Of a stretch of DNA of 64,000 nt, positions 1 to 64,000 are shown piece by piece; within the stretch, counting starts at the first letter, position 1, and every line of letters starts with the position of its first letter. Under the pieces are notes generated by a model. The model was not told the origin of the DNA. It did not search any database and saw only the letters and a list, made by a program, of their open reading frames with translations. The DNA is taken from the NCBI GenBank assembly GCA_001600635.1, contig BCKL01000021.1, positions 310,001-374,000 on the forward strand. The letters run 5' to 3'. The translations under genes were made by a program, and so were the position numbers. This DNA is from Leucosporidium creatinivorum. Taxonomy: Eukaryota; Basidiomycota; Microbotryomycetes; Leucosporidiales; Leucosporidiaceae.

Positions 1-430
1 CCGAGCCTGCGACCAGCTTTGTATTCGGCCTTTCGATTGCTCGGAGCGACGTTGGCGACGCTGGGGAAGCACGAGGAGGCGATTGACGTCGAGATGAAGG
101 CTCTCGTAGCGTTGGGTGCTGAGTTTGAGTTCGAGGGGGAGGGGGAGGCAGCGAGGCTCGTCGAGGTGCCGAGCGTGGGGGACATGAACGGGATTCTGTC
201 CACCCTGTTCATCGCTGCCCAGTATCAAAAGCTGCAGCAGATGAAGGCTGTCAGGTGAGTTTGCTGCTACGTCGTCCTCCTCGCTTGAGCTGAGCCTCTT
301 TGCTCGCAGAAACTGGATCGAGATTGCTCGGCGGATCGAGCGAGGGCAAGCGGGAGAGGCTGTCTTTGAGGCTCGCTACGCTGAGTGGGCGGAGAAGAAC
401 GATCTGAAGCTGATAGTAGATGAAGCATAG
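1..430 (+). CDS. C-terminal part of a helical-repeat (TPR-like) protein, 5' cut by window edge
   Basis: The window opens inside a coding exon that runs to position 253. It is followed by a 56-nt intron (254-309, GTGAGT donor, CAG acceptor) and a last exon ending in TAG at 428-430. The first part reads as paired helices of the TPR kind, around the motif TLGKHEEAIDVEMKAL. The end is basic and helical (NWIEIARRIERG). Fungal SET/MYND (SMYD-like) proteins have similar helical C-terminal regions, so that family is possible, but no SET or zinc residues lie inside the window. Coding is well supported by frame continuity across the intron; function is not assigned. Confidence 0.6.
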
Positions 431-823
431 CTGCATTGACATATTCGAGTCAACCTGCCTCGACGAGCGAGCCCCAGCCTGCCTCGGCGAACGAGCTTCG
501 GAGCCTCCAGCAACTGCAAGCCCACTAATTCCAGGGCGCATACCTGGCGCAACGAGCACGACGCCTTACAGTTCTGATTTCGATGCTTTAAGTCTGCCAC
601 AGCTCGACTCCTCTTTCTTCGAGACAAGGGGCTCAAGCGCCGAGGAGTCGGTTTCGTCTCTTTTGCTCTTCCCACTCACTGCTGGTCTCGCTTGTTACTT
701 CTGTAGGCTCTCCCCACCTTACGCGAGCCGCAACATTGTTTCAAATACTCCCCAATCCCTCACACGCCCTCGACCCAGCCTTTCCCCCCCTCTTCTCTCG
801 CCACTCCTCGGACGTCTCTCGCT

Positions 824-1197
824 ATGAAGTGGCCTTTCGGATCAAAGAAGGAAGAGAAGGACAAGAAAAATGTTGATCACTACCCAGAGTATCCCAAAGA
901 CGTGAGCTGTTCAGCTTTCCGAAGCCGCGCCGAGCCCATCGCCGAACTCCTTTTCACCCACAGAACCAGCGCCCAGCATCCATCCTCACTACCTCGACCG
1001 ACCGTACGCTCGTAGCGAGCTCCTATAACCCCAAGAGCCAGTCTCAGACCATCACCGAAGTCGCCGAGGAGGATAGCCGGCTCGCTGAAGCCTGCCGAGC
1101 AGGGGCTGCCGGGGAGCCGTTCAGGTTCGTTGCGAGTAACGGGAACGGCTACGTCGGGGGAGCAGCTTCTTCCTCATATGTTGTAGCTGGAATCTGA
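824..1197 (+). CDS. Small hypothetical protein, 103 aa, two exons
   Basis: Exon 1 is 824-901 and exon 2 is 964-1197, joined in frame through a 62-nt intron with a GTGAGC donor and CAG acceptor. The predicted product starts MKWPFGSKKEEKDKK, a short hydrophobic/basic start followed by a charged lysine-rich stretch. It continues with a serine/threonine-rich middle and a glycine-rich end. No signal peptide, membrane helix or known domain is visible. A CT-rich leader lies just upstream of the ATG, as at other genes here. I do not recognise a family. The ATG at 824 is the first in the frame. Confidence 0.5.
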
Positions 1198-1350
1198 GGT
1201 CGAGGTAAGGCAGTTCTGCACGCTGGTGATGAACCGAGAAGCGAGTCCTCTCCGTCGAGCAAAAGAGCAAGAGCTCCCTGGGACCTCGAGAGCATGTCGG
1301 GAGCATTGATAATGCAGCACATAAGATATCAGAAGACGTCTACCCTTGAT

Positions 1351-3018
1351 CTACCGCACTAGTGTCTTGCAGACGTACTTGTGGCCCGCCTTCCACGCCG
1401 CCGTTTGATGCTCTCGGCCGCAGTACTGAGCCACGAGACAGCTCGCCTGTGGAAGAGAAGCAGGTCAGGAAGCTGTTCTACTAGTCGCAAGATAATCAGT
1501 GCAGGTAGCGAGCTCAAACGCTGCTCGTAATGAACGCGCAGAGTCGAGAAGGCTCGAGCCGAGCGCCGAAAAGCCTTGAAACAGAGACTTACGCATCGAG
1601 TGAGCTTCGTCAGCTCATCACAGACGCAGTAGCCGAGCCAGCACTCGTTGGCGGGTCTTTTGTCGTACTCGCCTGTAAGCTGTAGATGCTTGAAGCTGGG
1701 TCGAGAACGGTCGAGGTCGGCGATAGGCTGCAAGGAGCTGGTCAGCCTTCGGCGCAAAGATCAGCAAGAAGGAGTGCTCACCTGTTGGAAAATCTTTGAG
1801 GGGAAGCGAGGGCTCCACAGGCAGAGATGCTTCGGCTTGATAGTTCCCGGCTTGAAGAACTCTCCTCGCTCTCCTGGAATCTCAGCACTGCCGTTGAAGA
1901 GGGGTTTGATGATGCGAACACCTCTCAGGATGGGCTCTACAGCTTGAGAGACCTCGCGAGAGACCTTGACGAGGTGCCGGAACTCGTCCGGCTCTCGCGA
2001 AGCCCAGAAGGTGTTGATGGTCTTGAAAACGACGGCTTCCCTTGAGTAGAGAGCAGTGGTGTGTCAGTGCGTGTACTGCAGCTCAAGGATGGCTGCAAGA
2101 CTCACTGCTCCTGGGCTTCGGCGACTCGGTTCAAGCGCCGCAAGTTGGCTGCTCGAGTGCTCCGAAACCTGAGCTCGTGTCCGGGTCCGAGGCCACTGCT
2201 TGCCCAATTCCCTCCGCGAAACGCGTTGATATCATGCTCAATGCGTGAGAACTCCTGCTCCACGGTCTCGAAGGTGGCGGTCGAGGAACCGAGCCCGTCG
2301 TTGGCAGCGTCCTCGCCGAGCTCATATAGTCCAATGGCGCTAAGGGCGTCCAGTAGGCTGTCGGTTGACAGGGTTAGCTCTGAGCTTGCCAAGCCCCTTC
2401 ACGCGTGTGAGACTAACTAGTTGAAGCTGATATTGAAGCTCATCTCGCTTCCGCCGAACTGGTCCTGGCCGTTCTTGAGGAACTTGATGACTTGCATTGA
2501 GTGTATCGCATCCGAGAGGCGATGAGAGGGACTCCATGCACAATTGAGAGTGATGCGCCAGTCTGAAAGAGAGTGGTCAGTATCAGAGAAGCAGCGCCGA
2601 CTGTTATCTTTCGCCGAGAAGCGTACGGGCAAGGTCCAGATTCTCGCGAAGGGTGTGCTCGCGGATGCGGCTCCCGAGAGGAAAGTTCTCCTCCAGTACA
2701 CTAGATGTCAGCCTGGTCTATACAACCAAGGAGGGAGCAGCTCATACCAGATCCAATCCCATGAGGGCCAGCTCCTTGGGGTGGTCCCGGTCTAAAGCAT
2801 CGACGAAGCTGTAGAGTGCCGAGTATAATCCTCTGCACCATTCCGCAATCTCGGCGGAACTCACGAGCGCAGCCAGCGAATGTTGGCCTGCGGGAGAAGA
2901 GGTCAGCTCCGCGCTAGCCAGGCAAGACGAAGCGGAGACGTACGGCGGTGACTTCGGGTTGCCCAAAGTTACTGCTAAGGTCCATGAGCGGGTTATCGTC
3001 GGGTAGAACGCCGACCAT
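1351..3018 (-). CDS. MYND-type zinc-finger protein
   Basis: This is a multi-exon gene on minus. The last exon (1446-1351) together with the end of the one before it encodes a clear MYND finger: CASC, then QYCGREHQTAAWK, then HKYVC, giving the Cys/His ligand pattern at the extreme C-terminus. Upstream exons encode a helical region (VVFKTINTFWASREPDEFRH and onward) with no domain I recognise. Exon bounds that read through in frame include 2887-2748 and the MYND exon. MYND fingers usually bind proline-rich peptides in partner proteins, so a scaffold or adaptor role is an inference. The start at 3018 (MVGVLPDDNP) is the best candidate, but the first junction needs an early donor near 2970 to stay in frame, so the N-terminus is uncertain. 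Length is about 390 residues. Confidence 0.7.
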
Positions 3019-3634
3019 GGTGAGAGACGAAAGCGAAAGCTTGTTGTTCGAGATGAGAGCTCTTGAAGAGCGAGCGAGAGAGCTTGTGTAGCGGCCAATC
3101 TCCTCGTGGGGGTGTATCGAAGTGGTGGACAACTGTTGTCGAAAGATAAGACGAGACAAGCAGCGAGAAAAGCGAAGGAGAAAGAGAGGCGGCGCGAGCT
3201 GAGCGGGTGAAGTCGAGATCTGCTGGGGGGTAGGGGACACTGTTGAGGTGCAGAGCGGCTCAAAGCACTGTATACTTACTCCAGAGATGCTTCGCTGCTT
3301 TCACAAATCGCCCAGCACTTCTCGGCCCCGTTCTCGGCGATAGCTGGCCGTCGAGCTCCCTTTCAAGGAGCAGGGAACCGCTCCCGTTCGGCTCATGAGT
3401 CTTCGGTGATCTCTTGACTTGCTGTCTCACTTGCTTCTACTCCCCCTCCAGCGAGATAGAGCGCAAGAAGGACTCGCTGAATTACAGAGACCAACTCGGC
3501 GCAGCCTTTCGGCGACCATCAAGGCGCGAAGCAGCTAGTGGTGGGGAACAGAGGGCACACAAACCCGTACGGAGTGGGAGTAATGACAGAGTGAGGGAAT
3601 GAGAGCAAAGATGGGAGAGCAAAACTGGCTAGAT

Positions 3635-5290
3635 CTAGGCGCGAGGAGGACGAGTGGCAGGGTTCTCGAGCTCGATGCCCTCCTTGGACTGCGGGAGCGA
3701 GCGAGCCGAGGTCAGCTTCTGAAGTAAAGAGATTGAGGAGTGAAGAGAGCGAGGCTCCCAGCGTGGTGGTCGAGTCAGAGCGGCCGTTGCCAAAGGGGTG
3801 ATCCGANTGGTCGTGCTCCGAGCTCGTGTGAACGATTTGCCTGTAGCTCGACGACGAAGGTCAGCAGCTGTACCCAAGTAGCCCCTAGCAGTTCTTAGCT
3901 CACTGCTTGGTGAAGGAGATGTAGGAAGCGGAGGGCTTCTTCTCGTCGCCTTGCGAGCGAGCGAACGCCNAGGGNCTCGAGAGGGGACTGGTGCCGATGG
4001 TGCTGACGCCGTGCGCCGTGCTAGCAGCAGCGAGGGCTCCACGAGAGTTGACTGTTGTGGTAGAGGGGCGCAGAAGGGTCAGCTGAAGCCTCTCCGAGCG
4101 CTTCTTGGCGCCGAACAAGCCCCGACTCACGCGAAACGAGCACAGCCATCGTCAAGAACTTGGGGAGAGCGAAGTTGGGCACAAGGTGGAAGCCCCTTGA
4201 CGGCATGGTAAGGTACAGAAGCAAGTCGACGACCGCGACGAGCAGGGTAAGGCCGTTGGTCTCAATCGTATTTTTGAGGATCTTGTCGACGATGGTGGAG
4301 GAGCGCTGGTGGTCGCCGCGAGTCGCCTTGCGCAAGTAGTAGATCAGAGACGACGTGATGGCGATGTCGGCGAGGCTGTAGGAGTGTAGCGGTCGTCAGC
4401 CCGGCAGATTCGGCGCTCGGCGTTCGTCTCGTGGAAGCGCGACCGTGACGGCACTCACGCGGAAGTCAAGAGCCAGATGGTGACGCTGTGTAGTAGAGTA
4501 GTGTGCGTCAGCGAGATGGGAAAGTCGACGCGATGATCAAGGCTACGCACGCCCAGAGCAGCTCCTTAGCGCGAGCAAACTCGCGACCGATGGCGAGGCA
4601 ACGACCAGTCGTTGCAATGCCAAAGGTCATCGAGAGCGAACTGAGGAGCAGGATGGCGGCGGGGATGACGAAGCGACGACCGCTGACGACGAAGACTCGG
4701 TAGGCGTCTGTAGGGCGCAAAGTAGCCGGTCAGCTCGAGCCTGGAGCCGAGAGCTGCTCGGCGAACGTACAGAAGGCTTGACAGATGAGCGTCACGATGC
4801 CGACCACCGAGGGCTCAACGTAGAAGGTCCAAGGCATTTTGACGAGACCAGCAGGATTGCCCCAGAAGCTGACGGTCCAGGTGTAGGTAGTGTGGCAGCA
4901 CATGGCGCTGTGGAGCAAGTCGATGAAGAAGAGGGTGTAGACGAGGACGCGATAGGCGAGCTTGTCGTTCCTTCCGTGCTCCGAGAGGCTGTAGCTGACC
5001 GTCTGACACGCCACGACTCCTCCCTGTTGCTGAGATTAGCTCACGCGTCCGCTCGGCGAGAAACGCTCGCTACTTACGAGGAAGACGGTGAGAAGGGTGG
5101 CGATGAGCTGGGAGGCCAGCCAGGTTAGTTTTCTGAATTTTACCGCTCCGCTGGGCGCTGCAGCAGAGCCAGTAGGCGTTCCTGCTCACTCGGCTCTGGG
5201 GCAGCGCCAGAATCTGCGCCCAGCGGCTCGGGGCTGGCGCAGAGCTACAGGACTTACGAAAGTACCGAGGATCTCGTCGATCGCTCCCAT
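3635..5290 (-). CDS. DUF6534-family multi-pass membrane protein (first copy)
   Basis: The start is MGAIDEILGTF at 5290. Several short exons follow, encoding about seven hydrophobic helices separated by family-typical loops: AYRVLVYTLFFIDLLHSAMC, WGNPAGLVKMPWTFYVEP, QAF then YAYRVFVVSG, ETNGLTLLVAVVDLLLYL and NFALPKF followed across a junction by LNSR. This loop order is typical of DUF6534, a basidiomycete family of seven-helix proteins with no proven function. Introns carry GCTGAC branch sites. Ambiguous bases at 3807, 3970 and 3975 fall in the C-terminal part. The tail after SASYISFTKQ is uncertain: it either stops near 3900 or continues to the TAG at 3635 through a junction I could not close. 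A related gene lies at 14783-16775. Confidence 0.75.
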
Positions 5291-6283
5291 GTTGCCGCGA
5301 GAGAGACCTTTCAGACGAGCCAAACCGGGAACGAGCGAGTCAGCCGTTGGAGCGAGCAACGAGCCCTCTCGACTCGTTGTCGAGCACAAGGAGCTGTCAA
5401 GAGCGAGGAAGACATACTGAGGGTGATTAGCAAGTAGTATAGGCTCTGCCGGATGGACTACAAGTGAGAGAAGCGAAGAGAAGGTGGAAACGAGTGAATG
5501 GGAGGAGCGAGAGAGGGAAACGAGCGAATCGAAAGGGAGGCCACGCGACAGCTTGACCCGCTCGAACGAGACTGTAGGGTGGTCCACCGACGGATCGTCT
5601 GTAAAGGCAAAGAGGAGAAGCATTACACAGCTGTTCTGCTCCCCCTGCAGCCCTGAGGCCAGCGATAACGGCCGTAAAGCAATCGCCGAGCCAGACGAGC
5701 CTTTCAGCGAGCTGAGCTGGGCACCCGCTACGTTCTGCCTGCCCTTCCAGCAGCTCGCAACGGGCTATCCATCTACTCTAGATTTGAATCGGCCGTTTGC
5801 TGTGTGTTCAAACGGTTTGAACGCTCCAGCCAGGTCGAACAGCTCATCGCCGAGCCTTTTCGGCGCTCGCTGGAGGCCTGCCTACTCCCAAGACGAGGAG
5901 CGCGAAGTGCGTAGGAGCTTTGGATACCTCCTTGCGTCCGAGGCAGCGTCTGTTGTACCTCGATACACCTATACTCGAGTGCATGCACGGACTCCCCTTG
6001 CGCCGAGCTCCAAGAGCATCGAAGGAGTCGAGCGGCTGCTGCAAGTCGTTAGAAAGGCGCCTGACGGGTCGAGTCATTGTAAAGAGCTAACTGCTCGACT
6101 GGACATCGCGCGGCGAAGCTGAGCACGGATCACAAAAGGCAGCGAGTCAGACCTTGCCGGACGGACGGCCCAAGTCACAGGTTGTCTTCCTCCCACATCT
6201 TTCGCATTCGACGTCGGGAAGGCAAGTGAGTTACAGTGCGTTCTGCAGTGCACAGCTGCTGACTCGTTGCACCTCAGTAGACC
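5291..6283. promoter_or_regulatory. Divergent intergenic region between DUF6534 and DUF2828 genes
   Basis: About 1 kb separates the two divergent start codons and probably holds both promoters. It is rich in CTCGGCG/CGCCGAG words. A long open stretch on plus (5484-6122) has no ATG near its start and no recognisable domain, so I do not call it a gene. Confidence 0.4.
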
Positions 6284-8611
6284 ATGGCCCCCTCCGTGCT
6301 CCCTTACGAGCCCGCCCTCTCTTCGAACGACGCCTTTGAAGCTCTTCTCGTCTCGCTCAACCCCATCCCCAGCACACCCAAACCTCAGTGTCAGGCCGAG
6401 CAGCCCGTCTCGCACAACCCATTCTTCGATTCTCAGCGCACTCCGGAGCTTCGAGTGCACGAGGCGACCAAGAACTCGACCGCGGAGACGGCGAACCTCA
6501 CCCTCACCGACAACCTCGGCGTCACCAACGCTTCCACTCTGTCCCCGACGCTGGACCTCTTCAACGAGCTCGGATCGGTGCAGAAGGATGGAATGCGCGA
6601 GCTGCTGGAGGCGGCGTGGAAGGAGGATCCGCTCGCTACACTGAAGGTGAGCTCGGAGCTAGCCATGCAGCTCGAGAGCAGCTAGCTCACCTTGAACCCC
6701 CACTACAGATCATCTGGAGCGCTCGGTCGATCCCTCGCGGCAAGGGAGAGAAGGAAGCGTGGACCCGAGGCGTGGCCTGGCTCGCCGAGGAGCATCCTCA
6801 AACACTCCTTCGCAACCTCGAGAACGTCGTTCTGCCCGTCGACCTCATCCCGAAGAAGCGGAAGGCGGATGAGCAGGACCAGGAGTCCGACGCCGACCTG
6901 TGCGAGGTAGAGGACGAGCCTACCGAGCTCACGCCAGCTTCGGCGAGGAGTCACGGCTACTTCAAGGATCTCCTCAACCTTCTCTACCTCTCGTCGCTTC
7001 CCTCCACTTCTACGCCTACCAAGTCGGAGCTCGCCCTCACCGGCGACTACTCCCGTATCGCTGGATACGCAGTCGACGACGATTCGGCTTACGCCGGCGC
7101 TCGCAAGAAGGGCAAGGGGAGGCCCGCGACAGACACCAAGGAGGACAGGCTCGGCCAGCTCGAGTCGAAGCTCGGCGAGCGGAGTCAGCAGACCTTCCAT
7201 CGCGCCCTCAACTCGACCGTCGCGCGCATCTTCGGCCGTCAGCTCAAGGAAGACATCGACACGCTCGAGAAGGCCAAGGCGCTCCGTGAGGCGGGCAAGA
7301 AGGAGGAAGCAGTGGATGTCGAGCGCAGGATCTCTCTCGCCGCTAAGTGGGCGCCGACCGAGGGCAACTCAGACGACAAGCAGACCCGCATCGCCTCCTC
7401 CATCGCCGAGCACCTCACTCCCCTCTCCGCCGATCGCTCGACCGCTTCCCTCATCCGCACCCTCTCCATCTACCGCACCAAGTACCTCGCGCCTCTTCGC
7501 ACCCATCTTGACCTCGTCGAGTGTCACATGTCGAGCGGAGACTGGACCGGCATCAACTACTCGCGAGTTCCCTCCCTGGCGATGGATCGCTACAAAAAGC
7601 TCTTCAGCAAGCGGGACAAGGAAGGTTTTGCCGCGTACCTTCTTCGTGTAGCCGAGGGCAAGGCGAGAATCTCGGGAGCAGCTCTCACGCCGTCGTCGCT
7701 GGCTCACCAGGCGGGACACGGTCAGGCCGACAGCGCCGAAGCGCAGGTCGTCGAGGCGCAGTGGAACACCCTCGTGCAGAGCATCAAGGACGCCGGAACG
7801 CTCAGCAACTGCATCGGAGTCGCCGACGTCTCGGGTAGTATGTACAGTCCTCGCCTCAGCGATGGAACCACTCCGCTCGATTCGTCGCTTGGCCTCTCCA
7901 TCCTCCTCGCCCAGGTCGCCGAGCCGCCCTTCAACAACGCCGTGATCACCTTCTCCTACCAGCCTCAGTTCCTCGACCTCACGGGCAAGACGCTGAGGGA
8001 GCACCTCGACTACGTCAAGAGCACGGGAATAGGCTACAACACCGACTTTGCGAGGCTGATGAGGACGGTGCTGAAGAGGGCGGTCGAGGCTAAGCTGCAA
8101 CCCGAGCAGATGGTCAAGAAGATCTTCATCTTCTCGGACATGGAGTTTGATGTGAGTCGCGCCTCGAGCGTTCGACTAGCTTCTCTCGCTCATCTTTCTC
8201 TTTTCTCGGCGCTCGCAGCTCGCTCAAAGCGGCTCGCAAAACCACTACCAGACCCACCACGAGCGCGTCAAGTCCGAGTACGAGACAGCAGGCTACCCTC
8301 TCCCCGAGATGATCTACTGGAACCTCGCCGCCCATGTCGGTCGCGGCAACTCGAAGCCCGTCACGGCGCACACCGAAGGAGCGGCGCTCGTCTCGGGCTA
8401 CTCGGCTGCCATCCTCAAGGTCTTTTTGGACGGCGCCGACTTCGAGGAAGCCGCCGAGGAGGAGGAGGAGAGCTGGGAGGAGGTTGTAGGAGACAACGGC
8501 GAGACGGTCAAGGTCAAGCAGACGGGAGGGGCGAAGAAGATGGATCCGACGGCGGTGATGAGGAAGGCGATTGGGCATTCGAGCTTTGACGCGTTGAGGG
8601 TGTATGACTGA
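6284..8611 (+). CDS. DUF2828 protein with vWA-like domain
   Basis: Three exons (6284-6646, 6709-8151, 8219-8611) join in frame to give 732 aa. The N-terminal half is helical, with the motif GYFKDLLNLL typical of DUF2828. The C-terminal half is von Willebrand A-like, with the metal-site (MIDAS) signature DVSGSM near residue 515 and a second strand KIFIFSDMEFD. The family resembles TROVE/Ro-type proteins in combining a helical-repeat half with a vWA half; its function in fungi is not established. The product has no signal peptide or membrane helix, so it should be cytosolic or nuclear. A short acidic insertion (EEAAEEEEESWEE) lies before the end. The start MAPSVLPYEP follows an ACC-ATG context. 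Both introns are about 65 nt. Confidence 0.88.
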
Positions 8612-8976
8612 GGACCTCTTGTAGCTATTTTGTGCCCTGCATCTTGTACAGCGTCGTCTCCCGACTCGATGAGACCTCGGCCGAGCCTGCCAGCTGCGAC
8701 CCGCCTCCTCCGACTCAAACCTCTTCGCATCTTGCTACTCGGCTACAGCGCGGGCGAGGGGTGGCTACGCTACTGCGGTACATTCCTGTACAACATCCTG
8801 CTCCTCGATGGCGACGATCTTCGCTTTTCCAGGCCTGTCTTGAAACTCTCGGCCAGCCTCCTCAATCCGGCCGAATGAGAGACAACGGGAGGGGCGCGCG
8901 AAGGGAAGTCGCAGAGCTGCTCTTCTCCTCTACGACGCACTTTGTACAGACTACTACAGCACGAGCGACGACCAGC

Positions 8977-10539
8977 ATGCTGAGCCTTGCTGCTAGCCTC
9001 CCTTTACCCCTGATTCTGAGCCTTCTCCCGCTCGCGGTGGGCGCTCTCGACATCTCCAGCGCGAGTGCGTCTTCGCCTTTGCAACTCAGCAGCATCGAGA
9101 CCATGTGAGTGGACTCTCCGAGTTATGAAGCGAGCCACACAAGCTGATCTCTTCCTCTTCACTTCATCTCTCGCCGACGGTCGACGCCCCTCCTCCCCTG
9201 CTCTCCCCTCAGCTTCGCATTCGGAGATTCGTACACGGCCAACGGCTACAACCCTGGGCGTGGCTTTGACCCAGAGGTTGACCAGGACATCCACACCACC
9301 TCGGGCGGAGACAGTGAGTCCCCCCTTCCCCCTCGAGCGAGCGCCGAAGTCGTCGCCGACGTTTCACATCTTTCCCTCGCCGAGGTCTCAGAGGCTGACT
9401 CTCATATTCGTAGACTGGGCGCAATACCTTGCAGCAGCTGCTGACGTCGAGAAGAGCTTCTACGACTTTGCTATCTCGGGCTCGACCGTTGCGCCGATCC
9501 ACCTCGGGGGAAGCCCAACGCCCAATCCTTCGCTGGTGAACGAGACGGATCTCTTCATCAACTACTTTGTAGACAAGGCAGACGTCCAATGGGACCCCGA
9601 GACGACTCTGTTCAGTGAGCTTCAGTCTCCGTCGAGTTAAGGGTCCAGGCGCCGAGGGCTGATTTCGTTCGTTCGCAGCGGTCGCTTCGGGTATCAACGA
9701 CATCGCCAACTCGATACTCTACGGCCTAGACTACGAGTCAACGGTGGAGAAGCTCGTTGACTTGTACACCGAGGAGGTGCGCAGGATGTACACTCGCGGT
9801 GGTGAGCTTGCTTCTCGGCGCCGTCATTCGCTTGCTGAGCTGACAACCTCCCTATTGCTCCTTCCCCCTACTCTCTTCTCCCTCCTGCTCTTTCTCCTCC
9901 TCCAACTCCGCCTTATTCCTACTTCCTTTCACTCTGTAACCGCTTCCCTGCACTCTCCTTCGACTCTGGGGCCATCCCCTCAGCCCGTCACTTTCTCTTC
10001 ATCACCGTCCCTCCTTTCGACCGCACCCCACTCGGCCTCGATGGCTCCCACCACGACGAGTTCGTCAGCTGGGTGCACATCTGGAACTTTAGAATGCGAA
10101 GCATGATCAAGAGCTACACCACGACGTTCCCCGAGATGGAAGCGAGGATCTGGGATATGAATGAGTCGCTGAACCAGGTGAGTTCCTCGCGAGCGGAGTC
10201 TCGACGTCTTCGACACCTACTACACTCGATCTACAAGCGCTGACCTGACCTCCGATCCTCGTCGTCCACCTGATGTAGATCATCGACAACGCCGAGTCGC
10301 TCGGTTTCGCCGACTCGACTTCTTCCTGCTGGTCATACGCCGTTATTCGAGGCTATGAGCCAGACGCCAGTAGGATGGACTGTGCGCACCCCATGGCGGA
10401 GTACGTGTGGAAAGACGCAGCCCACCCGACATGGAAAGCCCACAAATTGATGGCCGACTCGGTCGTCGCGCTTCTCAAGGGCGAGGTGCCGGGAGAGGTA
10501 CATGGCAAGGAGAAGAGGAGGCGAAGGTGGTTTAGCTAG
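8977..10539 (+). CDS. Secreted GDSL/SGNH hydrolase (carbohydrate-esterase-like)
   Basis: Six exons (8977-9104, 9213-9313, 9414-9614, 9679-9801, 9984-10177, 10279-10539) give 335 aa with every junction in phase. A hydrophobic signal peptide (LAASLPLPLILSLLPLAVGA) begins the protein. Block I reads FAFGDSYTANGYN with the nucleophile Ser, block III reads SGINDI, and block V is DAAHPTWKAH, supplying the catalytic Asp and His. This is the SGNH hydrolase layout used by secreted fungal acetyl esterases (CE16-like) and GDSL lipases, so an ester of plant or cell-wall carbohydrate is a likely substrate; specificity cannot be read from sequence. The C-terminus is basic (KEKRRRRWFS), which is unusual for a secreted enzyme. 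Confidence 0.85.
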
Positions 10540-10969
10540 AGCGCATCCCTGTAGTGTACTATACAGCATTCGCAACCCTCAAACGCGAGAGCCGCTCCGC
10601 ACTCCGAATCATCGCCGAGAAGGAAGAATGGAGCCGCTACAGCGAAGTGGCGGCACCGAGAGCACCTGCCAGACTGATGATACATCAGATGTAAGCTCCC
10701 GGGCAGCCTAACCACCTTAGGCACGCTGTAGAACGACAGCGGAGCAACCCCCTTGACTCTCTGCGGTTTTTGCTGGAAGGGGCGACAAACGGCTTGCCTC
10801 CGCTTTCTGCACCTCATCACCTCGTCGCGTTTCGAGAACCCGTCAAAGCTACAGACCTACCAAGCTGTTGCTCCTCGTCTCCTCGCACACCCAAGGAATC
10901 ACCACTCGAGCTTTCGTTCGCTCCCTCTCCACTTCGCCCGCTTTCCTCGCCCCCAAGAAGTCCCGCGCC
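10540..10969. promoter_or_regulatory. Upstream region of OLA1
   Basis: This 430-bp stretch lies between the GDSL stop and the OLA1 ATG. The last 100 bp are CT-rich, like a fungal core promoter and leader. The frame of OLA1 stays open upstream of the ATG back to a TGA at 10754-10756 but holds no ATG. Just before the ATG it would read RAFVRSLSTSPAFLAPKKSR, which looks like a mitochondrial presequence. Confidence 0.4.
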
Positions 10970-13276
10970 ATGCCCCCTAAGAGTGAGTATAGCTTCTTAC
11001 GCTCGGCCGGGACCGATATACGTGGCAAACACGCTTTCTGCAGGCTTGCAGCGTTGAGGAGGAGCCGACGATGCGCGCAGACTTGTTGACGAGGGCTGGG
11101 AGCTCGACGAGAGTACAAACGGGTCGAGCAACTTGCAGGCGGAATCTGTACACTGCTACGGACGTCAGACTGCTGCCCTCGGCGCTGCTGCAGCCTTACA
11201 TCACTAAACGTACTTGGGTTGTCGACGAGCAGGCAAAACGGCGAGGAGGTGTATCGGAGCACGCGAGGGCTACGTAGCAAAGCTGAGCGCAAGACGATGG
11301 AAGCTCATGATTTCTCCCCACTCCCGCTCTCGCAGAGGCCGCCGCCGCCGAGAAGAAGGTCTTCCTCGGCCGCCCCTCCAACAACCTCCAGATGGGAATT
11401 GTTGGAGTCCCCAACGTCGGAAAGTCCTCGCTCTTCAACGCTCTCTCCAAGTGCGGTATGTCGGATTGTCCCTGCTCATGTACGAGCAACGACGAGCATC
11501 GACTGAGCTTGTTCCATCTTCGCAGACCTCGGAAAGATCGCCAACTTCCCCTAGTACGTTGCGCTTCTGGCTCACAAACTCTGCTCCTTACTGACCATCT
11601 TCTGCAGCGCTACTATCGAGCCCGAGGAGGGTGAGTCTTGCCTCCAGCTCGTCCCGTCTCGCCGCCGCTGACCTGCTTCCCGTCGCAGCCCGTGTGTCCG
11701 TTCCCGATGGTGCGCTCCGAGACCGACCTTTCCAAGCTCGGCCGACGTGCTCACAGACCTTCTCATGTCGCAGAGCGCTTCGACTTCCTCGCTGCTCTTT
11801 ACAAGCCCTCCAACAAGGTCCCCGCCTTCCTCACCTGCGTCGATATCGCCGGACTGACCAAGGGAGCCGCTTCGGGAGCTGGACTCGGAAACAACTTCTT
11901 GAGTAACGTTCGTGCCGTCGATGGTATCTTCCAGGTCGTTCGTGAGTCGTCGTAGCTAAAGGGAGAGCCGAACGCAGCACTGACTGTCGGCTCGCTTGCA
12001 GGTGCTTTCGACGATGCGGAGGTCATCCACGTTGAGGGTGACGTCGACCCCGTTCGTGATATGGACATCATTCAGACCGAGCTCAGGTGAGTGCTGCTTC
12101 CACACGCCGAGGAGTGACCGCCAGCTGACTTCGGCGTTCGCTTCTTCAGGCTCAAGGATATCGAGTGGGTCGAGAAGCACCTCGACGGTCTCCGCAAGAA
12201 GCTCCGTGGAGCTACCGGAACCGCCAACCTTGCTGACAAGGCCAAGAAGGAGGAGGTTGTGCGTGACTTTTCTCTCGCTCCTCGAAGCGAGCGGTGGCTG
12301 ACTCTCGACTTCGGACTTGCAGGACTGCGTTGCCAAGGTTCTTGATGTCCTCACTGTCCAGAACAAGGATGTCCGCAAGGCTACCTGGTCCAACAAGGAG
12401 GCGAGCAAGCCGCTTCGACGAGCCGAATCGTGCTCCCGCTGACTCGCTCCCTTCTCCAGATCGACATCGTCAACGACCTCCAGCTCCTTACCGCCAAGCC
12501 CGTCATCTACCTCGTCAACCTTTCCGAGCGCGACTACATTCGCAAGAAGAACAAGTGGTGCGTCGCTCTCGCCTAATTCTCCTCTCCGACACCACCGCTC
12601 ACCTCTCTACACCACAGGCTCCCCAAGATCAAGGCCTGGATCGACGAGAACAACCCCGGAGATCTCCTCATTCCCTTCTCAGTTGCTCTCGAGGAGCGCC
12701 TGGCGCAGGAGTTCAACGACCCCGAGGCGCAGAAGGCCGAGCTCGAGAAGCTCGGAACCACTGGCGCTCTCGGAAAGATCACCACCGGTGGTTACTCGGC
12801 TCTTCACCTCATTCGTTACTTCACCTGCGGACCTCAGGAGGTTCGCGCGTGGACCATTCGGGATGGAACAAAGGCCCCTCAGGCCGCTGGAGTCATCCAG
12901 TGAGTTTGAAGCAGGCTTCGCTGTAGGATGCTCGCTGACCGCTTCTCGTCTACAGCGGTGACTTCGAGAAGCACTTCATCTGCGGTGACATCATGCAGTT
13001 CAACGACCTCAAGGAGCACGGATCCGAGGTCGCCGTCAAGGCAGTGAGTCGCCTTTTGCTTGTCCTGCTTGCTCCTGCCCTCTTGCAGACTTCGCTGTGC
13101 ATCATTACTGACCTTCTATCTTCCGAACGTGCAGGCTGGAAAGATGGCACAGAAGGGAAAGCCTTACGAGATGGTTGATGGTGACATTTGCTACGTTCGT
13201 CGTCATCTTACGATTCTGGCGCTGCATCACGCTAACTATGGCTCTACTCGCCCTGCAGTGGAAGCACAACGCCTAA
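10970..13276 (+). CDS. OLA1: Obg-like ATPase 1 (YchF/OLA1), P-loop ATPase
   Basis: Fourteen exons give 396 aa, exactly the family length, and all phases close: 10970-10982, 11336-11455, 11526-11553, 11608-11630, 11689-11709, 11774-11941, 12002-12086, 12150-12258, 12323-12400, 12460-12557, 12618-12899, 12956-13043, 13135-13194, 13259-13276. The Walker A motif is GVPNVGKS, the switch II region is DIAGLTKGA, and the altered base-specificity motif is NLSE, which in this family favours ATP over GTP. The TGS-domain end matches the family ([10 protein letters not shown] then WKHNA). OLA1 is a cytosolic ribosome-associated regulator of translation and stress response. Intron 1 is 353 nt, far longer than the rest, and intron 9 uses a GC donor (GAG|GCGAGC). 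Confidence 0.97.
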
Positions 13277-13641
13277 GCGCCGTCAAGAGTAGGTCAGCTT
13301 CCCCTTCGCCGCCGAGCTTCAACCTTCGGCTGACACTCCTCCGCTTCGTGAACAGTTCGGCAGTGTTTAGTAGCCAAGGTGGGAGCAGGAAAAGAAGATG
13401 CAGCAATGGAATATCTGTCATCTTATCTACCTCGATGTTCGGCTGTCGAGAGGCGCCGAGCAAAATTGGTAGTGAGATTCAGCGCCGAATAGCCGAGCAG
13501 GCTCGAACCTCGCCTGCAGGCTGATGCTCTCCTACCGCGACGGTCTGACGCAGCGGCTCAGATGTCGTAAAGAACTACTGTAGTACAGAAACGCTGCCAC
13601 GGTGCTTACACAGCCCTGCTCTGTCAAGCCTCGGTCCCCGC

Positions 13642-14632
13642 TCACAGCTTCGCCTTGACCTTCTCCTTGACCTCCAACCACCTGCCCTTCTCCTTCCCAT
13701 CCTCCTTCGAACGAGGAGCCAGGCCTTCCAGCTTCCGTCGTTCTTGCGAAAGGATCCTGTGACGTAGCGAGGTCAGTCAAGATCGCCGAGGCCGGAGCCG
13801 AGCGAGAGCTCACTTCTCGACGTCCAGAGCCTTGTCGAGGTTGCCGCGGACGCGGATGCGCTGTAGCCGTGCGGGAGATCAGTAAGTGTACGACGTGCGA
13901 GTGCAAGCGAAGCACACCTTGGCAGCATAGAGCTTCTGAGGGTTGAGCTGTCGACCGAGGGAGATTCAGCGATTCGCTCGAATCTGTACGGGACTCTGCA
14001 AAGCTCACCTTGCCAGTCGCCAATCCCACGAAGTCTCTGTCGCTAACCCACACTGTCACATCGGGCTTGTAGGGCGCCTTCTCCTTGCCCTCGAGCAGTC
14101 CAACTCGGCCCTTCTTCTGCTCGGAGGAGGGGCGTTAGCTTTTGCACGCTTTCAGGGATAGCTCCACAACCCACCTTCATGTCGACGAACCAAGTCCTCT
14201 CCTCCCCTTTGCTCTCACTGGTGATGTGGAAGAGGTAGACCGTCCGCATGCTCTTAAGCAGCTGCTTCTTAGTCTGCTGCGCCGAGGGAGAAGCCAGCAG
14301 CACCGAGACTAGTGCAAATACCTGCAGTAGAGCCCCGCCTCGTGTAAGCTCTCTGTAGCTTGCTCGGCCGCGCGTGAAGATGAGCGGCTCGACGCTGGGA
14401 GCTTCCTGCACGTCGTTTCCGAGGGCCGCTCGAACTTGGGGGACTTACTCTGGAAGCGTCAAAGCCAGGAGCACTGATTCTTGGGTCGGAGAGTGCTGCC
14501 TGTAGCGGAGACGAGGCAGTTCAGCTGAGCCTTGATCTGCGGGGTGTGGGGAGGCGAGCTCACCTTGACGAGCAGATCTGAGAGCTCCTGGTTACCCAGC
14601 GCCGAGCCACCACTTGAAGAATCGAATGCCAT
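13642..14632 (-). CDS. SCP2 sterol-carrier-domain protein with C-terminal AKL
   Basis: This is a gene of about seven exons on minus encoding near 188 aa. The SCP2 domain fills most of the protein: VFALVSVLLAS, WFVDMKKKGRVGLLEG, DVTVWVSDRDFVGLATGK, LNPQKLYAAK and RIRVRGNLDKAL follow the family order. SCP2 domains bind lipids or acyl-CoA in a hydrophobic tunnel. The protein ends in AKL, a peroxisomal PTS1 signal and the same tripeptide that ends human SCP2, so peroxisomal import is likely. The start MAFDSSSGGSALGNQ at 14632 is the first ATG. The intron between FDASR and VFALV may be one 134-nt intron or two short ones, so about 40 residues there are uncertain. Confidence 0.85.
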
Positions 14633-14782
14633 CCTGTACCGTGAGCCGAAAGGCGATGGTCGAGAGAAGCGGAGGTCAAGCGACGATTCGCTCTCTCACG
14701 GCCAAGTCGGCGACTCGCAAGTCGAAATTCGAAGTACAACTCGACGGACTTTCTATTGACCAGCAAATGATATCTCAGACGA

Positions 14783-16775
14783 TCAAATGAACGGATACTG
14801 CACCCTATGCGGCCCACTGTGTCCCACTCCACCAGCGAATTTGATCCTCTCCCCCTCCGATTCCTTGCTGCTCGCCGAGAAAGGCGTCGGACTATACTCC
14901 CTCTGCTCCTGCGCAAAGCTCACGTTCTTCCCCGCCCTAGGCGATTGCTGAGGGATGTCGTGGGAGGAGGAGTAGGCCTCGACGATGCCGCCGTAGTCGG
15001 AGACCGAGATGGCGTCGCCGTAGTCTTGGTGAGCGGGTGGTGGAGCGAGAGCGTCGGAAGGGTGAAGGTTGGAGTGCCATTGAGTTGCGTCTTGGGAGGG
15101 ATGGACAGCGTGGGTGTTGCTGAAGGGCTGGGAATGAGGCTCGTGTTGGAAGGTCTGCGCCGAGGGGGGCAATAGGCGGGTCAGCTCGTGCTCCTTGTGA
15201 ATGCAAAATAAAGCTCAGAGCGAGAGATAAGACACGACTCACCCTCCGTAGCCATCCAGGCGAGTTCGGCCCCGATTTGGTGAACATATCGTTGATGGGC
15301 GTCGGTAGGCCAATTCTTGACCGCGACACTTCGCCTCTCAGCTTGGTCAACGGCGTTCCCTTGAACATGTCGGAAAGGGAGGACTCGTGTTTGTGGTGGA
15401 TGTCGTTGCCTGTGGAGGAAATACCGCCGCGGGAGACGTCTCGGCCTGCGAGGATACGAGGAGGGTGAGCGCCGAGGTCGGCGAAGGAAGCTGGAACTGG
15501 GTGACAGGACCCACGATTGATTGAAGCGAGCATGCCCATGAGATACAGCTTTGGCGTGCAGATCGCGAAGGCCTGTGGCGGTAGCTCGGTATTAGCTCGG
15601 CCGCTCCACTACGGCGCGGCTCGATGCCTTCGAAGGGCCGGTGAGACTCAGACGTACAGTAGAGACGCCGTTGGCGTGGAAGGCGAGGTAGAAAGCGAGG
15701 GAGAGTATGGCGACAATAGTGGTGACGACGTTAGTCTGTAGGGCGAACGAGGTCAGCTGACGGGCATTGAGGTTCGGCAGACGACGGCGAGATGTACCTC
15801 AATCAGCAGCCGCGTTGCCCTATAGAGTGGAACAGTCAGCTTAGAGCGCATTCGTTAAGCCAGGAGCAATACCACTCACACCTCGAACAACCCCTCCGAC
15901 CTGACAGTGTATCTCGGCGTTCGATGCTCCCGCACCATGGCGCCGCAGATGAGAAGGTCCTGTACACTCGGCTGGTCAGCTACTGCCTCGATATCGAATT
16001 GAATAACGAAACGACTCACGCAAAGTACTGCTGCGATCAAGCTCGCCAACATCTGCCAGCCCAGCGCGCTCCTGAGCTCGACTTGAAAGATAGCTTCGGT
16101 CACGGGCAGGCGGGTGGTGCTCCATGCAGAGACGATGCCGAATGCTGTAGCAAGACTATCGTCAGCTCTTTGTCGCTGATCTTCCCCGCGAAGCGAGCAT
16201 CCCGCTCTCGACAGCTGGGAGAGTAACGCCGAGCTCAAACTCACCAGTCTGCGCCAGCGCGAGAACCACAATCCCTCCAACCAACACAGCCTTTTTCCTC
16301 CCCGAAGAAAACGCCGCGATCTTATGAGCATAGTACATCTGCACCATCAGAGCAATAAAGGTGAAGATGGCGAAATGGGAGACGAAGCTCCACTCTGCCG
16401 TGCCCGCGTAAGAGTGGTTCCCGAAGTTGGAGACGAGAAAGTCGTAGGTTGCGTAGCAAAGGATTCCGGTGTGTGCTGTGGAGGCGAGTCCGGCGAAGAT
16501 GACCTGTGAGGCGAGGGAAATTAGCGAGAGTCTTGCGCCGAATGGGAGCGGAACGCACGATGAGCTGGACGGATTGATGATCATACGTGGTCTTCATGTA
16601 GGTCAGGACTTGGGTGTTGGTCATGGCGGTGAGGTATACCATCAGGATCAGACCGATGAGAAGGGCGCCGAGGCTGCAAGAGAGCAGCGCCGAACGGTCA
16701 GTCCTGCTCCCCGAGAGACCAAGCTCCAGCGACCACTCACTTGGACTCGATGCCAGCGGGCTCGATGTCAGCCAT
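14783..16775 (-). CDS. DUF6534-family multi-pass membrane protein with long C-terminal tail (second copy)
   Basis: The start is MADIEPAGIESK at 16775. The helices follow the DUF6534 pattern: LGALLIGLILMVYLTAMTNT, FAGLASTAHTGILCYATYDF, EWSFVSHFAIFTFIALMVQ then MYYAHKIAAFSSGRKK, TNVVTTIVAILSLAFYLAF, and PKLYLMGMLASINR, the usual end of the last helix. After the membrane part there is a long hydrophilic tail, rich in Ser, Pro and His, of about 200 residues. It includes DYGDAISVSDYGGIVEAYSS and ends GPHRVQYPFI. The first copy at 3635-5290 has only a short tail, so the two proteins are distant paralogues and not a recent duplication. No function is proven for the family; a receptor- or transporter-like role is only a guess from topology. 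Confidence 0.8.
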
Positions 16776-17222
16776 ATCGAAAGGAAGCTAGTCAATGTCC
16801 AGCGTCTGTCGGTACGGGCTGGGGCGCTGCGGGGAACCTGGGAAAGGTGGGAAACAGAATGCCGGCCGGCGGACTGAGGGTGAGGTACAGGGAGAACGAG
16901 AGCGAGCGAGCAGCAGCTGCAAAGCAGCAGAGTATGGTAGAAGACAAGTCTGAGCTCGTACGCTCGCTGCTCTGGGCTACAACGCCGACGGGCCTCGAGC
17001 AGCGGACGGCGACGAGTGCGCTCAGTCCGTCGAGCGTTTCAGGGTGAGGCCCTGTGGTGTGGTAGCAGGTATATGCTGGGTCGAAGGTCAAAGCTACATT
17101 TTGGGTTGATTGTTGGATGTCAGCAACGAGCAGCGATTCGGCGGAAGCTAACAGGCTCGCCGAGCAAGCACTCGCTGCTTTCCCTCCCCCGCCCTTCTTC
17201 GAATCGGCTACAACTCAATCCA
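16776..17222. promoter_or_regulatory. Divergent promoter region, DUF6534 (minus) / SART3-like (plus)
   Basis: Some 446 bp separate the two ATGs. CT-rich runs occur just upstream of the plus-strand start (CTTTCCCTCCCCCGCCC near 17176). Promoter function is inferred from position. Confidence 0.4.
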
Positions 17223-20200
17223 ATGGCGCCTCGAGGCAAAGGGAAACAGCCTGCAGGAGAGGAAGATCTTCTAGAGCAGTACAGCGCTCTGTTGGACAGC
17301 GTCACGAGCAGCCCCTTCGACCGCCAGCTCCACCTCGACCACATCGACCTAACCAAGAAGCTCGGTGATGAGAAAGGATTGGAGAGTGCGAGGGATATGA
17401 TGGCCACCTACTTTTCCCTGCCTGAAGGTGAGTCCTCGTGCTGCAGAGCTACAGAACCTAGGGCGAGAGCTGACTAGACGCTCGACAGCGATGTGGCTCG
17501 AGTGGATCTCGGCGAGGAAGGACAAGGTCGCGCAGGCGCCCAAGGACGATATGACGGCTCACATAGAGCTGCTCGAGCTGTGCAAGCGGGCCAACGACGA
17601 TTATCTCTGTCCGTTTCTCGCTGCCTCCAGCTCTCTTGCTGCCATCGCTGACTCTCGTCGCTTTACAGCTATCCCTCTCCTCGTCTCTTACACCCAGCAC
17701 GTCATCGCCAACTATTACGCTGCCCAAGGACTCTCCGCGCCTGCTGCAGCAGTCGAGGACGGCGATGAGGATGAAGGCATGGAGGTGGAGCGCAAGGTCG
17801 GAGAGCAGGATCCCATCCTCGGCGCCGTCTTTGACATCGAGGCGGTCAGGGAAGTGTGCAAGGAGGTGCTCGCTATCGGAGGAGGCCACTTGGCTGAGGT
17901 GAGCTCTTGCTGGACAGCGCGATGACCGCGAGCTGATGTTGTTCTCCCTTTCGCCGAGCAGAGCCATGTGCTGTGGAACCTATGGAGGGATTTCGAGATG
18001 GACTTGCTCAAGGTGAGCTACTCATGCATTGCTGCGAGGCTTCAGCTGACCCTCTGTACCACAGACAAACCCGACGTACGCCCTCTCCCCGACTGCTTCT
18101 CGGCGCCCGCGCTCACCTCATCCTCCACACAGACCCGAGCAACTCGCCACCGTTGACCAACTCTACCTCGACCGCCTTGCCGTCCCTCATACCGGTACGA
18201 GCTGTCTCTCGCCCTTGCGGTGCCCCTCGCTGACCCTTGCCTCTTCGCAGAGATGGACGCCGCCTTCTCGGCCTACTCCAGCTTCGTCACCAAGTACGAC
18301 AACGACAACTACGGCGAGAAGCTCCCCAAAGCCAACAAGGCCTACAGCGCCGCTAAGAAGACGATGAACCTCCGCGAGGAGGAGGAGGCCAAGCTGGTCG
18401 GTCCCTCGCTCCCTCACCTCTGCGCTACAGCTCGCTAAATCTCCTTCGCACGAGCAGAAGAAGCGCGCCCACGCTGACTGGGCCTACATCGAGTACATCG
18501 CCTGGGAACGCGAGGTCAAGCGCCCGGACATCCCCCTCGTCAAGAACCTCTGCGAGCGCGCCATCAAGGACTTTCCCGAGAACGTCGAGCTGTGGGATAC
18601 GTACCTCGAGTTCGCGGTACGTCTACTCCTCGTTCCATCCGCTGCCCAAACTGACCTCTGCGTCGAACAGGTCACCCTCCCCAAGAAATCGCCCCTTCTG
18701 CTCGCCGTCGCCGAGAGAGCCGTCAAGAACCTCCCTGGCTCCGGCCTGCTCTGGGCTGCTTACTTCCGCGCTGCAGAACGTACGGGACCAGAGGTGGATG
18801 TCGAGTCTCTGTATGCGAGGGCCATTGGGACGGGCCTGTTCGAGAAGGAGGTTGATGAGCTCGTGCTGCTCGTCGAGGCGAGGGCGGGCTATCATCGCAG
18901 GGAGGTGGACTCGAGTCGTGAGTGTTTGAGAGATGCGGTGGAGAACGATAGCTGACCTCAATACCTCGCAGTGCAACCCGGAGAGGAAGCCGACAACGCC
19001 GACCTCATCGACCTGGTCGTTCATGTGCTCAAGGAAGGTATTGAGAAGGTCCGCTCGGGCAAGAAGGGTGGAGATCCTCAGATGAGGTTGGAGAAGCATT
19101 TGATTTGTGTGGTGAGTTGACTTGGTCATCCTTCGTCGCGCCGAGCTCGAGCTGACCTCGACCTCGCAGCTCGAACGCTTCAGTCGGCTCGAAGAAGCTG
19201 CTGCCGTCTGGGAGGAGCTTACCACTCTCAAGCCATCAAGCTACGCCGTCTGGTACGGGCACGCCGACTTTGAGACGTGAGTCCTTCTCCCTGCCCTCTC
19301 CCCTTCTCCTCGCTCTTTGCTGACCCTCACTCCCACCACGCTCTTTGCTGACCCACACTCCCACCACAGGCGAATGGGCAACCTCCTCCGCGCACATGAG
19401 ATCTACGTCAAGGGATGCTCGTCTAAGGGGCTCGACTACCCTGAATATCTCCTCGAGGCGTGGTCGACGTTCGAGAAGCAGAATGGCAACCTCGCCGACC
19501 TCGAGTTCTCCATGACCAAGATCAAGAGGCAGAAGAAGGGACTGGAGAGGAAGAGGTACAGGGTGAGTCGTCGCTGCTGATCTCTGCGAGGTGAGCCGCC
19601 GCTGACCTCGGCTTGTGATTTGCAGGACGCTCTCAACGCAGTCAAGGCCGCGCCCGCCGTCGCCGAGCCGACAGCCTCCACCTCAGCAGCTACCGAGGCT
19701 TTCATCGCCGACGCCGTTCAAGGACCCGACACTGGCTCGACCGCCAACGACAAGAAGCGGGAGAGGAGCCCTGCGCCCAACGCCGAGGCTGGCGAGGAGA
19801 GCGCGAGCAAGAAGGTCAGGGTCGAGGAGGCTGCCGATGCGGCGGCACCGGCGCCTGTGGCTGGTAATGAGGAGGTCAAGAGGTGAGTTTGACGTGAGCA
19901 AGCGATGTTCAAGGCCGAGCTGACCTCGTTGAGGTCTGCAGGGATCGCGAGAACTCGACCGTCGTCGTGATCACTCCTGCCGAGGCCAAGGTCGCCGAGG
20001 ACGACCTCAAGAAGCTCTTCCGCGATGTGCGTTGGATTCTTTGCTATGCCTGAGCCAGGCTGACTTCTTTCTTTCCCCAGTGCGGCGAGTTCCGCGAGTG
20101 CAAGGTCAAGACCATCGGCGAGCAGACGTTCGCGATGATTGAGTTTATGGAGAGGGTATGTCGCTCTCTCGTCCACCGACAGGAAGGACTTCGCTGATGA

Positions 20201-21648
20201 TCGCTTCCTACAGGACAATGTGCTCGCCGCTCAGACCAAGGACAAGAAGAAGATCAACGAGCACGAAATCGAGGTTCACATCGCCTGGAAGTCGTGCCTC
20301 TACGTCACCAACTTCCCAGAGTCTTACGACAAGGAAGCAGTGGAGAAGCTCTTCTCGCCTGTACGCCGCCTCCTTCGTCGTCTTCGCCGAGCATCCGCTG
20401 ACGCTTCCGCTCCAACAGCATGGCACTATCTTCGACACCCGCTGGCCATCCAAGCGCTACAAGTCCACTCGCCGCTTCTGCTACATCCAATTCACCACGC
20501 CCACTGCCGCTCAATCCTCGCTCTCCCTCCACGGAACCGAGCTCGAAGGCTTCAAGCTGCAGGTCTTTATTTCGGACCCTGGGCGCAAGAAAGGCAGGAC
20601 AGATGCGGGAGCGAACGCGAAGGAGCTGTACGTTGCGGGATTGAGCAAGTTTGTCAAGGAGTTGGACTTGAAGAGGTTGTTCGAGCCGGTGAGTTCGCTG
20701 TACTCGATGCGAGGGAGACGGAAGCTGACCTCTCACTCTCACAGCATGGAGCCATCAAGGGCATTCGACTCGGTCTGGACGACAAGGGCGAGTGCAAGGG
20801 TTTCGCTTTTGTCGAGTTCGAGGAGGAGGTGAGCATTTCTTATCGGAGTCTTCGACATGCTCGGTCGCTGACTCGCTTCTTGCTCACAGGCTTCCGCACA
20901 AGCTAGTCTCGTGCTCAACAACCACGAGCTCAAGAAGCGCCACATGTCGGTCACCATCGCTCAGCCTCGAGCCAAGGGCACTCACCCATCGTTCGTCTCG
21001 TCTCTCCTTACCTTCTTAGCTCTCGCTGACCTTCCCTGCCACTCCTACAGAGCCCACGACGGCCCCAAGGAGTCCAAGTCCGCCGTCCTCGACCGTTCGA
21101 TCCGCGTTCGAGGGCTTCCAACCGGCACCGAGGAGGCTATCGTGCAGCAAACGTTTGAGAAGTTCGGCGCCGTCAAGGTCGTCGTTATGGAAGCAGGAGC
21201 TACGGATGCCACCGTGGAGATGGAGACTGCTGCTGTACGCTCTTCCTCTGCTTCCCTCGATGCACTCAGCTGACCTTCGCCTCCCCTTCGACAGGACGCC
21301 GGCTCTCTCCTTCTCTCGGCCTCTTCCTCCCCCATCCTCATTGACGGCACTCCCATCGAAGTCTTCGCCGACGGTGCTCAAGCTCGTACCGCTCAAGGCC
21401 GCAAACCTGCAGCCACGAAGGCCGCCGGTGCTGGAGGAGACGCCCCTCTGCTGCCTAGGCAAGCCTCGCGGGGAAGGGGTCGAGTTGGACTTCTGGGTGG
21501 ACGAGGTGGCAGGGGACGACCCGGACTTGGAGCGAGAGGTGGTGGAGCTGTGGGCGCGGCGGCTGGCCCGAGCGGACAAGCAGCAGCAGCAGCGCTGGGG
21601 GCGGGCAAGAGCCAGGACGACTTTAGGGCCATGTTCGCCAAGAAGTAG
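17223..21648 (+). CDS. SART3/Prp24-type U4/U6 snRNP recycling factor
   Basis: Twenty-one exons give 1075 aa with every phase closed. The N-terminal half has HAT repeats of the RNA-processing type, for example AMWLEWISARKDKV, LWDTYLEFA, LLWAAYFRA and YLLEAWSTFEKQNG. A low-complexity linker (about residues 640-730) precedes four RRM-like domains: VVVITPAEAKVAEDDLKKLF, KSCLYVTNFPESYDKEAVE, KELYVAGLSKFVKELDLKRL with GFAFVEFEEE, and SIRVRGLPTGTEEAIVQ. The C-terminus is RGG-rich and ends SQDDFRAMFAKK, the Lsm-interaction motif that contacts the Lsm2-8 ring. This set (HAT, RRMs, Lsm motif) marks the nuclear factor that re-anneals U4 with U6 RNA after splicing. Exon 5 (18065-18075) is only 11 nt, yet is needed to keep frame and family sequence. 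Confidence 0.92.
18065..18075 (+). other. 11-nt microexon in the SART3-like gene
   Basis: The exon ACAAACCCGAC lies between introns 18013-18064 and 18076-18132, both with GT donors and CAG acceptors. Including it joins LLK to TNPTPEQLATVDQLYLDRL in the correct phase. Skipping it would shift the frame. Confidence 0.8.
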
Positions 21649-21858
21649 CTGAAGCCGGTCGATGAATCAGCCTATACTGTAGAGCCTTGCGGACTCGACC
21701 GCGAGCTCTCCGACCCCGAGTTCAGATTCTCGCCGCTCGCCCTTCGGCATTCGCTTCTCAACCTCGAGGTCGTCTTCGATGCGAGCTGCAATTACTAGGC
21801 AAGTGAGAGCAACAAAATGAATCTAGCACAACAGATGGTACAGAGTGTCCGCTCGTTC

Positions 21859-24800
21859 TCACTGCCCCTCCCACTGCTGCACACGACCCCTCACCGAGCC
21901 CCCGCGAGCCTTGTCCATCATCGCCGTCGTGGGTCCCGGAAGACGGGGCAATGCTCCCATCGCGAATGAGGGCGGAGGTGGAGGAGGCGGTAGAGCACCC
22001 ATGGCGAAGTCTGGAGGAGCCGACCTTGGCCCTCTCGACGATGCTCGCCCGTCCCTCCTCGTTTCGAGGACCTCGTCGCCACCCTCGTTGTCCTCTAGGA
22101 TCGACTCCGTGCTAGCGCGCTGTACCCTCGGCGGTGCACTGAGTCCCTTGTACGGCGTCTCGCCAACTGGAGGCGGGGGAAGGGGGAGGTTCGTCGAAGG
22201 AGGGGGAGGAAGCTGAGGAGGGAGGGGTGCGCCGGAGAGTCGCGAGCGGAGGGAGGATGATGATGTTGAGGATGCGTTGGTAGAGGTGCTCATCACCGAG
22301 AGTCGTTTCTCGGCGCGAGAGGCGGTGGGATCGCTCTGTGCTCGGGGAAGGGGAAGAGGAAGCGAGCGAGGAAGGCCGTGCGGCGGAGGAGGGAGGCCGA
22401 AAATCGGTGGTGGTGGGCGCGGAGGATGCTTGTAGGATGACGATGTGGTGCGAGAGGATATGGAGGAGAGAGACGTCGAATCGCGATTGGGGCGGCGAGG
22501 AGGGTCTGAGTTCGTGTGGGAGGGAGAGGTGGAAGTCGAATCCTCCGAGGGACGCGCGCGAGGAGGGGATGATAGTACAGAAAGTCGCTTCGAGGAGCGG
22601 GAGTCGTGCGATGAAGGTCGAGGTACAGGAGTGGGTTCCGCCATTCGGTAAGGGTGAGCCGTGTCCGGGTCGTCCTCGTCCTCGGCGCCGTCGGTGAAGG
22701 CAGATGGGAGGGAAGGGAGTTGTGCGTTGATGTAGAGGTGAGAAGGAGGAGCTCGTGCGAACGGATCATCATCATCCAGGCTTGAGACTGCATCCGACCC
22801 CCTTCTCGAGCTCGGCGATCTTCTCGTTGCGGGCGGTGGCGAGAGCGAGTTAGTCGTCGAGGGTGTTTGCGAGGTCGCGGAGGGACGGCGAGTCATCTTA
22901 GGTCCTGAGTCGAAGAACATGCTCGAGGCCATGCTGGCGGTGGAGGACTTCCCACTGGCGTTCGACTGCCAGCTCGACTCTCGGTCCCTCCTCTGCCGCT
23001 CAGTCTCTCTGGTACCCACAGATGGCGATCTCGTGATGCTCGCCGGGGGGCTGCCCTCCTTCGGCGTATCCTGCAAGTCCCGCACCGCGGCCTTGAGCAC
23101 CTTCAGCCACCTCGCCATCTGCTCGGGCTTCTCCATCCCGACGATCCAGCTCGTCTGCTTCCGCTCGCCTTCCACCGGCTTGCCCCTCTCGTCCAGCTCC
23201 CTCGGCGCAACACCTGTAATCTTGAGCGCATGGTTGACCTTCCCACTTCCTCCCAACGCGAGCAGCCGCTCATCCTCCGGCGGCGGCACACAGACGATCG
23301 AGTCGCGAGTGAGCTCGAGGCGAGCGATCTCGCGGTCATTGCGAGCCGCGGGAATCTTGAAGAGATGGAGGGATGGGATGGAGGTAGGCGGCTCGGAGAG
23401 CGGTGAAGGGAAGCTGGTGAGGTAGAGCTGCTGAGGGCGCCAATCTTTCGAGGAGGGGCGGTGATGGGAGCGAAGGAAGGAGGTGTGGTGGTGCTCGACA
23501 GGTGCATGTCGGTAGAGCGCCTCCGATGCACTGTGAGGCGGTTATCCGAGTCAGCCGCTGAGTGAAGTGGAAAAGCAGGAAGCGGGAGTGGAACTCACAG
23601 CTCGTGCTCGAGGACTTCGCCGAGAGTGCAGGGGAAAGGAGGGAGCGGATCGTGCTCGTAGGTATGCAGAGTAGTAGCGTCCGACCCGCTACTCGCCACT
23701 CTGCGCTCCTTCTCCCTCTCCTCGCGCGCCGCCGACCCGACTCTCTGCAGCTTCGACCGAGCCGAGCGCGTCGAGTCCTGAGAGGTCGAAGTGCTCATCG
23801 GTGCACTGCGAGGCGGCGAGACGGGAGGGTTCTCTAGTCCGAGAAGCACGGCCGCTTTGCTGTTGATCAGGCGAACCTCCGCGGCCGGCGCTAGCGGTCT
23901 CGGTCGCGAGGGGAGGGCTTCGACTGCGATGAAGTCGTCCTCCTCTTTGCTGCAGTCGTCGAGATCAGTCTCTTGGACGCCATCCAGTGTTGAGTGGGAC
24001 GACCCGAACTCGCAGCTGTGGGTGGAGGGCGAGCGAGTCATCTTGGGAGGGGAAGCGACGGGCGGCGGGAGGATTGATCCCCTCTTGCGACCGAGCGAGC
24101 CGAAGCCGACGAAGCTGAGGATGGAGGAACGCTTGTCGGATCTTGAGGTAGATTTCGAGGGGGAGAGGTGCGTCGTTGAAGGAGAGCGCAGGGATGGCGA
24201 AGAGGACGAGTGAGAGAGCTGGGGTGGGCTGGCGAGGAGCGATGGAGACCGAATGGAAGGTTGGGGCGATTTGGCAGAGGACCGAGAAGGTGAGCGCTCG
24301 GACCGAGAAGGTGAGCGCTCGGGCCGAGCTGGCAGGGGGTTGGAGGGGGAGGCGCCGAGAGAGGGTGATGGTCGAAGTGAGGAAGCTTGAGCAATCGGCA
24401 AAGTTGAGCTGGCGACTGATGAGCTGGTGCTGTCGCCGAGTTTCGGCTGTACAGCGTCCACTAGACGAGCATGAGCGATGTTGATCCCTTGCTCAGCGCC
24501 CTTCGGCTGTCTTTCCGGTCCCTCCATCTGGTCGAGCTCGGCGCTCGAAGATGAGCTCTCCGACACCCTCGGCAGGGGTAGCACTCCTCTGGGCGAAGTC
24601 TCTCCTCCGGCGTCTTCGCCGACGAGTGCTAGTCTCGGAGGACTGAGCTCAAGGTTGGACAGACGCTCCTCAAGAGTGAGCGACCCGCGTCGGTCCAGGT
24701 TCGGGGCGAGGTTCCGCGCCGAGGGTGGGAGAGAGTTAAGCGGAGGGGCGGTGGGATTTGAGGTGATGTGCAGCGTTGGTGTGGGCGAATTGGGGATGTT

Positions 24801-25342
24801 GGGAGAGGAGGGATTGGGAGCTGCGACCGTTGGCGAGGGCTCCGAAGCTGGGGGGGACGTCGCGAAGGCGTTGTCGGCCGAACTGCTGGGGACGTCCGAG
24901 TAGGATGGTGGCGTGTAGTAGAGCGGCGTGGCTAGCGAAGAGGTCGAAGCGAAATTGGGAGAGGACGACTCGGAGGAAGGCAGCGACGAGGTGAGGCCTG
25001 CGACGAGCAACGGTCAGCTCTCAGAGCCTCGGGTAGCAGGTCTGAGCTGTTGAGTATCGACATACCATAATCAAGAGTGCTCCTGTGCTCTGCTTCAATG
25101 CCGGATAGCCCCAATCCTATGCTCGGGACCGCACTCCCGTCTGGACGATCGCCCGAATGCGAATGTCGGGCGAGGTCGTCCTGATGAGGTACAGCTGGCG
25201 GGAGTGCTTGCGGAGGCTCCTTGGGTGCTGTGAGAGCGCCACGCGAGCTGCTTCGAGCTCGTTCCAGTCGCGGACGGGCCGCCGGATTCTGCGTTGGCGG
25301 AACTGTAGGCGAATCTATGCTCAGGTCGGCGGGGGCGCCCAT
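21859..25342 (-). CDS. Large Ser/Pro-rich protein with a PH domain
   Basis: Three exons (25342-25066, 24997-23599, 23530-21859) give 1115 aa with phases closed. Residues 1-560 are low-complexity and Ser/Pro-rich. A pleckstrin-homology domain follows at about 580-700: LYLTSFPSPLSEPP, HLFKIPAARNDREIARLELT, KVNHALKITGVAP, and the ending TSWIVGMEKPEQMARWLKVL with the conserved Trp of the last helix. The remaining 400 residues are again Ser/Pro-rich with proline tracts (PPRPPPPIFGLPPPPHG, GALPPPPPPPSFAMGA) that could bind SH3 or profilin. PH domains usually bind phosphoinositides or membrane-linked partners, so a cortical signalling or polarity scaffold is plausible but unproven. The start ATG at 25342 is the first in frame. 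A perfect 21-bp tandem repeat lies in exon 2. Confidence 0.85.
24280..24321 (-). repeat. Perfect 21-bp tandem duplication inside the PH-protein gene
   Basis: Two identical 21-bp units sit side by side (24280-24300 and 24301-24321). On the coding strand they encode repeated SERSPSR-type heptads, followed by a third degenerate one. The length is a multiple of three, so the frame is kept. Confidence 0.85.
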
Positions 25343-25770
25343 AGAAGGGGCTTAGCGAAGTATTGAAGCTGTTGCAGTGATCTGCTGCTGGCTGTCGAAG
25401 GCGTACGAGAGGGACGAAAGCGACGAACGCTGGGCGAGGCGGGAGAGGGCGAGCCCCGAGCGCTGGAGGCGAGAGCGCAAGGACTGTAGGTCGTCTGTTC
25501 GGGGTTGGTAGCCGTTCGTATGGCTTTGATAGTTGCTGCTGCAGGTCGATGCGAGGACCAGCAGAGCGTAAAAGAGAGAGAGCCGAAAGCGGCGTCAGCC
25601 TTTGTTCGCTCCAAGGGGAAGTTTTGGGGAACAGTCGATAGGTCTCCTGCTAGTGCTGTGGATACTGGATGCCTTTGCAGGTGTTTCGGCTGCTGCTTGA
25701 AAGCCATCCTGGAGCGGAAGCGGCTTGTGAAGCAGGCGGGCGAAGCTCGGCGATCATCTTGATCTTCATT
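25343..25770. other. Intergenic, no gene seen
   Basis: This 430-bp stretch between two minus-strand genes probably contains the PH-gene promoter and the 3' end of the DUF1264 gene. I see no conserved reading frame or RNA in it. Confidence 0.4.
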
Positions 25771-26764
25771 TCAGCGCTTCAGCTGCTCGTGATACTCCAC
25801 CAGCGATCCCGCACCTTTCCATTCAGCTGTTCCCTGCTTCACTTCCACCTTCCGTGGCTCAAATGAGATCCCTCGACCTGTCCTCGCCTCCAAATCGGCT
25901 TCCTCGGCGGGCTCGAAGCTGGTGTCGAGGTATTTGGCTCGGAGTTCCTTCTTGTGCTCGAGTATACCGGGTGCGCCTCCTAATTGTTCATAGTCGGCCT
26001 TGAGCTGGGATGAGAGAGGATCGCAAGGAGTGAAGGACTTCATGAGGTGAGGAGGGCCGAGAGGAAGGGCTGGGTTGGCGTCCACGTCCCAGGTGTGGAT
26101 GGTCTATGGCGGGGTAGCAAGAAGTTAGCGTCGACCTGTAGAGCGATGAAAGAGAGTACATACCTTGCCGTAAGTCGTGTGAAGCTCCCTCATTGCCGCC
26201 TGCTCGGCGAGGTCCTCGGCGGCGGTGGGCACCAGGCTCTTGGTCCCGAGTTGAAGCATCCCAGACTCGACCTCAAACTTGTCTATATGTTCAGACTTGT
26301 GTGAGCCAGCTCGAACATGAAGTAGCCTGCGAGGGAGCAGCTCCGAGTCTCGCTCGCCGAGCAGCAAACTCACGAGAATGCCAGTACTTCTTCTCCTCCT
26401 CAGGCAGGCCATCAAATGGCTCGGCGTTGATCACATATTCGATCCCAATCAAACGAGCATCAGGTCCATCCGAGTCGTAGATGATACACTGCCTGACGTC
26501 TTGCTTCGGCGCACAGCTGCAGAAGTGATGAGAAGGGACTGCTCGAGTTCGGTCGACTGAGTAGCAGTGTAGGCCGACTAGGTGCTGATGAATCTGGTTG
26601 ATGGGCGCGAAGCTGCGAACGCCGAGGGTCAGCTACAGGTCCTGCTTCTGCTCAAGGACTGATCGCCGAACACACCTCATCAGCGCCGCTTGAGGAATGT
26701 ACTAGGCTAGTCCTCCGCTGGCGGGCTGCTCGGGAGCTGTGTTTTGTACTCTGCCGCTCGACAT
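25771..26764 (-). CDS. DUF1264 (oil-body-associated-protein-like) protein
   Basis: Four exons (26764-26703, 26612-26374, 26282-26164, 26103-25771) give 250 aa with phases closed. The family core is clear: [84 protein letters not shown] and [15 protein letters not shown]1264 proteins occur in plants (OBAP, on oil bodies), fungi and bacteria; the conserved His/Cys residues suggest metal binding, but no reaction is established. The product has no signal peptide or membrane helix. A lipid-droplet link is plausible by family but only inference here. The start [15 protein letters not shown] at 26764 is the first ATG. Confidence 0.9.
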
Positions 26765-27769
26765 GGCTGCTTCGAGGGTGCGGGAAGAGCGAGAGAAGCG
26801 TTTCGTCGCTGGCGAAGGGGCAGTTGCATGACGCTCAGCTCGCTCGACGAGGAGCAGATGTATAGCTGTAGTAAAGCAGGAGCGTGGTCTCTGAAGTTCT
26901 TGAAGCTGATCCGAAGAGTGCTGATAGACGCTCGGCGTATAGGAGGCTAGTGAACTCGCCGAGCAGCTTCCGCTCTCTCTTTCGCTCCTCGCGTTCACCT
27001 CGTCTCACTTCGACAGTACTGCAGGCTTCAGCTGCACTCGACCGCCATGTAGCTCGACGCCTGCAATCGTACAGGATCTTCGCCCACTCGTTGCTTCCTT
27101 CAGCATCCGCAAACAACTCGCCTTCGCCATCGCCAGCCGGAAGCCCCGGAGAGAAGCCGCTGGAGAATGGAAAAGGACATCGCTGCAGAGCTGCAACCCG
27201 TTACCGCTCCCACCCCCTCCCGAGAGCCGACAGAGCTGCCGCGACGTGTAAAAGCGTGCTCGGGCATGTCTTCCTCTGGCGCTGGCAGGGAGCTTCTAGT
27301 GAGGTGCAGAGTTGAGCATGGCGAGTACGATTCTCTCCTGGGCGCTGGAGGTTGTACTCGAGCAAGCTGACCCTGTTGCTTTGCAGCTTCGGCTGCAGTC
27401 CCTCTTCGCTTCCCTTCTTCAACCAGTCGAGCTCCGCCGAGCCCCGAGCAGGTCGCTGGCTCTTCAAAACCGTCTGCTGAGGTGTTCGATCTCGGGGAAG
27501 TCTCTATACCCCGATCGGTACCACCTGCTCGAGCTGCTCGCGTGGAGAAGGTGGGGTAGCTTCCTTCGCGAGAAGGACGTTGGACTTTCGCCAGCAGGCA
27601 GGCGGCAACCACCCCTTCTTTCGCACGGCAAACCTTCCCATCACCGTCTTCTCGTGCATATGGACTCAAGCCGAGGCTGCACCACACGCGCCGCGCTCTT
27701 CATTTGCAGAAATCTGGCTTTCTTTCCTTCCTTCTCCCTCGACCCTCGTCGCTTCTCGTCGTCGACAAC
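26765..27769. promoter_or_regulatory. Divergent region between DUF1264 gene and GMC array
   Basis: One kilobase separates the two starts. The last 60 bp before the GMC ATG are strongly CT-rich (leader-like). Open frames inside it are short or lack ATG, and none shows a domain. It probably carries the control region of the first oxidoreductase. Confidence 0.4.
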
Positions 27770-30601
27770 ATGCGCTCCGTTCTCGCTGTCGCTGCTCTGT
27801 TAGCTGCTACCGGTGCTGAAGCCCTCAACGTCCATGGTTACGTCGATGCGAACCGCAACGCTTCGCTTGTGCCGGAGGTCCTGGCGCAGAACTACTCGTA
27901 CATTGTCGTGAGTATCAAGCTGGGAGCGTCCGAGATCGACCGCTGACCTTCTACTACTCGTCCAGGTCGGAGGAGGTAACACTGGAGCAGCTCTCGCCGC
28001 CAGGCTTAGCGAGGACTCGAGCAAGACTGTCCTGCTCGTCGAAGCCGGCCGAAGGCGAGTTCGGTGGGAGTACAAGGCGGGCGCGAGCTAACACTTACAC
28101 GTTTAGCCAAATCGACAACCCTGGAGTAAGCGTACCAGGTCTCGCCGGCTCTACTTTCCTTTCCGAGGTCGATTGGGCCTTTTCGACGACCCCTCAAGCC
28201 AACGCTCAAGGTCGTAGCGTGTAGGCCAGAGCCTCCTCGCATTTTGTTTGGTCCATCACTGAGACCGTCTTCTCCTACAGCTACTGGCCTCGCGGCAAGG
28301 TGAGCTTCAAAGGCGCAACCTCGACTTTCGGCGCGCTGACAACCTCGGCTCGCAGATGGTCGGCGGCTCGTCTGGTCTCAACTTCCTCGCCTACACTCGC
28401 GGCCACAAGAGCGAGTACGCCTCTATCGCCTGGCTCTCCCGCGACGCCTCGTGGTCCTGGCGCAGCCTCCTCAGCTACTTCAAGAAGTCCGAATCGTTCC
28501 ACGCTCCTGGTCCCAACACCGAGAACGTGACGAGGCAGTACGACGCCTCCGTTCACGGTACCTCTGGTCCCGTCGCCGTCGGATACCCGCCCTATATCTC
28601 GGTGCAGTTCGCCAGCGGCTTCTTCGATGGACTCGAACAGGAAGGAGTGCCCGTCGACGTCGACCTCAACGATGGCGAGTCGGGGGGAGTTTCGTGGTCT
28701 GCTTCGACTCAGACGCCCGAAAACGTTCGTGTGACTAGTGATACTGCCTACAGTGAGCTCCCGAGTTCTGTAGTCGACGAGGGCGCCTCGCTGATTCTCC
28801 CTCTGCAGTCGTCCCCATCATCGCCGGCCGCACCAACCTCGTCGTCCTCACCTCCGCTCAAGCGACCAAGTTGACCTTCGCCGCTAAGAAGGTGGGCCAG
28901 GACGTCGTCGCCAACGGTGTCAACTTTGTCGCTACCGGCAAGAAGACCGTCAACCTTCATGNTGTGAGTCCGCGCCTTTCTGTTCGAACTATAAGAGCTG
29001 ACCTCGCTCTCTACAGACGGCCACCGCCGAGGTCATCCTCTCGGCTGGTTCTATCCAGACGCCTCAGCTTCTTGAGCTCTCTGGAGGTGAGTCTCGACTG
29101 GTGCATTACTCTCGCCAGTCGCTGACTCCGTCTACCTACAGTTGGTAACCCTGCGATCATCAACCCCCGTAAGCTGTTTCCCTCTCTCGCCGTTCTCGTC
29201 GAACTGACGCTCTGGCTCGCAGTCGGCATCTCCACCGTCGTCAACCTCCCGGGCGTCGGCGCCAACTTGCAGGATCACCCCGCTGTCGTCGTCGTCGAGA
29301 AGCTCAAGCCTGGATACGAGACTCTTGATGGACTCGCTGGCGATCGTCTTAACCAGGTAAGTATACTGGATCTTGCATCTCGCTGCTCGGCGAACGAAAA
29401 GCTCGCGCTCACGTCCTGTCCTCCACAGGCCCTCGCCGACTACGCTGCTGGATCTGGACGTACGTTTTCGCCCTTTTGCGCGATACGTATGAGGACGAAG
29501 CTGATCCTTGCGTGGTTTCGCAGTCCTCACTCAAGAGCTCTCGACCCTCGCTTATATGACCGGCAAGCAGTTCCTCAACGCCGACGATCAAAAGCAGGTG
29601 AGCATCTGTTCGTCTATGCTTTCGCTTGCTTTGTACTGACATACAAGACAGGCCGCCAAGCTCGCTCTTCAACCCTCGGCGCAGCTGCCGGCCAACCAAC
29701 AGGCTCAGCAGCTACTGCAGATCGCGGCAGGTGCACCCATCATGGAGCTACTTGCCATCAACACCTAGTACGTCACGCTCGGTAGTCTTCTGAGAGACCA
29801 GCTGTGTAGGTCTCCAGCGAGAGCCACGTGACTGACACTTCTTCCCCTCTCCACAGCTTCGGCGCAACCGCTGGCGCTCAGAACGAGTCCTACATCTCTC
29901 TCGCTGCTTGCCTGCAGCACTCGTTCTCCCGTGGAAGCATTGTAGGTCACTCTCGAGCTCTCCGACGCTGCCCGTTAACCCTCTCGCCTTCCTCAGCACA
30001 TCTCTTCTGCCGACCCTCTCGCCTCGCCAGCCATCGATCCGTCGTATCTTCAGCACCCCGTCGACAAGTTCCTGCTCACCAAGGCAGGTCAGTTCCTGCG
30101 CCAGCTGGCTACCAACTTGAGCCTTTCGGACGTCGTCGATTCGGAGAAGGAGCCCGGAGTCGCGGTGCAGTCGCAAGCTGACTGGGAAAGCTGGGTAGAA
30201 GGCGCAGTTCGCACCGAGTGAGTCGTTCGATGATCTTGTGTGCGAAATGACAGCTAACACACCTCCACCAAGGTACCATCCCGTCGGAACCGCCTCCATG
30301 GCGCTTCAGAACGAGTCGGGCGTGGTGAACTCGCATCTTCAGGTCTACGGTGCGCTGCTCATTCGCTTGTCTCGAGATCGCGAGCTGACGCTTGCTTCTT
30401 CTTCTAGGAACTGCCAACGTCCGAGTCGCCGACCTCTCCATCCTCCCGGTTCACGTCTCGGCGCACCCCCAATCCCTCGCCTGTTCGTCACCTCGCTCTT
30501 CCTCTCGGCCTCGCTTTCTCGGTTTCCGACCTTTACTAATGCTGCTCCTTCCCGATTCAGATGCCATCGCTGAGAAAGCAGCCGATTTGATTCGGGGTTG
30601 A
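27770..30601 (+). CDS. Secreted GMC oxidoreductase, copy 1
   Basis: The gene has about 16 short introns and encodes near 600 aa. The signal peptide is MRSVLAVAALLAATGAEA. The FAD-binding fold follows as VGGGNTGAALAARLSED with LLVEAG. The two GMC signatures are present: YWPRGKMVGGSSGLNFLAY and LSAGSIQTPQLLELSGVGN. The C-terminal active-site region has EYHPVGTASM and HVSAHPQS, giving a His/His pair as in glucose oxidase and aryl-alcohol oxidase. Such enzymes oxidise alcohols or sugars outside the cell and make H2O2; substrate is unknown. The second intron uses a GC donor (CGAAG|GCGAGT), where copy 2 has GT. A block at 28790-29247 is nearly identical to copy 2, introns included. One ambiguous base lies at 28962. 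Confidence 0.93.
28790..29247 (+). repeat. Near-identical block shared with GMC copy 2 (partner 32203-32661)
   Basis: By eye, about 458 bp match the partner with roughly six substitutions and one 1-bp indel, including two introns that are identical. Sequence outside is clearly diverged. This fits recent gene conversion; local mis-assembly is an alternative. Confidence 0.85.
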
Positions 30602-31053
30602 AGCCGAGGGCAGGAAAAGCTAACGATTCGAGCAGGGCCTTCCAGCCTCGCCTCATGCTGGTCTTGGGGCAGATTTCCTACCATGGGCTCAATGCAGACT
30701 GTTTTATACACGTACAGACCACATCTCGACCTCGTCCGCCCCTGCGAGAGGGCTCGGCTCGTCGCATTGCGGACGCCGAGCCGCTCGGACCTCAGGAGTC
30801 CTGTCTGCTCCTGTCTGTCGGCGACGGATCGCAAGGTGTGGAGGCTGTTACAGGAGTTTTCGGGAAGAAGCCGAGGTCGAGAGGCGAGCATCGACGACTC
30901 TGCTCTCTTCCTTCCTCATTCCTCGTTCGTTTCTCGGCTCGTTTCTCTCGTTGCTGCAACTTCCCACGCCCGTGAGTAGCGCCAGCATCGCAACGTTGAC
31001 AAAGCTGACCACTCCCGGCAGACAGGCAACCACACTCGTTCCCACTTCTCGTC

Positions 31054-33832
31054 ATGAGGTCCACCCTCCTGCTCGCTTCGGCGGCTCTCTTCCTCCAGGC
31101 CGACGCTCGTGTCTCGGGCTACGTCGATACTGCTTCGTCCCAGCTCCCTGCTGTACTTAAGCAGTCCTACGACTTCATCGTCGTGAGTTGCATTTTTCCA
31201 CGCCTCGCGAGAAACATGAAGGGCGAGAGGAGCTGACCAACTCGACTCCTTCGCTACACTTCTACTGCACAGGTCGGCGGCGGCAACACTGGACTGGCGG
31301 TTGCATCTCGTTTGAGTGAGAACCGAAAGAAGAATGTGCTTGTCATCGAAGCTGGAACCAGGTAAGTTCGAGTTCCCCTCGCCCTGCTCGGCGCCGAAGC
31401 TGACCTCGACGTTTTCGACATCTTCACAGCCAGGTCAACAACACGGGCGTCGTTATCCCTGCTCAGTCGGGCTCTACCTTCCTGAGTGCCATCGACTGGG
31501 CCTTCTACACTGCTCCTCAGAAGAAGGCGAACAACCGCAAGATGTGAGTCGCCCTCGCCGAGATGGTTGCTACATCCTAAACGAGCTGCTAGCTGACTAA
31601 CGACACTGCTCACAGCTACTGGCCTCGTGGAAAGGTGAGTCGCGGTGAGCCTCAGCGCGGAACTTCGGCGCTAACTTTCCTCCTCGCAGATGCTCGGCGG
31701 CTCGTCTGGTCTCAACTTCCTCGCTTGGACTCGTCCTAACGAGGCCGACTTCACTTCGATCGTCAACATGGCTGGCCCCGGCGCCTCGGCTTGGTCCTGG
31801 AAGATGATGCTCGCCTACTTCAAGAAGGTTCGGCGCTGCCTCGTCTTTCTCTTGACGCCTCTCTCTGACTCGCTTCCGTACCCTCAGTCCGAGTCCTACA
31901 CCTCTCCTTGCCCCAACAACCAGAAGGTCATGCGCGTCGACAGTCCCAACCACCACGGCCGCGCGCAGAGCACCGCCCTCGCGGTGTCGGCTTCGTACCC
32001 TCCCTACGTCAGTTCGCAATTCGTCTCGTTCTACAAGGGCTTGAGGGAACTTGGCGTCCCAGTCGACCAAGACTTGGGCGACGGCATTGGCGAGGGCGTG
32101 TCCTACTCGGCTTCCTCGATGGATCCCGTTCACCGCACTCGCGAGACGAGCGACACGGCTTACAGTGAGCCGATTTCGCTCTATAGCTCTCGTGATACTC
32201 TTGCTGATTCTCCCTCTGCAGTCGTCCCCATCATCGCCGGCCGCACCAACCTCGTCGTCCTCACCTCAGCTCAAGCCACCAAGTTGACCCTCGCCGCTAA
32301 GAAGGTGGGCCAGGACGTCGTCGCCAACGGTGTCAACTTTGTCGCTACCGGCAAGAAGACCGTCAACCTTCATGTTGTGAGTCCGCGCCTTTCTGTTCGA
32401 ACTATAAGAGCTGACCTCGCTCTCTACAGACGGCCACCGCCGAGGTCATCCTCTCGGCTGGTTCTATCCAGACGCCTCAGCTTCTTGAGCTCTCTGGAGG
32501 TGAGTCTCGACTGGTGCATTACTCTCGCCAGTCGCTGACTCCGTCTACCTACAGTTGGTAACCCCGCNATCATCAACCCCCGTAAGCTGTCTCCTTCTCT
32601 CGCCGTTCTCGTCGAACTGACGCTCTGCGCTCGCAGTCGGCATCTCCACCGTCGTCAACCTTCCTGGAGTCGGAGCCAACCTTCAAGACCACCCTGGTGT
32701 CCCCGTCATCGAGACCCTCAAGCCTGGCTACCAGTCTCTCGACAACCTCAGCGGCGCTGCTCTCGCTACTGCCGCCGGGGAGTACGCGGTTGGACAGGGC
32801 ATCCTCACTCAAGAACTTTCCGTTCTCGCTTACCTCAAGGGATCTTCCTTCCTCACCAAGGCCGAGCAGGCTCAGGTGAGCTCTTTCGATCCGGCGTCGA
32901 CTTCGGCGCCGGTGCCGAGCGGACGCTGACTTCGACACTCTCGCAGGCTCTCGCTCTCTCCAAGACTCCAAGCCCCACTCTCCCCAAGAAGCAACAGGCT
33001 CAGATGATTGCCAACCTACAGGCTGGATCTCCCATCATCGAGCTACTTCCGATCAACCTTTAGCACGTCGCGCTCGGCGGACGAAAAAAAAAAAGCGAAC
33101 GCTGACCTCTCCTTACCTCTCTACAGCTTCGGCGAAACCGCTGGCGCCAAGAACGAGTCCTACATCTCCCTTGCCGCCTGCCTCCAGCACTCGTTCTCCC
33201 GTGGAACCGTTGTAAGTTGATGCTCGGCTCGCTTCGGCTTCGAAGCCGCAGTCCTAAGCTGACCTTCTCGCCTCCTCTGTAGCACATCACTTCCGCCAAC
33301 CCTCTGACGCCCCCCAAAATGGACCCCGCCTACTTGACCCATCCCTACGACCTCTTCATCCTCTCCAAGGCCACTCAATTCCTTCGCAAGGTCGCTCAGA
33401 AGACGAGTCTTTCGGCTTTCATCAAATCTGAGGCCGAGCCTGGGCCTAGCGTGAAGACTCAGGGCCAGTGGGACGAGTACGTCCGCGAGGCAATTCGCAC
33501 CGAGTACCACCCTATCGGAACAGCCTCGATGATGCCTCGCGCCGAGAAGGGCGTCGTTACCCCTCGGCTCAAGGTCTACGGAACCACCAACATTCGCGTC
33601 GCCGATCTTTCCATCCTCCCTCTTCACGTCGCCACTCATGTACGTCTCTCTGCTCCTCGGCGAACGAACCCTAGCTGATCTCGGCGATCGTTCTCCTCCC
33701 GTTCGCAGCCTCAAACCGTCGCTTGTACGTCGTCATCTCTCTTCCGAAACTTTGCTGTGCTGATCGCATTGCCTCACAGACGCCATCGGAGAGAAGGCCG
33801 CCGCCATGATCCTCGCCGACCACCAAAACTGA
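31054..33832 (+). CDS. Secreted GMC oxidoreductase, copy 2
   Basis: This tandem paralogue starts 452 bp after copy 1, with the same intron layout. It has a signal peptide (MRSTLLLASAALFLQADA), the FAD motif VGGGNTGLAVASRLSEN with IEAG, GMC signatures YWPRGKMLGGSSGLNFLAW and LSAGSIQTPQLLELSGVGN, and active-site motifs EYHPIGTASM and HVATHPQT (His/His). The product ends AAAMILADHQN. The part between 32203 and 32661 is almost the same as in copy 1, whereas neighbouring exons differ at many residues (DHPGVPVIETLKPGY against DHPAVVVVEKLKPGY). An ambiguous base lies at 32568, inside this block. Predicted role is extracellular oxidation of an alcohol or sugar with O2. Confidence 0.93.
32203..32661 (+). 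repeat. Near-identical block shared with GMC copy 1 (partner 28790-29247)
   Basis: This is the partner of the block in copy 1. It begins in the last bases of an intron and ends inside an exon (VVNL), so its edges do not follow exon borders, as expected of a conversion tract. Confidence 0.85.
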
Positions 33833-34201
33833 TGAGCGAGTTCGCAGGCCTGAACGGCCAATCTCATCTTCTTGTTTCCTATTCAGCTACATACCCCTTT
33901 TCGTATACACCTGCAATCCGCAACCCCCAGCCTTCGCGGCTCTCCTCACTTGATTTGACTTCGGCGGAGAGAGCTCGGCGAAGGCAGAAGCACGCTGTTA
34001 GAAGCCTGAGAAGCGAGGATATCGTACAAAGACTCGACCACGTACTAAAGTACATGCTCTCTGGCATGGTGATGCGAAATCAGCGGTGAGAAGCAGCTCT
34101 CGACATGAGCTGAACGCCGAGCCAGCTGAGGTCGAGCAGCGAGAGCGGCCTGGACCTTTCTCCTCCTCCTGCCATTCACTGCTCAGTCGAGTTGACCCAG
34201 A

Positions 34202-36960
34202 ATGAGGCTCCCCTACAGCGCAAGACACCTTGGCTTCGTCACTCCCTTGCTCGTCACCCTCTTCTTCACCCTCGTTCAGCTACAGCTCACGCTCGCTTTG
34301 CCACTCTACCTTGACGCCTCGATCAGCCTCGACCTGGGGCAGCTGGCACCGAGTTGGGACTTCATCGTCGTAGGAGGAGGGAATGGTGAGTCTGTACAGC
34401 TGCAGGCGAGGAGCAACAGCGAGCTAACGCGGTCGATCTCAAGCTGGTCTCGCCGTCGCTTCTCGTCTCGCAAGCAACCTCAGCAGCACGATCCTCGTCA
34501 TCGAAGCTGGTTCGTATCAAGAGGACAACCCTGGCGTCTACACCCCTGGACTTGCTGGGTAAGGTGCTCACCCTCCAGTGCTGAGCAGCGAGCTGATCTC
34601 TCGCCTGAATCTCTCGCCTATGATCTCTCTCATTATGTAGCTCGACTCTCAGCTCCTCGATCGACTGGTCGTTTAATACGATCCCTCAGACTCGAGCGAG
34701 TGGAAGGTCAATCAGCTACCCCAGGGGAAAGGTGCGTCTCACGGCGAGGAAACTGCTCGGCGATGGGGAGAGCTGATCCTCGGCACCTCGCAGGGACTCG
34801 GCGGCTCAACTCTGCTCAACTTCCAGGCCTACACGCGCGGCTTTGCTGCTGAGTACTCGGCTTGGTGCACCCTCGGCGGAACGGGATGGTGAGGTTGCCG
34901 CCCATCGCCGAGTTCAGAAAGCTAACTCCCTCCCCCGCTCGCAGGGATTGGAACACGCTCAAGAAGTACTTCATCAAGTCCAACAAGCTCCACCCTCCCA
35001 CCGGCAACTCGCAGAACCAGCAGGTAGATTTCGACCCCACCGCAAACGGCAACGATGGACCCGTCGACACTTCGTACCCTCCTTGGATGTCGCCTCAGCT
35101 CGCAGGATGGTATCAAGCTGTCCGTTCGCTTGGTATTCCCGTCGCCAAGGATCAAGGGAACGGCAAGAACGTCGGCGTTAGCTACATCGCCTCGACTATC
35201 GACCCCTCCACCCATCGCCGAAGGACTTCGGTCGGCTACCTCGAGGACAGCGCGCTTCAGCCTAACCTCGTCGTGCTCACCAACTGTCAAGTAAGTCCAA
35301 TCTCTGCCCTTGACGGCTGTAGGTCGACGCGCAGCTCATTCCTGTCTCTTCGCAGGTCACTCGCATCAACTGGTCCTCGCTCCGAGTGAACGGCAATGTC
35401 GTCGCGAGCGGGGTGAGCTTCGTCGGCGGAGATGGGATTCCTAACAACTTCGTGAGTCGACGGCTCTGTTGACGGGCAGCCCATTAGCCGGAGGTCTCGC
35501 TGACCTCGGCCTTCCTCGCAGACTGCTTCTCGCGAAGTCATCCTCTCGGCTGGAAGCGTGCAGACGCCTCAGCTCCTCGAGCTGTCTGGAGGTACACCAT
35601 ACTTCTCTCACTCGTTTCTGCAGGGGACAAATCTGACCTGAACTTCGTCCTCCACAGTCGGCGATCCTTTCATCCTCAACCCTCGTGTGTCCTCAATGCT
35701 CGCTGCTCGCCGCGCGTCCTCATCGACCCTGAGCTGACTTCCCGCCTCATACAGTCGGCATCTCCACCGTCGTCAACCTCCCCGGCGTCGGTGCGAACTT
35801 CCAGGTGAGCCATTCGCTCCTCCATCGCCGACAGCCTGCTGATGCTCGGCGCTCGCTAGGATCACCTTCTCATCGTCAACATCTACCGCCTCCAGCCTGG
35901 AGTCGAGAGCTTGGACAGCCTCATGAACGACCCTATCTTCCTCGCCACTGTACGCCTGCGCCTGCCTAACCTCTCCGCGCCGAAGCTGACCTTCGGCGCT
36001 TCGCAGGCTCTCGGCGAATACGCTTTCGGCGAGGGGATCCTCACCGACTTTGTCTACCCCGTCGCCTTCCTCAACTACAAGCAGTTCCTCTCCACGGCGG
36101 ATCAGCAGACAGCTCTCGGTCTTTTGTCGTCCTCCAACAACCCTTGGCTCTCGTCGAAGCAGCTCGCCGCCAATGTCGGGCTGCTTGTGAGCGGCGCACC
36201 CATCATCGAATTCGTCCCTGCTAACGCTTTGTGAGTAGACCTTTTCGAGTTGACGAGGGTAGCGACGCTCAACAAACCGTGCTACAGCTTCGGTGACGGC
36301 TCGAGGAACGGCTCCAGCTACATTTCCCTCGCCGCCGCCGTTCAGCACTCGCTCTCGCGCGGCACTATCCACATCAGCTCGACCGACCCCTTCACTCCTC
36401 CCTCCATTGACCCAGCCTATCTGCAATCGCCCGCCGACCTCTTCCTCCTCGCCAAAGCTGCCGCGTGGAACCGCAAGCTCGCAGCTGTGGCGCCTCTGGC
36501 TCAGTACATCGACGTTGAGGTCATTCCTGGGCCCGCGGTGCAGTCTCAGGTGCAGTTCGAAACGTGGGTCAGAGCTACGGTCTCGACCGAGTATCACCCG
36601 GTGAGCACGAGAGGCGGCGCGACTGCTGCTCGGCGCTGACCTTTCCTTTTTCGCAGATCGGCACTGCCAGCATGCTCCCTCGCACTGAGAAGGGTGTCGT
36701 CGACAACAGACTGAAGGTGTATGGCACCGCCAACCTTCGCGTCGTGTGAGCCGAGTGATGGGATGCAGAGCGAGCGCCGAAGCTGAACCGCTCTGCCCAC
36801 AGCGACGTCTCCGTCATCCCCATCCATATCTCGTCGCACATGCAGTCCATCGCGTGTGAGTGCGAAAGCTCCCTCTGTGTGTCAAATTATCGCTAACGGG
36901 CTTCTACCGCCAGACGCCATCGCCGAACGCGCCGCCGACATCATCCTCGGCAAGGCTTAA
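34202..36960 (+). CDS. Secreted GMC oxidoreductase, copy 3
   Basis: Third member of the tandem array and the most diverged. A long hydrophobic leader (GFVTPLLVTLFFTLVQLQLT) acts as signal peptide or anchor. The FAD motif is FIVVGGGNAGLAVASRL with IEAG. Signature 1 is changed to YPRGKGLGGSTLLNFQAY and signature 2 is LSAGSVQTPQLLELSGVGD. Active-site motifs are EYHPIGTASML and HISSHMQS (His/His kept). The C-terminus is RAADIILGKA. It shares no recently converted block with the other two. Intron positions match, which supports an old tandem duplication. As a flavoprotein oxidase or dehydrogenase its substrate is likely to differ from that of copies 1 and 2. Confidence 0.92.
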
Positions 36961-37209
36961 TCTCGGCGATTTTTTTCTTCAGTTCTTCGCATTCGTTTAG
37001 CCCCCAAGTCGCAACAGCAGCTATCCTCCTATCGTTTCTATCCCTTTCTATAGCCCCTCCTGCATTCGCAGCCTCGTTCACCTTTTAACGACTGGCCGCC
37101 GAAAGCGAGAGATGACGGGCTGGTCGGCTTCGCACTACACAACCTCTCACCGCGCGATGTATGAGTGAAGTACAGATGTTCCCTGACCGCGAAGACTGAT
37201 GATGAAGCC

Positions 37210-40200
37210 TCAGAAGAGCATATAGTTCTGCGCCAGCGGCAGTTTGGTCGCCGGTCCGACGATGCAGTGCTCGCCGTCTGCTTCCACCTGTAATAGAGTA
37301 ATAGTTCAGCTCAGCGCCCCCTCAATCTCGCCAGCACGAGCGACTCGGCCGTCGCCGAGCGTCCCTCGTCGCGAAGGCGACAAGCTCGGCGCTCCAGCAG
37401 GCGCTTCGATGCGGACGAGAAGCACAGGGGAGCGAGCTCACCCTGTAGGACTCGGGATCCACGGTAATCTTGGGCTTGTACGAGTTATTCTTCATGTCCT
37501 TCTTGCCGATATTGCGGCAGTTCTTGACGGGCACGGCCTTCTTCTTGAGGTTGTAGCTCGCGATGGTGCCTTCAGATGCAAGGAGAAGGTGTCAACAAGC
37601 TACTTTGAGGAACCAGAGTAAGGGGCAGCGCTCACCGGTTGAGATGGAGAGCTCCGAGACGAAGAGTAGCGAGTTGAGGGCGGCGACGTCGGGGTAGGCG
37701 CCCCACATTGGACGACCGATGACTGGCTGGACAGTGGGAATACTGGCGTTGGCGTCTCCGATCTGCAGGCGAGAGGAGAAAGGTCAGTCTCGGCGATTCG
37801 AGGCACCTTGACCCAGCCTCGGCAGCGAACGAGGAGCTCACGTTTGCCCATGCGATGACACCACCCTTGATGACCGATTCTGGGCGCACGCCGAAGTTGG
37901 CGGGCGTCCACAGGACAAGGTCGGCGAGCTTGCCGACCGCGACGTCTCCCAGGACGTGCGAGAAGCCGTGAGTGATGGCGCTGACGATGAGAGAAAGTCA
38001 GACGAGAGCGGAAGGAGAGATAGAAAAGGACGCACGGGTTGATGGTGTACTTGGCGATGTACCTCTGCGAGCGGCGAACGAAGGCAGGCTATGAGCTCTC
38101 GGCACTCAGCTCAACGTCGGGAAAGGAGCCGACTCACCTTGACCCTCTCGTTGTCGCATCCCTCCTTCTCACCCTCCAGCGGTCCAGTGAACTCCTTCAT
38201 CTTGCTCGCCGTCCTCCACGTGCGGGAGATGACCTCTCCGATTCGGCCCATGGCTTGAGCATCCGAGGAGATCATCGAGATGGCGCCCTTGTCCTGTAGC
38301 ATAGCGTCGAGAGGTCAGTGATGAGGATGGAGCAGGGAGCGAATGTGAGGACGCACGAGGAGCACATCCTCGGCGGCCACCGTCTCGGCGCGAATACGCG
38401 ATTCGGCGAAGGCGATGTCCTCGGCTGTAGGGTCGCAGGTCAGCTTCCGGTAGCATCGTTAAGAGGTAGTACTACTCACGAATCGAGCGGTCGAGGTGGT
38501 GGCAGACCATCAGCATCTGCGAGAGGCGCGATGTCAGCGAGGTAAGTCGGCTCGGCTCGAGGGAGACAGCAGCTCACATCAAGGTGCTCGTCAAGCGTGT
38601 TGACGCAGTAAGGTCGCGTAGGGTTGGTCGAGCTGGGCAGAACGTTCTCGTGGCCCGAGACGACGATAATGTCGGGAGCGTGTCCTCCTCTGCGCGGGGC
38701 AACTCAAGGTCAGCTCGTCGGCCGAGAAGCGGAAAGCGCGGGAGACGGCGTACCCAGCTCCCTCAGTGTGGTATGTATGAATCGTCCGACCAGCAAAAGC
38801 AGCGATCGTATCCTCGACGAAGCCCGACTCGTTGAGCGTGTCGGTGTGAATGTTGACCTGGATATCGTACTCGTCGCCGACCTTGAGGGCCGTATCGATG
38901 GTAGCGGGGGTCGTTCCCCAGTCCTACACGGCGATCCTCGTCAGCTCTTATTTCTCGCGTGCGGAGACGGGGGCCAACCTCGTGAAGCTTCAACCCAGCC
39001 GCGCCGAACCGAATCTGATCGACGAGACCGGCGGGTCCACTGTCGTTACCTTTGCCGGTGAAGAGGAGATTGAGAGGTACAGTGTCGGTAGCGGCCATCA
39101 TGGTGTGCATGTAGGTCTGCGAAGGGGTGCAAGTCGTGGCGTTGGAGGAGGCGGTGGGGCCAGTTCCGCCGCCGATGAGGGTGGTCTGCAGACAAGTCAA
39201 GTCAGTTAAAAGGTAACTCTGGCAGGCAAGTGAGAGAAGCGAACCGTTCCAGATGCGAGAGCCTGCAGTGGAGAGGTAGATCAGCTTAGCTCGAGCGAAC
39301 CCTTCGGCGAAAGCTCACCTCGGTCCAAAGTTGCGGGCAGATGTAGTGCACTGGAGGACTCAGCGGTCAGCGAGTCTGTTTCGTAGTTTTTGAGCGTCCA
39401 TAACTCACCATGCGCGTCGATAGCACCGGCGGTAATGATGAGCTTCTCGCCGGCGACGACCTCGGTGTTGACTCCAACAATCATGCCCGGCGTGACTCCC
39501 TCCATGACATCAGGGTTACCTCCCTTCCCGATACCGACAATGTAGCCCTTCTTGATACCAATGTCGGCCTGTCGAGGGGCGTGGATGGTCAGCTTGCATC
39601 GGAGGAGGAGGGCTCGGTGAACCCTCACCTTGTAGATGCCGTCCCAATCGATGATGAGTGCGTTGGTGATGACGAGATCGAGAGTCTTCGAATCGGGAAG
39701 ACCAGTAGCTTGTCCCATGCCCTCGCGAATGACCTTGCCTGCGACGGAGAGGGGATCAGCTCCGCTCCGAGCTCAAAAGACAACGACTCGAAACTCACCG
39801 CCGCCAAACTTGAGCTCATCCCCATACACCGTCTTATCATCCTCGACCTCAATCCACAACTCCGTATCTCCCAGCCTAACCCTATCGCCCTTTGTCGGTC
39901 CATACATACTCTTATAGGTCTCACGACTGAGAGTCTCTCCTCCACTAGTCGACACCACCGCGCCCTTTTGCTCCTCATGCCCAAAGCCCTTCTCAATCAG
40001 CCTGCGCAGACATTCGTCCCTCTGCGCCGAGGAAGCCATCTCCGAAGCGGCCGAGTTGACGAGGAAGCTGCCGCCCGAGACGACTTGCTTGCCGGCGATG
40101 TCGACGAGGGTGACGGTTTTGGTGTCTCCGGGCTCGAAGCGGACGGCGGTACCGGCGGCGATGTCGAGACGGCGGAAGAAGGAGAGGGTGCGGTCGAACT

Positions 40201-41050
40201 TGAGCGCGCGGTTGACCTCGGTGAAGTGGTAGTGAGAGCCGACCTGTTCTTCCCAGACTGGTTAGCCATGGTCGGGGTGAGATGAAGTGCTCGACTGACT
40301 TGAATGGGACGATCTCCAGTGTTGGTAACCTTGACCTTGACCCGCTGCCGGCCGACGTTGATGGGAATCGGCGAATCCTTCTTGACGACGACGGCTCCTG
40401 GCAGTTCTTCGAGCTTGAGGTCCTCGTCTCCTCCGTTGAAGGTACCTTCCTCAGGAATGGGAAGGAAGGAGCCGTACAGTGCGAGAGTGAGATCTCCCTG
40501 CACGGCGGCGATGGGATCATGGCTGCCGAGGAGCGAGAGGTCAGCTTGCACTGGCGCCTCCGGTCTTGAGCCAGACTCACACTGTGACGAGGAAAACTCC
40601 ATCCGGGAATGCTCCCTCCACTTGAATCTCATGCAGCAGCGCTGGGACGGTCTGCGAAAGGTTGAAGATCAGAAGTGGGGCAGGGGAGCAGCGAACGGCT
40701 CGATACGCACCGGGAGGACTTGAGCTCGGCCGAGGATCTTCTTGCCTGTTATCAGAACATGTTAGCTGCCTGCCACCGGCGCAAGAAGCTGTGGTTTGCC
40801 CTCTGGCAGCCCGGAGACGCGTGCTCCGCCTTCGCCGCGCTCGGACAAAGCTCGGTCGAAAGTACTTACCGATGGCCATGAGCTCTGCTACAGAGTGATT
40901 TCCATCCCGAATGAGCTCTTGTAGAACCGAAGCGATCAAACCCGTCGCTTCGCTGAGGTTCAGGCGGACCCCACGAGCCAAACGGCGCTGAGCCAACGAG
41001 CCGACGTTGCTGAGGAGGATGCGGTCGATCTCCCGAGGTAGAAGATGCAT
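37210..41050 (-). CDS. Urease, single-chain fungal type
   Basis: A full-length urease of roughly 835 aa in many exons on minus. It fuses the gamma ([13 protein letters not shown], from 41050), beta ([20 protein letters not shown] onward) and alpha parts in the order usual for fungi and plants. Nickel-site features are all present: the HxH motif in [15 protein letters not shown], the lysine that becomes carbamylated in [24 protein letters not shown], and the active-site flap MLMVCHHLD with its Cys and His. The end is [10 protein letters not shown]. The enzyme hydrolyses urea to ammonia and carbamate in the cytosol and needs accessory proteins that are not in this window. It is divergent from the phytanoyl-CoA-dioxygenase-like gene, with only 259 bp between starts. 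Confidence 0.97.
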
Positions 41051-41309
41051 CTTGTACTGTTTCCCGACTAGTCGTAAGAGAAGAAGAAATGTAGTCGAAG
41101 CGAGAGGGGGAAACGTCGAAGAGCGCGAGGTTGAATCTCTCTTGACTTCGAACCACTCGCTGCTCAACTCGAATCGCTTTTCTGCAAGGCTACAGAACAG
41201 AGGTCGACCCCCGCCGCTGCTCTACCAGCACTCCTGCATCTCTTCAGCAACCACCTTCGGCTCGCCCGTACCCACCCCGTCCGAACGGCTCCTCACCCCC
41301 TACAGTCCG
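41051..41309. promoter_or_regulatory. Short divergent promoter, urease / PhyH-like gene
   Basis: Only 259 bp separate the two ATGs, so regulatory sites are probably shared. I see no clear GATA pair typical of nitrogen control; the assignment rests on position. Confidence 0.45.
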
Positions 41310-42840
41310 ATGCCGTTCCGCTTGACCCCCGAGCAGAAGATCAAGGTACGCTTTGCATGTGAATTGTCAGCTCTGAGCGGCCAAGCTCCCTGCTCGAGAA
41401 CAGCGACAGTTAACGCCCGCCTCATCCGCGCACAGTTCGAACAGGACGGCTGCCTCGTCATCAAAGGCTTCATTCCTAAGGCGACTACCCAACAGCTTTT
41501 GGATAGGTCTAAAGAGCTGCTCCGCGATTTCTCGCTCGAGGGCCACCCTTTGACGGTCTTTTCGACGAGCGCCGAGGAGAAGCATGTCGGGGACGACTAC
41601 TTCCTCAACAGCGGGGACAAGGTGAGTCTGATGATGATGTAGCCTTTGACGAACGCTCTATACCGCTGAGCCAGCACCCCTCGTGCGCGAGACGACCGGC
41701 AGCAGCTGGGTTGAGCTGAGGGCTTTGCTAATTCCCTCCTGCTCTTTCGGCGCCCTCGCACGACAGATCCGCTTCTTCTTCGAAGGTGGAGCATTCTCAG
41801 ACGGCAAGCTCAACCGGCCAAAGGAGCTGGCTATCAACAAGGTGATTTTCCGTCGTCGATTTGCCAAGTAGCAGGTTCGGCCGAGCTGACTCGTTCATCG
41901 CGCAGATCGGACACTCGCTACACACGGAAGATGATGCGTTCAAGGACTTTACTCTGCATAACGAAGACATTCAGAACCTCGCTAAGGAGCTTGAGTTCCA
42001 CCAGGATCCTAGGGGTGAGTCCTGCTCGGCGCTGCTCGGCGCTGCTCGGCGCTGCTCGGCGCTGCTCGGCGCTGGCTCACTCGCTGCTTCGCCATGTCCA
42101 TCTTTGCCTATGAACTAGCTCGCTGATCTCAAGTGCCCTCCATCTCGCAGTCATCCAGAGCATGATCATCTGCAAGCAGGCAGTGAGTGATGACCTCCCT
42201 TCGCCGAACTCTCGGTGGAGAAGGGCGCCGAAATCTCGCTGAGCCGTTGTGCGCCCTTGTAGGAAGTTGGCGGAGCTGTCAACTCTCACGACGACTCGAC
42301 CTTCCTCTACTCCAACCCTCTCTCTGCGCTTGGGTTCTGGTTCGCCCTGGAGGACGCCACGCCAACGAACGGCTGCCTCTCCTTCGTCCCCGGTTCGCAC
42401 AAGGTCAATCGGATTCACTCGAGGTTGGAGCGAGTCGAGGGAGGAGGGACGGAGATCAAGAAGATACCGTTGAAGGAGGGTGAGGAGGTGGCCAAGCTGC
42501 CAGATTGGGATGGGGAGGGGATTGATTGGGTCGCTGCTCCTTGCGAGGCGGGAGACCTCGTCCTCATCCATGGCTCGGTCATCCACCGCTCAGAGGCCAA
42601 CCTTTCGCAGAAGTCGAGGTTCATCTATACTGTGAGTGCGCTCGAGCTTGCCGTAGGCTTCCAGACGCTGATCTTTCCATCCTCAGTTCCACATGATTGA
42701 AGGCTCGGCCGAATGGGACGAGAAGAACTGGTGCGCTCTGTTGCCTCACTGCGTCGAGTTGTAGGATGCTCGCTGACTTCTCTCACCTATGCAGGCTCCA
42801 GCCGACACCTGGCGTACCCTTCACCAAGCTCTTTGGGTAG
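41310..42840 (+). CDS. Phytanoyl-CoA dioxygenase (PhyH/PHYHD1-like) Fe(II)/2-oxoglutarate enzyme
   Basis: Eight exons (41310-41345, 41436-41621, 41767-41841, 41906-42014, 42151-42182, 42263-42631, 42687-42730, 42795-42840) give 298 aa with phases closed. The start matches the family (LTPEQKIK then FEQDGCLVIKGF). The iron ligands are visible as H-x-D in VNSHDDSTFLY and the distal His in LIHGSVIHRSEANLS, with the 2-oxoglutarate-binding Arg in the following SRFIY. PHYHD1-type enzymes are non-peroxisomal hydroxylases of unknown substrate. No PTS1 is present (the end is FTKLFG), although a PTS2 was not ruled out. Intron 4 contains a tandem 10-bp repeat. Confidence 0.9.
42022..42073 (+). repeat. 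Tandem 10-bp repeat (GCTGCTCGGC), five copies, inside an intron
   Basis: Five head-to-tail copies, the first lacking one base, lie just after the donor of PhyH-like intron 4 (42015-42150). The unit contains CTCGGC, and each junction creates the CTCGGCG word that recurs in non-coding DNA across the window. Confidence 0.9.
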
Positions 42841-43582
42841 TTCGCTCTGTCGTAATCGTCGTTCGCAGCCCATCGCCCTCGCTCGCCTCGGGAGCTGCTG
42901 CAGCACAGCAAGTCGCCCTTCTCGGCTTCTCGACCCATGTACCTCAATCCCCTGGAGGGTCAGCTTCCATCGCCAGTCGCCCATCGTCCTCTTCGCCGAA
43001 GTCGGTCGGTCGTGGTTCCTGCCGATAACCTCCGCCTTCCTCACCTCCCTCCTCGCTGCAACTCCTTCGCCGCTCTCACCGGCCTTGGATCTGAGGGTAC
43101 CCAATCTCTCGCACGCTTGGGATCGAATAACCTGCACCCCTCCTCTCGTCCACGTCGCAAGACTCGACCAGCTTGGCCGACATTTTGGAGCAGCCCTTCG
43201 CCGAGTTCCAGATCCGACTTCGCCTTTCGCGGCCTGAGGTTCCTCTTGGCTCTGGAAGCCGCGACTCGGTCCGCAATATACCTTGCACTCCTAACCAGAG
43301 CCGATTCCAATCTGGCGATGTTTGCAGCGCTGCAGAGGGCGCGAGGGAGGGGCTCTTCGAGGGACAAGCACTGCTCGCCCGATCTCTGGCCCTCTTCTGC
43401 TTCCTGCCATATTCCTCGTCGCTCAAGAAGTCTTCACGACTCGTCTCCTCGCCTGAAGCAACACCTCGCAGGTCGTCGCTCAATCAACAGCTCCTCGGCG
43501 CGCCACAATCGACCGCCCCTGCCCGCCTCCTCCCAGCGCCAGAGCGGCTGCGTCTCTCAACGAGTTGTAAAGGGCTCCAAGC
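42841..43582. other. Intergenic, no gene called
   Basis: About 740 bp lie between two plus-strand genes. It is CT-rich toward the 3' half, consistent with a promoter and leader of the seven-helix gene. Open frames run across it on both strands but lack family features. Confidence 0.35.
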
Positions 43583-45769
43583 ATGAGTCTACCAGCCGTA
43601 CCAGATGGCGTCAACCCTTGGACGGTCTACCAGTCGGTGCTGAATGATAGCCTCTACAAGGACCCGCCGGGCAGTCTGAGGACTCGACTTATCGTTCTCT
43701 TCGCTCTGAATGGAGTGTAAGTCTCGTAGGTTCGCTCGGTAGAAAGGGAAGCTAACTTTACATGTTGACTCCAGCACCATGCTACTAGCCGTAGCCTTCC
43801 TCGCCCTGCTCGTCTTCGAGGCGAAGGAGAAAGGGAGCATTCGGAAGGGAATGTGGTGGTTTCGGCTCGCTACCAAACGGACGGGAAGCTACATAACCAC
43901 AAATACGAAGTTGGTCTGCGGAGTGTGCACGTGAGTAGAGCTGTACGACCGCGGCGCGAGCAGAATCAAGCTGACCTCTTCTCGGCGTCCGTTCTTTCCG
44001 CAGCCTCGTCTAGTAAGCTGGCTCATGAGCGGAAATCGACGCTGCCTACCTCCAGCGCTAACTCATGAACACTCCGCAGCGGCGCCGTCAACTTCGGCTA
44101 CCTCTGGGACTCGTGGAGGGTGTTCATCGAGAAAGCTCCTCAGAACCATTCGCCGGGGTGGAGGTCGATGGGCTTCATTCCTCTCTTCTTCCAAGGCTGG
44201 CTGGTCACTTGGGGATCCCTACAAGTGTGTACCAGCCTGTATCTCTTCCACAACCACCGAACCTGACCCATCTCATCTCGCAGGCCTTCCTCCTCACCAC
44301 CGAGGTCGTCCTCCTCTCGCCCGTCGTCGCCAACTGCCTCTTCGTCGTGCTCGGCTCGGCTCTCATGCTCGGATCCATCGCCGCTGCCACGGTCAACGTC
44401 ATCGCGGGCAACCGCCTCTGGGCCGAGTTCAGCAAGCTCATCGTCGGGATGAAGCAGAACGAGAGCTCGTGGACCGAGGGAACCAACGTCCTTCCCCAGC
44501 TGCTCATGCTCAAGCCCACTTTCGACCGCGTAACGGCGCTTTCTGAGCACTCGAGGATGTGAGTAGAGGTCGGGAGCCATCTCGCTGAAACGTTAGCGCT
44601 GACTTGCCTTCGCCGAGCAGAACTCAGATCGCTCAGCTCGGAGTCATGACCGCGGTCCCCGTCATCGTCATTCTCGTAGGTTGAGCTCGCTACTATTCGT
44701 CCATAGATCAAACCAACTAACCTCCCTACAGGTCAACGCCGGCTCCCTCCGTCTCGCCGCTCTCATTCGCAAGCAAATCTCATTCAATATCGACCAAGTC
44801 GCTCGTCCGGCCGGCGGGACCGATACGAGCTGGACGATGAAGACGCTCAAGACCGTCGAGAAGGACGACAAACGACGAGCATCCCTCGACGTAGGAGCAG
44901 CACTAGCCATCGCGGCAGAGAAGCGCCCTTCACTGGGCGAGAAGCGCTCCTCGGTCGACAAGAGGGTGTCAATTGAGAACGGAGGGAGGAGCTCGGTCGG
45001 CAAGAGCCATCTCTCGAAGGATGATATGAAGTACTTGGCGTCTAGGAGGGGGTCAGAGCACGACAGGGAGCGGCTCAAGTATATTCAGGCGCTGCAGAAG
45101 GCTGAGCGGGATCTCGTCGTGTGAGTTCGGCTTTCGCTTTCAGTGGAGACGGTGGAGCTAATCTGATCTCTCGCAGAATCGCATGCATCATCATGGCCGC
45201 TCTCGCACTCATCGTCGGCCTCTGCATCTACGTCCTCGTCCTCAGCATCTCGAATCAGCTCGCGACGGCGACTTGGCCGAAGGTGCGCCGAGCTTTTCCT
45301 GTCTGCTCTTCGACCTCTGCTGATCCCTCGGCCACAGTTCGAGCTCGCGCTCTTCGGTACACAATACGTCTACGCCGTAGCCATGTCCTCGGTCTTCATC
45401 GGTCTGCTCTACAACGCCTGGTCCACTCGCCGAGTGAACGCGGCTACGGACACAATCTTCAATAGCACCCAGTTCAACACCACCATGAACTCGGCCGTAG
45501 CGATCCATCCGAACGACTCGGTACTCTCGGTCGACTACGAGCCTCCTCCGCTCCCGAGCAAGGACTTTCGATACCAATGGCCAGCGAAGGAGCCGATTGA
45601 GACGGCGCAGGAGGAGAGGAGGGACCATGTCGAGGTGGATATGGAGCAGTTGGAGGACGACGCGATGCCCGGGGGAGGGTTGGAGAGGAGGGATAGCGAT
45701 TCGATGGTCGATGCTGCTCATGCGGCGCAGAGGCGGAGACCGTCGTTTGACTTTGATATACATCAGTAG
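43583..45769 (+). CDS. Seven-helix membrane protein, receptor-like topology
   Basis: Nine exons (43583-43716, 43775-43930, 44004-44012, 44080-44224, 44284-44558, 44621-44675, 44732-45120, 45177-45282, 45338-45769) give 566 aa with phases closed. Seven hydrophobic segments are evident: LIVLFALNGVTMLLAVAFLA; LVCGVCTLVYGAVNFGYLW; FIPLFFQGWLVTWGSLQAFL; VANCLFVVLGSALMLGSIAA; IAQLGVMTAVPVIVILVNAG; CIIMAALALIVGLCIYVLVL; and YVYAVAMSSVFIGLLYNAW. A charged loop of about 130 residues (lysine/serine-rich, several RRxS/KRxS sites) separates helices 5 and 6, and a long acidic tail follows helix 7. This layout resembles a G-protein-coupled receptor, but I find no family signature. Exon 3 is a 9-nt microexon inside the second helix. 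Confidence 0.75.
44004..44012 (+). other. Probable 9-nt microexon in the seven-helix gene
   Basis: CCTCGTCTA is flanked by AG upstream and GTAAGC downstream, and each flanking intron has its own GCTGAC or GCTAAC branch site. It adds three residues to helix 2. Because it is a multiple of three, skipping also keeps frame, so use could be optional. Confidence 0.6.
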
Positions 45770-45845
45770 AGGCGATGTTGAATGTATTGTCATAGTATCT
45801 ACTCGTCTTGTTGTGCAGTACCGAGTCTACGCGTCTCCTCTCTGG

Positions 45846-46900
45846 CTACTTCGGCCCACTGCTCGTCGCCTCCTGCTCTCCCTCCTTGGCCACTTCGCCA
45901 AGCGGAACGAGCAGGGCCGCGTCGTCGTCCTCTGATGCGAAGGTGTAGACGCGCACCTCCGCATTTGCCCAAGGCTGCGTTGAGGGAGTAGGAAGGGTGG
46001 TAATGTGAGGGGAGCGGAGGGAGGGAGGGAGGCGTCGAGATCAGCTCCCAAAGAACGATCGCCGAGGTTCGATATGGAGCCCACCTGCTCCTGTGTGCCA
46101 AAGAAGCCATCCGTCATGAACTCCAGAATGTCTCCATGAGCAATGACTATGTAGGAAGGGCGAGTTAGGTTTCGTATCGGCGTTCGCAGCCCAGCGCCGA
46201 AGCCTGCTCACCGACGATCTCTTGCTCCTCCCGATCCCTCAGCCACCTCCTCACCCACTTGGTCCGCTCAGCAATGTTATCAGGATGGAAGAAGCCGTCC
46301 TTTGACGTCCATGCGACCCCATGGCGCTCCTCACTGTCGTCGATGACCGAGAAGTCGAGCCCGGGAACGCCAGCAAAGTCCCGATGCTGCTCGAGTACCG
46401 ATCGAGGGCTTCCGGTATCACTAGGAAGGTCGTTGACCTCCTGAATCTCGGGCAGAAGGATCACTCGGTGGTCGATTCGAGTCTTGAGAGTTGCGAAGCT
46501 GGGGAAGAGCGAGCGCGTGAGCTTGGGGCGAGTGTGGGAGCAGAGAGAGCACCCACGCAATCAACATGGTCTGAATAGGTCGGATGAGCTGCAGAGGATC
46601 GCCGAGTTAGCATACAGCTCTCCTGGGTCCGCTCAATCCGCCGCGGCTCACTGGCGACGAGACGATAAGCTCTGCTGTCTGCTGTAGGGCATCCTTGGTA
46701 GCTTCATGCAGGCCGAAGGATTGCTGTCGTCCCTTCTCCGTGATCTCGGCGTCGTGGACTGCAGTTCAGCGCTCATTAGCTCGCTGCACTCGCGCGTGGG
46801 TTACTAAGCCGCTGAGCTGTAGCTGCTCACTCGAATAGTCGTCCTCAACATTATGGTAGCCTTGCGAATGACGAGTAAGGTAGATGCGCTTCGACGACAT
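45846..46900 (-). CDS. Histidine phosphatase (phosphoglycerate-mutase-like), copy 1
   Basis: A short gene of about six exons on minus; start MSSKRIYLTRHSQGYHN at 46900. The catalytic motif is RHS in place of the usual RHG or RHA; the phosphorylated His is kept. The second basic pocket is VSSPLIRPIQT, the acid region is RHGVAWTSKDGFF, and the second catalytic His lies in VIAHGDIL. The end is ALLVPLGEVAKEGEQ and onward. Members act as phosphatases or mutases on small phosphates; substrate cannot be read. It converges on the seven-helix gene with only 76 bp between stops. Its closest visible relative is the gene at 54382-55403, including the non-coding leader upstream of the ATG. Confidence 0.88.
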
Positions 46901-49900
46901 GATGCAGAGAAGCGAGTTGTAGCAGGAGCGAGAGAGAGAGCGGCGCCAGCTTCGCCTGCATTGCCCTCGGCCAAACGAGGCCAAACGGCTGACCATCAGT
47001 TGAACCGTGTCGCGTAGAATTCGGTACAGGCAGCGAAAACGCGATTCATGCGAGCTCATGTGCGAATCAAGCGCCAAAGATAAGCCGACGAGGCGCGAGC
47101 GAGCAACGCCGAACTTGAGCTCTCCCTTCGCCGAGCTGCTAGAGCTGCAGCTCCGTTGAGCGAGAATGCGCTGACGCCCTAATGCAACTTTCTACTCTCT
47201 GCCTTCCCTCGACCGGGGGCGGTCTGCTCGCTTGTTTGGTCCCACTTCGGCGCTCCTCTTCCACCGAGCCACTCGTTTCCGCAACCACTCTGACGGCGTT
47301 GCGTTCACCTCCGCAATCGAGCTGGGCACTGCTGAATCGTGGCGTGAGCCCTCAGGGTTTCTGTACCGGCGGCAGGAGTGACAGAGCGCGCTTTGAGTCG
47401 CGAGCTGCTCGGCGCGGACGATGGCGCCAGGTGAGGGCTGTTCAAGCCTTCGCTTTGCTGCTCTCAAGCTGCTCTCAAGACGGCTCGCAGAACGGACAGG
47501 CGTATGATAAGGAAGGAGAGCATTGTTGCGGGCATGACAGCTACGAGAAAGTCCCCGGCCGCCGAGCAGCGAAGGCGAACGTGGAACAGGCTCGGTTGGA
47601 CACGGGCGAAAGTGAAGAGTGGTTGAGGTGAGAGATCTGTAGCGTCGGAGCGAAGGAAGAGAAGGTACAAGTCAGCATTTGCTCTGAACGCCGAGACAGT
47701 GCTAGCTCCTCCAACGCCGAACCTCATCAACGAATGGGTTCAGTGTAAATCTCTGTCTTAATCCAGGCCCCCTCATCGACTGCAGCATCCGGCTCATCCC
47801 GGTGGCTCCTCAAGAGCCTCACATCCGGAGGAGCCGTTTGGGAGAACATGGACGCCGAAGGACGCCATCGAAGGCAGACAAGGGTTTATGCTGCCCCGTA
47901 GGACAGCAACAGCCATTCATACGGCACTTCCTGGGGCAAACTTGTTAAACAAGTCCTTGAGTTGCGTCATCCTCACCATTCGGTCAGGATTCGGCGTTGG
48001 CGGAGCGGGGCGAGAGGAAGGGCGAATTACCAGTTGGAAGCGACGGCATAGGTTGAGCGAGCAGGGGCGGGTAGCGAAGCAGTACTGTATGCCGAGCGGA
48101 AGGTCAGCGCTGTACTGCAGGGACGAAGGCGAGAGGAAAAGGGCTCACGAGTTGAAAGAAAAGCGTCGGGATCTCGGGAAGCGGACAGCAAGCACTGCGA
48201 GCGGTGGGAAGCAAGGAGAGATCAGTACTTTATTCCTGCATCTCTGTGTACGCTGTAGTAGCCCCAGGCCCAGCATCGTCGAAGGTCGGAGTTGTGAAAC
48301 GCCCTCGGACAGGTTTAAAGCCCCTCAACGGAGCCCACAGCGACGGTTAGCCACCAGCAAACGCCCCGTCACGATCCCTCTCCTTCCCTCCCCTGTTGCA
48401 AGCAACCAACTCCCAATCCATCAACCACACGACCCAAACGCTTTTCCTCTCCAACTCTTTCAGGCTTTTTACGGCCCTAATCGAGGTGGATAAGAGCCAC
48501 GTCTAGTAGCAGGAGAATCGGGTGTAGTCACCCCTCCGCCCCTTGCGAGGTACGAGGAAAACAGAAAGGTAGAGTGAAGATTGTTGGGCGGACGAGGAGG
48601 GTCGAAGGCTTGCTGATCTGTTCGTCAAGCGAACTAGGCCGGTCGCGCTGCAGGCGTACAAGCCTAGAGTGGAAGCTGCGAATAGTACAAGGTACTGAAG
48701 CACTCATCATAAGGCGTCACAACACCCGACGGCGACGATACTGGTCTGGGGCGGAAAGGAAAAGGGATGGGAGGATTCGAATCGTCGACTAACGTTAGGG
48801 AGAAAGGTCGATGTGGGTCCAGAAAAATCTTGCAGTCGAGTCGAAAGGAAGGCGAGGAAAAGACGAGGGCAGGTGAGGTGAGGAAGGAGACCAGCGAGAA
48901 AGGCTCAGCAGCGATTTCTTTCCACCTCAGCGCTCGGGCCACATTCCGGAGGGGCAACTTTTCGGCGAGCTGCTGGGCTACAGAGGGCAAAGAGAAGAGC
49001 AGAGTCTGGCGTTGCTTCACATATTTCTCGGCTTCACGTCTCTACGATTGCGGAGGTGAACGACGAGGTGCAAGATTAAGGTCTGGCTTCGCCGAGCGAG
49101 CTTCGAGAGGTGCAGCGGCGGACCTTGGTGGCTTGAGGCTGATAGCAAGGGATCATCTAGCGCGTGCGTGGTATCTCTAGCCTCGTCCGAGCTCGGTAGA
49201 ACTGGAAACGCAGAGGGAGCAGGGCTCGGCGATGGGGAGGCCTCGCCGATCGCTGGTCTGGAAGCTGGATGGCTAGCAGCAACATGTCGAGGACTCGCGG
49301 ACATTGAACATATCCCCATAGCGCGTTCGGGGTCGCATCCCACTCTGACGACCGCCGGGGTCATCGTCTTCGGGAGCTGGCTGCTGAGCGCCGAGCAGCC
49401 ACTTTGTGGGTCACTGCAGCCTCGAGAAGGCGCCAGCACTTGACAAGAGTAGTGTGGAGACCTCTACTCGGCTTCTCAGCCAGCGACAGCAGCACCAATA
49501 GCGGCAAGAGCGGCTCGACCTGGTCGCTCTCGGCGAGCGAAGTCCAGTGCGAAGCGAAAGTCGCCTCTTGATATCCAACCACATATCGTCGTCCTTCTCT
49601 CGTCTCACAGCGCCTGTACAACCCGACTGCTCAACGGCAGCACACCTCCTACTCGGCAGCACCTGCGCCTCTCTGCGCCACCGACCAAGCCTCCACCTCG
49701 CGCCTCTTTGTCTTCGGATCGGTCGCTTCTGCAGCTCTCAGCGCAGGTAAAGGTGAGTTTATAGCTCTATAGACCCCAATTTCCTGCCTGCATCACACCA
49801 TCACCTCGATAGTACCGAGCAAGAGCCCTCTCAGACGAGTTGCGTTGTTCGAGGTTCGAGCATCGTGCTGCAGGCGAGGACAAGGGGAAGCGTGGGAGGG

Positions 49901-50128
49901 ACTCAGAACGAGAGTAGAGTCTGAGCTGACGCGTGTGTCTATCGTCCTACAGCCACTCCGAATCGACTACAAAAGTAGCCGCGCTTGAGCCGCTGAAGGT
50001 CGAAGGCTCTCTCCGGCTTATCCTAGATACACACTGCGTCGGAATCGTAGCGCTTCTGAGCAGCTCACAAATCTACAACTTGTAGGTCTTGTCTCCCACT
50101 CATGCCGCCCTTTGGCTGACCGGTCTCA
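46901..50128. other. 3.2-kb stretch with no confident gene
   Basis: The first 90 bp are the conserved leader of the phosphatase gene. The rest has only ORFs of 60-140 codons on both strands, mostly without ATG or intron signals. A CT-rich, promoter-like tract lies at 48370-48470. One ATG-started ORF (48767-49180, plus, MGGFESSTNVREKGRCGS) is open for 137 codons, while the opposite strand is open over part of the same place; neither shows a domain. The area is dense in TCGGCG/CGCCGA words. It could hold non-coding RNAs, small fast-evolving genes or degraded ones. Confidence 0.4.
49611..49978 (+). CDS. Possible last two exons of a small unknown protein
   Basis: A stretch beginning right after a CAG acceptor (49610) is open in phase 0 for 47 codons: RLYNPTAQRQHTSYSAAPA and on to RLFVFGSVASAALSAGK. 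It then splices through a 200-nt intron (GTGAGT donor, GCTGAC branch site, CAG acceptor) into ATPNRLQK and TAG. The hydrophobic FVFGSVASAALSA after an Arg/Ser/Thr-rich start recalls a small mitochondrial membrane protein. I could not find the first exon with an ATG, so this remains a suggestion. Confidence 0.25.
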
Positions 50129-51845
50129 ATGGCAGCCCTTCCCCCATCCCCGCTCGCGTTCCCAACGCTCGGAGTCGCACTACAGCCATCTCAACCACAC
50201 CAGATCCCTCCAAACACGATGTCCACCCTCTCCCGCCAAGCTTCCATCACCCCCGCCCTCGACGTCGGATCCGCCGGTCCCTCTCGAGCCCTTCCTCGCC
50301 GAACTGGCGTCGCAAACGCTCGCGCAGGTCCCTCAACAAGCAACAGCAACGTAATCGACCTCACCTCCTCTTCACCTCCGACTTCTCACCGCGCCCTACC
50401 CGCCGCTGCTGGACCGAGCAATCTATTGAGATTGCCAGCGCCGGCGCCGAGGAGGGATGGGTTGAGAGCGAGGGCTGGGCCGAATGGGGGTAGGGCTACC
50501 GCCGATGTTATTGAGTTGAGCTCGGATGAGGAGGAGGCGGTCGTGTTGGGAGATAGTGATGAGGAGATTGTGGTGCAGGGTGCGAGAGGTGAGCGCTTGG
50601 CCGAGCTTTCGAGCGAGGGTGAAGGACGTTGGAGCTGATCTCGCCTCTGTTCTCTTCCCGACCATCTTTCTGCACGTCAATCTCCAACCTCGCAACTCTA
50701 CGCTCCCTCCTTCCCCACTCTCCGCCCTTCCAGCCGGACCCTCACGCCCACGCGCCGCCGCCTCCTCCTCCTCCAACACCTTCGCCGCCCGCCTCCCCTC
50801 CCGCGTCGCCCCCGACGGCGAATCAACCCGCTTCGCCGAAGCTCGCGCCGCTGCCCAGCGTCGAAGGGAAGCTGCTGCCGCCGCTCGTCGTGCCGAAGAC
50901 GACGACATCTATGGATTGGGAGGCGGAGGGGAATACGGAGGATATGGTGGCGGAGGAGGAGGAGGAGCTTACTACGGCGGGGGAAGCGTCGCTGCCCTCT
51001 ATCAGATGCTCGCTCAAGGCGTCGCGGGCGGCATTGGCGGAGGAGCAGGCGGAATCGACTACGGCGCTCTCCTCGGCTATGGAGGGGATGGGTTGCCGGG
51101 AGCGCTACAGGGGCTATACGGCGCAGCGGGAGGAGGAGGATGGGGCGGCGCCGACCGAGTCAAGAAGGGCAAGAAGTACGGCGTCAAGATGAGCCATCCG
51201 CAGAAGATGGAGCAAGGGTTCTCGAGAGACATTATCGAGCTCCCAGATCCGGACGACCCTCCTCCCCCTCACGCCAAACGCAAGAAGGGCTCGAAAGCCG
51301 CTGCTGCACCCACCGCCGAACCCGACCTCCTCGAACCGGTTTGCGCAGCCTGCCTTCAACCTCTCCTACTCGCTCAATCGGGATCGCAACGGCCTTGGGC
51401 GCTGAGATGCGGTCATGTAGTCTGCGGAGGATGTATTGGGAGTGCGAGGAAGAGGGTGGAGGATGTCAAGAGGAAGGAGAGGGAGATTGTGTTGGGAAGT
51501 GACGACGAGATGGGAGGGGAGAGCGATGGGGAGCTGAAGTACGTTGGGGATTCAAGCGACGAGGAGGAGGTGGACGACGAAGCCATCACCGGACGACGAT
51601 CCACTCGGGCTCGTCGCGCTGCTACCACCACCTCCAAGGCCAAATCCAAGGCCTCCTCTCGCGCCAAACCGACCCCCGCTCCTCCCATCGTCAAAGCCTC
51701 GAAAGGCAAGGCCAAATCCCTTCCCACCGACGTCGACTCGAGCTGGACGACCTGTCCTATCATCAGCTGTGGAGGGGACAAGACGGATTTAGGGAAGGGC
51801 GTTGGAGAGGGAACCGTCGAGGCGGCGTGGGAGTTGTTTGTCTGA
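50129..51845 (+). CDS. RING-like protein with SUMO-interacting motifs (candidate SUMO-targeted ubiquitin ligase)
   Basis: Two exons (50129-50588, 50734-51845) give 523 aa. The N-terminal part has two sequences that match SUMO-interacting motifs, NVIDLTSSS and DVIELSSDEEE, each with hydrophobic residues followed by acids. A glycine-rich region lies in the middle. The C-terminal part has CAACLQPLL, then LRCGHVVCGGC, which is the first three-quarters of a RING finger. The last ligand pair, CPIISC, comes only after an insertion of about 105 residues rich in acidic and Lys/Ser residues. The protein ends AAWELFV, a hydrophobic tail as in RING ligases of the Slx5/Slx8/RNF4 kind. The call rests on motif combination; ligase activity is inferred. 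The start ATG at 50129 is the first in frame. Confidence 0.75.
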
Positions 51846-52224
51846 GCGGGGAGAGGAGGCGGAAGGGTGGGGAGAGCAGTATGTGAGGAGTAGGACTCGA
51901 GTGTGTGTAATGAGCTCAGTGGGTTCGTGACTTGTCTTTCTGGGGCCAGGCGTGAGAGCCACTTGCTACCTATCGGCGCCTTCACAAGCTCTCCTCGGCC
52001 ATCCCAGCCGCCAGCCGCTCTCGCCGCACGCTTTCGCCGCATCTCAAGCCGACGTCTTACTCAGCAAATGCCCCTTCCGCCTCCTGCGACATATTCGGCT
52101 GACTATCAAGATTTCGTGCTCGCGCCGCCGATGGCGTTCGAGGGCTCGGGTTCCAATTCCCCTGGCCGCTCACAAGCTCTTCTTCCCATCGACTACTCCA
52201 AGCAAGCGACTTCACTAACCCGCC

Positions 52225-54084
52225 ATGCCATCCGTCGACTTGCTCTCGTACCAGCGGCCTCTGAGGGTCGGAATCTCGGGCGCTGGACCGGGAGGACTGG
52301 GCGCTGCTCTCTTCCTCAATCAGATCAACGAGCTCGTTGGCGCTGGAGACGGGAAGAAGGAGGTAGAGATACAGCTCTTTGACCAGGCGCGAGAGCTGAG
52401 GGAGGTCGGAGCGGTAAGTCGATTTCCTACCTTCGGAATGGGCCCCGAGCTGGAGCCAGAAGCGGAGTCGCAGGTCCTTCGAGCGGGCGCCCGACGCTTC
52501 AACCCCAAGGGAGTAGCTTCACTCACATCAAGCAAGTCTACAGGGCATCCACCTCAACTTCAACACCTTCTCCATGCTGAACCGACTCGGCGGAGCTCGA
52601 AAGACGATTGATCAGATCGGGCACAGCGGAACCACTCAGCAGAAGAGCAGGCTGCAGCACATTAACGGAAAGACGCTCGAGCTGGTCGACGAGAAGGATT
52701 GGAGTGGTGAGCTTCCTCGCCCTCAGCTCGAATGCTTCTCGGCTGACCCGTTTCGGCGCAGCTCTGCCGAAGGATCACCGTGCCGTTCGCACCGAGCGGA
52801 CTACCCTACAGAAGGCTCTCGTACAAGAGCTTCCCTCCGACATGCCCTTGCAGCTCAAGAAGCGGCTTGTCAAGTACGAGGACACGCCCGAGGGAGCCCT
52901 CACCCTCTTCTTCGAAGACGGAACGACGACCGAGGTGGACTTGCTGATCGGTGCTGACGGCTTGCGCTCGGTGGGTGTTCTGCCTCGGTATTGTACCGGC
53001 GTCTTCAAGCTCCGCTGACTCTCCCATCTCCCTACAGGTCGTACGAACCCAAGCTTTCCCTTCTCACCAACTCACCTTCTCCGGCCAAGTCGGCTTTCGC
53101 ACCCTCGTCCCCGTCTCCCTTGTCGATCAGGTTCTCCCTGATCTCCCCGACGCCACCATCTTCTACCACGGCGACGAGTCAACCATCTTCACCACCCACG
53201 TCGGCAGCGGCAAGTTTGAACTTAGTCTGAGGGCGAGGGCACCGAAGTACGGCGCTGTGAGCTGGGGACAGAATGTCAAGAAGAGCGAGTTCTTGCAGTA
53301 TTTCAAGGTGTGTCTTCTCGCCGTGTTCAACCGCTGAGAGCGTCTGAGAGGCAGCTCGAAGACGGAACGCGATCGCTGAAGCTGACGACCGACTCGGCGC
53401 GCAGGAGTACCATCCCACGCTTCAACGACTGCTCGAAGCGGCTCCGGAAGATGGTTGGAAGGCCTTTGCGATGTATGGAGGTCCCCGCCTGGAGGAGATT
53501 ATCTCAGGAGGCAATGTTGCCCTCGTCGGCGATTCGTCGCATCGTGAGTCTGCAGTCGCCCAGCTCGCTGGAGGCGTTAAGAGCCACCTCTCTCGGTCTT
53601 TCATTCCTCGATACCGATCTAATCACTCGCTCTCGCTTGCATGAGCCGTCCGGCTGACCCATCACGTCCCAACAGCCCTCAGCGGAGCCTTCGGCGCTGC
53701 CGCTGGCTTCGCTCTCGAGGACTCGTTCATCCTCCAGAAAGCTCTCCTCCACGCCCGTGCAACATCGCAGCCTCTCTCTTACGCACTGGAGCTGTACCAG
53801 GAGACACGGAATCGCCACTACAAGCGCCTCTACGAGCAGCTTCAGCGATCCGTCGACGCGGCGAAGGAGAGGGCCGAACTGAAGCTGGACTTTGAGGAGG
53901 CCTTGAGGAGGAAGGTGGAGGCTGGTTTCGGGGATCAGAAGTGGATTTATGGGTTCGATGTGAGTCGAGTGTGCTCTTGGAGTCGAGGAAACCGAGCTCG
54001 GCGCTGACTTTCTCATCTTTGCAGGCGGATGCTTCGTGGCAGGAGACCTTTGACGCCGAGGCAGCGAGGCAGCAGGCACCGTAG
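52225..54084 (+). CDS. FAD-dependent monooxygenase (salicylate-hydroxylase-like, group A)
   Basis: Seven exons (52225-52413, 52544-52706, 52762-52970, 53038-53307, 53405-53543, 53676-53959, 54025-54084) give 437 aa with phases closed. The Rossmann motif is VGISGAGPGGLGAALFL, the DG motif is DLLIGADGLRS, and the FAD-ribityl motif is GDSSHPLSGAFGAAAGFAL. This is the single-component NAD(P)H-dependent aromatic hydroxylase fold; the substrate is probably an aromatic acid but cannot be fixed from sequence. There is no signal peptide, and the end is AARQQAP. The C-terminal helix is longer and more charged than in typical salicylate hydroxylases. No other pathway gene lies beside it. Confidence 0.9.
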
Positions 54085-54381
54085 TAAGGATTGATTGCTG
54101 CTGTTAGATCACTTGCTGTGTCACTCGTCGCTTCAGCTCGGGCAACTCGGCGAAGGGAGAGCTCAGTTTCGGCGTTGCTTCCTCGCGCTTTGTCTACTGC
54201 TGTTCAGCGCTCGAGTGGCTCTTGCGCTCTGAATTATTGATCTTTGGAGGCCTGTACCACTTTCGCCGATCAATGCACCACTTGGGGATTAGCAGTTTGG
54301 CCGAGGCGAATTCGAGGCGAAGCTGGCGCTGCTCTCTCTCTCGCTCCTGCCAACACTCGCTCACCTCAAATCTACTACGAC

Positions 54382-55403
54382 ATGTCATCAAAGCGTATCT
54401 ACCTTACCCGTCACGCACAGGCTGGGCACAACGTCGCTGAGGACTACTCCATCCCCGATGCTGAGTTGACGCCGCTGGGCCGCCAGCAGTCTGCTCAGCT
54501 TCACGAGGATACCAAGGATGGGCTACAGCAAACGGTCGAGCTAATTGTGTCCAGTCCGGTAAGCTGCATGAGTGCGCTTGGGTAGTAAAGACTGAGCTCG
54601 TGGTGTAGCTCTGCACCAGGCGAGGGCTGAGCTCGCGCTGGGGCCGGACTTGAACAAGAGCCGAGCTTCGAACAGGACCTGCATACTAACAACCTATTTC
54701 TACAGCTCCGCCGACCCATGCAGACCATGCTAGTTGGGTGAGAACTCGCAGTTCGGCGCTCATCTTGCGTCATGGCTGACTCGCGCTTTCCAACAGCTAT
54801 CCCGACCTCAAGGCTCGCCTAAACCACCAGGTCGTCCTCCTCCCCGAACTGCAAGAAGTGAACCACCTCCCCTGCGATACCGGAAGCTCTCGCGCCTTTC
54901 TCGAGGAGCAGGACGAGTTCATCGAGGCCAAGTTGGACTTCTCTCAGATTGATGAGAGCGAGAAGCGCCATGGTGTCGACTGGACGTCCAAGACGGGATT
55001 CTTCGATGCGGACAATGTGGTCGAGAGGGCCAAGTGGGTGCGGAACTGGCTCAGGGAGAGGAAGGAGGAGAAGATCGTTGGTGAGTGTTCGCCGAAGCGC
55101 TGAGGTGAGGTCCTGGAGGCTGACAAGCCGCCTACACAGTCATCGCCCATGGAGATATCCTTCGCGTAATCCAAGATGGATACCGCAGCGATGCCGGGAC
55201 TCACGTAGGTCCGAATCCGCTCGTCTCGGCGTTGATCTCGGCTAATCTTGAGCTCTCCCTGTCCGACCACAGCCCTGGGCCAACGCCGAGGTCCGAGCTT
55301 TCACCTTCGGCTCGGAGGATGACGAGGATGCCAAGCTAGTCCTCGTCAAGGAGATCGCAAAGGAAGGAGAGGAGGAGCCGACCAGCGCCGAGATGGAGAA
55401 GTA
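54382..55403 (+). CDS. Histidine phosphatase (phosphoglycerate-mutase-like), copy 2
   Basis: This is the paralogue of the minus-strand gene at 45846-46900. The start MSSKRIYLTRHAQAGHN has the more usual RHA catalytic motif. It keeps SSPLRRPMQT, the region KRHGVDWTSKTGFFD, and VIAHGDILRVI with the second catalytic His, followed by HPWANAEVRAFTFGSEDDED. The two proteins agree over most of their length. Their leaders also match: a block of about 60 bp ending some 25-30 bp before each ATG, with GAGGCGAAGCTGGCGC and CTCTCTCTCTCGCTCCTGC, is nearly the same. The pair therefore arose by duplication of a segment including the promoter. Intron positions agree in the parts I could compare. Confidence 0.9.
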
Positions 55404-55498
55404 GATCTTAGAACCTCTAGAGCATAGAAGCTTGCATTATATGATATTACCAGAGATGATGCGCCCAGCTTGACGGCGCCTCTGCACCTCATTGCCAG

Positions 55499-55932
55499 AT
55501 GACCGACCTCCGACGCGCGAAGCTCAGCCGCTCCTTCTCCTCCTCCGTCAGCCCGCTTCGTCGCGGCGTACCATCTTCTCGACTTGCGACACCACCAACA
55601 GCTCCAGACCCGTCGCTCAGAGCTGCTGTACTCTCTCCTTCGCTCGTCTTAGCGCGCCAATCGCTCCTCGTGGACTCGGATCCAGCAGCTCTCGCTCGGG
55701 TCGATACAGCAGGTGAGAGACAGCTCCTAGGAGCAGCTTGTATCTCGATATAACTAGCACTGACCCGTCGGCTGTCGTACAGCTGCACCTAACAAACTCC
55801 GACGCCCTCTCCCGTTCCCGCACTGGCTCCCTCTCGTTTCGCTCAGCAGCAAAAGGGTCAGTCGTCAACGCGAGCTCCTGGTCGACTACATAAGCTCTTC
55901 AGCACGCCGCGCGACCCTCCTTCCTTGCTAGG
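55499..55932 (+). CDS. Possible 5' exons of the downstream glycosyltransferase gene, or a separate small gene
   Basis: An ATG-led open frame (MTDLRRAKLSRSFSSSVSP) runs to 55712. It joins, through a typical intron (GTGAGA donor, CTGACC branch, CAG acceptor at 55782), to APNKLRRPLPFPHWLPLV. It ends at a TAG near 55932 unless a further intron with donor GTCAGT near 55853 is used. If so, the frame can be carried toward the exon at 56193, where the long glycosyltransferase frame starts without an ATG. The minus strand is also open here and is a possible alternative. Which is right cannot be settled by eye. Confidence 0.3.
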
Positions 55933-56192
55933 ACACCTACAGGAAGAGCTGCTGGCGCGGCAGGCTCTCGCTTGTTTGCGGTGCTTGCGGAGTCCGGAGG
56001 AAAGCTGCTGGAGAGCAGCGGAGCAATAGCAGACATCAGCCCTCACCAACTGAGCAGCTTGGCTCGGCTCGGACCTCTACACGACCTCTCAGGAGCAGTC
56101 TTTGCGTGACGGAGGAGCTACTGGCTCTGGAGCTCCAGACAGCTCAACAACGGTGCAGAACAACAGCTGACTGACCCTATTCTATCAAACAG

Positions 56193-59100
56193 CTCCCTAA
56201 TTCTACTTTACTATTTTACCAACCCCCAATCGCCCATCCTGGCGCCCCTCCGCTCGAGCGACTCGCGGCATCCCTCCCGAACCAGCTCTCGCGGTTCGCT
56301 GCACGAGGCAGAGTACAGCCCTCCTCTCGCGTCGCCTCCCTCCAACTTCTTCACCACCCTTGGCGCTCCTCCACCAAGCTACGCCTCCTCCTCGTCGGCC
56401 TACACAGCGCCGCTCTCTCCGCCGAGCCGGTCGAGGAGCGTACCATCCCTCTCCAACCTCTCCTTCACCAGCGTGCAGCCACCGCCGGCATGGCCTCCCG
56501 CCGCTAACGAGGATCGCCCGCATCTGTATAGCCGACACTCAGCGACCTCTGTGCCGCGAGCAGACGAGTTCCAGCCACAGCTCCCCGTCTCGGACCTCTT
56601 CGACGACTACGAAGTCGACCAGGGATCAGGAGATGAAGCGCTCGAATTTCGTCGCCGGAGGAGATCATCTTCAGCAAGAGCGGCGGCACCCATCGCCGTT
56701 CCGCTAGCAGGCCTCGGCTCCATCCCCTCAAATCTCCACCGACGAACGACCGAGCAAAAAATGCCGAGAGCTCGTAGAAGCAGCAATACTGCAGAAGAGT
56801 CTCTCGCTCAAGCGGTGCGCTCCCTATCACTCTGTTGAGCGAATCCTCGCTGACCGATAGTATTCTCAGCCGACCCTCCCCACCGCCCGTTCGCCAGCAT
56901 CCCTCCCGACCTCACGACTCTGGTCGCTGGTCTTCCTCTTCCTCCAATCTCTCTCCGTCATCCCATCCCTCATCGGCTTCTTCTACGCCGTCCACCGCTT
57001 CTACAACGCCCCACCACACCTCGTCTCCGCCGCTTCGACATGGGACGACAGCGGTTCAGCAGTCGGCGTCACCGAAAGCCGAAGCACTCGCCTCGACTGG
57101 TTCATCGCGGGGATGTGGGCGCTCGCATGCGCCTACTTCAGTCACTCGCTCGCCAAGGGACTTCTTCGACGCTGGCTCGTCTACTACTCTCTCCTCCCGA
57201 CTTTCATCCGCGTCGTCAGCCTACAAGCCATCTGCTGGCCTCTCACCGTCACCACTCATCGACTGCTTACCTTCGACCAACCCGTTGCGGCATGGCTCAT
57301 CTGCGCTACAACGGCCGCCATCTCGGTGAGCTCAATCTGAGCCGCGCGAATCGCTCACTCGCTGACTTCCTCGCGCCCTCAGAACGTCATTCAGATCTGG
57401 GTCACGAGCAACATAGTCGAACGCAAGGATCGTCGAGGGCAACAACGGTGGCAGATCCTCTCCGTCGTCGTCGGCGCCGTGCTCGGACCCGGAGTTCGAA
57501 CGGAAAAGTTCCGCAAGAGCGAGCGAGTGCTGAGCTGGAAGAAGGTGCTCTGGGGAACGGTAGCGCCGTTCGCTCTGCTGGGATGGGTGACGACCAACGC
57601 TCTGCTGTGGCAGCAGTTCGCGGCGAGGTACAAGGGTGGAGGAGGAGTGAGCCTGGGAGGGCCGAAGCTCAACCACGTCGTCGGAGTGGGAGGGATGCAG
57701 GGGCTCACCCTCGTCGACCTCGACCGTCAAGCCGACGTTCGCATCGTCATCCTCGTCACCTCATCATGGACGAACCGCTCCCGCACCAACCGCAACACCT
57801 TCCGCCAATCCTCGGTTCTCCTCATCCCTTCCTCCTCCACCTCCATCTCCATCACCTACCGCTTCCTTCTCGGCTCGGCACCTTCTCCTCAAACGGCGGC
57901 GAAGGCGGGCCCAGGCATCGAAGCCGAAGCAAGCGAGTTTGGCGACATGCTCCTCGTGCCGGCGCACGATGGCTACGCCGATCTGAGCAGGAAGATCTAC
58001 GAGGGATGGAAATGGGCGGGACAGCTCGATGTCGACTATGTGTTCAAGACGGATGATGATATCCTGTTGAGGATGGACATTCTCGCCAAGGAATTTGTCG
58101 CGCTCGGTCGGCGCAAGGAGTACTGGCAAGGGTTCGCTTACTGGTGAGTCGATTGCTTCTCTGTAGATGAGGATCAATCGCTGACTCCATCTCATGCGCA
58201 CACAGGGAGATCCCCGCCATCAAGGATGCCTCGAACAAGAACGCCGACTTTGCCTACGAGCTCTCCTCCTTCCCTCCCTACACCGCCGGCGCCCTCCACA
58301 TCCTCTCTCGCGATCTCGTCTCGCTCATCGCCCCTCCCGACGCCTCTCGCCTCTTCGTCATGAACGAGGACCAGAACCTCGGACTCTGGCTCTACCCTTC
58401 TGGCATCCGACCCATCCACGACCGTCGCATTCAGCAGGCGCAAGTCTGCGAGAACGACATGGTCGCCAAGCACTTCGGCGGGCAGTACAAGGAGCCCAAC
58501 GGGATCGGACCTCGCGAGATGTACCTCAACATCATCACCGGCCGCAAGCAATGCGAGGGCTTTCTCCAGCGATGGTGCGGAGTCTGCTACTCGTCCTGCC
58601 GCTCGCGCGACAACCATTGGCGCGACTGGGGATTCGCCTGCGACGAGATTAAGGGCGCTACTCTCTCCAATCGACCTTCCTCCGCTATCGCTACCCTCGA
58701 GGCGCCCGTCAAGACCCCCGCCGAGCCCTTCATCATGGGCAGCGCCGACGACCCTTGGGTCATTCCCGGCCTCCTCTCGCGCCACACCTCGCCTTTCTCC
58801 CACTCGGACGACTGGCACCTCCTCCATATGCTCTGCTGGACCACCGGCGAGGAGACGTTCCAGGAGCGACACTACCAGGCGCTTGAGACAATCTGGGCGC
58901 ATGAGCCGAGGGCAATCCTCTTCATGATGTCGACGTCGTTGCCCGAGGAATTCTTCGAGACATATACGAAGCATGGCTATGCTATCCACGTCGTTCGGAT
59001 TGGAGGAGCCGAGCTGCTACAGAGAGGATGGTTCTTGGGACCGCAGAGTGAGAGGTGGTTGACCGAGTGGGATCAATGGGCGAAGGGACCCAACTTGTGA

Positions 59101-60274
59101 GTTCATGGCGACGATCTACGCTCAAGCGCTCCGCTAATGATTCTTCTCGCTCTACAGCTACTCCCATCTCACCGACTACCTCCGCTACCTCTTCCTCTTC
59201 AAGTTCGGCGGAACCTGTGAGCTTCGTTTCCACGCGATCGAAAACTGTACTGACCCTCATAACGACATAGACCTCGACATGGACGCGCCATGGGTCCGCT
59301 CGCCGCCCAACAGCAATCTCGAGTTCATCGGCGCCGACTACGCGACCCTCGCCTCCGACCTCGACTGGACGCTCGACGAGGACGGCCTCTACCTCGCTCC
59401 TGGCGTGATGCGCTTCCGCAAAGGATGGACCCTCTTCAAGGACATCCTCGAGCAAGCCTTCTCCGCCACCTACCGCGCCGACTGCTTCAACTGTGTCGGC
59501 CCTCGCGCCATCACCCTCGGCGTCCGTCCTCGCCGCCGTCAACTCGAGCTCGCCGGCTTCACCATCGTCCCCTCCCATATCCTCTACCCCAAGAACTGGA
59601 TCACCTCCCACGAGCTCGTCAAGACTCTTCCACCAGGTCAAGCCGCCCTCGAGCTCGCCAAGATGGTCGAAACGTCCTGGTCGATCCACCTCTTCGGCAA
59701 GATGACCAACCATCTGCGCATCCAAAAGGGCAGCATCATCGGCGAGGCGTTCGATACCTTCTCCCTCGGCATTCCTCGTCGAGTAGGCTACCTCTCCACC
59801 TCGGACCGCGAGCTCGGCAAACCCTCTCTCGGGCAAGGACTCGAGCTTCGGGCGCCCAAGGTGTACCAGTACCGCCCGAGGTTATCGCTCATCGCCGAAG
59901 AGGTCAAGAACCTCGACCTCATCGGCTCGGTCGACGGTCGGTTCGATGGACTGGACCTCATCTTCGTCCGAGGAGCGAGGTCACCGAGGGTCGAGAAGGC
60001 CGAGGTGCGGGTCACTACTCGGCTAGGAGGGAAGGTCGCCTGGGCATCGTCGTCCTCGAGGCTACCGGGGCGCTCGCAGGCGGGAGATGGGGAGGTCAGC
60101 GGCGCGACCGAGCTGGTCATTTCGCTCGAGGATGCGACCCTGAGGGACTTGAACGCCGTGTTGGGATCGTTGAGGCTGGTGTCGGGTGGTAAAGGGTGGA
60201 AGGGCGATGAGCTTAGTATCAAGGTATCGTTTGGGGAGGAGAAGGCGGAAGCTGTGGTCGTCGTAGATGTATAG
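56193..60274 (+). CDS. Membrane-anchored double glycosyltransferase: GT31-like plus GT32-like fusion (5' end incomplete)
   Basis: Six exons (56193-56814, 56861-57325, 57383-58143, 58206-59096, 59158-59216, 59271-60274) join in phase into at least 1266 aa. The first 220 residues are Ser/Pro-rich and probably cytosolic. Five or so hydrophobic segments follow (LVFLFLQSLSVIPSLIGFFY, WFIAGMWALACAYFSHSLA, IRVVSLQAICWPLTV, AAWLICATTAAISNVIQIWV, VLWGTVAPFALLGWVTTNAL). A GT31-like domain comes next, with DVDYVFKTDDDILLRMD as the metal-binding DxD site and MNEDQNLGLWLYPSG downstream. The C-terminal third is GT32-like, with YLFLFKFGGTYLDMDAPWV (DxD) and NCVGPRAITLGV. Both catalytic motifs look intact, so one Golgi-type protein may add two sugars. 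No ATG lies in frame before 56761, so the true start is in an upstream exon. Confidence 0.85.
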
Positions 60275-60672
60275 AGGGGCCCCTTCACAATTCACGAGGG
60301 AAGATTCAAGGTCGTTCGCAATGAGCTGAGACTACCGAGAGCTCCAGGCTGTACCTCACCAGCCTCTTCCCAGCTGCCCAAGGTGTGAGTCTGAGGACAC
60401 TGAGGAGCGACTTTTCGGCGGAGAGCTCGGCGATGCTGGCTGGCGTCCCTCTGCTTGCTGCTCTCGGGAAGAGTGCAGAAAGCTGGTGGGGCCCCATTGA
60501 AGACGTGTAGCCCAACTTGACCTGCTCCTGGTGTAGCGTACTTACCACGCGCGCCGAGCTCCAAGTTCCAATCTCCAGCTCGCCTTTCCCGCTTCGTGCG
60601 CCTTTCTCTTCGCCTCCGCGTCGCTCCTCGTCCTTCTACTTCCCACATCAACTCGGATCAAGTCCTGGAAGA
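60275..60672. promoter_or_regulatory. Upstream region of the first Myb/SANT-like gene
   Basis: About 400 bp lie between the glycosyltransferase stop and the next ATG. The last 120 bp are pyrimidine-rich (for example CGCCTTTCTCTTCGCCTCC), like other leaders here. No gene is seen. Confidence 0.4.
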
Positions 60673-61649
60673 ATGGACACGAAGCCCTCGCTAGACCTCA
60701 GCTCGTACTCCTCACCCGATTCATCTCTTCCTCCACCTCAGGCTCCTCCGAGTCACGCCTCCCAAGCTGGGAAGTGCGGTTGCGTAGGCCGGCGGTGGCC
60801 AACGGAGGAAGGCGAGCTACTGCTTCGGTTAGTCCCCAAGTATAGCTCGAAGATCCACCGCATCTCCTGGGCGCCAATTGTCGAAGAGCTCGCTTTGCGC
60901 TATCCACCACCAGCGGGTCTCGCGCCGCGCACTGTCAAACAAGTGCAGGTCCACTGGTACAAGTGTAAGAGCAGTCCGGCTGGATGCTTCCTTGTTGTAC
61001 AATGAGTGGAGCTGACCGAGCTATCGCAGTGAGCAAGCAACAGTCCGCCGAGCCTGCTCCCGCCGAGCCTGCTCCCGCCGAGGCGACGCCGCAAGATGAC
61101 GACGAGGGCCATCATTACCCGTCGAAGAAGCACCGTACTGCGATTGTGGACCAACCATTCACACCTCAAGACGACGAGGATGTGCTCAACCTACACCGAA
61201 TCTGGCCGGGCCAGCTCAAGCGCATTGCCAGGTCGCTACTGCCTCCACGCCACAAACACGACATTCGAAGACGACTGGAGCATCTGTATGTATTACAACA
61301 TCGTCCGAGAAGGGATCAGGGAGCTTCACGGCTGAGACTCGCTCTTTTTCTCAGCCTCTCCCTATCGCCGAGCTCTGGCGCTTCGACGGCTCGCTCGCAC
61401 TCTCATCGCAAGCATCACCACCACGCTCGTCATAGATTCAGCACTGGCTTGAAAGGCGACTGTCACCGCCTAAATGCTCAAGATAGCCAACAGCGCAGCC
61501 CTGAAGCCAGCTCGGCTCTCGCCGTTCAGTCCCGCGAGTCCCGCGAGGCGCCCAAGGTGCTCAACACCTCGCCTCGCGCATGTCTTGAGCCGGCGACAAC
61601 CCTGGTGGAAGCACGTAACGCTCTAGGAGAACTCTCGAAGCCATGGTAG
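60673..61649 (+). CDS. Myb/SANT-like protein, tandem copy A
   Basis: Three exons (60673-60964, 61030-61285, 61355-61649) give 280 aa with phases closed. An N-terminal Ser/Pro-rich stretch is followed by a helical domain with Myb/SANT-type spacing: RRWPTEEGELLLRLV, then ISWAPIVEELALRYPPP, then PRTVKQVQVHWYK. A second short conserved part (PFTPQDDEDVLNLHRIWPGQ, RRRLEHL) lies in exon 2, and the protein ends with ELSKPW. Exon 2 carries a 15-bp duplication encoding AEPAPAEPAPAEA. Copies B and C lie directly downstream. DNA binding is inferred from the domain shape; I know no described family with this exact layout. Confidence 0.7.
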
Positions 61650-62041
61650 GCTTTGAGGGTCGCTGAGGGGGGCTTTAGGGGATCGCCGAGGTGCGGCGGC
61701 GGCAGTTCAGTGGGCTTCAGTTTTTGGAGCGGGGTAGAGCGCTGGCGTATTATCGTCCTATGTTGTTGAAGTACAGCTCTGGGTCCTCACTCCACCGAAA
61801 ACCTCTGTACTTGAGCTCGTCGCTTAGCTCGGCTTCGGCGATATTTCCGGGCGCGCTCTTCGTCTCTTGTCCTTCGCATGCGCTTATAGAGCACCTGAGT
61901 GCCCTTCATACCTTGAATGTGGAATCTACTTCTCGACCACCAGCTCACTTCGACATGGCAGCCCACAACTGCAGGCTTGACGCTTCACTCTTTCGCTTCC
62001 CGCCGTTCACTCGTTCAACTTCATCTCATCGCGGCGCCTTC

Positions 62042-63182
62042 ATGGACCTCAAGGACGATATATTCGGAGGTGACTCGGACAGCGACCTCGCAGATATAAC
62101 CTCTCCCCCTCCCCGTCAATACTACCCCGACTCCGACTCTGAATCCCCTCCCGCTCGCTCTCCCTCCCCGCTTCCAGCGCCAGCTCCAGCAACGGCTGCT
62201 CGCCCTTACAGACCATGGTCGGCGGAAGAGCTGGAGTATCTAGACCAAATCGTCGCGGCAGGTAGAGGCAGCGCTTCACGCGTTCGCTGGCCGCCAATTC
62301 TCGACCAGATGGCGAGGCGCTACCCTCCCTCTGAAGGCTGGCCCGCGAGGACAAAGAATCAGACGTGTGCGCAGTGGAACCATCAGCAGAGTGAGTCCCT
62401 TCGTGTCGCTGTCCCAAGGCTGCAGCTCACGCGACTATGCTTCGCAGCCAAACGACGCGCTTTCTCGCCCTCCAGCTGCGACCAAAGCCAAAGCAGCAGC
62501 CTCTACACCAGTGCAGAAAGTCAGCCCGGAGGACGAGCCCTTCACGGCTATCCACGATCGCGACCTGCTCGCCTTACATCGCCTCTGGCCCTCTCAGCCA
62601 ATTCGCATTGGACTGGCGTTGAAGCCTCCGCGTCGTAGGCGCCATGTCAAGGAGCGATTAGAGCATCTGTACGTACTCGATTCGCCGCTCTACGAGCCTT
62701 CAGTCGCCGTTTGCTCACTCGCTTCCATCGAACAGGCTCTCTGCTCCAGAAGCGCGCAAGCAAGAAGCAATTCGTGAGGCGCACAATCATCAAGTACTCC
62801 TTCGATTCCGGGCTGAACGAGATTCGGACCGAGTTCGCCAGGTGAGGCTTGCTCTTCATCCTGCTTGGGGCGACCGAAGGCTGACCTCCCCTTTCCTTTC
62901 GCAGGCAAGGGCCTCTGCGCCGTCTTCCTCTCGCCCATCTACAGCGGCAGGTTCAAGCAACGCTCAGCTATCACTCCCTTCTCCTCAGTCCACACCAGCA
63001 TCTCGGCCAAACCCCTCACGTCCACCGCCCGAAGCAGGGCCCGCTCGAGCTGCGCCGAAGTCGAAGCCTTTGAGGGCCGAGGAGAAGCGAAGCGTGCACC
63101 ACCTGTAACGGCATCTGAAGAGGGGGAAGGGTCATTCGGAGCGGCTTGGAAAGCTTTGGAGGAGCTGTCGAAGCCGTGGTAG
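62042..63182 (+). CDS. Myb/SANT-like protein, tandem copy B (frame does not close)
   Basis: The start MDLKDDIFGGDSDSDLAD precedes the same domain: YRPWSAEELEYLDQIVAAG, RVRWPPILDQMARRYPP, then PARTKNQTCAQWNHQ. Exon 1 is 62042-62390, ending in phase 1 like A and C. The next exon, after the best CAG acceptor (62447), must be read one base out of phase to give the conserved DEPFTAIHDRDLLALHRLWP and VKERLEHL. Near the end a second shift is needed to reach ALEELSKPW at 63182; the straight frame stops earlier at KRSVHHL. Copy B has an extra intron before the tail. It could be a decaying copy, carry assembly errors, or use unusual splicing. Confidence 0.55.
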
Positions 63183-63555
63183 TGCGGAAAACGAGGCTCG
63201 GCGGCGGCTCTGGACGTTCGCCGAACTGGCTGAGCTCAAGTTGAGGAGGGGAAGGGGAGCTGGAAGGTGGTTTTACTATTGCATGTGGCATATCTGTTGT
63301 ATTAGAAGTGGTTTTGTCAGCAACTTGTAACACTGCCGTCGAAAGAACGAGCTCGGGTGGGCTCGTATGCAGGGCCGGGCGCGTGAGAGCAGCCAGCATT
63401 CTTAAATGTGCTTGCGAATCGCTCCAAGTCGAGCAGAGCCTGATCTGAGCAAGTTCAAACCAGCGCGACCTCCGAGTGAATCGCGTTTCCCCTTGGTTTC
63501 CCCTCTTGGCTTCTCACTCTTCGCTCGTTCTGCTTCGTCTCGTCGCTTCGTTTGC
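63183..63555. other. Intergenic between Myb/SANT-like copies B and C
   Basis: This 370-bp stretch probably contains the promoter and leader of copy C (CT-rich just before its ATG). No other feature is seen. Confidence 0.35.
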
Positions 63556-64000
63556 ATGCCGTCCTCAAGCACTTCTTCATACACCGACTCGTTTCCAGAG
63601 CCCGAGCTACCTGCCGACCCCCTTCCGACTCGCCCCCCGTCGCCCAAACCGCCCGTCGCGCCCAACCCGCCTAAGTCGCGTGCTCCTCGCGAGGTCTACA
63701 GACGCTGGCCTCGGGAGGAGACAAAAGCTCTCCTAAAGCTCGTAGACTGCTGGAAGGCTGCTGCCGGTAAAATGAGGAAGAACATCCGGTGGACGACGAT
63801 TGTCGAGCAGCTCCTCCTGCGGTTCCCCGCTCCGCCTGGCTATCCACCACGGTCAACAGCTCAGGTTCGAGGGCATTGGAAGACCGTTGTCTCGAAGCGT
63901 AAGTACCTGCTACCGCCCGTTGTCCTCGTAATGCTAACTCGCTGCCTTCCACAGCAGCTGCGATTGGAGATCACCGCTCGCCAACACCAACGCCGTTACC
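63556..64000 (+). CDS. Myb/SANT-like protein, tandem copy C (3' cut by window edge)
   Basis: Exon 1 is 63556-63898. It encodes a Ser/Pro-rich start (MPSSSTSSYTDSFPEPELP) and the family domain: YRRWPREETKALLKLVDCW, IRWTTIVEQLLLRFPAPPGY, then PRSTAQVRGHWKTVVSK. The intron is at the same place and phase as in copies A and B (phase 1, right after the third helix). Exon 2 starts at 63955 (PAAIGDHRSPTP) and runs off the window. The conserved intron confirms tandem duplication. Confidence 0.65.
   Translation, partial: MPSSSTSSYTDSFPEPELPADPLPTRPPSPKPPVAPNPPKSRAPREVYRRWPREETKALLKLVDCWKAAAGKMRKNIRWTTIVEQLLLRFPAPPGYPPRSTAQVRGHWKTVVSKRKYLLPPVVLVMLTRCLPQQLRLEITARQHQRRY

What the first reader, a model, noticed from the sequence alone, without database searches (positions are those of the whole stretch)
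56193..60274. One polypeptide with two glycosyltransferase domains (GT31-like then GT32-like) on a multi-helix anchor
Both DxD sites (FKTDDDILLRMD and FGGTYLDMD) lie in a single reading frame whose five intron phases all close. GT31 and GT32 enzymes are usually separate, single-anchor Golgi proteins. A fusion suggests coupled transfer of two sugars and may belong to a lineage-specific glycan.
Basis: partly seen in the sequence, partly recalled or inferred. Interest (0 to 1): 0.75.

Follow-up and report, generated by a model that had tools for sequence, protein, structure and literature searches.

The report
Eos1-anchored two-enzyme sugar transferase gene
One fungal-type gene appears to encode a single membrane protein that joins an Eos1-like membrane domain to two different sugar-adding enzyme domains, which may add two sugars one after the other to a surface glycan.

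Summary
The core observation holds. Five GT-AG introns (55, 57, 62, 61, 54 nt) close into one frame ending at 60274. Pfam finds both enzyme domains above curated cut-offs: GT31 Galactosyl_T (8.7e-20) and GT32-type Gly_transf_sug (1.6e-6).

The architecture is EOS1 - GT31 - GT32 plus an unassigned C-terminal stretch. Exon 3 joins EOS1 to GT31 and exon 4 joins GT31 to GT32, without an in-frame stop.

The start at 56193 is not supported: the open frame has no ATG before 56761.

Likely working: both domains lie in the Golgi/ER lumen; GT31 adds a beta-galactose, then GT32 an alpha-linked sugar. Published Cryptococcus work assigns two such consecutive steps to separate proteins, Ggt2 (GT31) and Cgm1 (GT139, GT32-like). 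Topology, substrates, linkage, expression and lineage remain inferred or untested. No relative was found in the viral and prokaryotic collections on hand; no fungal collection could be searched.

New variant of a known kind (two-domain glycosyltransferases such as GT31+GT7 chondroitin synthases).

The parts
56761..56814 (+). Exon 1 from the first ATG of the open frame (coding may extend upstream without an ATG)
56110..56760 (+).
56870..57325 (+). Exon 2: strongest hydrophobic segment (about 56927-56983) and first part of EOS1
57383..58143 (+). Exon 3: end of EOS1 and first half of GT31 including the DDD motif, no in-frame stop
58206..59096 (+). Exon 4: second half of GT31 and N-terminal part of GT32, no in-frame stop
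59158..59216 (+). Exon 5: GT32 stretch YSHLTDYLRY...FGGT leading into the DxD
59271..60274 (+). Exon 6: GT32 DxD, rest of GT32, C-terminal stretch, stop codon
57092..57613 (+). EOS1 domain PF12326 (interrupted by intron 2)
   Evidence: searches (2.7e-39, 135.2 bits, cut-off 23; 5.7e-40), coordinates
57830..58422 (+). GT31 Galactosyl_T PF01762 match (interrupted by intron 3)
   Evidence: searches (8.7e-20; Beta-1,3-galactosyltransferase 6, 7.8e-15), coordinates
58043..58078 (+). GT31 DxD-type motif FKTDDDILLRMD
   Evidence: DDD aligned with DDD of B3GALT6
58363..58383 (+). GT31 ED motif NEDQNLG, aligned with SEDVSLG of B3GALT6
59053..59305 (+). GT32-type DXD domain PF04488 match (interrupted by introns 4 and 5)
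   Evidence: (1.6e-6, 29.2 bits, cut-off 23), coordinates
59273..59284 (+). LDMD, the GT32 DxD (the Y codon of YLDMD is split by intron 5)
59417..59740 (+). Gb3_synth PF04572-like stretch (alpha 1,4-glycosyltransferase conserved region), below the curated cut-off
   Evidence: (6.6e-4, 20.2 bits, cut-off 22.3), coordinates
59888..60271 (+). C-terminal strand-rich stretch of unassigned family
   Evidence: mean pLDDT 63.4, pTM 0.60; 0 Pfam families at E<=1 for 59843-60271; 0 PDB matches at E<=0.001

Best explanation
The gene encodes one integral membrane protein of the early secretory pathway. An Eos1-type multi-span anchor places two catalytic domains in the lumen: an inverting GT31 domain that adds a beta-linked galactose, followed by a retaining GT32-type domain that adds an alpha-linked sugar (most likely mannose or galactose, at O-4 of that beta-galactose). 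The two sites would work in sequence on one acceptor, building X-alpha-Gal-beta on a polysaccharide side chain or a glycolipid head group. Shown here: the single frame, the three domain matches, and the presence of the acidic motifs. Inferred: topology, compartment, sugars, linkages and the order of action.
For: Three Pfam families above cut-off, in order, in one frame, with exons 3 and 4 bridging the domain borders. The GT31 part aligns with solved B3GALT6 (7.8e-15) and B3GALT5 (1.9e-8), with the DDD and ED positions of B3GALT6 matched. The GT32 part passes PF04488 and resembles PF04572, named by Pfam alpha 1,4-glycosyltransferase conserved region, though below its cut-off. The basic stretches between the hydrophobic segments fit a cytosolic side there and lumenal enzymes. 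In C. [quoted passage not shown] The Ggt2 clade is reported from Pucciniomycetes and Tremellomycetes.
Against: No activity, transcript or relative was seen. The GT32 subfamily is weakly placed: PF04488 covers 46 residues, PF04572 is sub-threshold, and the only PDB sequence hit at E<=10 is an antibody chain at 0.49. Cgm1 is in GT139, not GT32, and I had no Cgm1 or Ggt2 sequence to compare. B3GALT6 itself is reported absent from Dikarya, so the best solved match is a distant one and not an orthologue. Topology is soft: the segment I leave out (412-430, mean hydropathy 1.13) scores almost the same as two that I count (442-460, 1.18; 312-330, 1.20); counting it would turn the enzymes to the cytosol. 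Ggt2 showed no activity in vitro. What EOS1 does in such a fusion is unexplained.
Confidence: 0.5

Rival explanations
1. The protein acts on glycosphingolipids: the GT31 half is of the Ggt1 type (beta-1,6-galactosyl transfer to mannosyl-inositolphosphoceramide) and the GT32 half adds the next mannose, making the basidiomycete lipid head group.
For: Ggt1 is described as the GT31 enzyme of this lipid pathway and as widely distributed in Basidiomycota. The Cgm1 authors note that these lipid structures closely resemble the GXMGal side chain and that Cgm2 may serve them. Ggt1 has an unknown domain besides its GT31 domain (Figure 1 legend), a partial parallel.
Against: The published scheme of Ggt1 shows no second glycosyltransferase domain (legend). 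The best solved match is a beta-1,3 enzyme, though distant. No Ggt1 sequence was available here.
Confidence: 0.22
2. Only one of the two catalytic domains is active; the other serves structure or binding, as reported for partner proteins of chondroitin synthases.
For: CHPF and CHPF2 have both GT domains but are reported to play primarily a stabilising role (passages).
Against: Both DxD motifs and the GT31 ED motif are present here; in CHPF and CHPF2 the donor-binding residues are reported as not conserved.
Confidence: 0.15
3. Two or three neighbouring genes (EOS1, GT31, GT32) are read as one by mistake.
For: No transcript data. ATGs of the coding frame lie between the domains: 57695 (MQGLTLVDL, before GT31) and, in exon 4, MYLNIITGR and MGSADDPWV (one search list; positions by arithmetic on the exons).
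Against: Exons 3 and 4 run through the domain borders without a stop, and the GT31 match itself straddles intron 3.
Confidence: 0.06

Closest known systems
C. neoformans Ggt2 (GT31) and Cgm1 (GT139, GT32-like)
   Same: One GT31 domain and one GT32-like GT-A domain, assigned to two consecutive steps (beta-Gal, then alpha-1,4-Man) of the GXMGal side chain
   Different: Two separate genes; Ggt2 is predicted to have one transmembrane region; no EOS1 domain is mentioned in the sections that I read; orthology not tested
Chondroitin synthases CHSY1/CHSY3 (GT31 + GT7)
   Same: N-terminal GT31 and a second, C-terminal GT domain in one polypeptide with two activities (passages)
   Different: The second domain is inverting GT7, not GT32; they make a repeating polymer; absence of an EOS1 domain is recalled
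Eos1 (PF12326)
   Same: The membrane region here matches the profile from 2 to 163 of 163
   Different: Yeast Eos1 is recalled as a stand-alone ER membrane protein without a catalytic domain; [quoted passage not shown]
A4GALT-type GT32 (PF04488 followed by PF04572; pairing recalled)
   Same: Order of the two profiles
   Different: PF04572 is below its cut-off here; sugar specificity unknown

Membership tests
GT31 (Galactosyl_T, PF01762) | Profile match above the curated cut-off | tested here: met
   71.8 bits against 23, profile positions 14-194 of 195
GT31 (Galactosyl_T, PF01762) | DDD and ED acidic motifs | tested here: met
   KTDDDILLR and NEDQNLG align with the DDD and SEDVSLG of B3GALT6; that these are the catalytic motifs is recalled
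GT31 (Galactosyl_T, PF01762) | Inverting transfer of galactose or a related sugar | not testable with these tools
   needs an assay
GT32 (Gly_transf_sug, PF04488) | Profile match above the curated cut-off with a DxD | tested here: met
   29.2 bits against 23, profile 41-83 of 93, LDMD present
GT32, A4GALT type (Gb3_synth, PF04572) | Profile match above the curated cut-off | tested here: not met
   20.2 bits against 22.3, E 6.6e-4
GT139 (Cgm1) | Falls in the Cgm clade | not testable with these tools
   no Cgm sequence in the collections offered
GT139 (Cgm1) | Spacing of donor-site and metal-binding residues stated for Cgm1 (D179, R182, D195, D197, H318) | tested here: inconclusive
   D-R-DxD spacing is the same here (D944, R947, D960, D962 of the open frame), but the candidate His (1097) is 135 after the second D against 121 in Cgm1; the D-R-DxD part is also stated to be partly shared with a GT32 enzyme
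EOS1 (PF12326) | Profile match over the whole domain, with hydrophobic segments | tested here: met
   135.2 bits against 23, profile 2-163 of 163; hydropathy peaks
EOS1 (PF12326) | Role in N-glycosylation | not testable with these tools
   needs genetics
Ggt1 or Ggt2 clade of fungal GT31 | Position in a GT31 tree | not testable with these tools
   no fungal GT31 sequences on hand
Two-domain glycosyltransferases (CHSY type) | Two GT domains in one polypeptide | tested here: met
   domains and motifs in one frame; transcript and activity not tested

The most novel reading that the evidence does not exclude
An Eos1-anchored bifunctional enzyme in which two consecutive steps of a basidiomycete-type surface glycan (beta-Gal, then alpha-1,4-Man or Gal) are fused into one chain, with EOS1 serving as a membrane scaffold for Golgi or ER glycosyltransferases. 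By gene-fusion logic this would also suggest a general role for the poorly understood Eos1 family: holding or handling glycosyltransferases.
Probability: 0.35. Interest if true: 0.75.

Novelty: new variant of a known kind. Interest (0 to 1): 0.5.

Why it matters
If the fusion is real, it gives a gene-fusion ('Rosetta stone') argument that Eos1, known mainly by phenotype, works next to Golgi or ER glycosyltransferases. It also predicts that a GT31 and a GT32-type enzyme act on the same acceptor. Both predictions can be tested with recombinant halves. The published beta-1,3-galactosyltransferase candidate Ggt2 showed no activity when expressed alone in bacteria; a natural fusion with the next enzyme might be a better-behaved system.

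Tried and rejected
Own-genome search: none held for this window. Rfam at gathering thresholds: 0 matches in the window (4227 families). Relatives by single-sequence search, which reaches close relatives only: in viral contigs 1 and 11 stretches matched a pattern and 0 were confirmed; in genome contigs 2 matched and 0 were confirmed. These are viral and prokaryotic collections, so this says nothing about fungi. NCBIfam: 0 families at E<=1. PDB by sequence: nothing meaningful for the GT32 half (one hit at E<=10, an antibody chain, 0.49) or the EOS1 region (one hit at E<=1, 0.078).

I submitted the contiguous reading 59159-60271, which retains intron 5 in frame, without an alignment; mean pLDDT 33.6, useless. 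The C-terminal stretch 59888-60271 gave mean pLDDT 63.4, strand-rich; Foldseek against PDB gave 1518 matches at E<=10 and 0 at E<=0.001, the best at 7.6e-3, so no family is claimed. A likeness to cadherin-like repeats was an impression of mine and is not supported.

Start codon: I considered an upstream exon joined at the acceptor before 56193, and a CTG start near 56239. Neither has support; composition and codon scores are mixed. The codon-score ORF list was trained on this gene, so its ranking of this gene is circular. The in-frame flags are plain coordinates modulo three and hold only for exon 1; I corrected one ATG position for this reason (57695, not 57583).

Papers: ten searches. 'Eos1' with 'galactosyltransferase': 0 papers. 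'Eos1' with 'glycosyltransferase' and 'Basidiomycota': 0. Both were whole-word searches, so papers that use only the plurals would be missed. Six phrases for GT31 with GT32 or for multi-domain enzymes: 5 papers, none whose listing presents such a fusion; I looked into one of the five. 'Bifunctional glycosyltransferase' and the like with GT31 and fungi: 0 at three of four terms. The other searches returned capped lists. The library is open-licence PMC only, and no proteome database was searched, so the fusion may already be annotated elsewhere.
Full report
What is in the sequence. On the + strand, a first exon ending at 56814 and exons 56870-57325, 57383-58143, 58206-59096, 59158-59216 and 59271-60274 join through five GT-AG introns of 55, 57, 62, 61 and 54 nt into one frame that ends at the stop codon at 60272-60274. 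The intron phases are 0, 0, 2, 2 and 1. All 5 of 5 introns hold CTGAC or CTAAT upstream of the acceptor, as seen in the printout. From the first ATG of the open frame (56761) the protein has 1074 residues. The frame is open further upstream to 56110 and rich in Ser and Pro, but has no ATG there. Composition does not settle whether that part is coding: in-frame third-position GC is 0.75 for 56239-56530, as in exons 2 and 3, but 0.56 for 56530-56814, and codon scores are mostly negative, with another frame higher at 56350-56499. I do not accept 56193 as a start and leave the true start unresolved.

What the domains are. Pfam reports four families at E<=10 for the 1074-residue protein: EOS1 PF12326 (2.7e-39, residues 93-247, profile 2-163 of 163), Galactosyl_T PF01762 (8.7e-20, residues 320-496), Gly_transf_sug PF04488 (1.6e-6, residues 707-752) and Gb3_synth PF04572 (6.6e-4, residues 790-897). 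The first three pass their curated cut-offs; the fourth does not (20.2 against 22.3 bits). A scan of a 480-residue N-terminal piece, upstream stretch included, returned EOS1 alone at 5.7e-40.

One polypeptide or several. The EOS1 match ends and the GT31 match begins within exon 3; the GT31 match ends and the PF04488 match begins within exon 4; the GT31 match itself crosses intron 3. Neither exon has an in-frame stop. Separate genes would need starts inside continuous coding sequence. ATGs of the coding frame do exist at such places (57695 before GT31; MYLNIITGR and MGSADDPWV in exon 4; one search list), so transcript data are still wanted.

Catalytic residues. In a phmmer alignment with solved Beta-1,3-galactosyltransferase 6 (7.8e-15), the DDD of FKTDDDILLRMD and the ED of NEDQNLG align with DDD and SEDVSLG. 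Against this, a survey of fungal sphingolipid proteins reports B3GALT6 as absent from Dikarya (passage), so the match is distant and should not be read as orthology. In the GT32 half, NFYSHLTDYLRYLFLFKFGGTYLDMD keeps the spacing stated for Cgm1 between D179, R182, D195 and D197: here D944, R947, D960 and D962 of the open frame. The candidate for Cgm1's metal-binding H318 (121 after the second D) would be H1097, 135 after it, so that part is not matched in spacing. Several of these positions are stated to be shared between Cgm1 and a GT32 enzyme, so they speak for a working GT-A site, not for a subfamily.

Topology. A 19-residue Kyte-Doolittle scan of the open frame gives eight peaks at 1.1 or more (subtract 217 for numbering from the ATG): 255-273 (2.09), 374-392 (1.66), 338-356 (1.42), 191-209 (1.21), 532-550 (1.21), 312-330 (1.20), 442-460 (1.18) and 412-430 (1.13). 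I count five as membrane spans (255-273, 312-330, 338-356, 374-392, 442-460). I leave out 191-209, which lies in the Ser/Pro-rich stretch, 532-550, which lies in GT31, and 412-430, which lies between two basic stretches and holds charged residues. The scores do not separate the groups, so this is judgement. Five spans from a cytosolic N-terminus put both enzymes in the lumen; six would put them in the cytosol.

How it most likely works. In C. neoformans, the side chains of the capsule polysaccharide GXMGal start with a beta-1,3-galactose assigned to the GT31 protein Ggt2 by gene disruption, though no activity was detected with the bacterially made protein. Cgm1 then adds alpha-1,4-mannose to beta-galactose, shown in vitro. 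Cgm1 has limited homology to GT32 and was placed in a new family, GT139. Its authors add that the basidiomycete lipid head group closely resembles that side chain. A natural fusion of a GT31 with a GT32-type domain therefore fits a two-step machine that makes X-alpha-Gal-beta, X being mannose or galactose. A4GALT, recalled, also makes an alpha-1,4 bond on beta-galactose. I put this general reading at about 0.5 and cannot separate polysaccharide from lipid acceptors. Ggt1, the lipid enzyme, also carries an unknown domain besides GT31, which keeps that rival alive.

Comparison and novelty. Two-domain polypeptides with an N-terminal GT31 are known: CHSY1 and CHSY3 combine GT31 and GT7 (passages). 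EXT and LARGE proteins are further examples of two GT domains in one chain (recalled). What is unusual is the pair GT31 with GT32, and the EOS1 domain. In ten paper searches I saw no description of it; two asked directly for Eos1 with galactosyltransferase or with glycosyltransferase and Basidiomycota and held 0 papers each, as whole words. Proteome databases could not be searched, so the architecture may already be annotated, and conservation is unknown. I rate it a new variant of a known kind.

What failed. No relatives could be fetched, the model of the GT32 half is worthless, and the C-terminal strand-rich stretch (mean pLDDT 63.4) has no significant match.

Papers, what I saw: PMC12493134 (abstract and outline, Results part 1 of 3, structure section, Discussion, passages); PMC11150766 (abstract and outline, Results part 1 of 2, section 3.7, Discussion); passages only of PMC5922974, PMC13161914, PMC6785544, PMC2797761, PMC12628781 and PMC12748766. 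All other papers were seen as search listings only.

The check corrected one ATG position and brought out the soft topology and the B3GALT6 statement more fully; the single-frame architecture rests on neither.

Noticed in passing
59217-59270: Intron 5 is 54 nt, a multiple of three, and has no in-frame stop (stop-free ORF 59141-60274). If retained it would insert 18 residues directly before the GT32 DxD, so splicing could in principle switch that domain off.
   Followed up: no
59888-60271: The C-terminal stretch after GT32 is predicted strand-rich with a short helix at modest confidence and matches no Pfam family at E<=1 and no PDB fold at E<=0.001.
   Followed up: partly
6340-8586: A 749-residue open frame carries DUF2828 (8.6e-85) and DUF7788 (1.7e-38).
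   Followed up: no
39284-40261 (- strand): Urease: beta-subunit and alpha N-terminal domains in the open frame 39776-40261; the neighbouring frame 39284-39772 may continue it (not scanned).
   Followed up: no
28263-28871 and 31675-32535: GMC oxidoreductase fragment at 31675-32535 (1.6e-8); the open frame 28263-28871 holds a similar GGSSGLN stretch, perhaps a second copy (not scanned).
   Followed up: no
42263-42697: Phytanoyl-CoA dioxygenase (PhyH) match, 2.6e-28.
   Followed up: no
55499-55753: An ATG-started open frame (MTDLRRAKL...) upstream of the gene might be a small separate gene or an upstream exon; not resolved.
   Followed up: partly
PMC5922974, Rhodosporidium toruloides RTO4_12670: A B3GALT1-like gene (beta-1,3-galactosyltransferase) is listed among lipid accumulation mutants of a red yeast (passage). 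Whether it is related to this gene is unknown.
   Followed up: no
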